Part shown: positions 1-43,133 of the stretch, in pieces
Numbering within the stretch: position 1 is the stretch's first letter
Layout: every line of letters starts with the position of its first letter
Source of the DNA: Alicyclobacillus sp. SP_1
GTDB taxonomy: Bacteria; Bacillota; Bacilli; Alicyclobacillales; Alicyclobacillaceae
Assembly (NCBI RefSeq): GCF_024706985.1
Contig: NZ_JAMCCX010000024.1
Location: 1-43,133 of the forward strand
Direction: 5' to 3'
DNA: 43,133 bases
The notes under the pieces: model-generated
The model's database searches: none
What the model was told of the DNA's origin: nothing
The model's input: only the letters and a program-made list of their open reading frames with translations
Made by a program: the position numbers and the translations under genes

Positions 1-101
1 AGGCAGACGGACAATGCTCATCAATCTTCCTTTTTGTCCCAAATTGAATTCGGATCGCTTAAGTTGACAGCATTGGGGACTGTCCTCGGATAAGGCGGTT
101 C

Positions 102-290
102 TCAGCTGACTTTCACGATATTGACAGCATCTCCGATGTGCTGGAATCGCACATATCCAGTCGAATCAGCCCAGATGAGAATGTGGTCTTGAAGTGCGAT
201 GAAGCTGCCAGTGCCGTCAATCTGAGTTGCTCCATCATAGACATCAATTCGGTCCCCGAGGGTGAGAGCGCGGCGCAAGTCATCCGTCAT
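102..290 (-). CDS. small hypothetical protein, 62 aa
   Basis: I do not recognise this gene. The start is the ATG at 288-290, chosen because a near-perfect Shine-Dalgarno (AAGGAGGTG) lies just upstream on the minus strand at about 296-305; a longer reading seven codons upstream would cover that site. The product is short, has no signal peptide or membrane segment, and alternates hydrophobic and polar residues (GDRIDVYDG, HILIWADSTG, YVRFQHIGD, AVNIV). That pattern fits a small all-beta (SH3- or Sm-like) fold similar in style to small Bacillales DUF proteins; this is inference only. It is transcribed away from the cold-shock gene. Confidence 0.65.
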   Translation of the reverse strand: MTDDLRRALTLGDRIDVYDGATQIDGTGSFIALQDHILIWADSTGYVRFQHIGDAVNIVKVS

Positions 291-408
291 GGTTACACCT
301 CCTTCGCACACTGTAAAGTACGCTTATGCGAGATGCTTGGCGTGGACGGTTGTCGCAGAGTCGCGTCCATATTCACCTTCAGGGGCGAATTTTGGCGAAG
401 GACGCAGT

Positions 409-444
409 TTCGTCATTTCATTCGTCATTTCATTCGTCATTTCA
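409..444. repeat. three perfect 12-bp tandem repeats
   Basis: The unit TTCGTCATTTCA occurs three times without a mismatch at 409-420, 421-432 and 433-444. The array sits between the divergent small gene and the cold-shock gene, about 50 bp upstream of the predicted cold-shock promoter. It does not lie in a credible reading frame. It could be a protein-binding array or a slippage product. Confidence 0.85.
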
Positions 445-495
445 ATTGAGGTTACAAAAATCATCTGCGTATGAAAAACGTTGTGTGGATTTTAC

Positions 496-524
496 TTTAC
501 TTTTCATCGAAACCGTGTTATCCT
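496..524 (+). promoter_or_regulatory. candidate sigma-A promoter of the cold-shock gene
   Basis: TTTACT (496-501) and TATCCT (519-524) are separated by 17 bp, each matching four of six consensus bases. Transcription from here would give a leader of roughly 155 nt before the GTG at 686. Long structured leaders are typical of csp genes, where they help control mRNA stability and translation in the cold. The boxes are only moderately good. Confidence 0.4.
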
Positions 525-685
525 AAGACCGTTCAAGAAGCATCGGTACCCATGTATGAATTTATGAGCCGTTTACGTTTGCGCCTCATTGGGGACGCAG
601 AACGTGGCGGCTTTCGTACTTGTCTACGTGAATGTGCATGCGAACAAATTGGTTTGTACCCGCAGGGTACGAGGAGGAAACGATT

Positions 686-880
686 GTGGAACAAGGTATC
701 GTCAAGTGGTTTAATGCAGACAAGGGTTTTGGCTTCATCTCTCGCGAAAATGGAGATGACGTGTTTGTACACTTCAGCGCCATCCAAGGAAATGGTTATC
801 GTTCTTTGGAAGAGGGACAACGCGTGACGTTTGACGTAGTTCAAGGTCCGAAAGGTCCGCAGGCAGCCAACGTAGGTTGA
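686..880 (+). CDS. csp: cold-shock protein (CspA/CspB family)
   Basis: A 64-residue single OB-fold cold-shock domain that binds single-stranded RNA and DNA and acts as an RNA chaperone and transcription antiterminator. The RNP1-like motif KGFGFI and the RNP2-like motif VFVHFSAI are both present, as is the family ending GPQAANV. The start is GTG at 686, seven bases after GAGGAGGA (671-678); this gives the family N-terminus (M)EQGIVKWFN, whereas upstream ATGs would add an unrelated 18-residue extension. It is followed by a structured RNA segment and a terminator, then by the cold-inducible ydjO homologue, so the two may form a cold-response locus. Which paralogue (B, C or D) it corresponds to cannot be decided. 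Confidence 0.95.
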
Positions 881-884
881 TTTG

Positions 885-1000
885 AGCGGCGTTTATCCGC
901 TGAACGTTGTGGAGGACGACTTGCAAAAGTGCCTCTGTGGCTTCAGTGGATATCGCACTTGGAGTTCAGCGCAGATTAGTGCGATGAACTGCCCAAATTT
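885..1000 (+). ncRNA. candidate structured RNA downstream of csp
   Basis: The 3' region of the csp transcript is rich in inverted repeats. CGCTGAAC (898-905) is exactly complementary to GTTCAGCG (964-971), and AAGTGC (927-932) to GCACTT (955-960), with a small hairpin GTTGT-GGAGG-ACGAC (906-920) exposing GGAGG in its loop. A second perfect pairing, ATCGCACT (952-959) with AGTGCGAT (978-985), plus AGTTCA (963-968) with TGAACT (985-990), would exclude the first. It contains no credible reading frame and ends before an intrinsic terminator. It may be a 3' UTR element, a processed small RNA, or a switch; no known RNA family was recognised. Confidence 0.4.
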
Positions 1001-1010
1001 AAATACCAAG

Positions 1011-1043
1011 GAAAACACCCGTCGCTGAGGCGGGTGATTTTAT
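1011..1043 (+). terminator. intrinsic terminator after csp
   Basis: CACCCG (1016-1021) pairs with CGGGTG (1031-1036) across a 9-nt loop, flanked by an A-rich 5' side and followed by ATTTTAT. It ends the csp transcript before ydjO. Confidence 0.6.
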
Positions 1044-1207
1044 ACTACGCGAGTAAAGCTGGGCATCTTTTCGAAGGTATTCTCAATGAATGTGATTTTC
1101 GTTCGTTTTGTGTTGAAATGGCACGCACTCCCGTTGATAGAGTCTGAATCCACAGAGTTTGAATTCGGGGATGCCACCGTAGTTATCATGAGAAATGGGG
1201 GATTGAC

Positions 1208-1387
1208 ATGGCGTACAACAATAGCAGAAAACCGGTCAGTCAGCATGTATATGAGGACACCATGGTTTGGCAATGCTCTGAGTGTCAGTGTTGGTCTCGG
1301 ATGGAATTTATTTTAGTGGGAGAGCCAGAGTGCCCGCTTTGCCATGCTAAGATGGTTCAGGAATTGAAAAATGTTCGGGTGGACTAG
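1208..1387 (+). CDS. ydjO: cold-inducible protein of the YdjO family
   Basis: A 59-residue protein with two cysteine pairs: CSEC (residues 23-26), with an extra Cys at 28, and CPLC (42-45). It also has the family signatures W-x-C before the first pair and CPLCxxKM after the second. This matches Bacillus YdjO, described as a cold-inducible protein, and suggests a small zinc-ribbon-like fold (inference). The start ATG at 1208 has a G-rich ribosome site (GGGGG, 1197-1201). The gene lies 327 bp after csp on the same strand, separated by a terminator, so it probably has its own promoter; a weak candidate (TTGAAA 1113-1118, 17 bp, GATAGA) is present. Function in the cold is unknown. Confidence 0.85.
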   Translation: MAYNNSRKPVSQHVYEDTMVWQCSECQCWSRMEFILVGEPECPLCHAKMVQELKNVRVD

Positions 1388-1507
1388 CGTGTACCGGTTG
1401 CTTTTTCTCTCGCACTAGGTAACAGGTTTGTGCGCTTAATTTAAGTTTTGACGAACCGGGCTGAAGAGAAAATGCGCTGCGCGAGGTACTCGATTCGGAC
1501 CAGGCAT

Positions 1508-1558
1508 CGAATCAGGTGGGGGGTAGTTCAAATCGAATCAGGTGGGGGTAGTTCAAAC
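1508..1558. repeat. two-copy tandem repeat with tRNA-like GTAGTTCAA
   Basis: Two nearly identical 25-26 bp units (1508-1533 and 1534-1558), each containing CGAATCAGGTGGGGG and TAGTTCAAA, differ only by one G in the G-run and the last base. Both contain GTAGTTCAA, also found in the D-arm region of the tRNA-Gly about 100 bp downstream. No reading frame explains it. Confidence 0.8.
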
Positions 1559-1620
1559 AGGAAGACAGAATGAGTGTAAATTGAGCTGCCTCCATTTTCG
1601 GCGGAATTTTGTGGTTTGAC

Positions 1621-1649
1621 TTGATTGTTGATGCTCGCCACTGTATAAT
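1621..1649 (+). promoter_or_regulatory. sigma-A promoter of tRNA-Gly
   Basis: TTGATT (1621-1626) and a perfect TATAAT (1644-1649) are separated by 17 bp and lie 14 bp before the tRNA gene. The strength and position fit a stable-RNA promoter. Confidence 0.75.
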
Positions 1650-1662
1650 AGCCAAGTGTCTT

Positions 1663-1736
<74 letters not shown>

Positions 1737-1744
1737 TATCGCAA

Positions 1745-1773
1745 GGGCCATCAGATGTTGGATGGCCCTTTTT
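1745..1773 (+). terminator. intrinsic terminator of tRNA-Gly
   Basis: GGGCCATC (1745-1752) and GATGGCCC (1761-1768) form a perfect 8-bp stem followed by five T residues. Confidence 0.9.
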
Positions 1774-1874
1774 CATAGGTGATGGTGCTTTCTGTGGTGT
1801 ATGATTCTGTTGGGTATGGGAAGGACAAAAGGTGCTTTGGGTAAATTTAGAAAATGATGAGAGCAGGGATGAAT

Positions 1875-2816
1875 GTGGAGAAGATTTTGGTAGTTGGACA
1901 TAAAAACCCGGATACAGATTCCATCTGTTCTGCGATAGTGTATGCGTCACTCAAGACAAAATTAGGTGTTGAAGCAGAGCCTGTTCGACTCGGTGTCATC
2001 AACGGCGAAACGCAATTTGCGCTTGAGTACTTTCATGTGAATGCTCCCCGCCTCGTTCAAAGTGTGAGTGATGAGGCGCACAAAGTGATATTGGTGGATC
2101 ACAATGAACGCCAACAGAGCGCAGACGACATTCAGTCAGTGACAGTGGTTGAGGTGGTGGACCATCACCGCATAGCCAACTTTGAAACGGCTGGACCGCT
2201 GTATTATCGAGCCGAGCCAGTCGGTTGTACAGCCACTATTTTGAACAAGCTATTTAAGGAGCATGGCCTTTCTCCAGATGCAACAGAGGCTGGACTTATG
2301 ATTTCGGCGATTGTTTCGGACACGTTGCTGATGAAGTCGCCGACGTGCACAGAAGAAGATGTCGCTGCGCTCAAAGAGTTAACCGAGATTGCTAAAATTG
2401 ATTTGGAAGAGTATGGACTGAATATGCTAAAAGCTGGCGCGGATCTGAGCGGTAAGCCTATCTCAGAGCTTATCTCGCTGGATTCGAAAGAATTTCAGAT
2501 GGGTCCCTATAAGGTGGAAATTGCTCAGGTCAATACGGTTGATACACAAGACGTTCTTGGTCGTCAGGCAGAGCTTGAGGAGCGGATGAAGGAACGTATT
2601 GCGGACAAGCAATTGGATTTGTTCTTGTATATCGTAACCGACATTCTGCAGAATGATTCGATTGGCGTGGCCCTGGGTGAACAGGCTGAGGCTGTAGAAG
2701 TTGCCTATGGAATTTCACTAGAATCCAACCGTGCCTTGTTAAAGGGCGTTGTCTCACGGAAGCAACAAGTCGTGCCTGTGCTGACCGATGTATTGAACCA
2801 ACGGCATAAAAACTAG
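1875..2816 (+). CDS. ppaC: manganese-dependent inorganic pyrophosphatase (family II)
   Basis: A cytoplasmic enzyme that hydrolyses pyrophosphate to two phosphates, pulling biosynthetic reactions forward. It belongs to the DHH family: motif GHKNPDTDS near the N-terminus, VDHNERQQS, the signature [11 protein letters not shown], the DHHA2 domain in the second half, and the conserved ending [15 protein letters not shown]. These residues supply the Mn2+ and substrate ligands. I chose GTG 1875, which gives (M)[14 protein letters not shown] exactly as in Bacillus PpaC and is preceded by GAGCAGGG (1861-1868); ATGs at 1854, 1857 and 1869 are in frame but have worse ribosome sites. Length 313 aa against 309 in B. 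subtilis. It is monocistronic, ended by its own terminator. Confidence 0.96.
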
Positions 2817-2864
2817 ACGTTTTGCAGACCTATGGATTTTGAAAAGATATGAGTATTTTTCTAC

Positions 2865-2897
2865 GCCTGTTGCATTTTGTGCAATGGGCTTTTCTTT
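2865..2897 (+). terminator. intrinsic terminator after ppaC
   Basis: GCCTGTTGCA (2865-2874) pairs with TGCAATGGGC (2880-2889) over 10 bp including two G-T wobbles, followed by TTTTCTTT. Confidence 0.7.
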
Positions 2898-3122
2898 GTT
2901 GTAGTCGGCTCCCGTCTCCTGTGAGCAGTCCGCTTCACTATTCTCTGAACACGAGATTCCATGAGCATATTTGCATTTTTATTCAATAATTATACTAAAA
3001 ATTTAATTGACGAAATAGACAAGATTCTTGACAATTCGACATGAAATTTCATTGAATTATTGTCTAATATTCGATAGTATTGGAATTGTTCTATCATATA
3101 CTACTCGACAGGGGGAAATTGG
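2898..3122 (+). promoter_or_regulatory. AT-rich leader and promoter region of the sedolisin gene
   Basis: This stretch holds no gene. It is markedly AT-rich from about 2960. A perfect -35 (TTGACA, 3028-3033) is present but I cannot pair it with a convincing -10 at the right spacing. An imperfect inverted repeat (TAGTAT 3075-3080 with ATACTA 3098-3103; GATAG 3073-3077 with CTATC 3091-3095) lies just before the ribosome site and could be an operator or a leader hairpin. The ribosome site GGGGG is at 3111-3115. Confidence 0.4.
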
Positions 3123-5219
3123 ATGCGTTCCAAGAAGTACGCAGGCCTTTTGGTGGCTGCAATGGCTGCATCGGCGTTCTCTATCCAGGGAATGGCGTCA
3201 TCAAGTTCCGCTCAAATGGTGGTTCCGCGAGGTATCGGGGCAGCTATCACGAAAGAGGCGACGGTCGTCAGCGCCACGCCATCAAATACGGAACTCACTG
3301 TCAGTGTTATTCTCCGCACCACTAACACGCAACAATTGAAACAGTATATTGAAGCTACCACGACTCCGGGAAACCCTATGTTCCGTAAATTTTTGACTAC
3401 CCAACAGTTTGCGCAACAGTTTGGTCAGCCCATGCCTGTGGTTCAATCTATCGTCAATTACTTTCAATCCTATGGAATTACGTCTCACGTCTATCCGGAC
3501 AATTTGGATATCACATTGACTGGCACGGCGGCACAGTTCAATGCGGCCCTGACCATCAGTTTGATGGATATGGCTTTCGGTGGACAGACTTTCCATGGAA
3601 CCAAAATTGCTCCTCGCGTCCCCACGTCCATTGGTTCGCCCATTCTCGCGATTCTTGGCTTGGACAACTATAGCCCATTTGCGAGCAATGCTGTACGCGT
3701 TCCAAAATCGGTGTTGGCTAAGTTACCGAACGATGGGCAGTCGTCTGCAAACGCGATTCCTACTGGCGTCATGACGCCTCAGCATTTCGAGTCTCTCTAC
3801 CATATTGACTCTCTTTACAAAGCGGGCGATTATGGACAGGGCGAGACGATTGGTATTGTCACGCTGGCAGCTCTTGATCCGACAGACCCTTATGGTTACT
3901 GGGATGGATATCACGTTCCAATCAATAATGACCATCGGGTCAAAATTATCAACGTCGATGGAGGTCCGGGTGCTCCGTCGAATTCAGCGGGATCGGGCGA
4001 GACAGCTCTTGACGTAGAGCAGTCTGGTTCGGTAGCACCACACGCCAACATCCGTGTATACCAGGCTCCTAACACAGACTACGGTTTTGCGGATGCATAT
4101 TTTGATGCTATCACTCAAAATAAAGTTGACACTCTGTCCGCGAGCTGGGGGGAGAGTGAGACAGCCATCACAGCTTCTATCGAGGCTGGACAAGAGTCTC
4201 CAGGTTATGCCCAGGTGTTCAATGAAGCATTTATGGAAGCTGCCGCTCAAGGTATCAGTACGTTTGTGGCAGCTGGCGACCAAGGTGCCTATGATGCGAG
4301 TGGCGATATTGGGACTACGAACCTCAGCGTGGACAATCCGTCAGATAGTCCCTACACGACTGCAGCGGGCGGCACCACCTTGCCATGGAGCGATTTGCCT
4401 GGCAACTTTGGCAACGTAGGCCTGGGCATTCCGAATTCGGTCGTGACGAAGCAGCGTGCATGGGGCTGGAATTATCTGTGGCCGTATTTTGCAAATTTCG
4501 GCGCAACGAGTGAAGCTAGTTTTGCACCGACGTTGATTGCTGGCGGTGGCGGTGGCTACAGCGTACTGTTCAAGCAACCATGGTATCAGAATGGCGTGTC
4601 TGGCATCCGTCATTTTGACGCAGTTCCCTATTTGACACCGATTGACAACAACACCTCGTGGTCGTTCAATCCCAATCCGAGTGTGATTAGCGGTACGTCC
4701 AATGGCGGCAGGGCGATGCCGGATGTGGTGTTGGATGCGGATCCGTTTACAGGTTACAACATTTACAGTGCGACGTTTGGAAAAGACCCTTGGTCCACGG
4801 GTTGGGGTGGCACGAGCTTCGTTGCTCCGCAGTTGAACGGTATCGCTTCCTTGATTGATGAGATGGTGGGAGGCCGCGTTGGATTCTGGAATCCGCAAGT
4901 GTACCATTTTGCGGCGCAGCCCAATTCGCCATTTACAACGATGGATACCAGTGGCGGAAGCAACACTAACCTCTACTATACTGGACGTGCGCATACCATT
5001 TGGAATCCGTCCACGGGACTTGGGTATCCAAACGTCACAGAGTTGGCGAAAGACTTCATGGCAACGGGAGCACCGGCAGGTCCCGGAGCACCGGCAGGTC
5101 CCGGAGCACCAGCAGGTCCTGGAACACCAGCAGGTCCTGGAACACCAGCAGGTCCTGGAACACCAGCAGGTCCTGGAACACCAGCAGGTCCTGGACCGAT
5201 GGCTGCATCGAAAAATTGA
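3123..5219 (+). CDS. secreted sedolisin (S53, kumamolisin-like) serine-carboxyl peptidase
   Basis: A 698-residue preproprotease. Residues 1-30 form a signal peptide (RSKK, a hydrophobic stretch from 8, Ala/Ser-rich exit). Residues about 45-190 are the S53 activation propeptide (LRTTNTQQL, NPMFRKFLTTQQF, FNAAL). The catalytic domain follows. Sedolisins use a Ser-Glu-Asp triad plus an Asp for the oxyanion hole and work at acid pH. Here E293 and D297 lie in GSGETALDVE, D386 in AAGDQGAY and S565 in GGTSFVAP, with calcium-loop-like NPSTGLGYPN near 628. After residue 648 comes a seven-copy GAPAGP/GTPAGP tail. It is monocistronic, ended by a strong terminator. It probably degrades external protein in acid environments. 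Start ATG 3123 follows GGGGG. Confidence 0.95.
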   Translation: MRSKKYAGLLVAAMAASAFSIQGMASSSSAQMVVPRGIGAAITKEATVVSATPSNTELTVSVILRTTNTQQLKQYIEATTTPGNPMFRKFLTTQQFAQQFGQPMPVVQSIVNYFQSYGITSHVYPDNLDITLTGTAAQFNAALTISLMDMAFGGQTFHGTKIAPRVPTSIGSPILAILGLDNYSPFASNAVRVPKSVLAKLPNDGQSSANAIPTGVMTPQHFESLYHIDSLYKAGDYGQGETIGIVTLAALDPTDPYGYWDGYHVPINNDHRVKIINVDGGPGAPSNSAGSGETALDVEQSGSVAPHANIRVYQAPNTDYGFADAYFDAITQNKVDTLSASWGESETAITASIEAGQESPGYAQVFNEAFMEAAAQGISTFVAAGDQGAYDASGDIGTTNLSVDNPSDSPYTTAAGGTTLPWSDLPGNFGNVGLGIPNSVVTKQRAWGWNYLWPYFANFGATSEASFAPTLIAGGGGGYSVLFKQPWYQNGVSGIRHFDAVPYLTPIDNNTSWSFNPNPSVISGTSNGGRAMPDVVLDADPFTGYNIYSATFGKDPWSTGWGGTSFVAPQLNGIASLIDEMVGGRVGFWNPQVYHFAAQPNSPFTTMDTSGGSNTNLYYTGRAHTIWNPSTGLGYPNVTELAKDFMATGAPAGPGAPAGPGAPAGPGTPAGPGTPAGPGTPAGPGTPAGPGPMAASKN
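5067..5192 (+). repeat. seven 18-bp tandem repeats encoding GAPAGP/GTPAGP
   Basis: Seven units of 18 bp in frame (5067-5192) encode three GAPAGP and four GTPAGP hexapeptides at residues 649-690 of the sedolisin. Copies 4-7 are identical at the DNA level, implying recent duplication by slippage. Glycine spacing is not every third residue, so it is not a collagen helix; a flexible Pro/Gly-rich linker or cell-wall spacer is more likely. Confidence 0.95.
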
Positions 5220-5234
5220 TTGTCCTCGCTTTCT

Positions 5235-5269
5235 AAGAGGTTGCGGCGCCAGACGCCGCAACCTCTTTT
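5235..5269 (+). terminator. strong intrinsic terminator after sedolisin
   Basis: AGAGGTTGCGGCG (5236-5248) pairs perfectly with CGCCGCAACCTCT (5254-5266) over 13 bp, with a 5-nt loop and a following T tract. Confidence 0.92.
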
Positions 5270-5369
5270 GCACCAAACAGGTGGAGACTGGGACGAACAG
5301 ATGTCGTGCCCGCGCCTGTGACAGCGGGCATAAGATGGACTGGAGATGCGAGTACTGAGGTGGTGACAG

Positions 5370-5795
5370 GTGCGGCAGGGGCGTTCGGGCGAGACAGAAG
5401 ATGTAGGGTTCCTCTCTGCAGTCTATCGCGGGTTGGGCATTGCTGCGGCCGTCCTGCTGTTGACCGGACAACTCTCGATTGCGGGGGTTTTCCTCTCACC
5501 AGGAGCGTTTTCACTGTCTCTGTCGGGACCGTTTACCGGCTATGCGGTAGAGGGCGTTACTCCATCTGCGAACGCGGTTCTCGATGGCTTGGACGTCATT
5601 GTTGCCTTACTACTCATCCTCAACGAGATAAGTATTGTGGGCACCTTTATCACGGGTGGCCGCTTTACCATTGTGGTCAGCGGACCCCCGTTTGGAAGTC
5701 AGTCGCTGGCGACCTATGCGCCACAAGCGCGCGAGTTCTTTTCTGATTTCCGAACTATGGCAGAACAAAAAGCCCGCGGACACCAACGCCGTTGA
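5370..5795 (+). CDS. hypothetical protein with internal duplication, 141 aa
   Basis: I do not recognise this gene. The start is GTG at 5370, six bases after GAGGTGG (5357-5363). The protein holds two copies of a motif 52 residues apart: QLSIAGVFLSPGAFSLSLSG (34-53) and EISIVGTFITGGRFTIVVSG (86-105), both followed by P and then an FxG or PFG turn. Each copy is preceded by a hydrophobic run (AAAVLLLTG, VIVALLLIL). It could be two membrane-associated beta hairpins or two short re-entrant segments. The C-terminus is charged. The next small gene starts 70 bp downstream on the same strand. A role linked to the secreted protease upstream is possible but unproven. Confidence 0.65.
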   Translation: MRQGRSGETEDVGFLSAVYRGLGIAAAVLLLTGQLSIAGVFLSPGAFSLSLSGPFTGYAVEGVTPSANAVLDGLDVIVALLLILNEISIVGTFITGGRFTIVVSGPPFGSQSLATYAPQAREFFSDFRTMAEQKARGHQRR

Positions 5796-5865
5796 TGGCG
5801 TCGCCGTCGCACGGAACCTTGAGCGCTTTTGGACAGTGGAGCGAGTCTGGACAGGGGGGCTGCAG

Positions 5866-6042
5866 ATGCGGAGATGGTCCATTCCCGAGATTCGTCCCAG
5901 TAAAGGGGCTATTTATGTGATGGCGATAGCCGTTGGGACGTTTACTTATTTCTTTGTGCGTCCTCGTCCGGACGACAGCGACGGGAGAGAAAAAGACCAG
6001 GTATCTCCTGCGGCAACGGAACGTGTGTCCCGTCACCCGTAG
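5866..6042 (+). CDS. small single-pass membrane protein, 58 aa
   Basis: No family was recognised. ATG 5866 has a good ribosome site, AGGGGGG at 5853-5859. An N-terminal basic segment (MRRWSIPEIRPSKG) is followed by one hydrophobic helix (AIYVMAIAVGTFTYFFV, about 15-31) and a charged tail (RPRPDDSDGREKD). The positive-inside rule would be ambiguous because both flanks are charged. Its last 101 bp overlap the 3' end of the convergent Crp-type gene on the other strand. Either both genes are real and share antisense coding sequence, or one of the two ends is wrong. Confidence 0.45.
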   Translation: MRRWSIPEIRPSKGAIYVMAIAVGTFTYFFVRPRPDDSDGREKDQVSPAATERVSRHP

Positions 6043-6781
6043 CGTCTTCGCTACGGTCTAACACAGAGGGCGTATGCCAGAGTCTTCCTTTTGACACTTG
6101 CGTAGCCGTCTCGGCGAGCACCTCCAGTCGCCGGAGGTCGGGCAGACAGAGGTGTCTGTTTTGCCATGTTAAAAGACCCTCGCGTTGAAGGTCCGATAGT
6201 GCTCGGGACATGGACTCTCGGTTGAGGCCAACCATATCCGCTAGATGTTGTTTTGTGACCAGCCAATCCACAACCGTTCCTGAGGGCGAGGAAACGCCAA
6301 AGTTTGCAGCGAGATCGACCAATAGATTGACGACGCGTAGGCGTGCGTCCATGAAAGCGAAATAAGACAGTTTTCGGTCAGCCTGTTGCAAGCGCTCGGC
6401 GAGTGTTGCGGCAATCCGACGAAGGATGAGCGGGTACTCTGTCATGAGCGTTTCTAAATCTTCTCGCTTAAGTTGCCAAAGTAGAGTGTTCTCCATGGCC
6501 CCTACGGAAGCCGTTCTGCGAGCGTCAGAATGAATCATCTCCAACTCGCCAACCACTTCTCCGGCAAACTGGTGACCGAGCACAAACTTACGCTCCGAGT
6601 TTTCCACGAAAATTTCGAGCGATCCCGCTTGTATCACATACACAGCATCGCCCACGCTACCTTGGTGAAAGAGGATTTGTCCGCGCAGCAAGCGTTTTGA
6701 CGTCAACTTTTTACGGACGGTCGCCCGTTGCAAATTGGGGATATCCGAAAATAGAAAGGCGTTCATAAAATCCGTTTCCAT
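5942..6781 (-). CDS. Crp/Fnr-family transcription regulator
   Basis: A 279-residue regulator with an N-terminal cyclic-nucleotide-binding-like beta-barrel (LLRGQILFHQGSVGDAVYVIQAGSLEIF, then FAGEVVGELEMI) and a C-terminal Crp-type winged helix (TKQHLADMVGLNRESMSRALSDLQREGLL, about 170-200). There is no Cys cluster of the FNR type, so an iron-sulfur sensor is unlikely; the ligand is unknown. After the winged helix it carries about 50 extra polar residues, unusual for the family and overlapping the small gene on the other strand. I chose ATG 6781, eight bases after GGAG; an in-frame GTG at 6790 overlaps that site. It follows trmB on the same strand after 52 bp, so the two may be co-transcribed. 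Confidence 0.88.
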   Translation of the reverse strand: METDFMNAFLFSDIPNLQRATVRKKLTSKRLLRGQILFHQGSVGDAVYVIQAGSLEIFVENSERKFVLGHQFAGEVVGELEMIHSDARRTASVGAMENTLLWQLKREDLETLMTEYPLILRRIAATLAERLQQADRKLSYFAFMDARLRVVNLLVDLAANFGVSSPSGTVVDWLVTKQHLADMVGLNRESMSRALSDLQREGLLTWQNRHLCLPDLRRLEVLAETATQVSKGRLWHTPSVLDRSEDATGDGTHVPLPQEIPGLFLSRRCRPDEDAQRNK

Positions 6782-6833
6782 AAAGTTCACTCCGAAGCAA
6801 GAATGACATGATGTCTACTTGGAGCATACTCCT

Positions 6834-7538
6834 TTAAAGTCTAGACGCAAGTGCCGTGGCGTGCGGAGGAGTGGCAGAGAGATAGTGAATCGAGACGCCT
6901 TCTTGGCGAAAGCGGCGTTCAAAATCACTTTGCACATGAATTCCCGAAATAGGAAACACACGATTTTTGCCACTAGGCTCTTCGGTCGTAGGCTGTTCTG
7001 CAGGCACGTCGCGAATGACTTCTTGGACGGTCCAGCGTGTCGCAAGCAGTTGTTTGATGGACCAATCAAAAAGAGCCTCGTTGTCGGTCTTTAATTCCAG
7101 TGTTCCAGAACTCCGCAATAAACGCTCGTATTGCTGTAAATAAGTAGGGTGTGTCAGACGTCGACGTTCATGTCGGTGGTGTGGCCATGGATCGGAAAAA
7201 TTCAGATAGATACTATCGATACTGTTGTGCGGCAGATGTTCGGACAAATGAATGGCATCACTCTTCCAGGTGCGAAGATTCAATAGATTTTCTTGTAGTG
7301 CGCGGACCGCTGTGAATGCTACGAGGTATGCCTCGCGGTCCACGCCGAGACAGAATGCGGATGGATTCGCCCGGGCTAGGCTGGTGAGAAAGGCACCGCG
7401 GCCACAGCCAATTTCCAATACTTTTTGGGTGCTCGATTGCCACAGCAATGTTGTGTCTAGACCCTGCAAGTCATTCAGCAAATAGGGTGCAGCTTTTGCT
7501 TCGATGTCTGGAAGTCGATATAGTCGGCGGATGCGCGT
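6834..7538 (-). CDS. trmB: tRNA (guanine-N7-)-methyltransferase, apparent ACG start
   Basis: TrmB methylates G46 of tRNA with S-adenosylmethionine. The SAM motif EIGCGRGAF, the family signature YLNFSDPWPHHRHERRRLT and KTDNEALF are present. With the first usual start (TTG at 7481, no ribosome site) the protein would lack about 19 residues. The frame stays open upstream and reads RIRRLYRLPDIEAKAAPYLL, which resembles the Arg-rich TrmB N-terminus (MRxR, then PYxx). No ATG, GTG or TTG occurs between the upstream in-frame stop and this segment, but an ACG at 7536-7538 stands seven bases after AGAGAGGTG. I therefore call ACG as the probable start, giving 234 aa. A base error changing ATG to ACG is the main alternative. 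Confidence 0.88.
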   Translation of the reverse strand, partial: TRIRRLYRLPDIEAKAAPYLLNDLQGLDTTLLWQSSTQKVLEIGCGRGAFLTSLARANPSAFCLGVDREAYLVAFTAVRALQENLLNLRTWKSDAIHLSEHLPHNSIDSIYLNFSDPWPHHRHERRRLTHPTYLQQYERLLRSSGTLELKTDNEALFDWSIKQLLATRWTVQEVIRDVPAEQPTTEEPSGKNRVFPISGIHVQSDFERRFRQEGVSIHYLSATPPHATALASRL

Positions 7539-7571
7539 AGTGTAACACCTCTCTGTATAGGGTGGATATTA

Positions 7572-8333
7572 TTAAGGGCTTGGTCGATCTCGATGTAAAT
7601 CCAAGAGTTGTCCATGCTCTCGGAGCCACTGACGGCGCACCTTGTAGTCCGGGAGAATGTCCTCCACCGTGGCCCAAAATGCGTCGGAGTGATTCATGTG
7701 GAATAAGTGCGCTAGTTCGTGCACGATGACGTAGTCGACTATCTCCCGAGGGCCCAAAAATAACCTCCAATTCAGTGCGATGGTCCCATCGGATGAACAA
7801 CTTCCCCATCGACTCGTCTGGCTACGCAGGACGAGTTTTTTTGGCAACCTTCCCATGCGTGTACCGTATTCCTGAAGGCGCTCCGTGGCGTGCCGCTTCC
7901 CGAACTGTTTGAACCACTCGGTGAACGCCTCGTAGAGAGTTTGCGAATAGGATGCATCGACCCATTCCGGAGGAACGGTGACCTCAAAGGATTGGTCTGT
8001 CCGATGCCACGTGATGGTCACGCTTTGCTTGTTCGATGCGTGAATGTGGAGCGTCTGTGGCTCGCCGAGGACGGGAATACAGTCATTCTCTGCAAAAGAG
8101 TGCCTAGGCAGTGCTTCCAGTCGCAGCCTCGTCTCTTCTCGGGCCTTCCATATCCAGTCTGTTTTTTCGCGCAAAATGGTATCCAACTCTTCGTATCGAA
8201 TGTATGGAGGCACCGTCACGCGAAGCGTGAGGTCTGCGTTCATTCGCAATGTGACATTTTTTGCGTTGGAGCGTATGACGACATGGTACGGAATGAGAGT
8301 CCCGTGTATCTTGAGGACAGACTCAGAAGTCAC
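7572..8333 (-). CDS. YgjP-like zinc metallopeptidase (DUF45, M48-type)
   Basis: A 253-residue protein of the YgjP family, with the zinc-binding HELAH at about 205-209 and a third ligand in MNHSDAFW at 215. The family-typical SRWGSCSSDGTIALNWRLFLGP stands upstream. The N-terminal half is the beta-rich YgjP domain with VTLRMNADLTLRVTVPP. Its substrate is unknown. Start GTG 8333 follows AAAGGAG by eight bases; an upstream ATG at 8390 would run through a terminator hairpin (8354-8384) and has no ribosome site. It is 33 bp upstream of trmB on the same strand, so trmB and possibly the Crp gene may be in the same operon. Confidence 0.88.
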   Translation of the reverse strand: MTSESVLKIHGTLIPYHVVIRSNAKNVTLRMNADLTLRVTVPPYIRYEELDTILREKTDWIWKAREETRLRLEALPRHSFAENDCIPVLGEPQTLHIHASNKQSVTITWHRTDQSFEVTVPPEWVDASYSQTLYEAFTEWFKQFGKRHATERLQEYGTRMGRLPKKLVLRSQTSRWGSCSSDGTIALNWRLFLGPREIVDYVIVHELAHLFHMNHSDAFWATVEDILPDYKVRRQWLREHGQLLDLHRDRPSP

Positions 8334-8353
8334 GAGCGGCGCTCCTTTCTCGC

Positions 8354-8384
8354 AAAAATGAGGGCCGGACAGTAGGTCCGACCC
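8354..8384 (-). terminator. intrinsic terminator after the NCS1 permease
   Basis: On the minus strand GGGTCGGAC pairs with GTCCGGCCC over 9 bp (one wobble; plus-strand arms 8362-8370 and 8376-8384) with a 5-nt loop, followed by TCATTTTT. It lies between the permease stop and the GTG of the peptidase gene. Confidence 0.75.
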
Positions 8385-8404
8385 TGACATTGTCTCACAG
8401 CTTA

Positions 8405-9892
8405 TCAAGATTGAGAAGAAGAGTTGGAGAGTCTGTGACTGGCCAACTCCGACTTTCGAAGCGGCCCAGCGACTAAAAGATAATAGACGATACCTGTTAC
8501 GATGGGCGCCGTAAAAGCGCTCAAATCCGCATTCCCAAACCACTTTGGAGACAGCGGGCTCACCCACAGACCTTGGCTGTTGACGGTGAAAAACGTGGCA
8601 ATAAGGCCAACGACAAAAGCGAAAATGGCTCGCCAGTGAATCCCGTTTTGGTACCAGTAGGGACTTCCTGCCTCCGTAGACATCAAACCATCCGTGTCAT
8701 AGCGTCCTTTAATCAGTCGATGGTGAATCAAAAAGATGGTCGACCACGGTCCAATGACCAAGATGTTTAGAGAGAGAAATTGTTGAAAGAAATTGAGGAA
8801 TTGATTGGAGATGAATAGAGCGTACAGAGCGACGAGCGTACAAAGTGCGCCGTCGATCATGACGGCTGCATACCGTTTGATACGGATGCCCATCGACAAA
8901 AAGCTCATCCCAGAACTGTAAGCGTTCAAATAATTGGCTGTAATGTCGCCAATCACCACAACGAGCAGAAAGGGAATCGCAGCCCAAGCAGGTACCGCGC
9001 GGGCAATGGCGGAAACCGGATTTGTGGAAAATGCCTGGGCATTGACGAATGTTCCGAGCAGAATGCCCACGCCCATCATCACGAAGGACGCAATGCCACC
9101 GCCGAGAAACGTCACCCAAACAATCTTTCCCGTGCTGGAGGTTTCGGGTAAATAGCGAGAGTAATCCGCAGCGAAATTTACCCAACCATAAAGAGAGCTG
9201 ATGAGTCCGATAGAAGTTGCCATAAGGAAGGTGGGGAAAGCCCCGTCTGCGGCCATGTCTTTGACGGGTGTGGAGAACGCCCAGTGGACATGCGGCAGGA
9301 TAGCAATGACCAAAACAATCGTAAAAGCGGCTAAGAGAAAGCTGAGAATTCGCTGCATGGTGAGCAACGTGGCATGACCCAAGATGGGGACGATATACGT
9401 CAAGAGCAGAGTCACGATTAAGGCGATGACGGTCGGACCAACTCCAGTGGAGGGTAGACCAACATAGTGAGCTAGACTGAGCAAAGCGAAAATGGTCAAG
9501 ACCATGGTCACAGCTTCCCAGCCAACTGCGGACAGCCAACTAAAAAAGGCTGGCAACTTGTTCCCGCGAACACCAAACGCGGCTTTGGAGATGGTCAGCG
9601 TGACGGTGCCACCTTTCGGGCCAGTGCTCGAGGCATAGCCGAGAACGGCGAAAGATACGGCACATACTAGAGAGGCCAGCATACTTTCCCAGACATTGAG
9701 ACCAAGACTGGTGAACAGTTGGCCGATGACCACTCCTGTGTAGGTGAGCACAGCGGCAAACCAGACAAAGAATAGCTCTCTTGGCTGTCCGTGGCGCCGC
9801 TCTTTCGAAATGATGCCAGTACCCTCTGTTTCGATGTGAAATGCTGCATCGACCTGCGCGGTTTGCTGGCTTTGTCTTACGGGTTGAGCCAC
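8405..9892 (-). CDS. NCS1-family purine/cytosine permease under a guanine riboswitch
   Basis: A 495-residue integral membrane transporter with about 12 hydrophobic segments. It carries NCS1 (nucleobase:cation symporter-1, CodB-like) signatures such as GLISSLYGWVNFAADYSRYLP and repeated Gly-rich helices. The family takes up cytosine, purines, allantoin or thiamine precursors with H+ or Na+. A guanine-class aptamer in its leader argues that the substrate is a purine base such as guanine or hypoxanthine rather than cytosine; that is inference from regulation. Start GTG 9892 follows GGGAGGAAG (9898-9906) by five bases; longer in-frame readings would run into the aptamer. It has its own promoter and terminator. 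Confidence 0.92.
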   Translation of the reverse strand: MAQPVRQSQQTAQVDAAFHIETEGTGIISKERRHGQPRELFFVWFAAVLTYTGVVIGQLFTSLGLNVWESMLASLVCAVSFAVLGYASSTGPKGGTVTLTISKAAFGVRGNKLPAFFSWLSAVGWEAVTMVLTIFALLSLAHYVGLPSTGVGPTVIALIVTLLLTYIVPILGHATLLTMQRILSFLLAAFTIVLVIAILPHVHWAFSTPVKDMAADGAFPTFLMATSIGLISSLYGWVNFAADYSRYLPETSSTGKIVWVTFLGGGIASFVMMGVGILLGTFVNAQAFSTNPVSAIARAVPAWAAIPFLLVVVIGDITANYLNAYSSGMSFLSMGIRIKRYAAVMIDGALCTLVALYALFISNQFLNFFQQFLSLNILVIGPWSTIFLIHHRLIKGRYDTDGLMSTEAGSPYWYQNGIHWRAIFAFVVGLIATFFTVNSQGLWVSPLSPKWFGNADLSAFTAPIVTGIVYYLLVAGPLRKSELASHRLSNSSSQS

Positions 9893-9897
9893 ACGTG

Positions 9898-9962
9898 CTT
9901 CCTCCCTTCCGCAGAACCAAGATTCATGCAGTCGTTCGGAAATGACAAAGTCCACGAGGAAA
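9898..9962 (-). promoter_or_regulatory. putative expression platform of the guanine riboswitch
   Basis: On the minus strand the 3' half of aptamer stem P1 (ACGAGG, plus 9968-9973) can instead pair with CCTCGT (plus 9954-9959). The overlapping segment TTTCCTC (plus 9956-9962) can pair with GAGGAAG of the permease ribosome site (plus 9898-9904). Ligand binding, which locks P1, would free this anti-SD segment and hide the ribosome site. I see no T-tracted terminator here, so translational OFF control is the simplest model; it is inference. Confidence 0.45.
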
Positions 9963-9966
9963 TAGG

Positions 9967-10038
9967 ACCTCGTAGTCAAAGCGATTTCCGGTCGCCTGGT
10001 AGAAACTGTCGGTCCATATTTCCGACATTATACGAGGT
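9967..10038 (-). promoter_or_regulatory. purine riboswitch aptamer, guanine class
   Basis: All parts of the purine aptamer are visible on the minus strand: P1 ACCTCGTA/TACGAGGT (8 perfect pairs, plus 10031-10038 and 9967-9974), J1/2 TAAT, P2 GTCGG/CCGAC with an ATATGG loop, the invariant J2/3 GTTTCTACC, P3 GGCGA/TCGCT with loop CCGGAAA, and J3/1 GACTAC. The specificity base corresponding to C74 is C (plus-strand position 9975), which selects guanine or hypoxanthine rather than adenine. It lies between the promoter and the NCS1 permease start. Confidence 0.93.
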
Positions 10039-10049
10039 TTTGCAAACGC

Positions 10050-10078
10050 ATTGTACAAGTCTTTGTGGGTGCGGTCAA
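10050..10078 (-). promoter_or_regulatory. sigma-A promoter of the riboswitch-permease unit
   Basis: On the minus strand TTGACC (plus 10073-10078) and TACAAT (plus 10050-10055) are separated by exactly 17 bp. The start of transcription would fall just before the aptamer at 10038. Confidence 0.75.
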
Positions 10079-10155
10079 TATGTACTGTCCCCCATGTTTG
10101 GTCCACATCGCATTTTCTGAGCAGCGCCGAGAGCGCGAGAGAGGGGGAAGTTCTC

Positions 10156-10464
10156 ATGGCACAAACGACAGACCTGAGCCGCATCCTGCAACTTCAGTTC
10201 CAGGTCGGCACGACCAGCAAAGGGCTGCCAAAAGTCAAGAATCACAATTTCCCACACGTGAATCCGGCCGTTTCGGATGACGACCTGTTGGCAGCGGGGG
10301 AGGCTATCGCGGCTCTCTTTGCCGACACCTTGCACCAAGTAGCACGAGTAGACCAGACACTGGTGACGGCAAGTAGCAGTTCGGGAAGCACTGGGACAGC
10401 GGGATCGACCAATTCCAGCAACGGGAGTAACACTGGAACGAGCTCAAGCACTGCAGGGGCCTGA
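10156..10464 (+). CDS. DUF1659 family protein
   Basis: A 102-residue protein. Residues 1-70 match the DUF1659 style (LQLQFQVGTTSKGLPKVKNHNF, then DDDLLAAGEAIAALFADTL), a short Bacillales family of unknown function nearly always paired with DUF2922, as here. The C-terminal 30 residues are a Ser/Gly/Thr/Asn-rich low-complexity tail (SSSSGSTGTAGS and on), unusual for the family, which normally ends near residue 70-75. Start ATG 10156 follows GAGGGGGAAG. The DUF2922 gene follows after 70 bp. Confidence 0.82.
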   Translation: MAQTTDLSRILQLQFQVGTTSKGLPKVKNHNFPHVNPAVSDDDLLAAGEAIAALFADTLHQVARVDQTLVTASSSSGSTGTAGSTNSSNGSNTGTSSSTAGA

Positions 10465-10534
10465 CCCAGACACGTCTCTGAAAGGCAACAACTCTCATGC
10501 GGATGGTGGCAATGGAATAGAGGAGGTGTTGAAT

Positions 10535-10753
10535 ATGGCAACCAAAGTCGTTTTGCAGTTGCAGTTTCTCACAGACGCCAACAAAAAAGTGCGCATCTCT
10601 GTTCCCACCCCTGTGCAACCCGTGGACAATACGGCTGTGGACAAAGCGATGGACCTCATCGTCGAAAAGCAGTTGTTCGCCTTTGCGCAAGGGATGATTG
10701 TCAAGAAGATTGGAGCAGAGCAGGTCGAGACCACGAGCGGATCGGTCGGGTAA
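10535..10753 (+). CDS. DUF2922 family protein
   Basis: A 72-residue protein with the DUF2922 pattern: VLQLQFLTDANKKVRISVPTP, then the helical VDKAMDLIVEKQLF, then an IKxxGAxxVE-like end (IVKKIGAEQVETTSG). The function is unknown. It partners DUF1659 upstream, and the pair probably forms one transcript ended by the terminator at 10779. ATG 10535 follows a perfect GGAGGTG (10522-10528). The YvrJ-type third member often seen in such clusters is absent. Confidence 0.85.
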   Translation: MATKVVLQLQFLTDANKKVRISVPTPVQPVDNTAVDKAMDLIVEKQLFAFAQGMIVKKIGAEQVETTSGSVG

Positions 10754-10778
10754 TTGGCAGGTCCCATCATCGTCGACG

Positions 10779-10808
10779 CCTCTCGGGCCATGGGCCCGGG
10801 AGGTTTTT
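10779..10808 (+). terminator. intrinsic terminator after DUF1659-DUF2922
   Basis: CCTCTCGGGCC (10779-10789) pairs with GGCCCGGGAGG (10793-10803) over 11 bp with one wobble and a short loop, then TTTTT. Confidence 0.92.
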
Positions 10809-10870
10809 CTGTGAGAACTGATATCAATGGGAACGTTTGGCGGCTGGCGTATGCCTATACCTACAGGAAG

Positions 10871-11152
10871 TTACGGAGAGTGTGTCGATCCGCCACGTTT
10901 CCAGAAAGGGTGTTTCGATAGCGGGTGTTGAAGATAGTGATCGACGGCTTGACAGAGGCTTTCCCCGTCTTCGCCCTCCACAAGATGCTTCCCATCCATC
11001 AGAACAAATGGACGGCGTGCGCATAATTGACAATGGTCGATGCAGGAGTATTTGTCAATGCGAACTCCACGTTCGGATTCCTCGAGTTTTTGCAAAGCCA
11101 GAGCGGAGCCGCGTTTTAGGTTTTTTTGACAGAATTCAGCACGGTGGCGCAT
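10871..11152 (-). CDS. DUF1450 (YuzB-like) family protein
   Basis: A 93-residue protein matching YuzB/DUF1450: EFCQKNLKRGS at the N-terminus, DKYSCIDHCQLCARRPFVLMDGKHL in the middle, and a helical end (LCQAVDHYLQ). The conserved cysteines (EFC and CxxxCxxC) suggest a metal-binding or redox role; the family function is unknown. About 18 residues beyond the usual C-terminus are added. The gene starts 20 bp after the DedA stop on the same strand, so the two are probably co-transcribed. Confidence 0.85.
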   Translation of the reverse strand: MRHRAEFCQKNLKRGSALALQKLEESERGVRIDKYSCIDHCQLCARRPFVLMDGKHLVEGEDGESLCQAVDHYLQHPLSKHPFWKRGGSTHSP

Positions 11153-11172
11153 GGGTTCAAGGCCCCCTGTGG

Positions 11173-11796
11173 CTAGACTTTCTCGCGCCGCTGGACGAGT
11201 TTTCGAATCACGTAGAGCGCGAGTCCAATGGTCAGAGCGATTGCGCCAACGGCAAGCATCGGTCTCCTTGCCGCATGCAACAGTTCATGTACGCTTTCGC
11301 CGAAAAAGTAGCCAGCGAGCGTGAATAGTGTGCACCACAAGATGGATCCGACGATAGTGTATACGACAAACCTTCGAAAAGCCATTCTCGATAGGCCGGC
11401 GGCGTAAGGTGACAGGGAACGCACTCCGGGCAAGAATTTGCCCGGAATGAGGATGAGAGCGCCGTGGGAACGGACGAGTTTTGTGACGCGCTCCAATTTG
11501 TTGGCTGGGACGATGCGCCACTGCGACAGTGACCCAAAGAACCGAGATTCGAAGGTAGTGGCTGCGACAAACGCGATGGATGTGCCCGTGACATAACCTG
11601 TAGCGGCACAGAGGAGTACTCCGACGAGACTCATGTTGCCCGTGGATGCAGAAAATCCATAAAACAATAGAAAAGCATCGCCCGGAAAGGGTATGCCAAG
11701 ACCCTCAATGAACAGGGCGAGCCATAGTCCGGCATAGCCAATGCCCATCAGGAACTGGGACGCATGGGTGGCAAAGCAAGTCAGACAAAAATGCAC
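11173..11796 (-). CDS. DedA family membrane protein
   Basis: A 207-residue integral membrane protein of the DedA/VTT superfamily, whose members include undecaprenyl-phosphate or phospholipid transporters needed for envelope homeostasis. The features seen are the N-terminal FIEGLGIPFPGDAFL (E and P-G of the re-entrant loop), the Arg-containing GKFLPGVRSLSPYAAGLSRM, and four to five hydrophobic stretches, ending in basic RKLVQRREKV. Start GTG 11796 follows AAGGCGGG. The DUF1450 gene follows. The region up to thiL (11797-11982) is a divergent promoter region. Confidence 0.9.
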   Translation of the reverse strand: MHFCLTCFATHASQFLMGIGYAGLWLALFIEGLGIPFPGDAFLLFYGFSASTGNMSLVGVLLCAATGYVTGTSIAFVAATTFESRFFGSLSQWRIVPANKLERVTKLVRSHGALILIPGKFLPGVRSLSPYAAGLSRMAFRRFVVYTIVGSILWCTLFTLAGYFFGESVHELLHAARRPMLAVGAIALTIGLALYVIRKLVQRREKV

Positions 11797-11913
11797 GATG
11801 GACCCGCCTTCTCATGGGAATTGGACGTGTTGTTACAGCGTATGGCTGCATCGCAGGAAGCATGTCTGTTTTTTGCCAGGTCGCGCGTGCGGGAGGTGAC
11901 TTCGGACAGGTTC

Positions 11914-11922
11914 TGATATGAT
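11914..11922 (+). promoter_or_regulatory. extended -10 promoter of the thiL-tsaD operon
   Basis: TGATATGAT is a TGn-extended -10. The only -35-like element (GTGACT, 11896-11901) is 15 bp away. It lies about 60 bp before the thiL start and is the best promoter candidate for the five-gene operon. Confidence 0.5.
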
Positions 11923-11982
11923 GTAGGAGAAAAAGATGCGCGGCTGAGCGGGATCGAAATAGAGCCTTCGGGAGGAGTGGCG

Positions 11983-13011
11983 GTGGTGGTGCGTGACGAG
12001 CGTCCGTACGATGAATTTTCCTTGATTTCCGCCCTGACCGAGCGGTTGCCAGAGGCGGGCGCGGATGTCCGCGTAGGCATTGGTGACGATGCCGCGGTAC
12101 TGATTGCCCATGCTGGCGAAGACGCGTTGGTGACGACGGACACCATGGTTGAAGGCGTTCATTTTCGCACGGAGACGATGCACTTTTCGGATGTAGGCTA
12201 CAAATGCCTCGCCGCCTCGGTCAGTGACATAGCTGCGATGGGAGGACGGCCGACGGTTGCCACCCTGTCTCTTGCGATACCAGCGAAGACGGCGCTCGGC
12301 AAACTTGAGCAACTGTACGATGGAGTGGCTGAGGCGGCGCGAGAATATACCGTCTCCGTGGTCGGCGGAGACGTTGTTTCGACGACTGGCCCGCTCGTAC
12401 TCACCAGCACGGTCATCGGCCGCGTTTCGGTCGGGTTGGCGATGCTCCGGAGCGCGGCGACGGTTGGAGACATCGTCTTTGTCACGGGCGACCTTGGCCG
12501 ATCCGCTGCGGGTCTCCACACGCTTCTTCATCCCTCTCCTCTATTCCGTCCCGAGGAACTCGGCTATGCTCAAGCCAAGCACCAGCGACCGACGGCGCGT
12601 GTGGACATGGGGCAGTGGCTCTCCGGCCTCGGCGTGCGCACCTGCAATGACGTGTCCGACGGGCTTGCGTCGGAACTGAACGAGATTGCGCATGCAAGTA
12701 AGGTGCGTCTGCGCGTCCATTTGTCCCAGGTTCCGCTCCATCCATCGACACGCCGCATTGCTCGCCTGGCAGGCATCGATGAATTGGACTTTGCTCTGTA
12801 TGGTGGCGAGGATTATGAATTGGTTGGAACGGCGCCCCCGCATGTCTTTGCGAACGCTCTTGCGGTGGCGGATGCAATGACCTGCAAAGTGACGGCCATC
12901 GGGCGTGTGGAAGCGGGGGATGGGGTTGTCGGGGTGTGGCCGGATGGACATCTCGATGTGGTCAAGCCACGCGGCTTTAATCACTTCGCAGCAGAGGAGC
13001 GGGGAGTATGA
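11983..13011 (+). CDS. thiL: thiamine-monophosphate kinase
   Basis: ThiL phosphorylates thiamine monophosphate to thiamine pyrophosphate with ATP, the last step of TPP synthesis. It belongs to the PurM/ThiL fold: YDEFSLISAL, then VGIGDDAAVL (metal-binding Asp pair), TTDTMVEGVHF, AASVSDIAAMGG, VVGGDVV, DVSDGLASELNEIA and YGGEDYELVGT. Four in-frame GTGs (11977, 11983, 11986, 11989) follow GGAGG (11971-11975); 11983 has a workable spacing, but 11986 is equally possible. It is the first gene of the thiL-tsaE-tsaB-rimI-tsaD operon, as in Bacillus, and its stop overlaps the tsaE start in ATGA. Confidence 0.95.
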   Translation: MVVRDERPYDEFSLISALTERLPEAGADVRVGIGDDAAVLIAHAGEDALVTTDTMVEGVHFRTETMHFSDVGYKCLAASVSDIAAMGGRPTVATLSLAIPAKTALGKLEQLYDGVAEAAREYTVSVVGGDVVSTTGPLVLTSTVIGRVSVGLAMLRSAATVGDIVFVTGDLGRSAAGLHTLLHPSPLFRPEELGYAQAKHQRPTARVDMGQWLSGLGVRTCNDVSDGLASELNEIAHASKVRLRVHLSQVPLHPSTRRIARLAGIDELDFALYGGEDYELVGTAPPHVFANALAVADAMTCKVTAIGRVEAGDGVVGVWPDGHLDVVKPRGFNHFAAEERGV

Positions 13012-13523
13012 CCTCAGGGAATGCCATTTGGGAAGTTATGACGTACTCTCCGGAGGAGACGCGGCAACTCGGACGGGTGGTCGGGGAGTTGCTGGAGCCC
13101 GGGGACACGCTTCTACTGTGCGGCCCACTCGGCGTGGGTAAGACGCGTATGGCTGGCGGTATTGGCCAAGGACTCGAGGTCGCGGTGCAGATGACATCGC
13201 CGACCTACACGTATGTCATGACTTATTATGGGCGAATCCCGCTGGTCCACATGGACTTATATCGATTATACGAGAGTCATTTTGCCGTCGATGGTCCGTC
13301 CGAGGAAACCTTGGACGGCCTCGGTTTCTTTGATTATCTGGATGGTCAAGCGGCGGCATTGATAGAATGGCCGGAAGGCGTCTCGGAGTACCTGGAGGAC
13401 TGTCTGTGGATACAAGGCAGTTATGGGACGGACGGAGATGCGAGGCTGTGGAGAATGGAGTCCCGAGGATTTCGCAGTGCGTCTTTACTTGGGGAATGGA
13501 GGAAACTGTGGTCACGCTTGTGA
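13008..13523 (+). CDS. tsaE: tRNA t6A ATPase TsaE
   Basis: TsaE is the ATPase that, with TsaB and TsaD, transfers the threonylcarbamoyl group from TC-AMP to A37 of ANN-decoding tRNAs. Walker A GPLGVGKT (39-46), TSPTYTYV, HMDLYRLY and IEWPEG are all present. At 171 aa it is slightly longer than the usual 150-160; the extra residues are at the C-terminus, which runs 16 nt into tsaB. ATG 13008 overlaps the thiL stop (ATGA), suggesting coupled translation. Confidence 0.95.
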   Translation: MTSGNAIWEVMTYSPEETRQLGRVVGELLEPGDTLLLCGPLGVGKTRMAGGIGQGLEVAVQMTSPTYTYVMTYYGRIPLVHMDLYRLYESHFAVDGPSEETLDGLGFFDYLDGQAAALIEWPEGVSEYLEDCLWIQGSYGTDGDARLWRMESRGFRSASLLGEWRKLWSRL

Positions 13524-14254
13524 TGGACACTGCAACGGAAGTCATCGCAGCTGGCGTGGTCGTCGAGGACCGACTGGTGTCCAGTTGCACGTCTCGCGTT
13601 GCGCGCTTGCACTCGCGGTTTTTGGCACCTATGTTGGATTCGGCGCTCGCCGTCAGCGGTGCGAACAGGAAACAGATTGAGCAATTGGTCGTGGGGGTTG
13701 GACCGGGATCGTACACAGGAGTTCGCATTGCGGTCAGTACCGCCAAGGCGATGGCGACAGCACTGGACATCCCGCTGCGGCCCGTCTCGACGCTCAGTGC
13801 TCTCGCGGCGGCTGCGATGGCGGCATTGGCGCCCGCAACCGGGGAGGATGTGCATCTCACGTGCCTGCTCGCGGCGCGACGGTCGCGCGCATACGGGGCA
13901 CGCTATCAGGGCGCTCATCGGCAGCCGTCCTTGCGAACCTTGTCTCTTGGGGCTGTTCGGTCGTATTCTGAGTGGCAGACAGTGGTCTTGGAGGACGTTG
14001 AAAAGTATCCGACGGCGCGCCATCTGGTGGTCTACGACGAACCTATGCAACCATTTTCCAGTGCGGGGACGAGGTTGCAGTGGTTGCCTTTGGGACAACT
14101 GATGGGGCAATTGCCACTTGGCCTCTGGAATGCTGCGCGCGAAGTGACGCCAGTCTGTGGTGCCGAAATTCATTCCTTGGTACCCGCGTATCTTTTGGAG
14201 GTCGAGGCAGAAACGCGGTTGCGGCAGAAAGGAAGTATGCCCGATGCAGAGTAA
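13508..14254 (+). CDS. tsaB: t6A dimerization subunit TsaB
   Basis: TsaB is an inactive paralogue of TsaD that forms the TsaBD core and recruits TsaE. The ASKHA fold shows MDTATEVIAAGVV at the N-terminus and the hallmark VVGVGPGSYTGVRIAVSTAKAMA. The GTG at 13508 gives (M)VTLVMDTA, the family N-terminus, and has GGAGGA (13498-13503) just upstream; an in-frame ATG at 13496 adds four residues and overlaps that site. Length 248 aa. The first 16 nt overlap tsaE and the last 11 nt overlap rimI. Confidence 0.94.
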   Translation: MVTLVMDTATEVIAAGVVVEDRLVSSCTSRVARLHSRFLAPMLDSALAVSGANRKQIEQLVVGVGPGSYTGVRIAVSTAKAMATALDIPLRPVSTLSALAAAAMAALAPATGEDVHLTCLLAARRSRAYGARYQGAHRQPSLRTLSLGAVRSYSEWQTVVLEDVEKYPTARHLVVYDEPMQPFSSAGTRLQWLPLGQLMGQLPLGLWNAAREVTPVCGAEIHSLVPAYLLEVEAETRLRQKGSMPDAE

Positions 14255-14738
14255 CTGGAATCCCGAGGAGTTGAAAATTCGACATATGGTTCTCGCCGAT
14301 GTCGATGATGTGATGAAAGTCGAGCGCCGCTCGTTTACGGCTCCTTGGTCTCGGCAAGCGTTCGTGACTGAGTTGGCGGATAATCAGTTTGCGCGGTACC
14401 TCGTTCTCGAATACAGCGGACGGGTCATTGGTTATGGCGGCGTTTGGCTCATTATCGATGAGGGGCACGTGACAAACGTCGCGGTCGATCCCGATTTTCG
14501 CGGCAAACAACTTGGTGAGCAGATGATGCGGGCACTGATGTCGCTGTGCACTTTGCAAGGAGCCCGCAAAATGACGCTCGAAGTGCGTGTCACGAATGTT
14601 GTCGCACAGAGACTCTATGAAAAATTGGGGTTTGAGACGGTGGGAGTGCGCAAAGGGTACTACACAGACAATCAAGAAGATGCTTACATCATGTGGGTCG
14701 ACTTGCCGGAATTGAATCAGGAGGCTTTTGCGGAATGA
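14244..14738 (+). CDS. rimI: ribosomal protein bS18 N-alanine acetyltransferase RimI-type
   Basis: A GNAT-fold acetyltransferase of 164 residues using acetyl-CoA. It shows the RimI pattern: IRHMVLADVDDVMKVERRSFTAPWSR, then HVTNVAVDPDFRGKQLGEQMMRAL (acetyl-CoA-binding motif A, R/Q-x-x-G-x-G/L type), then LEVRVTNVVAQRLYEKLGFETVGVRKGYY. It likely acetylates the N-terminus of ribosomal protein S18, though in Bacillales the physiological target is less clear. ATG 14244 follows AAAGGAAG. It sits inside the t6A operon, overlapping tsaB and, by ATGA, tsaD. Confidence 0.92.
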   Translation: MQSNWNPEELKIRHMVLADVDDVMKVERRSFTAPWSRQAFVTELADNQFARYLVLEYSGRVIGYGGVWLIIDEGHVTNVAVDPDFRGKQLGEQMMRALMSLCTLQGARKMTLEVRVTNVVAQRLYEKLGFETVGVRKGYYTDNQEDAYIMWVDLPELNQEAFAE

Positions 14739-15772
14739 GTGCGGTCAGAGTCCTCGGATTGGAATCCAGTTGCGACGAGACGTCTGCCGCCATCGTCGAA
14801 GGTGGATCCGTCATTGTGTCGCAGCGAACGGTCTCCCAGGTCGACACACATGCGAAGTTCGGCGGAGTTGTCCCGGAAATCGCGTCGAGACAGCATGTGC
14901 GGGTCATCACGGAGGTGGTTTCGGAGGCGTTGAGGGACGCGAAGATGAATCTTTGGGACTTGGATGGGATTGCCGTCACCTGTGGCCCCGGGTTGCTCGG
15001 CGCACTGCTCGTCGGCGTTTCTGCCGCCAAAGGATATGCGCTTGCGACGGGCTTGCCTCTGTATCCTATTCATCATATTGCGGGTCACGTTGCGGCCGTG
15101 GGTCTTTGCGGCGAATGGAGACCGCCCTTCGTCTGCCTAGTGGTGTCCGGTGGTCATACGGAGTTGTTGCTGGTGGATGCCGAGTTTCGATTTCAACGAC
15201 TCGGGGGCACCTTGGACGACGCAGTCGGAGAGGCCTACGATAAAGTTGGCCGCTTATGTGGATTGCCGTACCCTGGTGGTCCTGAAGTCGACCGCCTGGC
15301 AGAACTTGGTAATCGAGCGAAGTTTCCGTTTCCACGACCGCTCCTTGAAGAGGAGGGCTATGATTTCTCTTTCTCTGGGTTAAAGTCGGCTGTGGCCAAT
15401 CGATGGGCCAAAGCGAACCAACATGGGGAGACTGTTCAAACGGAAGATGTTTGTGCCAGTTTTCAGGCGGCTGTACTCGATGTACTCTGCCGTAAGACGG
15501 TTGCGGCTGTCCGTGCGACGGGGCTTCGACATGTGGTCGTAGCGGGAGGGGTAGCGGCCAATCTTGGACTGCGCCGACAGTTGGCTGAGGCGGGAGTGGA
15601 ACATGGTTTTACCGTCCAATTTCCAGACCTAGCCCTCTGCGGAGACAATGGTGCCATGATTGCGGCTGCCGCCGCACGCATCTGGCAGACGGGTCGAACT
15701 GCTACTCAGCAGTTGAACGCGCATGCCAGTTTGTCTCTGGAAGACTGGCAAGACCACTGGCAGACACTTTGA
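14735..15772 (+). CDS. tsaD: tRNA N6-adenosine threonylcarbamoyltransferase TsaD
   Basis: TsaD (Gcp/YgjD) is the catalytic subunit that attaches threonylcarbamoyl to A37 of tRNA. The N-terminus VLGLESSCDETSAAIV, the metal-binding pair H114/H118 in HHIAGH, the nucleotide loop VVSGGHTEL, DDAVGEAYDK, and VVAGGVAANLGLR near the end are all standard. Length 345 aa. ATG 14735 overlaps the rimI stop (ATGA), with GGAGGC about ten bases upstream. It is the last gene of the operon. Downstream, before the convergent ABC-F gene, lies a DnaA-box cluster rather than a clear terminator. Confidence 0.97.
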   Translation: MSAVRVLGLESSCDETSAAIVEGGSVIVSQRTVSQVDTHAKFGGVVPEIASRQHVRVITEVVSEALRDAKMNLWDLDGIAVTCGPGLLGALLVGVSAAKGYALATGLPLYPIHHIAGHVAAVGLCGEWRPPFVCLVVSGGHTELLLVDAEFRFQRLGGTLDDAVGEAYDKVGRLCGLPYPGGPEVDRLAELGNRAKFPFPRPLLEEEGYDFSFSGLKSAVANRWAKANQHGETVQTEDVCASFQAAVLDVLCRKTVAAVRATGLRHVVVAGGVAANLGLRRQLAEAGVEHGFTVQFPDLALCGDNGAMIAAAAARIWQTGRTATQQLNAHASLSLEDWQDHWQTL

Positions 15773-15818
15773 CGTCCAGCCTGTCGAGCCGTGTATCTCG
15801 TATGCGGTGGTTTGCGGC

Positions 15819-15927
15819 TGTGGATAAGACGCATTGTCGAAATTGGGGACAAACCGTCGAATCCTAATACACGCAAGCAAACGCCTTGTGGATAAACTTG
15901 TGCACAAAGCTATTCTTCTGTGGATAA
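15819..15927 (+). promoter_or_regulatory. cluster of three perfect DnaA boxes
   Basis: TGTGGATAA, the exact complement of the DnaA 9-mer TTATCCACA, occurs three times in the same orientation, at 15819-15827, 15887-15895 and 15919-15927. The last is inside the 3' end of the ABC-F gene. A 10-bp palindrome TTGTGCACAA (15898-15907) lies between the last two. No dnaA, dnaN or AT-rich unwinding element is nearby, so it is not a canonical origin; a DnaA titration or regulatory cluster is possible. Confidence 0.6.
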
Positions 15928-17901
15928 CTCTGCGACGGCCGTTAATTTTTCTAAATCGAGGGACGCAATTTCCCATTCTTTCCACAATTCCTCTGTGCGT
16001 TGCTCTTCGCGATGCAGTTCCTTTTGGAGGGACTGGGATGCTACCATGTCTTGGTTCGTCGCCGCCTCGGTCAGTGCGAAGGCCAATTCGGACTGTTTGT
16101 GTTCGCTCTCGGCAATCGATTGCTCCAGTGTCGCCACGCGGTCTCGCAATTTTTTCATATCTGAGGACCGGATGCGCGGTACAGAGCTCCGAGACAGCGC
16201 TGCGCTGTCCATCGTTGCAAAGGCATGTGCGGATTTTTTCAGCACCACTTCTGTTGCAGATGAATGGGTTGCGTATTTCGCGAGTTCTTCGAGTTTGTGT
16301 TGATAGTCACTATAATTTCCCGGATAGAGAGAGATTCCGGATGGACTCAAAACAGCCACATGCGTGGCGATGGCATCGATGAAGTAGCGGTCGTGAGACA
16401 CAAAGAGGAGCGTTCCCGTAAAGTCTTCAAGAGCGTCTTCAAGGACTTCTTTACTCGTCAAATCCAAATGGTTCGTGGGTTCGTCAAGCACCAACGTGTT
16501 GCTCTGTTGCAGCATTAAGCGACACAGATTGAGACGGCTTTTCTCTCCTCCAGACAGTCCCGAGACGGGTGTCTCCACATCCTCCCCACGAAAGAGAAAG
16601 CGTCCGAGAGCGGTGCGGATGGTCGTTCGGTCGAGCGTCGGATAGTCGTCCCAAAGCTGTTCCAACACGGTTTTGGAGAAGTCTAGGGAGGCCTGTTCTT
16701 GGTCGGAATACCCGAGTTCCACATGTGCTCCCCACTGTACGTGACCGGATAGGGCGGGCAACTGTCCAATCAGCGTGCGTAGAAAAGTTGTTTTGCCAAC
16801 TCCATTCGGACCGATGATGGCAATCCGCTGCCCTCTTTGAACGTTGAGTTGAATATCCGTTGCAAGGACTGTCGTGCCATAGCCGATGGATGCATGGTCT
16901 ACCAGGAGAACGTCGCGGCCAGAAGGGCGAGCTTCCTGGAAAGACAGACTGAGTTTTGCAGAAGCCCCTTGTGGGCGCTCGAGAGGAACGAGTTTTTCGA
17001 GCATGCGGCGCCGACTCTGTGCTCGTTTGGTGGTAGAGGCACGGACGATATTTTTTTGTATAAATTGTTCCATTCGAGCAATTTCTTTTTGCTGGGCCTC
17101 AAATTCCCGCGTTTGACTGGCCAAGGAGGCTGCTTTAGATTCGACATAATCCGTATAGTTGCCAGGATAGACCAGAGTCTTTCCAGCATTCACTTCGACA
17201 ATGGTGGTTGCCACTTTGTCGAGAAAGTAGCGGTCGTGAGATACGACGACCATGGCACCAGCGTAGCTCACCAAATACGATTCCAGCCAAGAGAGAGTAT
17301 CTGTGTCCAAATAGTTACTCGGTTCATCGAGCAGAAGGATGTTGGGGCGAGACGCCAAGAGGCGAGCCAGCGACAAGCGTGTCTTCTGCCCACCACTCAA
17401 TTGACCCGTGGGTAGTGAGTGCAGTGCTGGGGAGAAGTCAAGGCCGTCCAATACGCGCCGAATGTTGGCGTCCACACTATAACCGTCCATATCCTCAAAA
17501 GTTTTCTGCAAAAGCGCATACCGCTCAACGACCGCTTCATACAGGGCATCATTGGTATAGACGTCTGGTCTACCCATCTCTTCTTCTGTAGCACGAAGTT
17601 CGCTCTCCACGGCGTGCACCCCAGAAAACGCTTGGCCCACGAAATCATAAACCGTCAAATTCTCTTCGCCACTCGCCGCATATTGGGAGACATACCCGAT
17701 TGTCAAGCCTTTTGTTATAGAAACTTCGCCGCCATCTGGTTGCAACTCCCCGGTCAAGAGGCGGAGGAGGGTCGTTTTGCCTGCTCCGTTTGTCCCAATC
17801 ACGGCAATTCGATCCCGCTCTTGCATCACCAGCGAAGCGTCTTTCAGCACGTCTTTGCCATCAAACGATTTTGTCAGGTGACTTGCCTGCAAAACAATCA
17901 T
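15910..17901 (-). CDS. ABC-F family ATPase (YdiF-like)
   Basis: A 663-residue soluble protein with two ABC domains and no membrane segment. ABC1 has Walker A GTNGAGKT (36-43), signature LSGGQ (168-172) and LLDEPSNYLD; ABC2 has GPNGVGKT (364-371), LSGGE (449-453) and LDEPTNHLD. Between them is the charged ABC-F linker (about 250-320) that in relatives reaches the P-site tRNA, and the C-terminus is a Lys/Glu-rich coiled coil. ABC-F proteins act on the ribosome in translation quality control or antibiotic resistance. Its place next to tsaD matches ydiF of Bacillus, so a housekeeping role is likelier than resistance. ATG 17901 follows GGGGGAC; the in-frame extension upstream is not family-like. 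Confidence 0.92.
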   Translation of the reverse strand: MIVLQASHLTKSFDGKDVLKDASLVMQERDRIAVIGTNGAGKTTLLRLLTGELQPDGGEVSITKGLTIGYVSQYAASGEENLTVYDFVGQAFSGVHAVESELRATEEEMGRPDVYTNDALYEAVVERYALLQKTFEDMDGYSVDANIRRVLDGLDFSPALHSLPTGQLSGGQKTRLSLARLLASRPNILLLDEPSNYLDTDTLSWLESYLVSYAGAMVVVSHDRYFLDKVATTIVEVNAGKTLVYPGNYTDYVESKAASLASQTREFEAQQKEIARMEQFIQKNIVRASTTKRAQSRRRMLEKLVPLERPQGASAKLSLSFQEARPSGRDVLLVDHASIGYGTTVLATDIQLNVQRGQRIAIIGPNGVGKTTFLRTLIGQLPALSGHVQWGAHVELGYSDQEQASLDFSKTVLEQLWDDYPTLDRTTIRTALGRFLFRGEDVETPVSGLSGGEKSRLNLCRLMLQQSNTLVLDEPTNHLDLTSKEVLEDALEDFTGTLLFVSHDRYFIDAIATHVAVLSPSGISLYPGNYSDYQHKLEELAKYATHSSATEVVLKKSAHAFATMDSAALSRSSVPRIRSSDMKKLRDRVATLEQSIAESEHKQSELAFALTEAATNQDMVASQSLQKELHREEQRTEELWKEWEIASLDLEKLTAVAELSTEE

Positions 17902-17944
17902 TTTCAGTCCCCCAAGCTGCATACACTCTAGAAAATTCAGGTTG

Positions 17945-17964
17945 GTACAGGCTCGAGCCTGTAC
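17945..17964. promoter_or_regulatory. 20-bp perfect palindrome between divergent genes
   Basis: The half-site GTACAGGCTC is followed immediately by its exact reverse complement. It lies 43 bp upstream of the ABC-F start (minus) and 87 bp upstream of the PAP2 gene (plus), a position fitting an operator for either or a leader hairpin of ABC-F. No T tract follows on either strand. Confidence 0.6.
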
Positions 17965-18051
17965 ATTTCTGCCGTCAATTCCCCTTTCCAGTTTACTCGC
18001 TCGCGACGGGTGGGGAAAGCGCGGAACACGGAGCACTGAAAGGGGATTGCC

Positions 18052-18969
18052 ATGACACGCCCGGACTTTCCGCTACCGAAAGGATTCCTCTGGCAGTATG
18101 AGTGGATTCAGTGGCTTCAAGCACACTCCAACCCGTGGTTGGATTCCATAGCAAAGGGACTGTCCTTGCTCGGCAACGAGCAGTTTTATCTGCTTGCCAT
18201 TCCCATTGTATTCTGGTCGGTTCACCGCAAGCTCGGGCTCCGCCTCGGGTATATCTTCCTGTTCGGCATGTGGCTGAATTCGTGGCTCAAAGTGCTGATA
18301 GGCATTGTCCGTCCCATTGGCATACCAGGCATTCAGTCCGCGAAGGTTGCATCGGCGACAGGGTATTCCATGCCGAGCGGACACGCTCAGGGAACCATGA
18401 CGTTTTGGATGCTACTCTCTTCTCTTTTGAAGCGTCGCATCGCCCTCTGGATTGGGATGATTCTGGTCTTGCTCGTGGGCTGGTCTCGTATCGTACTCGG
18501 TCTGCACTGGCCACTCGACGTCATGGTGGGCTGGGGTATTGGTCTCCTTGTTGCGAGTTTGGGGTGGGCTCTGGGGGGATGGTGGACGTATCGCCAATTC
18601 TCCTTTTCATCCCGCGCGTACCTTGCCGTGGTACTGCCGCTCCTCATGCTCGCCCTGCACACGACACCGACCGGGAAGGAGTACGCGGTGTTTCTCCTGA
18701 GTCTAGGCTTGGGTGCGCTCTTTGAGGAACACTTCCTTCATACGGAAATCGAAGACGGCTGGTGGCGGCGAATTTTTTCCAGCGTGATCGGCATCGCTGG
18801 CTTGATTGCGATACAATGGGGAATGAAGCGATGGGGAAGCACAGAGGAGGTGCTTCTTGTCCGCGATGCAGCTATTGGGTTGTTTGCCACTGTGGTTGCA
18901 CCGTGGCTGTTCCTGAAGTGTGGACTTTATCGTCGGGAGGGAAGCCATCCTCACCATGCCGGAAAATGA
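18052..18969 (+). CDS. PAP2-family membrane phosphatase
   Basis: A 305-residue protein with about seven hydrophobic segments. The three PAP2 motifs are seen: a degenerate first one (KVLIGIVRP), PSGHAQG, and SRIVLGLHWPLDV, carrying the catalytic histidines. Members remove phosphate from phosphatidate, undecaprenyl pyrophosphate or similar lipids at the outer membrane face; the substrate here is unknown. ATG 18052 follows AAAGGGG. It overlaps the formyl-THF cyclo-ligase start, so it heads an operon continuing into the molybdenum cofactor genes. Confidence 0.9.
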   Translation: MTRPDFPLPKGFLWQYEWIQWLQAHSNPWLDSIAKGLSLLGNEQFYLLAIPIVFWSVHRKLGLRLGYIFLFGMWLNSWLKVLIGIVRPIGIPGIQSAKVASATGYSMPSGHAQGTMTFWMLLSSLLKRRIALWIGMILVLLVGWSRIVLGLHWPLDVMVGWGIGLLVASLGWALGGWWTYRQFSFSSRAYLAVVLPLLMLALHTTPTGKEYAVFLLSLGLGALFEEHFLHTEIEDGWWRRIFSSVIGIAGLIAIQWGMKRWGSTEEVLLVRDAAIGLFATVVAPWLFLKCGLYRREGSHPHHAGK

Positions 18970-19591
18970 GAGAGTAGTCGGCCCAGCAGAGGCCGCGCTG
19001 TTGGCCGAGAAGGGTGCCTTGCGTCGAGAACTCTTGGCGCGACGGAGCAGTCAGTCGGAGGAAGAGCGAAGCAGATTAGACGCCCGGATTCGCGCGCATG
19101 CTCTCAACTGGGTGACGGCGACGTTTGCAAAACGGCCGTTAACCATTGCTTTGTACCGAAGCATCCGCGGCGAGGTCAATCTGCACCCGCTCGGCGAACA
19201 ACTGCGCGTGCTCGCGCATCACACGGTCTATCCGCGCACGGAGGCGGATGGACCGTTCATGAATTTTTACCGCGTGACGGCGGACGATGGCTTTGAAACG
19301 GGCCGATTCCACATTCCTGAACCGCTTGCCTCTGCGGACAGCCTGGTTTCGGTTGCAGACCTGGATGTCGTGTTCGTACCTGGTCTGGCGTTTGCAAAGG
19401 ACGGCAACCGGCTGGGATACGGCGCAGGTTTTTACGATCGCGCTTTGAACTACCCACTCTTTCATGGTCATGCGGTGGGTGTGTTGTACCAGTTTCAGTG
19501 TCGTCCGTCCATCCCTGCGGGTGCGCACGACAGGCCCATGGACTTTCTGCTGTCGGAAGGAGGCGTCCATCGGTGCGAGCGCTCGGTCTAG
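18956..19591 (+). CDS. 5-formyltetrahydrofolate cyclo-ligase
   Basis: This enzyme (MTHFS) converts 5-formyl-THF and ATP to 5,10-methenyl-THF, recovering a dead-end folate. The features seen are ALRRELLARRSSQSEEE at the N-terminus, RSIRGEVNLHPL, DVVFVPGLAFAKDGNRLGYGAGFYDRAL (the family signature with the ATP-binding GxGxGxYDR loop) and PAGAHDRPMDFLLSE. It is about 211 aa. ATG 18956 is 14 nt before the end of the PAP2 gene; the GGGAGG site (18935-18940) is rather far, so an in-frame GTG at 18920 cannot be excluded. The last 19 nt overlap mobA. Confidence 0.93.
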   Translation: MPENERVVGPAEAALLAEKGALRRELLARRSSQSEEERSRLDARIRAHALNWVTATFAKRPLTIALYRSIRGEVNLHPLGEQLRVLAHHTVYPRTEADGPFMNFYRVTADDGFETGRFHIPEPLASADSLVSVADLDVVFVPGLAFAKDGNRLGYGAGFYDRALNYPLFHGHAVGVLYQFQCRPSIPAGAHDRPMDFLLSEGGVHRCERSV

Positions 19592-20229
19592 TGTTGGCGG
19601 GTGGGCAGAGCCGCAGAATGGGCCAGGATAAACTGGCGTTGCCGGTGTCTCCGAACGAACGGCAAACCGTTGTGATGGCGGTCGTGGCGGCGGTGTCTCA
19701 ACAGGCCGAGGTTGTTCGCGTGATTCGTCCGCCGCTCATCGAGGACGTCCCGCTTGTAGCTGGAAGGTATGGGTTAGGGGCGGATCGGACAGGAAAAACC
19801 GCAAAGATTGAGACGGTTTACGATGCAAGCGCGCACCAAGGTCCGCTTCAGGCATTGGCGGGAGCTTGGCCTGAGGAGCCGGATGCGTGGGACTGTGTTC
19901 TCGTAGCCGCTGGCGACATACCAGGACTTTCCGGAAGTACGTTGGGGGCGTGCGCCGAGGCGTTGATGGAGAGTATGGAGGCAGACGGGGTACTTTGCGT
20001 CTATCAAGGACGACCACAGCCCTTAGTGGCTGCGTATCGCTGGCGAGTCGGGCAAATTTTTCAAAAGCTGGCCAGGCAGGGCGAGCATCGTATACAGAAC
20101 GCGCTGCGGGAGGTACCTTGTAAAATGTTGGATAGGCCTGAGTTCGCATCCAACGAGTGGGAATTGCGGCCGATTCACACGCCGGAGGATTATCGCGCCT
20201 GGTTGGAGAGAAGGGAGGCAGGGCGATGA
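19573..20229 (+). CDS. mobA: molybdenum cofactor guanylyltransferase MobA
   Basis: MobA joins GMP (from GTP) to molybdopterin to make the MGD cofactor used by DMSO-reductase-family enzymes such as nitrate reductase and formate dehydrogenase. The nucleotidyltransferase signature LVLAGGQSRRMGQDKLAL is at the N-terminus, with VAAGDIPGL as the metal-binding Asp loop. GTG 19573 has GGAGG about nine bases upstream and gives a 218-residue protein starting at the signature. MobA's stop overlaps the next gene by ATGA. Confidence 0.92.
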   Translation: MRALGLVLAGGQSRRMGQDKLALPVSPNERQTVVMAVVAAVSQQAEVVRVIRPPLIEDVPLVAGRYGLGADRTGKTAKIETVYDASAHQGPLQALAGAWPEEPDAWDCVLVAAGDIPGLSGSTLGACAEALMESMEADGVLCVYQGRPQPLVAAYRWRVGQIFQKLARQGEHRIQNALREVPCKMLDRPEFASNEWELRPIHTPEDYRAWLERREAGR

Positions 20230-21221
20230 AATATAAAGAAATTCCTGTGGAAGACGCTATTGGTTTGACGTTGGCACACGATATGACGCAAATTGTGCCC
20301 GGCGAATTCAAAGGTACAGCTTTTCACAAAGGGCACGTGATTCAAGAAGAAGATGTTCCGAGGCTTTACGACATGGGCAAACGCCATATCTATGTGCTCG
20401 AGTTGGAAGCGGGGGAAGTTCATGAAAACGATGCGGCTATCCGCATGGCGAACGCCCTGGCTGGCCCTCATGTGAAACTGTCCGACGTACATGAGGGGAA
20501 AGTGGTCTTGAAGGCTGCTTCGGCGGGCATGCTGTGGGTCGACGTGCGCCGCGTGACGGCGATGAATCTCATCGATGATGTTTCCATCGCTACGCGCACC
20601 CCTTATCTGCATGTGGATGAAGGAACATCCATCGCGGGCGTCCGTCCTATTCCACTGGTCATCGACGAAGAGAAGGTGCGGGCCGTGGAGCTCATCGCCG
20701 AAGAAGCCGTCGGAGGCAAGGCGATGATCGATGTGCTTCCGTACAAGCCACAGCGGGTCGTCTTGGTGACCACTGGGAGTGAAATTGAGTCAGGTCGCAT
20801 TGTCGACAAGGCCGGACCAGTGCTGCGAGGCAAATTTGCTCGCTATGGGCTGGAAGTATTGCGTCAAGAATTCGTCGGAGATGATGTTTCGCGCATTGAG
20901 CAGGCGCTCAAGACGGCCCACGCCGACGGCGCCACGTTAGTTTGCGTCACAGGCGGTATGTCGGTCGATCCCGATGACAAATCGCCACTCGCTATTCGCA
21001 ACGCGGCCACCCATGTGGTGACTTACGGCACGCCCATCCTACCAGGCTCTATGTTGATGTTGGCCTATTTGCGCGACATGACCATCTTTGGTCTTCCGGG
21101 TGCTGTGATTTATGACGAACGAACGTCATTTGACCTGCTGTTGCCACGAGTTTTGGCGGGAATCGCCGTGACGAAACAGGACATTGCTCCGCTCGGCGTG
21201 GGGGGATGGCTGAATGTCTGA
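20226..21221 (+). CDS. molybdopterin-binding protein (MoeA/MoaB-like domain)
   Basis: A 331-residue protein. The C-terminal half is a MoaB/MogA/MoeA-type molybdopterin-binding domain (VVLVTTGSEIESGRIVDKAGPVL, CVTGGMSVDPDD, ILPGSMLMLAYL, IFGLPGAVIYDERTSFDLLLPRVLAG). The N-terminal half (EDAIGLTLAHDMTQIVPGEFKGTAFHKGHVIQEEDVPRLYDMGK) has a shortened MoeA-like region rather than the full four-domain MoeA. It probably helps insert or sense molybdenum cofactor; true molybdotransferase activity is uncertain. It overlaps mobA at its start and mobB at its end. Confidence 0.88.
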   Translation: MKYKEIPVEDAIGLTLAHDMTQIVPGEFKGTAFHKGHVIQEEDVPRLYDMGKRHIYVLELEAGEVHENDAAIRMANALAGPHVKLSDVHEGKVVLKAASAGMLWVDVRRVTAMNLIDDVSIATRTPYLHVDEGTSIAGVRPIPLVIDEEKVRAVELIAEEAVGGKAMIDVLPYKPQRVVLVTTGSEIESGRIVDKAGPVLRGKFARYGLEVLRQEFVGDDVSRIEQALKTAHADGATLVCVTGGMSVDPDDKSPLAIRNAATHVVTYGTPILPGSMLMLAYLRDMTIFGLPGAVIYDERTSFDLLLPRVLAGIAVTKQDIAPLGVGGWLNV

Positions 21222-21852
21222 GCCGTGTGTGGTCGGCGTGGTTGGATACTCTGGCGCTGGAAAGACAACGGTGGTTCTGAAGTTGATTCGCCACTTTCAG
21301 AGCAAAGGGAAATCTGTGGCCATCGTGAAGCACGACGGACACGCCGACACATCCGTGCTCGCGACCCATGAGACTCTGCGGGAGACTTTGCGGAACAAGG
21401 AGTTGCCGACCCGTTCAACGTGGCAAAAACCCGACAGCGATACGGACAGGTTTGAAAGAGCAGGTGCCCTGGCTACCATGGTCATAGGAGGTGGCCGAGT
21501 ACTATGGTCGGCGCCTCATCCGGAGACGGTCAACCCACCCGACTGGGCGTTGGAATCCGTGCGGGAGTGGGCTCCGGCGGTCGACGTGATTGTCATGGAG
21601 GGCTTTAAACATGGGGCGTTTCCAAAAATCGCGGTGGCAGCGACGGTTGCAAAGCTCGAGGAGTTGCTCTCCCAGTTAGCATCGGGTACGGTCGTCGCTG
21701 GATTGGTTTGGACCGGAGATCGTCTCGACGGCGCCAGCGACGTGCGTGGGGTCAGAGTGTTCGCATCGGATCGATGGGAGCAATTTGTGGACTTCTTAGA
21801 CCAACAGACGTGCTTAGACTTCGGACCGTCATCCTCGGGCAACTGTCGTTAG
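21214..21852 (+). CDS. mobB: molybdopterin-guanine dinucleotide biosynthesis protein MobB
   Basis: A GTP-binding accessory of MGD synthesis, 212 aa. The P-loop GYSGAGKTT is near residue 11, followed by VAIVKHDGH (the typical KHxxH region), DTDRFERAGA, and VIVMEGFKH. ATG 21214 overlaps the previous stop by 8 nt. It is the last gene of the PAP2-MTHFS-mobA-moeA-like-mobB run. The neighbourhood suggests the organism makes a MGD-dependent oxidoreductase, encoded elsewhere. Confidence 0.93.
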   Translation: MSEPCVVGVVGYSGAGKTTVVLKLIRHFQSKGKSVAIVKHDGHADTSVLATHETLRETLRNKELPTRSTWQKPDSDTDRFERAGALATMVIGGGRVLWSAPHPETVNPPDWALESVREWAPAVDVIVMEGFKHGAFPKIAVAATVAKLEELLSQLASGTVVAGLVWTGDRLDGASDVRGVRVFASDRWEQFVDFLDQQTCLDFGPSSSGNCR

Positions 21853-21889
21853 ACATCCCAAATCTCAAAAAAAAAGTTCTTCAACATGC

Positions 21890-21918
21890 TTGCAAAGCGA
21901 AGACTAAGTGAGTATCAT
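21890..21918 (+). promoter_or_regulatory. sigma-A promoter of groESL
   Basis: TTGCAA (21890-21895) and TATCAT (21913-21918) are separated by 17 bp. The predicted transcription start lies just before the CIRCE element, the standard arrangement for HrcA repression. Confidence 0.8.
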
Positions 21919-21929
21919 TAGGGCTGGTG

Positions 21930-21956
21930 TTAGCACTCAAACGAGATGAGTGCTAA
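21930..21956 (+). promoter_or_regulatory. CIRCE element (HrcA operator)
   Basis: TTAGCACTC (21930-21938), nine bases, then GAGTGCTAA (21948-21956): a perfect CIRCE inverted repeat. HrcA binds it and represses groESL until heat stress occupies GroEL. An ATG inside it is not the groES start. Confidence 0.97.
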
Positions 21957-21993
21957 CAAAGTCGGGTTTTATGATGACGAGGAGGGTGTTCCT

Positions 21994-22278
21994 ATGCTGA
22001 AGCCACTCGCAGACCGCGTTGTGGTCCGACCGGTAGAACGTGAGGAGAAGACCGCGAGCGGGATTTTCCTGCCGGACAATGCGAAAGAAAAACCGCAAGA
22101 AGGCGAAATTATGGCTGTTGGTGCTGGTCGTTATGAAGATGGCAAAAGAATTGCACTCGATGTCAAAGTCGGCGACCGCGTCATTTACTCTAAGTACGCT
22201 GGTACGGAAATCAAAGTGGACAATGAAGAAGTGCTGATTCTGCGCGAGAGCGACATTCTCGCAATTGTTGAGAAGTAA
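21994..22278 (+). CDS. groES: co-chaperonin GroES
   Basis: The 94-residue 10-kDa chaperonin that caps the GroEL ring. It shows [37 protein letters not shown] with the mobile loop (about 17-33), and [15 protein letters not shown] near the end. ATG 21994 follows GAGGAGGGTG; a longer in-frame reading from 21946 would begin inside CIRCE. It is transcribed with groEL from the CIRCE-controlled promoter, 27 bp apart. Confidence 0.98.
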
Positions 22279-22302
22279 TCTACATAGGACAGGGAGGTTT
22301 GA

Positions 22303-23934
<1,632 letters not shown>

Positions 23935-23986
23935 TTTTCTTCACCCCTGTGGCCATGAATATGGTTACGAGTGTGGAGCAGAACGT

Positions 23987-24015
23987 GAGGGACCCCGGTA
24001 GGGTCCCTCTTTTTT
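23987..24015 (+). terminator. intrinsic terminator of groESL
   Basis: GAGGGACCC (23987-23995) and GGGTCCCTC (24001-24009) form a perfect 9-bp stem followed by TTTTTT. Confidence 0.95.
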
Positions 24016-24202
24016 CGTGAAAGCCATTTTGTGAGTTCTAAATCTCGCTCTTCCGGCATCTCGAAGGTCTGCTGGGAAGGATTATCAGAGTCGTTGGCGA
24101 AGGTAACTATAAGCTGATTTCGACAACATCAGCGCTCCTGCAGCCAGTCCTACTTTAGAACAGACGGCGAGGCTCGGGAATTTCCGTAAGGAGGTGGGGA
24201 GA

Positions 24203-24385
24203 ATGGTTCAAGGATTGGGCGCATTGCATACTGCAGTGCAAATTGACTTATTGCACCAAAAACTACAAACTGAGCAACAAACCGTTCAGAGACTCAGTGC
24301 ACAGCCGAAAGTTGCTGGTGTCACGCACATTGCGGGGACGACTGGCACCTCTGCTGCCGGTCAAATTGTCGATGCGTACGCGTAA
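24203..24385 (+). CDS. small hypothetical protein, possibly YjfB-like, 60 aa
   Basis: ATG 24203 follows an excellent AAGGAGGTG site (from 24188). The protein has an amphipathic N-terminal helix rich in Gln and Leu (GALHTAVQIDLLHQKLQTEQQTVQRL) and a small-residue tail (AGTTGTSAAGQIVDAYA). This loosely resembles the YjfB 'putative motility protein' family, but I cannot confirm it. It is immediately followed, ten-odd bases after its stop, by a c-di-GMP riboswitch and its terminator, which makes a link with the motile-sessile switch tempting. The upstream stretch (24016-24202) holds a GCTGAT/ATCAGC hairpin (24113-24133) and no clear promoter. Confidence 0.6.
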   Translation: MVQGLGALHTAVQIDLLHQKLQTEQQTVQRLSAQPKVAGVTHIAGTTGTSAAGQIVDAYA

Positions 24386-24402
24386 CGGTGTTTTCATTTG
24401 GA

Positions 24403-24479
24403 AAGTTGGCAAACTCGGCGAAAGCCGGGGACGCAAAGCCATGGGCCTAATGCGTAATGCAATGGTTGCCAGGTTGCAG
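24403..24479 (+). promoter_or_regulatory. cyclic-di-GMP-I riboswitch aptamer (GEMM)
   Basis: The conserved GEMM-I core is present: GGCAAAC (24408-24414), a GAAA-tetraloop stem CGGCGAAAGCCG, the near-invariant GGGACGCAAAGCC (24428-24440), GGGCCTAA (24443-24450), and a 3' part GTTGCCAGGTTGC (24465-24477). Class I aptamers bind c-di-GMP. It overlaps the left arm of the terminator that follows, so ligand binding is expected to favour read-through. Confidence 0.9.
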
Positions 24480-24504
24480 AGTCCTGCGGCCTGGCTTTTC
24501 TTTT
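24468..24504 (+). terminator. riboswitch-controlled intrinsic terminator
   Basis: GCCAGGTTGCAG (24468-24479) pairs with CTGCGGCCTGGC (24484-24495) over 12 bp with two G-T wobbles, a 4-nt loop, then TTTTCTTTT. Its left arm is the 3' strand of the c-di-GMP aptamer. Confidence 0.88.
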
Positions 24505-25087
24505 CGGCATAGTAACGGTGACCGCTTGACGGAATATGTGCGGTAATCATTGCTTGGCAGTCACGACCCGTCACTTCGGACGATTGCGCACGGTGATGAG
24601 GATAGCAAGGACTGCGAGCAAAAACGCGACAAGTAAGACAATAGGCATTCCCAGTGATTCCGCCTCCCCTTCGACACGGTACAGCCACTCATTCCAGCGT
24701 ACACTTTTCCCGGTTCAATTGCACACTGAGGGGAGATCTCAGATTCTGCTGAGACGAAACTACTGTTTCGCATGGTTGGAGGCTTGCAGAAGCTTCAGAA
24801 ATGCACTCGAAGACCAAGGAAACGACAGTTATTAAAGATGGTATGTACGATGAGACAGCTGTTTTATTTTAATTCAGGAAAATTTGGAATATGAAATAGT
24901 CATACATATCCTAATTCTTACTCCTGCCTTGTTGTATAATGGACTCACGCCATCGCATGGGCATTTTACTCTCCGAAAATAGAGGTTCTGCAAGAAGTTT
25001 GTTTGTGGCTCGAAATCTTTGTTTATCGACATTAAGACACTAAATAGAGAACATCCTGAAAAACTCGGGGCGAAGGAGATATGAAGA
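24505..25087 (+). other. non-coding stretch between riboswitch and moxR operon
   Basis: No supportable gene lies here. A perfect TATAAT stands at 24935-24940 without a good -35, and TTGTTT (25019-25024)/TAAATA (25041-25046) with 16-bp spacing is another weak promoter for the operon starting at 25088. If the riboswitch controls anything downstream, the first credible plus-strand gene is this operon about 580 bp away. Confidence 0.5.
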
Positions 25088-26068
25088 GTGGAGATGCGCG
25101 TCAAATCTGTCCCGCTGGACGAGTGGAATTCGGAATTGGAATCCATCCGTTCCAACCTTCGCAATGTGGTCGTGGGGAAAGAAGAAGTTGTTCGTCTGGT
25201 CTTGACGGCCCTTTTGGCAAACGGCCATTGCCTCATTGAAGACGTTCCTGGAGTTGGAAAGACGTTGTTGGTCAAAGCTATAGCCAAGTCGCTCGGTTGC
25301 GAATTTAAGAGAATTCAATTCACTCCGGATTTATTACCCTCAGATGTCACTGGGTTATCCATCTACAATCAGAAAAGCCAAGAGTTTGAATTTCGTCCCG
25401 GTCCGATTTTTGGACAAATAGTGCTGGCGGACGAAATCAACCGAACTTCGCCGAAGACGCAAGCGGCCTTGTTGGAAGCTCTCGAAGAGCAGTCTGTCAC
25501 AGCAGACGGACACACCTACCTTTTGCCCTCACCCTTTTTCGTTCTTGCGACGGAAAACCCGATTGAATTCGAGGGAACGTTTCCTTTGCCAGAGGCACAG
25601 TTGGACCGATTTTTGCTCAAATTCGGGATGGGATACCCGTCCGTAGACGATGAACTCGAAATTCTTCGCCATCACGGGACCAAAACGCCGCTGGAGTCGA
25701 TGACGGCTGTCGCGAGTCCCGCTGACGTCGTCCGATGGCGCAAAGTGACCCGTGAAGTTCACGTGGAAGACGAGATTGCTCGTTATATTGTGCACATCGT
25801 CCAGGCCACCAGAAAGCACGCTAACCTTGTTTTGGGTGCGTCACCGCGGGCCTCACTGGCACTGTACCGAAGTGCCCAAGCATTTGCGTTTACCGCAGGG
25901 CGGAACTACGTAGTTCCGGACGACGTTCGCCACTTGACTCCGTACGTCCTCGTCCATCGCATGATGCTGTCGGCAGAGGCGAGGTTGTCCGGCCATTCAA
26001 TGGAGGGCACGATTGGCGACATTTTGTCGAAGACGCGCATTCCGAGTTTGCACGGAGTTAGTTACTGA
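25088..26068 (+). CDS. MoxR-family AAA+ ATPase
   Basis: A 326-residue AAA+ chaperone-like ATPase. Walker A GVGKT lies in IEDVPGVGKTLLVKAIA, FTPDLLPSDVTG follows, Walker B is IVLADEINRTSPKTQAALLEALEE, sensor 1 FVLATENPIEFEGTFPLPEAQLDRF, and the C-terminal lid carries GASPRAS. MoxR proteins remodel or activate partner proteins, classically with DUF58 and VWA proteins, as encoded next. GTG 25088 lies eight bases after AAGGAGA; ATG 25094 in the same frame is an alternative. Its stop overlaps the DUF58 start by one base (TGATG). Confidence 0.94.
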   Translation: MEMRVKSVPLDEWNSELESIRSNLRNVVVGKEEVVRLVLTALLANGHCLIEDVPGVGKTLLVKAIAKSLGCEFKRIQFTPDLLPSDVTGLSIYNQKSQEFEFRPGPIFGQIVLADEINRTSPKTQAALLEALEEQSVTADGHTYLLPSPFFVLATENPIEFEGTFPLPEAQLDRFLLKFGMGYPSVDDELEILRHHGTKTPLESMTAVASPADVVRWRKVTREVHVEDEIARYIVHIVQATRKHANLVLGASPRASLALYRSAQAFAFTAGRNYVVPDDVRHLTPYVLVHRMMLSAEARLSGHSMEGTIGDILSKTRIPSLHGVSY

Positions 26069-27294
26069 TGACCGCCAGACGACTGTTGTTTTTTGTCCTT
26101 CAAATGGCTCTCCTTGTTGGGCTGTACATCTTCGGTCGCGTCAATGGCGGCTTCTTTTCATGGTTTCTCTTTTATTTCACGCTGTGTTTGAGCGTTTACG
26201 AATGGGGTACGGCCTGGACGGGCTTAAGCGGGTTGGCCGTTGACAAGCAAGTGTCGGCGGAGCGGTTGACAGCCGGTCAGTCGTTGCGCATCATGCTAGA
26301 CTTTGAGCGATCCGGTTGGTGGCCACTGTCTTGGTTGCGTCTGGCGGAAGACGTTCCAGAGCGCATTGGACTGCAGGCGGTTCCGCAGAGTGTCATGCTC
26401 ATTCCCTTATTCTCGAAAAAATTTCAGTATGCCTATCAGTTGGATCGTTTGCCGCGGGGAGTGTTTCATATTGGGTCGACCTCTTTAGAAACGGGAGATT
26501 GGCTGGGTATCGTGCACTCTCACGGCCAACATGAAAGTTCGCATCACATTACCGTCGTGCCAGCTACGGTCGAAGTACGCGGATGGCTGTTGAAATCGAC
26601 GGAAGAGGGCGGTCTTCGGCAGAGTGTGCGCCAGCGTTCCGAGGAGTCCTCGAGCGTGGTCGGTGTGCGGGACTATGTTGAAGGAGATCGCCTCAGTCGG
26701 GTTCATTGGCCAGCCACGGCGCGGCGCGGCATGCTTCAGGCGAAAGAATTTGAGCGCCAAATATCGGCGGACGTAGCGTTTTTAGTCGATGCTTCGGCAA
26801 CTTCGTATGCGCCGTTTACGCCGGAAGAATTTGAACGCTCGATGGTGATGACAGCCAGTCTGATGCGGCACGCCCAGCAACTTCGCCGCCGCTTCACTCT
26901 GATGGTCTACCGGGGGCATGTCCACATGTTGCCGCCAGGTAGTCAGGAGGCGCTCTTTGTGCGCGCGATGGATATCTTGGCCGAGCTCACACCGAGCGAA
27001 TCGATGCCTTTTGCGGACACGGTTGCCAGGCTGGCTGCCGATGCGCCAAGAGGATCGTCGTTGGTGCTGGTCTCACCCCGTTTCGACGCCGCCATGCTGC
27101 AGTCGGTTTGGGCTCTGCGCCGACAGCATCCGATGGAATGGTTTGCACCCGTTGCTCCAGCAGGGCTGACGACTGAATCGCGGGTCGTGGTGCAGCGCCT
27201 TCAGGAGATGGGCGTCCGCGTCCATCTCATCGGGGACGTGGCGCAGCTCGGCACGCTGCGAAAGGAAGGGATGAACGTTGTCCAACGCGCCTAA
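26068..27294 (+). CDS. DUF58 domain membrane-anchored protein
   Basis: A 408-residue protein with two N-terminal membrane segments (LLFFVLQMALLVGLYIFG and FFSWFLFYFTLCLSVY) and a large soluble part carrying the DUF58 core VVGVRDYVEGDRLSRVHWPATARRGMLQAKEFE, followed by a VWA-like region with DASATSYAPF. DUF58 proteins pair with MoxR ATPases and transglutaminases; the biochemical role is unknown. Its last 17 nt overlap the transglutaminase gene. Confidence 0.9.
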   Translation: MTARRLLFFVLQMALLVGLYIFGRVNGGFFSWFLFYFTLCLSVYEWGTAWTGLSGLAVDKQVSAERLTAGQSLRIMLDFERSGWWPLSWLRLAEDVPERIGLQAVPQSVMLIPLFSKKFQYAYQLDRLPRGVFHIGSTSLETGDWLGIVHSHGQHESSHHITVVPATVEVRGWLLKSTEEGGLRQSVRQRSEESSSVVGVRDYVEGDRLSRVHWPATARRGMLQAKEFERQISADVAFLVDASATSYAPFTPEEFERSMVMTASLMRHAQQLRRRFTLMVYRGHVHMLPPGSQEALFVRAMDILAELTPSESMPFADTVARLAADAPRGSSLVLVSPRFDAAMLQSVWALRRQHPMEWFAPVAPAGLTTESRVVVQRLQEMGVRVHLIGDVAQLGTLRKEGMNVVQRA

Positions 27295-29542
27295 TCCGTC
27301 TTCTCTGGCTCTGCGCCTGCTGCTCGGGTTTGCCGCCGCTCTCTGGCTCTACCTGTTCATGCCGCCGATTGGTGCTCTCGGCTTGCTCCACCAGCCGGTC
27401 ACGATGCTCTGGCTGTTGGTCCCATTGGCTGTGGCACAGGCGTTTCCTTGGAAAATTGTTCGGCTGGTGGTCGGAGTGGGAGCGTCTTTTGGTTATATAT
27501 TTCACTATTATCGACTTGCTTTACCGTATCTTCCCTCTAGCAAAGCGCTCGTCCATCGGGAATGGACGGAAATGAGTCTCCTTCTTCGGCAACATCAGTT
27601 GGTCGATCCGCTACAGACTCAGCTGTTTCTCTTCTTTCTCTGCTTCCTTTTTTGGTTGGTGACGTATGCGGTGCACCGTCGCCGCCTCTGGATTTTCTAT
27701 AATGGTATCGGACTTCTCGTGCTCGGCATCATGGATGGCAATACCAAAGTCCACCCGAACGTGGAATTGGTGACCATGGTCTTTTTGGCCATCGCCGTTC
27801 TTGGCGCGACGGAATTCAGTCGGTTGGCCACCACGCCGTTTCAGCGGCGTACGCTGTGGGCCCGGTTCACGTTTCCGCTGGCTCTCCTCCTCTGCCTGTC
27901 TTCAGGGGTTGCCTTCGCACTGCCGAAGCCCGCGGCGAGTTGGCCCGACCCTTTCGACCATCTTGGGACGGGCAGTGGACCCCCGCGGTCTGGTGCAGGA
28001 GATCATTATGTCGGCTATCAGTTGAATGACAGCCATTTGGGCGGTCCGTTTATTGAAGACAATGCCCCGGTCCTCTCCGTTATTGAGAGCCGCCCCACGT
28101 ACATTGGCGGTCAAACGCTAAGCACCTATACTGGGAAAGGGTGGGTTTCTGCAGGTCTGACGGGATCGTCCGTTCAAAATGTTCCTATTGGCAAACCGTT
28201 TCTTGCGACGACGGATGATGCCATTCATCATTTGCCGACTAAACCCTTGAAACAGACCATCACTGTTTTGACCAATCGAGTGGATACGCACATACTGCTC
28301 GGAGCCTATGCGGTCAACGAGGTCGACTCGCTTCCGGATGTTCTCGGCAATAATCTGGTCTACGACGACATCCAAGGCAATCTCATCGGCCCTCAACTCT
28401 CAAAAGGCTCGACTTATGTATTGACGAGTACGCAGCTCGTGGAACCGTATCGATATCTGGCTCAGTCATCGCCTGCTTTAGCTGGTTTGCGGGCGCAATT
28501 GCCACGGATGGTCGTCCGGTACGACTTGCAACTGCCCACCAGTTTGCCGGAGGACGTGCGCCAACTGGCGAAAAAAATCACGGCTCATGCGAAGACCGAA
28601 TACGGGGCAGCCGTGCGGATTGAATCTTATTTGAAGTCACACTATACGTACCATAGTCAAGGCGTTCCAGTCCCTTCGAAGAATCAGGACTACGTCGCGC
28701 AGTTTCTATTTCAATCGAAGCGGGGTTACTGTAACAATTTTTCTTCTTCGATGGCGGTCCTGCTTCGGACTATCGGCGTTCCCACCCGCTGGGCGACAGG
28801 GTTTGCTGCGGGAACGGAAAATACCAATTATGCTGGACCAGGTCAGGAGTATACCATTACTGAAGCGGATGCCCATTCGTGGGTAGAGGTATACTTCCCG
28901 GGTGATGGCTGGGTTCCGTTTGACCCAACGCCCACCTACAGCATGCCTTTTGCGCCAGGCACGGCGAGTGCGAAATCTGCGGCTGCGGCCAAGCCAACCC
29001 CGCCCGTTGCACCGGACAAGACGCCGCCCGTCACGCCCGTGAAGCATCACGTCGTTCAACCGCCGAAAAATGAGGGTAGTGCCGGAGAGGTTGGCACGTC
29101 CTCGGGATTTACCTTAGCTTGGTGGGTGTGGCTAGGTTTGGCGGTGGCAGCCGCCACGGGTGGTGCCATGCTTCTCTACAAGCGCCGCTTGCGGCCCGCA
29201 GCTCGGGTGCGCGAGTGGGAACGGACGCCGCGGCGGGCACGCGGGCGGAAACTGTCAGCGCGCCCACTCCTGTACCTTATCTCCCGGCTGCAAGCCGTTG
29301 GTTGGGTGCCAGATGGGGTTGTGAGTTTGCGTGATTTGGTGCGACCGGCGGAGCGCACACGGGTGTCTTTGTCTTCCGTCCGAAAAATGGTGACCATTTT
29401 GGAAGCCCATTGGTATGGCGGGCGTGAAGTAACTTCGGCGGATAGGAACTTTTTAGTGAACACGTGGTTGGTGTTTTTGGCAGGTATCGGGAAACCTCGT
29501 CGGTCCCGCCGTGAGCGCAAGGAATCCGGCTTGGACCGTTGA
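27278..29542 (+). CDS. membrane transglutaminase-like protein (TgpA type)
   Basis: A 754-residue protein. Its N-terminal 210 residues hold about six membrane segments; residues 230-600 are extracytoplasmic and contain the transglutaminase-like domain with the papain-type triad C485 (RGYCNNFSSS), H533 (DAHSWVEVYF) and D549 (PFDPTPT); then comes a Pro-rich linker, a last membrane helix (about 613-634) and a basic cytoplasmic tail of about 120 residues. The triad is intact, so a protease, amidase or cross-linking activity at the cell surface is likely. TTG 27278 follows AAAGGAAGGG by seven bases. MoxR-DUF58-transglutaminase is a widely conserved operon of poorly known function. Confidence 0.92.
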   Translation: MSNAPNPSSLALRLLLGFAAALWLYLFMPPIGALGLLHQPVTMLWLLVPLAVAQAFPWKIVRLVVGVGASFGYIFHYYRLALPYLPSSKALVHREWTEMSLLLRQHQLVDPLQTQLFLFFLCFLFWLVTYAVHRRRLWIFYNGIGLLVLGIMDGNTKVHPNVELVTMVFLAIAVLGATEFSRLATTPFQRRTLWARFTFPLALLLCLSSGVAFALPKPAASWPDPFDHLGTGSGPPRSGAGDHYVGYQLNDSHLGGPFIEDNAPVLSVIESRPTYIGGQTLSTYTGKGWVSAGLTGSSVQNVPIGKPFLATTDDAIHHLPTKPLKQTITVLTNRVDTHILLGAYAVNEVDSLPDVLGNNLVYDDIQGNLIGPQLSKGSTYVLTSTQLVEPYRYLAQSSPALAGLRAQLPRMVVRYDLQLPTSLPEDVRQLAKKITAHAKTEYGAAVRIESYLKSHYTYHSQGVPVPSKNQDYVAQFLFQSKRGYCNNFSSSMAVLLRTIGVPTRWATGFAAGTENTNYAGPGQEYTITEADAHSWVEVYFPGDGWVPFDPTPTYSMPFAPGTASAKSAAAAKPTPPVAPDKTPPVTPVKHHVVQPPKNEGSAGEVGTSSGFTLAWWVWLGLAVAAATGGAMLLYKRRLRPAARVREWERTPRRARGRKLSARPLLYLISRLQAVGWVPDGVVSLRDLVRPAERTRVSLSSVRKMVTILEAHWYGGREVTSADRNFLVNTWLVFLAGIGKPRRSRRERKESGLDR

Positions 29543-29567
29543 CCTCGCGAGTCGGCGTCTGTAGAAT
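29539..29567 (+). promoter_or_regulatory. sigma-A promoter of guaA
   Basis: TTGACC (29539-29544) and TAGAAT (29562-29567) are separated by exactly 17 bp. It overlaps the end of the transglutaminase gene and gives a leader of about 40 nt, too short for a riboswitch. Confidence 0.75.
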
Positions 29568-29614
29568 GGGGTCTAACTTTGGGCAATCATGCCGCAACAG
29601 GAGAGGGTTTTTGC

Positions 29615-31153
29615 GTGTCCCAGCATGAGGTCGTCGTCGTCCTCGATTTCGGCGGTCAATACAATCAGTTGATTGCCCGTCGAATTCGCGATTTGAATGT
29701 GTTTTCGGAACTGCTTCCACACACGGTGACCGCTTCGGAATTGGCCGGCCGAAACGTCAAAGGCATTGTCTTCAGTGGTGGGCCCAACAGTGTCTTTGCT
29801 GAAGGTGCACCACAGGTCGACCGCTCCATTTTTGAATTAGGTGTCCCCATTTTAGGGATTTGCTACGGCATGCAGTTGATGGCAAAACATTTTCAGGCCC
29901 GAGTGGAACGCGGGCAAACAAGAGAATACGGACGGGCCATGTTGCATGTTGCGGCTGCCGACAGCCCTCTGTACGCCAATCAACCAGCCCAACAACAGGT
30001 GTGGATGAGCCATACCGACGCAGTGCTGGACGTGCCCGCAGGATTCGTTCAAGACGCGCTGACGGAGTCCGGCACGATTGCCGCTATGAGTCACCGCGAA
30101 GCTCAGCTCTATGCCGTTCAGTACCATCCTGAGGTGCGGCATAGCGAGTACGGGCAGAAGTTGTTGCACAATTTTCTCTATGGAATCTGTGACTGTCGCG
30201 GGGACTGGACGATGGACACGCTGATCGACGACAGCATTGCCGCGATTCGCTCCAGAGTGGGCAGCGGCAGAGCCCTCTGTGCGATTTCCGGAGGAGTCGA
30301 CTCGGCGGTCGCGGCTGCATTGGTTCATCGTGCCATCGGATCGCAATTGACCGCCGTTTTTGTCGATCACGGTCTTCTTCGCAAAGGTGAGTCGGATGCG
30401 GTGATGGGTACGCTGGCGGGAGACCTCGGCATTCACGTGGAGCGCGTGGATGCGCGCACACGATTTTTGGACCGACTGGCGGGCGTGGCTGACCCGGAAG
30501 AGAAACGAAAGCGGATTGGTGCGGAATTCATTCGTGTGTTTGAACACGAATCTGCATGTCTCGGTCCGTTTCAATTTCTTGTGCAGGGCACGCTCTATAC
30601 GGATATCGTGGAGTCGGGCACGGCGACTGCTGCGACCATTAAGTCGCACCACAATGTGGGCGGTCTTCCGGAGGATTTGCAATTTGAATTGATTGAGCCG
30701 CTCAATCAACTCTTCAAAGACGAAGTTCGCGCGGTCGGAGAGAAGCTCGGTTTGCCCGAGGCTTTGGTTCACCGTCAACCGTTTCCTGGGCCGGGACTGG
30801 CCATACGCATCGTCGGTGAGATTACGGAAGAAAAACTGGTTTTGGTTCGTGAGACGGATGCCATCTTTCGCGAGGAGATTGCGAAAGCTGGATTGGACCG
30901 AGAAGTGTGGCAGTATTTCACCGTCCTAACTGGCAATAAATCGGTCGGGGTGATGGGTGATGAGCGGACTTACGCGTATACGGTGGCTTTGCGTGGCGTG
31001 GTCTCGCAAGACGGCATGACGGCAGATTGGGCGCGTATTCCGTTTGACGTCCTCGAGCGAGTCTCTACTCGCATCGTCAATGAAGTCGACGACGTGAATC
31101 GCGTGGTATACGACATTACCTCGAAACCACCGGCCACTATTGAGTGGGAGTAA
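29615..31153 (+). CDS. guaA: GMP synthase (glutamine-hydrolysing)
   Basis: GuaA aminates XMP to GMP using glutamine and ATP. N-terminal class I amidotransferase: [17 protein letters not shown], nucleophile C83 in GICYGMQ, and the His-Glu pair in [14 protein letters not shown]. The PP-loop ATPase motif [13 protein letters not shown] follows, and the C-terminal dimerization/XMP domain carries [12 protein letters not shown] and the ending KPPATIEWE. Length 512, normal. GTG 29615 follows AGGAGAGGG by seven bases. It lies just upstream of the pur operon but has its own promoter and lies outside the PurBox-controlled unit. Confidence 0.98.
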
Positions 31154-31214
31154 CTCCCTTGTGACGGAGATCGGCGCAAACTTTGGCCCGGTCCATGGGA
31201 GTGAAGCGGGTCGA

Positions 31215-31254
31215 CAGAGGTTGTGGGTCGTCAGAGGTTGTGGGTCGTCAGAGG
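31215..31254. repeat. 17-bp tandem repeat, 2.4 copies
   Basis: CAGAGGTTGTGGGTCGT is repeated exactly at 31215-31231 and 31232-31248, with a partial third copy to 31254. It lies in the guaA-purB intergenic region in no credible reading frame. Confidence 0.85.
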
Positions 31255-31339
31255 GCATATCCCTTCGGCGGCCCTGCTCTTGTTGCGATGCTCGTGTCGA
31301 CAAAATTGAAATGTCGGAATAAAAGGTCGATTTTCTTCA

Positions 31340-31382
31340 AAAACGAACAATATATATCATTTTAGATTTAATGTTCGTGCTT
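31340..31382 (+). promoter_or_regulatory. PurR operator: two inverted PurBoxes
   Basis: AAAACGAACAAT (31340-31351) and AATGTTCGTGCTT (31370-31382) are inverted copies with an 18-bp gap, close to the 16-17 bp gap of Bacillus PurR targets (core CGAAC/GTTCG). They lie 80-120 bp before purB, so PurR with low PRPP would repress the pur operon. A clear -35/-10 pair could not be resolved in the AT-rich centre. I see no guanine aptamer in this leader, unlike Bacillus subtilis purE. Confidence 0.78.
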
Positions 31383-31461
31383 GGCTCGGAACGTGGTAAC
31401 ATGGATGTAGATTCGGATGGGAAGAGGACGTCTGTGTTCTCCGAAAGAGGAGGAAGCTATA

Positions 31462-32754
31462 TTGATAGAACGATATTCCCGGGCAGAAATGGCGAATCTC
31501 TGGACGCTCGAAGCGCGAATGCACTGGTGGCTCCAAGTGGAGATTCTTGCGACTGAAGCATGGTCCAAGCTCGGCGTAGTCCCGCCGGAAGACGCAGAGA
31601 GCATTCGCCACAATGCTCGGTTTGATGTGGAGCGAGTGCTCGAAATTGAGCAAGAGACACGTCACGATGTCGTGGCCTTCACGCGTGCCGTCTCTGAGTC
31701 TCTCGGACCGGAGCGGAAGTGGGTGCACTACGGATTGACGTCGACCGATGTGGTGGATACCGCTTTATCCGCTCAATTGCAGGGCGTCATCGAAGTGCTG
31801 CGAGAAGATATTCAGCAATTTCTTGAGACATTGCGCCAATTGGCGAATGCACATCGCTACACAGTGATGATGGGTCGAACCCATGGCGTTCATGCGGAAC
31901 CCACGACTTTTGGGCTTAAAGTGGCACTCTGGTACGCCGAAATGGTGCGCAACTTGGAGCGTTTCGACGGTGCGAGTGAGCGCATGCGCTATGGCAAGAT
32001 TTCTGGTGCCGTGGGGACGTATGCCAATGTCGATCCCTTCGTAGAGGAACATGTTTGCGCCAGGCTCGGACTCAAACCAGCCCCCATTTCCACACAGACC
32101 CTGCAGCGGGATCGACACGCGGAATTTATCTTCGTACTGGCGCTGATTGGAACCACATTGGACAAAATTGCCACGGAAATTCGAGGCTTACAAAAATCAG
32201 AAATTCGCGAAGTGGAGGAGCCTTTCTATAAAGGTCAGAAAGGTTCGTCTGCCATGCCGCATAAGCGCAACCCAGTTTCTTGTGAACAAGTATCCGGCTT
32301 GGCGCGCGTATTGCGCGGGTTTGTCGTGCCGGGTTTGGAAGATGTGCCACTTTGGCATGAGCGCGACATCAGCCATTCGTCGGTGGAGCGCATCGTCTTT
32401 CCAGATGCGACAATACTGCTCGATTACATGCTTCACCGCATGAACAGAATTCTGACGGATTTGCACATTTATCCAGAAAATATGCGCCGCAACATGGAGC
32501 GCACCTTTGGTTTGCCGTTCTCACAGCGCGTGCTGACCGCCCTCATTGACAAGGGGATGTCTCGTGAAGAGGCCTATGACACAGTGCAGCCACGAGCGAT
32601 GCAGGCGTGGGAGGAAGGGCGGTCGTTTCGAGACTTGATTGGGAGTGTCGAAGAAGTTCAAGAGCGTCTGACACAACAAGAACTCGACGAGTGCTTCAAT
32701 CCAGACTGGCATACGAAACACGTGGATTTGATTCTGCAGCGTCTGGGGATATAA
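31462..32754 (+). CDS. purB: adenylosuccinate lyase
   Basis: PurB removes fumarate twice: from SAICAR to AICAR in IMP synthesis and from adenylosuccinate to AMP. The 430-residue protein shows the family lyase regions [38 protein letters not shown] and the signature loop [14 protein letters not shown] (catalytic Ser). The start is TTG 31462, eight bases after GAGGAGG, giving (M)IERYSRAEM as in Bacillus PurB; the upstream in-frame extension is not homologous. It is the first gene of the operon; purE and purK, first in Bacillus subtilis, are absent. Confidence 0.97.
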
Positions 32755-32783
32755 ATCGCGAGTAGCGTGAGGAGAGATGAGCC

Positions 32784-33509
32784 GTGACCATCAAAGCGGA
32801 TCAATTTTATGAAGGCAAAGCGAAGAAAGTCTTTCGCACGGACTCGGACCGACTGTATTGGGTCGAGTACAAAGACGATGCGACGGCATTTAACGGAGAG
32901 AAGCGGGGGACTATTGCGGGGAAAGGTAGTGTCAACAACCGCATGAGCAATATGCTCTTCCGCCATTTAGAGAATAATGGAATTTCCACGCATTTCGTGG
33001 AACAGGTATCCGACCGCGAAACCATCGTTCACGCGGTAGAAATTGTGCCGTTAGAAGTTGTGGTGCGAAATGTCGTAGCGGGAAGTATGGCCAAACGCCT
33101 GGGTCTGGTTGAAGGAACTTCTTTGGAACAACCAATTGTTGAATTTTACTACAAAGACGATGCGCTGGGAGACCCGCTGGTGACGGAAGACCACATTCGC
33201 ATTCTCCGTGTGGCGACCGAAGGAGATGTTACGGCCATGCGGGCGATGGCGCTTGCCGTCAATGCGCTGCTTCAGGAGAAGTTCGCAGAAGTGGGAGTTC
33301 TGCTCGTGGATTTCAAATTGGAGTTTGGCAGAGACCGCGATGGCGAACTCTTGTTGGCTGACGAAATTTCGCCGGACACGTGTCGGCTGTGGGATATGGA
33401 GACACTCGAAAAACTCGACAAAGATCGCTTTCGCAGAGATTTGGGTGGAGTAGAAGAGGCGTATGCAGAAATGTTGCGCCGACTGACAGAAGGGGGACTC
33501 GCACAGTGA
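32784..33509 (+). CDS. purC: SAICAR synthase
   Basis: PurC joins aspartate to CAIR with ATP, forming SAICAR. Seen are [12 protein letters not shown] at the N-terminus, [43 protein letters not shown] (signature) and [31 protein letters not shown]. 241 aa. GTG 32784 has GAGGAGAG a few bases upstream. Its stop overlaps the purS start in GTGA. Confidence 0.97.
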
Positions 33510-33769
33510 AAGAATATCGGGCAGAGGTCCACGTGTGGCTCAAGCCGAGCGTTTTTGACCCGCAGGGCAATGCTGTCGAAAAGGCGGTTGCGGGACTTGG
33601 ACATACGGGGATTCGCGGTATGCGCGTTGGCAAGTCGATGGAATTCACCGTCGAAGCAGACAGCAAGGAAGCGGCTTCCAAGATGGTGGAGACCGTGTGC
33701 GACCGGGTTCTTTGCAATCCTGTGATGGAAACTTATCGATACGTGCTCACGGCGAGGGATGGCGAATGA
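33506..33769 (+). CDS. purS: phosphoribosylformylglycinamidine synthase subunit PurS
   Basis: An 87-residue small subunit that bridges PurL and PurQ in the three-part FGAM synthase. Typical features are [38 protein letters not shown] and [15 protein letters not shown] 33506 overlaps the purC stop, and its stop overlaps the purQ start in ATGA, so translation is probably coupled. Confidence 0.96.
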
Positions 33770-34452
33770 AGTGGGCCGTGATTGTCTTTCCTGGTTCTAA
33801 CTGCGACGAAGACGCGGCGAACGCCATTGTGCGAGTTACAGGCGATTCTGCGGTGTTGGTTTGGCATCAACAGACTTCCTTAGAGGGATATGACGCCATC
33901 GTCTTGCCGGGTGGTTTTTCGTATGGAGACTACCTGCGCAGCGGCGCAATCGCTCGCTTCGCTCCTATTATGACAGCGGTGCACGAGCAGGCGCAGCGCG
34001 GCGTTCCGATTCTCGGCATCTGTAATGGATTTCAAGTTCTGACCGAGGCGGGGCTGTTGCCGGGCGGACTGCTTCGCAACGCGGATCTACACTTTCATTG
34101 CAAGATGGTGGAGTTGGAAGTGTTGAATAATCGCACGCCGTTTACTTCGGCTTATCAACTGGGGGAAATTATCCGAGTTCCCATCGCACATGGAGAAGGG
34201 CGCTACCACGCAGATGAAGAGACGCTGACCGGGCTCAAAGAAGGAGACGCCGTGGCGTTTCAGTATGTCGAGAATCCAAACGGTTCGGCCATGGGGATTG
34301 CCGGAATTGTCAACGAGCGCGGCAATGTGCTCGGTATGATGCCGCATCCGGAGCGGGCCGTGGCAGAGTTCATGCAGTCGGAAGATGGCGCTCGCTTATT
34401 TCAGTCGGTGCACGACTACGTGTTGGCGAAGGAGGTTTCTCATGCGCACTGA
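33766..34452 (+). CDS. purQ: phosphoribosylformylglycinamidine synthase subunit PurQ
   Basis: The glutaminase subunit of FGAM synthase, 228 aa, feeding ammonia to PurL. It is a class I amidotransferase with [16 protein letters not shown], nucleophile C86 in GICNGFQVL, and [10 protein letters not shown] carrying the His-Glu pair. ATG 33766 overlaps purS; the last 11 nt overlap purL. Confidence 0.97.
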
Positions 34453-36667
34453 ACCGACGCCAGAGGCCATTGAAGAGAATTCGCTGTATCGAGCGATGGG
34501 ACTGACAGACGACGAATATCGAAGGGTCGTCGAACGCCTCGGACGCCGTCCCAACTATGTGGAGACGGGGCTGTTCGGCGTGTTGTGGTCGGAACATTGC
34601 TCGTACAAAAGTTCACGAGCGTATCTGAAGAAATTCCCCACCTCAGGGCCTCAGGTCTTGCAAGGTCCAGGAGAGAATGCGGGCGTGGTCGATATTGGAG
34701 ATGGAATCGGTATCGCCTTCAAAATGGAGAGTCACAATCATCCTTCCGCGGTCGAACCGTATCAAGGCGCTGCCACCGGCGTGGGTGGGATTCTGCGTGA
34801 CGTCTTCACCATGGGCGCACGGCCGATTGCATTCCTCAATTCCCTTCGATTTGGTCCACTTGAGGACGGGCATACACGCTACTTGTTCGCGAATGTGGTG
34901 GCGGGTATTGGCGGTTATGGAAATTGTGTCGGTATCCCTACGGTCGGCGGTGAGGCTGTGTTTGATCCCGCCTATACGCACAATCCACTGGTCAACGCCA
35001 TGTGCGTCGGTATGCTCCCGGCGGACGCGATTGCCACGGGTGCGGCCAAAGGAGTGGGCAATCCCGTCTTCGTGGTCGGAAGCAGAACCGGGCGGGACGG
35101 CATTCACGGGGCGACCTTTGCTTCCACAGACAACCCGAAGGAGAAAGAGCGGTCGGCCGTTCAAGTGGGCGATCCGTTTCTTGGCAAGCTCCTTATGGAA
35201 GCTTGTCTGGAATTGATTTCGACGGGTGCGGTCGTTGGCATTCAGGACATGGGTGCGGCGGGCCTCACCTCGTCTTCGGCAGAGATGGCGAGCCGCGCAG
35301 GTGGTGGCGTGGAACTGTATTTGGACTTGGTGCCTTGTCGGGAGTCTGGGATGAGTCCGTATGAAATGATGCTTTCCGAGTCCCAGGAGCGTATGCTCGT
35401 GGTGATGGAAAAGGGCCAAGAGAGCTTGGCGTTCGACATTTTGCACAAGTGGGACTTGCAGGTCGAGGAAATCGGAAAAGTTACGGACGATGGTCGGTTG
35501 CGTCTTTTGTTTCATGGGGACGTCGTAGCGGACGTGCCGGTGTCGTTATTAGTGGACGAAGCGCCAGTCTATCAGCGCTGCGTGGTCGACCGCTACCATC
35601 AGCCCGGATTGGATGTCTCCTTGCCTGTTCCATCGTCGAATTGGGAAGCTGCTTGGTTGGAATTGCTCGCGCATCCCACGATTGCCGACAAACGTTGGAT
35701 TTATCAGCAATACGATACGAGTGTTCGAGCGTCCACGTTGGTTGGCCCCGGTTCGGATGCGGCGCTGGTGCTCGTTCCGGGAACACAGAAGGCGGTGGCC
35801 ATGGCGACGGACGGGAACGGTCGGTATGTCTACTTGAATCCGCGCGTCGGGGGTGCCATTGCGGTCGCGGAAGCGGCGCGCAATGTGGTTTGCTCGGGAG
35901 CGCGGCCGCTCGCTTTGACGAATTGCTTGAATTTCGGGAACCCAGAGAAACCGGCCATCATGCGCCAGTTTGCGGATGCTGTCGAGGGTATGGGAGAGGC
36001 CAGCCGCGCGTTGGATGTGCCCGTCGTATCGGGCAATGTTTCGTTTTATAACGAGACGGGTGGGACGGATATTTTCCCCACTCCTGTGGTGGGTGTCGTG
36101 GGTGTCTTGGACGCTCTCAATCGAGCTACGCCGTCTTCGTTTCAAGGAGATGGGCACGAAGTCGTCTTGGTTGGTGTGGATGAGCGGGGGTTGGATGGAA
36201 GCCTCTATTGGCAGCTTCAAGCCGGCAAGCCGGCAGGAGATGCGCCGTATTTTCGGATTGAAGAAGAAGTTCGGGTGCAGAAGCTCGTTCAAGCCGCAAT
36301 TGCTGCTGGATATGTGCTCGCGGCTCACGACGTGAGTGAAGGAGGCTTGGCGGTCGCGCTCGCCGAGATGGCCGTGGGTCGCGGGGTTGGAGTGCAGGCG
36401 CAGCTAATAGCGGGATCGCCCGCAGGTGCATTCTTCGGCGAAGCGCAGGGGCGCATTCTGCTCGAAGTCGCGGATGGCCAGTTGGAGACATTGCAGGCAT
36501 TGGCGGCCGCGAAAGAAGTCCCTTGCCAGCGCATCGGGCGCACTGGCGGAGCGATGGTCTCGATGACCGTCGGCTCAACCGATGCGATGAATGTCGCCGT
36601 CGCGCGCTTGGCGAGCGTTTATAACGCCACGTTGCCTGAGCGGATGAACGAACCGATTGCGCCGTGA
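34442..36667 (+). CDS. purL: phosphoribosylformylglycinamidine synthase subunit PurL
   Basis: The synthetase subunit, 741 aa, converting FGAR to FGAM with ATP and PurQ-delivered ammonia. It is the short, two-repeat PurM-fold form that needs PurS and PurQ. Seen are [61 protein letters not shown] and [20 protein letters not shown] 34442 follows GGAGG. Its stop overlaps the first purF start in GTGA. Confidence 0.98.
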
Positions 36668-38217
36668 AGCCGGACATGGGGTATGGGAATGAGATGGAGA
36701 TGAGGATACAGGCGATGGAATCGAGGCTGGATAGCATGGAGCAAGTGTGTGCGAGAGGCGTCGCCGAGGGCGAAGCCAGTGAGTGGGAAGCGGATCGGCC
36801 GAAGGAAGAGTGCGGGGTATTCGGCATTTTCGGGCATCTGAGAGCTGCTGAGTTGACGTACTATGCGCTCATCGCACTGCAGCACCGAGGTCAAGAGGCG
36901 GCTGGCATTGCTAGCATTTCGGAGACTGGTATGCACAGTCACAAAGCACTGGGCCTCGTGGCGGACGTGTTCTCGCGCGGCCGTGTGGAAGAGTTGATGG
37001 GGTCGGCGGCGGCGGGGCACGTTCGCTACTCCACAGCAGGCGAGAACACGGTACAGAATGCTCAGCCCATCACGGTCTCTACGCATCGCCGGCACTTAGC
37101 CATCGCCCACAATGGCAACCTTGTCAATGCGCGGCGCTTGCGCATTATGCTCGAGGAGCGAGGCAGTCTCTTTCAATCGACCAGTGACACCGAGGTGATA
37201 GCCCATCTCATTGCTAAGTCGGCTGAGCAAGACATTCTCGACGCAGTTCGCGACGCAGTGACGCGCATCCAAGGAGGATTTGCCTTGGTTATCTTGACCG
37301 ATGACCGCCTGATTGCGGTGCGCGATCCGCTTGGCCTCCGCCCACTCGTCGTGGGTCGCGTTGGTGAGAGTTATTGTGTTGCCTCGGAGACTTGTGCGTT
37401 TGAGACGGTGGGAGCTCAGTTTGTGCGGGATGTTCGACCGGGGGAAATGCTCAGCATCGACCGGGATGGTTTAGCCAGCTATGCCTATGCCAATGTGCAA
37501 CGAAAGCGTATGTGTACCTTTGAACACATCTACTTTGCTCGGCCAGACAGCGATATTGATGGGTGGAACGTGCATTCGCTGCGCAAGCGACTAGGTGCTC
37601 TCCTCGCAGAAAACCATCCCGCTCTTGGCGACATCGTCATTGGTGTGCCGGATTCGAGTATCTCCGCTGCGTCGGGGTATGCCGAAAGGAGCGGTGTACC
37701 ATTTGAGATGGGGTTGGTGAAGAATAAGTACATTGCGCGCACGTTCATTCAACCTTCCCAGGAACTGCGCGACTCTGGCGTGCGCATGAAGCTGAACGCC
37801 GTGCGAAGCGTAGTGGACGGTCGACGCGTGGTACTCATCGACGACTCAATCGTGCGCGGAACGACGAGCCGGCGCATTGTGCAACTATTGCGCGATGCTG
37901 GCGCGACAGAAGTTCACCTGCGCATTTCGTCGCCACCTTATCGCAATCCATGTCACTATGGCATTGACACCGCCTCGAAGAAACAATTGATTGCGGGCAC
38001 TCACACGATTGATGAAATTTGTCGGGAGGTCGAGGCGGATTCACTCGAATTCCTCACCGTTGAGGAACTGATGCAAGGCTTTGGATACGATGGCCCCGAA
38101 CTTGATGCGGTTCCGTTTTGTAATGCCTGCTTCACGGGCGATTATCCCACGCTGTTGCCAGATGCTGAAGCAGACCGCGCCGGGACAGGCGAGACTGGCA
38201 CGTTTGTATCCTTGTGA
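36664..38217 (+). CDS. purF: amidophosphoribosyltransferase PurF
   Basis: PurF makes phosphoribosylamine from PRPP and glutamine, the committed step. Mature protein would begin at C50 ([10 protein letters not shown]). [19 protein letters not shown], and the PRPP loop [16 protein letters not shown] follow; cysteines placed like the Bacillus [4Fe-4S] ligands are in ETCAF, PCHYGID and CNACF. With GTG 36664, coupled to the purL stop, the propeptide is 49 residues, far longer than the 11 of B. subtilis. Several in-frame ATGs lie inside it, and ATG 36715 has AGGA nine bases upstream, so the start is uncertain. A 152-bp gap without recognisable elements precedes purM. Confidence 0.96.
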
Positions 38218-38369
38218 TCGTTTCGCGTCCGTAGTGGCGACAGGAGACGGATTGTAGTTCTTCGTCTGCAGTCGGGGGCGTGCCAATGCGAAGGGTGCCA
38301 TCCGAACATCCTTCTGAGAACAGATGGAATGGACCACCCAGTAAGGTTTGGAAAAGGGGGAATAGGGTG

Positions 38370-39422
38370 ATGGTTGATGCGTACGAAGCTGCGGGCGTTC
38401 ACATTGACGCTGGCAATGAAGCTGCAAAGCGTTATGCCAAGCTGGCGGAAAACACGGCTGTACCGGGGTTGCTTGGAAGAATCGGAGGGTTTGCCGGTGG
38501 ATTTGCTCTCGACTTAGAAAAATATCCGGAACCCGTTCTCTTTTCGGGCACGGATGGCGTCGGTACCAAATTGAAATTGGCCTTTCTTTCCAATCGTCAT
38601 GACACGATTGGCATCGACTGCGTTGCGATGTGCGTCAATGACATTTTAACCTCTGGAGCCAAACCGTTGTTCTTTTTGGATTATTTGGCCACGGGACAGT
38701 TGAATGTGGATGTTGCGGAACAAGTGGTGGCCGGAGTGGCCGAAGGTTGTCGGCAAGCTGGTTGTGCACTGGTCGGTGGTGAAACCGCGGAAATGCCAGG
38801 GATGTACGCTGCCGGAGAATACGACATTGCGGGTTTCGCCGTTGGGGTGGCCACCAAGTCGCACATCGTCGACGGGAGCGCCATTGAAGCAGGCGACGTA
38901 TTGATTGGGTTGGAAAGTAACGGCGTTCACTCGAACGGATATTCCTTAGTCCGCAAGTTGTTGTCCGATCATGGCGTGGACGGGTCAACTTACATTCCTG
39001 GCTGGCGTGGTACGGTCTATGACGAGTTGCTGAGACCTACGCGCATTTATGTAACTTCCGTATTGAAAATTTGTGATGAGGGACTTCCGGTTCGAGGAAT
39101 GGCGCACATCACGGGTGGCGGTTTGGTGGAAAATGTTCCGCGTTCTTTGCCGCCTGGGCTCACCGCACAAATCCAATTGGGTACATGGACACTTCAGCCG
39201 GTCTTTCAATGGTTGCTGAATGCGGCTGGGTTGTCGTTCGAAGCAGGCGCGCGCATCTGGAATTTAGGTATCGGCTTTGTCTTAGTCGTTCGCAAAGGAG
39301 CCGAGCAAGACATCTTGCAGCGCTTGCAGGAACTTGGGGAGACGGCTTACTGTATCGGTCAGGTGGTTTCTGGTGAGAGCATACAGTGGACTGGAAGTTT
39401 CGAGACATCCGAGGCAAACTAG
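38370..39422 (+). CDS. purM: phosphoribosylformylglycinamidine cyclo-ligase PurM
   Basis: PurM closes the imidazole ring, FGAM to AIR, with ATP. 350 aa. Typical are YEAAGVHIDAGNEA, LFSGTDGVGTKLKLA, MCVNDILTSGAKPLFFLDYLA, LVGGETAEMPGMY and GLESNGVHSNGYSLVRK. ATG 38370 follows AAAAGGGGG. In Bacillus purN comes next; here purH follows after 24 bp and purN is missing. Confidence 0.97.
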   Translation: MVDAYEAAGVHIDAGNEAAKRYAKLAENTAVPGLLGRIGGFAGGFALDLEKYPEPVLFSGTDGVGTKLKLAFLSNRHDTIGIDCVAMCVNDILTSGAKPLFFLDYLATGQLNVDVAEQVVAGVAEGCRQAGCALVGGETAEMPGMYAAGEYDIAGFAVGVATKSHIVDGSAIEAGDVLIGLESNGVHSNGYSLVRKLLSDHGVDGSTYIPGWRGTVYDELLRPTRIYVTSVLKICDEGLPVRGMAHITGGGLVENVPRSLPPGLTAQIQLGTWTLQPVFQWLLNAAGLSFEAGARIWNLGIGFVLVVRKGAEQDILQRLQELGETAYCIGQVVSGESIQWTGSFETSEAN

Positions 39423-39446
39423 TGGCACGGAAAGGAAGTAGAGGAT

Positions 39447-40991
39447 TTGAAAAAGTGGGCATTGGTCAGTGTCTTCGACAAAACTGGCGTCGTTGAATTG
39501 TGCCGGGATTTGTCGGATTTGGGGTATTCTCTGCTGTCTACGGGAGGTACGGCGCGGCACTTGCGCGAGGCGGGGTTACCTGTCACGGATGTCGAGTCGT
39601 ACACGGAATTTCCGGAGATGATGGATGGGCGGGTCAAAACCTTGCATCCAAGAATTCACGGTGGACTGTTGGCCTTGCGGGATAACCCTTCCCACGTGGA
39701 AAGCATGGACAAGCATGGTATCGAGTCCTTGGAGATGGTCGTCGTCAATCTCTATCCGTTTTCTGCGACGGTTGCAAGGCCTGAGGCAACGTATGAAGAA
39801 TGCGTGGAGATGATTGATATTGGTGGACCATCAATGTTGCGCTCTGCCGCAAAAAATCATCGTTTTGTCATTCCGTTGGTCGATCCCGCTGACTACGCTG
39901 AAGTTATCACAGCGCTTCGCGCGGACGGTTTGTCGATGGAGCACCGCAAAAAGCTGGCTGCCAAAGTCTTTGCAGAGACCGCCGCGTATGATGCGGCTAT
40001 TGCCAATTACCTGCAAGGACCCGCGGATGACATGGAGTTCCCCGCCTCTTTTCAATATTACGGCGTGAGTCGCCAACCACTTCGCTATGGTGAAAATCCA
40101 CATCAAGTTGCTCACTTTTACGCAGATGCAGACGCTTCCGCGGCAACGATCGCCGGCGCGAAGCAACTTCAGGGGAAAGAACTCTCGTACAATAACATCC
40201 AGGACGCAGACGCTGCCTTGCAAATTTTGCGCGGCTTTGATGATTTTGAGACACCAACTGCGGTCGCTGTTAAACACATGAATCCGTGCGGTATTGGACT
40301 CGGGGACACCCTTCTGGAAGCTTACCAGAGGGCTTATGAAGCCGACGAAATTTCTATTTTTGGTGGAATAGTGGCCGTCAATCGGGAAGTAGACGGAGAG
40401 TTGGCTACATTACTCTGCCAATTGTTTTTGGAAATTGTCATCAGTCCTCATTTTAATTCGCAAGCGCGCGAAATTTTTTCGAAAAAGAAAAATGTTCGGC
40501 TTCTCGAAGTGGATATGAAGGCTCCTCTTTGGAACCCATTACAGAAGCAATTTCGACGCGTGACGGGCGGCCTCTTGGTGCAAGCCGTAGACGATGCAGT
40601 GCAATCGGAGTGGACGGTTGTAACCATGCGTCAACCTTCTGAAGAAGAGAGCCGAGCACTTCAATTTGCTTGGCGAGCGGTCAAGTACGTCAAGTCCAAC
40701 GCGATTGTCATCGCGCGCGACATGCAGACCATCGGGATTGGCCCTGGTCAAACCAACCGCGTAGGTGCAGCTAGGATTGCGCTTGCCGCTGCCGGCGCGT
40801 CAGCACGGGGAGCCGTGCTGGCTTCTGACGCGTTTTTCCCTATGCGTGACACGGTAGATGCAGCGGCAGAAGCGGGCATCGCCGCCATTGTGCAGCCGGG
40901 AGGTTCCATTAAAGATGCGGAGAGTATTGCGGCCGCGAACGAACATGGAATTGCTATGGTCTTCACCGGACAACGACATTTTCTGCATTGA
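39447..40991 (+). CDS. purH: bifunctional AICAR transformylase / IMP cyclohydrolase PurH
   Basis: PurH performs the last two steps: formylation of AICAR by 10-formyl-THF, then ring closure to IMP. 514 aa. The N-terminal IMP cyclohydrolase domain shows [26 protein letters not shown] and [15 protein letters not shown]; the transformylase half shows [25 protein letters not shown] and the ending [33 protein letters not shown]. Start TTG 39447 has AAAGGAAG upstream. A 10-nt gap separates it from purD. Confidence 0.97.
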
Positions 40992-41001
40992 GGAGGATGG
41001 C

Positions 41002-42315
41002 ATGAATAGGAAGTCAATCTTAGAGGCTATCTCGGAAGAAGCAGAGTTGCGTATTTTAGTGGTCGGATCGGGAGCGCGTGAACATGCTCTGGTACGTGCG
41101 TTGGCGGCTAGTCCACGACAGCCGCGAATCTATGCGGCCCCGGGAAACCCAGGGATTCAGGAAATGGCAACTGTCGTCAACATTGGCGTCGTTCAGGTGA
41201 AAGAATTATTGGACTTTGTATTAGAATCCAGAATCCACTTAGTGATCGTCGGTCCAGAAGCTCCGCTTGCACTGGGTCTGGTGAATGTTCTCGAGGAACG
41301 AGGCATTTTGGCGTTTGGTCCTACCCGTGAAGCGGCGCAGTTGGAATGGTCCAAGGCGTTTGCAAAAGACCTGATGCGAGAAGCTGAAGTTCCGACAGCG
41401 GCATTCGCGTCTTTTTCAGAGTATCAAGATGCACTGGATTATGTGCAGAATTGTGACATCCCGGTGGTCATTAAAGCCGACGGATTGGCCGCGGGCAAGG
41501 GCGTTGTCGTTGCGCCTACGCGCGAGGAGGCGAAAGCTGCACTGTCTGCTCTGTGGCCGAGTCAAGCAGACGGTGAGTTGAAGGGCGGCCCACACGTGGT
41601 CATTGAAGATTGTTTGCAAGGACACGAGGTGTCTTTGATGTACTTTGTGGACAGCCAGACCGTCATACCGATGCCCGGTGCGCGCGACCACAAACGGATC
41701 GGAGAAGGGGATACTGGGCCAAACACAGGTGGCATGGGCGTTTTTGCGCCAGTTCCATCGTTGTCTCCAGCAATGGTGCAACGCGTGACAGACACGATTG
41801 TGCGGCCGACGCTTGCTGCGCTACGTCATCGTGGGGTGATTTATCGCGGTGTCTTGTATGTTGGGTTGATGATGACAGACGATGGACCGAAGGTCGTGGA
41901 GTTTAACGCGCGTTTTGGCGATCCGGAGACGGAAGCTGTATTGCCTATGCTTGCCTCTGATTTACTCGATATTTGCTTTGCCGTCGCCACCGACACGCTG
42001 TCCGGACTTGACGTTGTATGGCGCGATGAGTCCTCTGTGTGCGTGATTCTCGCATCCGAAGGGTATCCGGTAGAGCCACGAACGGGTGCAAGAATTAAAC
42101 TTTGCACCTGCGGTCAAGGCGAACATCTTTACCACGCCGGCACCGCGCTGGATGCCAAGGGGAATTTGGTGGTCGCGGGAGGTCGAGTGTTGGCTGCGGT
42201 TGGGGTTGGTCGAACGCCGGATGAGGCTGCCGAGAAAGCCTATCGACTCGCCGATGAATGCGACTTTGCTGGCAAATACATGCGCAGGGACCTGCTTCAC
42301 GACTTGCATGAGTAA
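41002..42315 (+). CDS. purD: phosphoribosylamine--glycine ligase PurD
   Basis: PurD joins glycine to phosphoribosylamine with ATP, giving GAR. 437 aa. It is an ATP-grasp enzyme with [64 protein letters not shown] and [21 protein letters not shown] 41002 lies five to six bases after GAGGAGG; it adds about 15 residues before the family N-terminus, and a TTG at 41047 would give the usual length but has a poor ribosome site. It is the last gene of the operon; I see no plus-strand T-tract terminator after it. Confidence 0.97.
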
Positions 42316-42378
42316 CCGCGTATCCGAACAAGTAGCTGTTTTCTGTCCCCGCCTGTCGATCCGCTCATTCGATTGGAC

Positions 42379-42407
42379 AAAAAGTTGGCGCCTATTATAG
42401 GCGCCAA
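42379..42407 (-). terminator. intrinsic terminator for the minus-strand regulator
   Basis: TTGGCGCCTA (42385-42394) and TAGGCGCCAA (42398-42407) form a perfect 10-bp stem with a 3-nt loop. The T-rich tract (CTTTTTGTCC) follows on the minus strand, so it mainly ends the regulator gene; on the plus strand it could still stall the purD transcript. Confidence 0.75.
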
Positions 42408-42517
42408 TAGGGGTGATACTGGGATACAGGATCCTCAACAGGATGCTACAAGACTAGCACACTCAAACGCTTTATGGACCTTACAAGTTGTTAAGGTTAT
42501 ACCCTTCAAATTTCCTG

Positions 42518-42856
42518 TTACATATTCTCGCTCGATTGCATATCCGCGCGTAAAATATACCCATAACCTCGTACGGTCAAAAGATAATCTGGTGTGGCGG
42601 GGTTTTTCTCAACGATACGCTTAACACGACTCACATAGACGTAAAGTTCGTCGCGACTCACCAGGTGATGACCCCAGACCTCGTGAATTAAATCGTCGGT
42701 GGAGACCGGAATATTCAGGTGCTTTGCTAGGTAGTGTAGGAGTCGAAATTGTAGTCTCGACAAACTGTACACCATGCCATCCCGTACGACCGCCTCCAGC
42801 TTGACATCGATATAGAGACCAGGTCCTAGGTGGATCTGCGAATCTGAACCGTTCAA
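42518..42856 (-). CDS. OmpR/PhoB-type winged-helix protein without receiver
   Basis: A 112-residue protein that is essentially a Trans_reg_C (PhoB-type) DNA-binding domain: LSRLQFRLLHYLAKHLNIPVSTDDLIHEVWG, then DELYVYVSRVKRIVE and LLTVRGYGYIL. The phosphorylatable receiver domain of response regulators is missing. The start is TTG 42856, eight bases after GGAAGGAGC, so the shortness is not a truncation by frame choice. It may be a constitutive or ligand-free regulator, or act with a partner. It runs convergent to purD. Confidence 0.85.
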   Translation of the reverse strand: MNGSDSQIHLGPGLYIDVKLEAVVRDGMVYSLSRLQFRLLHYLAKHLNIPVSTDDLIHEVWGHHLVSRDELYVYVSRVKRIVEKNPATPDYLLTVRGYGYILRADMQSSENM

Positions 42857-43133
42857 CCTGAAGTGCTCCTTCCATGGGTCGTGGGAGGTATGTCATCCCG
42901 CTCCTCTTGCTCTATGTCCTCAGTGTCTATCTGTTCTCTATCCGATAATAACAGATGAAGGGTGGTTCTCGGTAGAGCTTGTGTAAACATAGTATCCGCC
43001 TTTGTGTCGGAAAGCAGTCTGGTCCGTTTTTGGACCTGTGGCATAAATTGGTTTGAAAAAAAGCGAAGAAAAGTCGGGAGAAAGACTTGCAAAAGGAGCG
43101 AGGGCGAGGTAAGATAGTCGCTGTCGCTTCACC
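42857..43133 (-). other. upstream region of the winged-helix gene, no supported gene
   Basis: Two overlapping short minus-strand frames reach the window edge but neither has a convincing product. A small hairpin GGTCC/GGACC lies at about 43021-43036. A promoter for the regulator is likely here but I cannot place it. Confidence 0.4.

Follow-up and report, generated by a model that had tools for sequence, protein, structure and literature searches.

A c-di-GMP-I riboswitch sharing its 3' strand with a terminator, and possibly lacking a nearby target, between groEL and moxR in the Alicyclobacillus family

What does a c-di-GMP-I riboswitch control when it lies directly behind a small gene and no credible gene follows? 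The question is raised by a stretch of 43,133 nucleotides (hereafter, the window) that is contig C24 of a 3.4-Mb genome from the Alicyclobacillus family (G000). The 1,153 nt between groEL (ending at 23934) and moxR (starting at 25088) contain, in this order, the groEL terminator, a 60-codon ORF, a c-di-GMP-I aptamer, a terminator that overlaps the aptamer, and 583 nt without a credible gene. The usual place of RF01051 elements is the leader of the controlled gene, a placement that is not required for family membership; here, the aptamer is followed by the gene-free stretch instead. The features on which the analysis rests are the following.

22306 to 23934, + strand: groEL, the upstream neighbour (translation; relatives' matches)
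23987 to 24009, + strand: terminator-like site 3' of groEL, 9-bp stem and T tail (terminator scan)
24076 to 24102, + strand: possible sigma-H-like promoter of the small gene, RnAGGAwWW-N11-RnnGAAK (pattern match, weak)
24188 to 24194, + strand: Shine-Dalgarno sequence AAGGAGG of the 60-codon ORF, 8 nt 5' of its ATG (sequence)
24203 to 24385, + strand: ORF of 60 aa, ATG at 24203 to TAA ending at 24385 (codon score)
24398 to 24481, + strand: c-di-GMP-I riboswitch aptamer (RF01051 covariance model, 74.1 bits)
24468 to 24504, + strand: intrinsic terminator, with the left arm 24468-24479 inside the aptamer, loop 24480-24483, right arm 24484-24495 and T tract 24496-24504 (terminator scan, folding)
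24505 to 25087, + strand: 583 nt without a credible gene (ORF list, codon scores)
24547 to 24606, + strand: possible relic of a GH13 (alpha-amylase family) gene (DNA match, frameshift-tolerant alignment)
24935 to 24940, + strand: possible -10 box TATAAT of the moxR operon, without a good -35 (by eye; the scan chose another site, 8 of 13)
25088 to 26068, + strand: moxR, encoding a MoxR-type ATPase (Pfam)
26068 to 27294, + strand: DUF58 gene (Pfam)
27278 to 29542, + strand: gene for a transglutaminase-core protein (Pfam)

The upstream neighbour, which we take to be groEL from its translation and its matches in family genomes, has matches at E <= 1e-100 in 38 of the 41 genomes of the family and is 84-93% identical in the other genomes. 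Downstream, all three protein types of the MoxR-DUF58-transglutaminase operon named in the first-pass annotation, which was made from the sequence without database searches, are recognized by Pfam.

By covariance score and conserved residues, the element between these genes is a genuine c-di-GMP-I-type aptamer, with c-di-GMP as the predicted ligand. The RF01051 search that had been proposed as a check returned a match over all 87 model positions (1-87) at 74.1 bits, against a gathering score of 35, with E 7.5e-13. Residues at 32 of the 36 upper-case consensus positions are identical in the window, and a C-to-A change at model position 84 faces the U at position 10 and would keep that P1 pair. 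The ligand contacts G20, A47 and C92 of Vc2 would correspond to G24408, the A of GACGC and C24477 in our reading of the alignment. At what we take, in Vc2 numbering, to be the ligand-discriminating position, the window aptamer has a G, which points to c-di-GMP. The aptamer indeed lies behind the small gene, at 12 nt from the stop to 24398 rather than the approximately 20 nt estimated earlier. Apart from the aptamer, a search of 23900-25200 against Rfam at loose thresholds gave just a snoRNA family at E 0.97.

The terminator consists of a 12-bp stem (24468-24495) followed by TTTTCTTTT, and the hairpin alone is predicted at -22.1 kcal/mol. As had been noticed from the letters, the 3' strand of the aptamer serves as its left arm: all 12 left-arm bases are within the aptamer, 7 of them (24469-24475) are P3-paired in the structure given by Rfam, and the arm also includes C24477, read above as a ligand contact. 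Sequence and folding agree that aptamer and terminator share the same bases, so the two folds are mutually exclusive. The folding of 24386-24510 relative to shuffled sequences is modest (z -1.91), with 6 of 200 shuffles equally good. Without ligand, forcing the aptamer to form costs 3.7 kcal/mol relative to the best fold for transcripts that end at 24482 or 24485, 2.0 at 24488, 5.5 at 24491 and 11.2 at 24497, where the terminator is complete. In these computations, even transcripts too short to form the terminator do not have the bare aptamer as their best predicted fold. This argues against easy folding, and the ligand would need to act within about ten nt of synthesis.

Two described platforms help to assign a polarity to this arrangement. 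According to passages of PMC9262584, the pilM riboswitch of Geobacter metallireducens (GEMM-I, sensing cGAMP) is an ON switch that acts by transcription, with mutually exclusive aptamer and terminator, and the Cd1 riboswitch of Clostridioides difficile (c-di-GMP-I, OFF) combines a separate terminator with an antiterminator that is made with the aptamer strand. The window is of the pilM type: in both, the terminator is formed by the aptamer's own strand and a downstream strand, and the folds exclude each other. It differs from pilM, which controls the genes behind it and senses cGAMP, in that the G of the window aptamer points to c-di-GMP and no gene follows closely. Cd1 belongs to the same aptamer class, but its layout is absent from the window, where the scan found no second + strand terminator before moxR. 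Passages of PMC11218506 describe a further class I aptamer, Bc1 of Bacillus thuringiensis, in which an upstream terminator unfolds as c-di-GMP rises; unlike the window, however, Bc1 has genes behind it and, in the same passages, a second terminator that masks the effect. Given the mutually exclusive layout, as in the pilM ON switch, high c-di-GMP should give read-through, and by this analogy we infer an ON polarity, with more read-through at high c-di-GMP.

The mechanism that we tentatively favour, at a little under an even chance, is that of an intact pilM-type ON switch that lies between two cistrons and has no nearby target. When c-di-GMP is low, the aptamer's 3' strand would pair with 24484-24495, and transcription would stop at the T tract. 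At high c-di-GMP, the predicted ligand response would keep the 3' strand within the aptamer, block the terminator and let the polymerase continue. The gene for which the switch was built would most likely no longer be adjacent; read-through would now enter the gene-free stretch and, at most, add transcripts to the moxR-DUF58-transglutaminase operon.

The position of the window among related switches bears on this scheme. We surveyed 116 c-di-GMP-I switches, 107 from the window's family (all those listed for it together with two of the window's genome, the window's own included) and 9 from another family of the order; these are 116 of 273 matches, the latter being c-di-GMP switch matches summed over genome rows, and they include two pairs with identical aptamers (L185/L189 and L206/L207), both members of which were kept. 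A terminator-like site within 250 nt follows 41 of the 116, and in 2 of these 41, the window and a second switch of the same genome (L004, G000:C17:12835-12930), the left arm of the terminator begins inside the aptamer. The terminator stem of L004 is 7 bp long. This switch lies 42 nt behind a 485-aa ORF and has no good promoter (the best -10 box scores 4); soon after it comes an ORF whose ribosome site is good and whose product, by eye, resembles a winged-helix regulator. Of the other switches, 33 are followed by a terminator within 90 nt; complementarity between its left arm and the aptamer's 3' strand reaches z < -2, an OFF layout, in 13 of them but not in the remaining 20; the shuffles in this test, as in the GH13-alignment and promoter tests described below, keep single-base content only. 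The aptamers nearest to the window's by sequence are L198 (G006:C9), L225 (G011), L241 and, by DNA, that of G055, which has nearly the same sequence as L225. L198, L225 and L241 show the OFF layout (z -2.4, -2.8 and -3.4, respectively), and the nearest aptamer relatives of the window (G006 C9, G011, G055 and G024) look Cd1-like in their arrangement. There, the left arm of a subsequent terminator is the partner of the aptamer strand, whereas pairing of this kind in the window runs directly into the T tract. By inference from this comparison, in which the alignment of the platform part is poor, an OFF switch would become an ON switch if the second arm were lost.

Three OFF-type switches precede a protein of 76-81 aa (L198; L225; and L315, G055:C46, of which just the start is seen). 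The protein behind L225 matches HTH_16 at 29.6 bits (cut-off 22), and a sigma-4-like ORF, recognized by eye, comes next in L198 and L225, an arrangement that is reminiscent of the RsoA-SigO split sigma factor. Elsewhere, two c-di-GMP-I switches stand in tandem with 95 nt between them (L180, G021:C1:3796259-3796526), and two others are divergent at a distance of 220 nt (L181, G011:C1:2055587-2055988).

Is the gene in front of the switch real, and would it supply the transcript? The codon score of the 60-aa ORF is 0.18 bits per codon, equal to the mean of 120 gene slices (also 0.18), whereas the average for 179 ORFs that are out of frame or antisense is -0.16, and 2.8% of these reach the value of the ORF. 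With gene-like codon usage and a full Shine-Dalgarno sequence, the small gene proposed earlier stands. It has no match in Pfam at E <= 1 or in NCBIfam at E <= 10, and membership in a known family was rejected on these grounds. Among the 41 genomes of the family, its only relative at E <= 0.01 is itself. Searches of the 59 genomes of the order at E <= 1 and of the 398 genomes of the class at E <= 0.05 gave non-significant matches in 15 other genomes (best E 0.030, about 0.029) and in 5 other genomes (E 0.029-0.043), respectively; the three genome sets overlap. Against a small set that already contained the weak-match loci, E values were 0.001-0.002. We rejected these matches as noise, as they are partial or lie within long or broken frames. 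The ORF is probably a true gene, restricted to its lineage.

The best -10-like box in the 105 nt 5' of the aptamer scores 3, a value as low as that in 5 of 115 surveyed switches, the window included, and a sigma-70 scan of the + strand of 23900-25200 found no promoter. Without a convincing promoter of its own, the switch is probably fed by the transcript of the small gene, that is, probably transcribed from that gene's promoter. The candidate for the latter at 24076-24102 follows a sigma-H consensus whose last base we relaxed. The pattern has 35 matches in the genome, compared to 5 for the reversed pattern, an excess that the purines of ribosome sites may explain, and the site was picked by eye among several sigma types. 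On the other side of the gap, the TATAAT suggests that moxR may well have its own promoter. Neither a promoter between the small gene and the aptamer nor a conserved short gene downstream, the combination that had been named as speaking against the first-pass picture, was found with simple consensus scans and a loose comparison of relatives.

The gap behind the switch, estimated earlier at 580 bp without a credible gene, measures 583 nt, and its two longest + strand ORFs (99 and 40 aa) both have a codon score of -0.26 bits per codon, like non-coding sequence. The 99-aa ORF (24536-24835), which also lacks a Pfam or NCBIfam match at E <= 1, was accordingly rejected as a gene. The other + strand ORFs listed are of 32-34 aa, and codon scores cover the 99- and 40-aa ones. 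Comparison of the gap in six frames with all fetched loci gave weak matches, the best (E 0.001) to a minus-strand frame, and at the DNA level, the interval outside the aptamer has no similar sequence in relatives except two short matches of approximately 30 nt. On the opposite strand to that of read-through, a 25-codon ORF (24648-24571, - strand) would encode a hydrophobic peptide with a charged end; a GGGGAGG 14 nt 5' of it is too distant for a good ribosome site, and the ORF has no match at E <= 1 in the fetched loci.

One part of the gap resembles a known gene. Positions 24551-24603 are 79% identical in DNA (E 8.9e-4) to a GH13 gene (Pfam Alpha-amylase) on contig C8 of the same genome (G000:C8), and a frameshift-tolerant alignment of 24547-24606 with this gene, which was chosen for matching the gap, scores 59. 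In comparison, 60 single-base shuffles average 28 and reach 40 at most, and 47 other stretches of the window reach 43 at most. The 26-residue reading has no match at E <= 10 in NCBIfam, PDB or Pfam. None of the fetched switch loci has a GH13 gene behind its switch; one distant match, in L190, is upstream and on the other strand. Thus, 24547-24606 is a possible GH13 relic, which would support loss of a gene without proving that a GH13 gene was the target.

Comparison of the groEL-moxR interval places the whole cassette in context. In the genus neighbour G001, the two genes are 183 nt apart, with neither the small ORF nor the switch. Relatives provide 26 loci in which groEL is accompanied, on one strand and within about 10 kb, by a moxR-like gene, with an identity of just 45-52% for the latter in six loci (L145-L150). 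No c-di-GMP switch is present in the fetched stretch of 25 of the 26 loci; in the exception, G009, the switch is followed by a SinI-like gene. This is also the sole c-di-GMP-I switch near groEL among 40 fetched groEL regions (of 45 other groEL matches), four of which end early at contig ends. The spacer ranges from 183 nt to about 10 kb across the 26 loci, with differing ORFs inside it in nine listed loci, as if it were an insertion spot in relatives, and the window cassette looks like an insertion between groEL and moxR. We rejected orthology with the groEL-switch-sinI locus of G009, as no SinI reading is seen in the window and the genome has its own switch-sinI pair on C13; their common position would be, in our view, a coincidence or a common insertion spot. 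In five relatives' loci, the spacer is shorter than 700 nt. Four of these (L119, L124, L134 and L140) have -10-like boxes close before moxR, by eye, with which the mechanical scan agreed in L134 (9 of 13) and L140 (8), choosing other sites in L119 and L124.

The first-pass annotation had left three readings side by side: loss of the controlled gene, read-through into the moxR operon, and control of the 3' end of the small gene's message. Loss of the target fits best because the scored ORFs of the gap are non-coding-like, G001 lacks the whole segment, and a possible, if weak, relic of a glycosidase gene is present; a switch without a target should decay, yet the aptamer scores well, and therefore, the loss would be recent or the switch would have a function not seen here. 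Read-through into the operon is possible, though we consider it rather unlikely: at high c-di-GMP, the transcript of the small gene would be extended through moxR, which would amount to long-range ON control of the MoxR-DUF58-transglutaminase operon. In accord with such control, the terminator scan found no other terminator-like site on the + strand of 24505-25088, and the operon is the next set of genes, in the same orientation, with a neighbourhood of groEL and moxR that recurs in the 26 loci. Nonetheless, the 583-nt spacer has no counterpart in relatives beyond the two matches of ~30 nt, the one relative among the 26 with a switch has a SinI-like gene behind it, and four of the five short-spacer relatives show, by eye, the -10-like boxes just 5' of moxR.

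Control of the small gene's message, which comes out as improbable and for which we found no positive evidence, would have c-di-GMP choose between a short, hairpin-ended mRNA and a long read-through mRNA, and thus set the stability of the message or release a 3'-derived small RNA. The 12-nt spacing behind the stop, the lack of a convincing promoter for the switch, and the gene-like codon usage and strong ribosome site of the ORF are all compatible with a 3'-UTR switch, but no relative with the same arrangement was found, and a similar spacing occurs in L006, where a gene-sized ORF follows, although L006 has a perfect promoter of its own. More specifically, the survey includes two other switches at a distance of 15-16 nt behind an ORF of the same strand, L006 (with an ORF of 437 aa 16 nt before it and the next ORF 154 nt on) and L029, and ORFs come soon after both. 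Given these cases and L004, an intercistronic switch describes the window arrangement better than a switch designed for a 3'-UTR does. For 30 of the 116 switches, the survey gives no ORF of 100 aa on the same strand within 500 nt; this is a crude upper bound that also catches real short genes such as sinI. Among the matches listed in open-access PubMed Central, neither a c-di-GMP switch in a 3'-UTR nor one preceding a MoxR-DUF58 operon is described.

An unseen short target, whether a very short gene, the 25-codon ORF as the object of an antisense effect, or a small RNA, is a decidedly improbable alternative. The hydrophobic mini-ORF does lie convergently, and in passages of PMC9943018, c-di-GMP switches are the most prone of all families to predicted antisense action (152 antisense-acting compared to 2,554 sense). 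Like the window, these antisense-acting switches are of class I and are not the leader of the gene acted on; in the same passages, however, the neighbouring gene occupies the opposite strand at no more than 500 nt, and the counts refer to genes of KEGG annotations within that distance, whereas the next credible gene of the window is on the same strand, 583 nt on. In addition, the ribosome site of the mini-ORF is badly spaced, and the fetched loci contain no match to it. Least probable of all is an inert aptamer without a present function: the locus is not conserved, and passages of PMC11218506 indicate that some conserved c-di-GMP aptamers may not regulate, but the window aptamer is full length and scores highly, the terminator is strong, and the two folds share bases.

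If the preferred reading of a lost target holds, this locus would have kept an intact switch after the loss of its gene, and nearest relatives with the opposite polarity would be available for comparison. If the switch is instead alive, it would be an example of a message that carries a c-di-GMP ON switch at its 3' end, or of c-di-GMP signalling that feeds into the MoxR-DUF58-transglutaminase operon.

A purine riboswitch is also present in the window, at 9953-10055 on the - strand (76.5 bits). Furthermore, in six genomes, the window's own included, the survey showed a c-di-GMP-I switch 53-116 nt before a SinI-like motif, at the following places.

G000:C13 (L005, L318)
G009:C77 (L120)
G018:C29 (L236)
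G048:C1 (L316)
G041:C40, two places (L317)
G006:C34 (L321)

The switches belong to RF01051, except for those of L316 and one place of L317, which belong to the sister family RF03167. The switch-adjacent SinI motif is mostly below the Pfam cut-off (25.1-30.6 compared to 31.4 bits) and above it at the second L317 place (34.8), and a second SinI motif often follows soon after the first. Passages of PMC9943018 include an antisense c-di-GMP switch at a SinR-like gene. The pairs found here would link c-di-GMP to the SinI-SinR biofilm switch, in which SinI is the biofilm anti-repressor, and may matter more than the window's switch itself.
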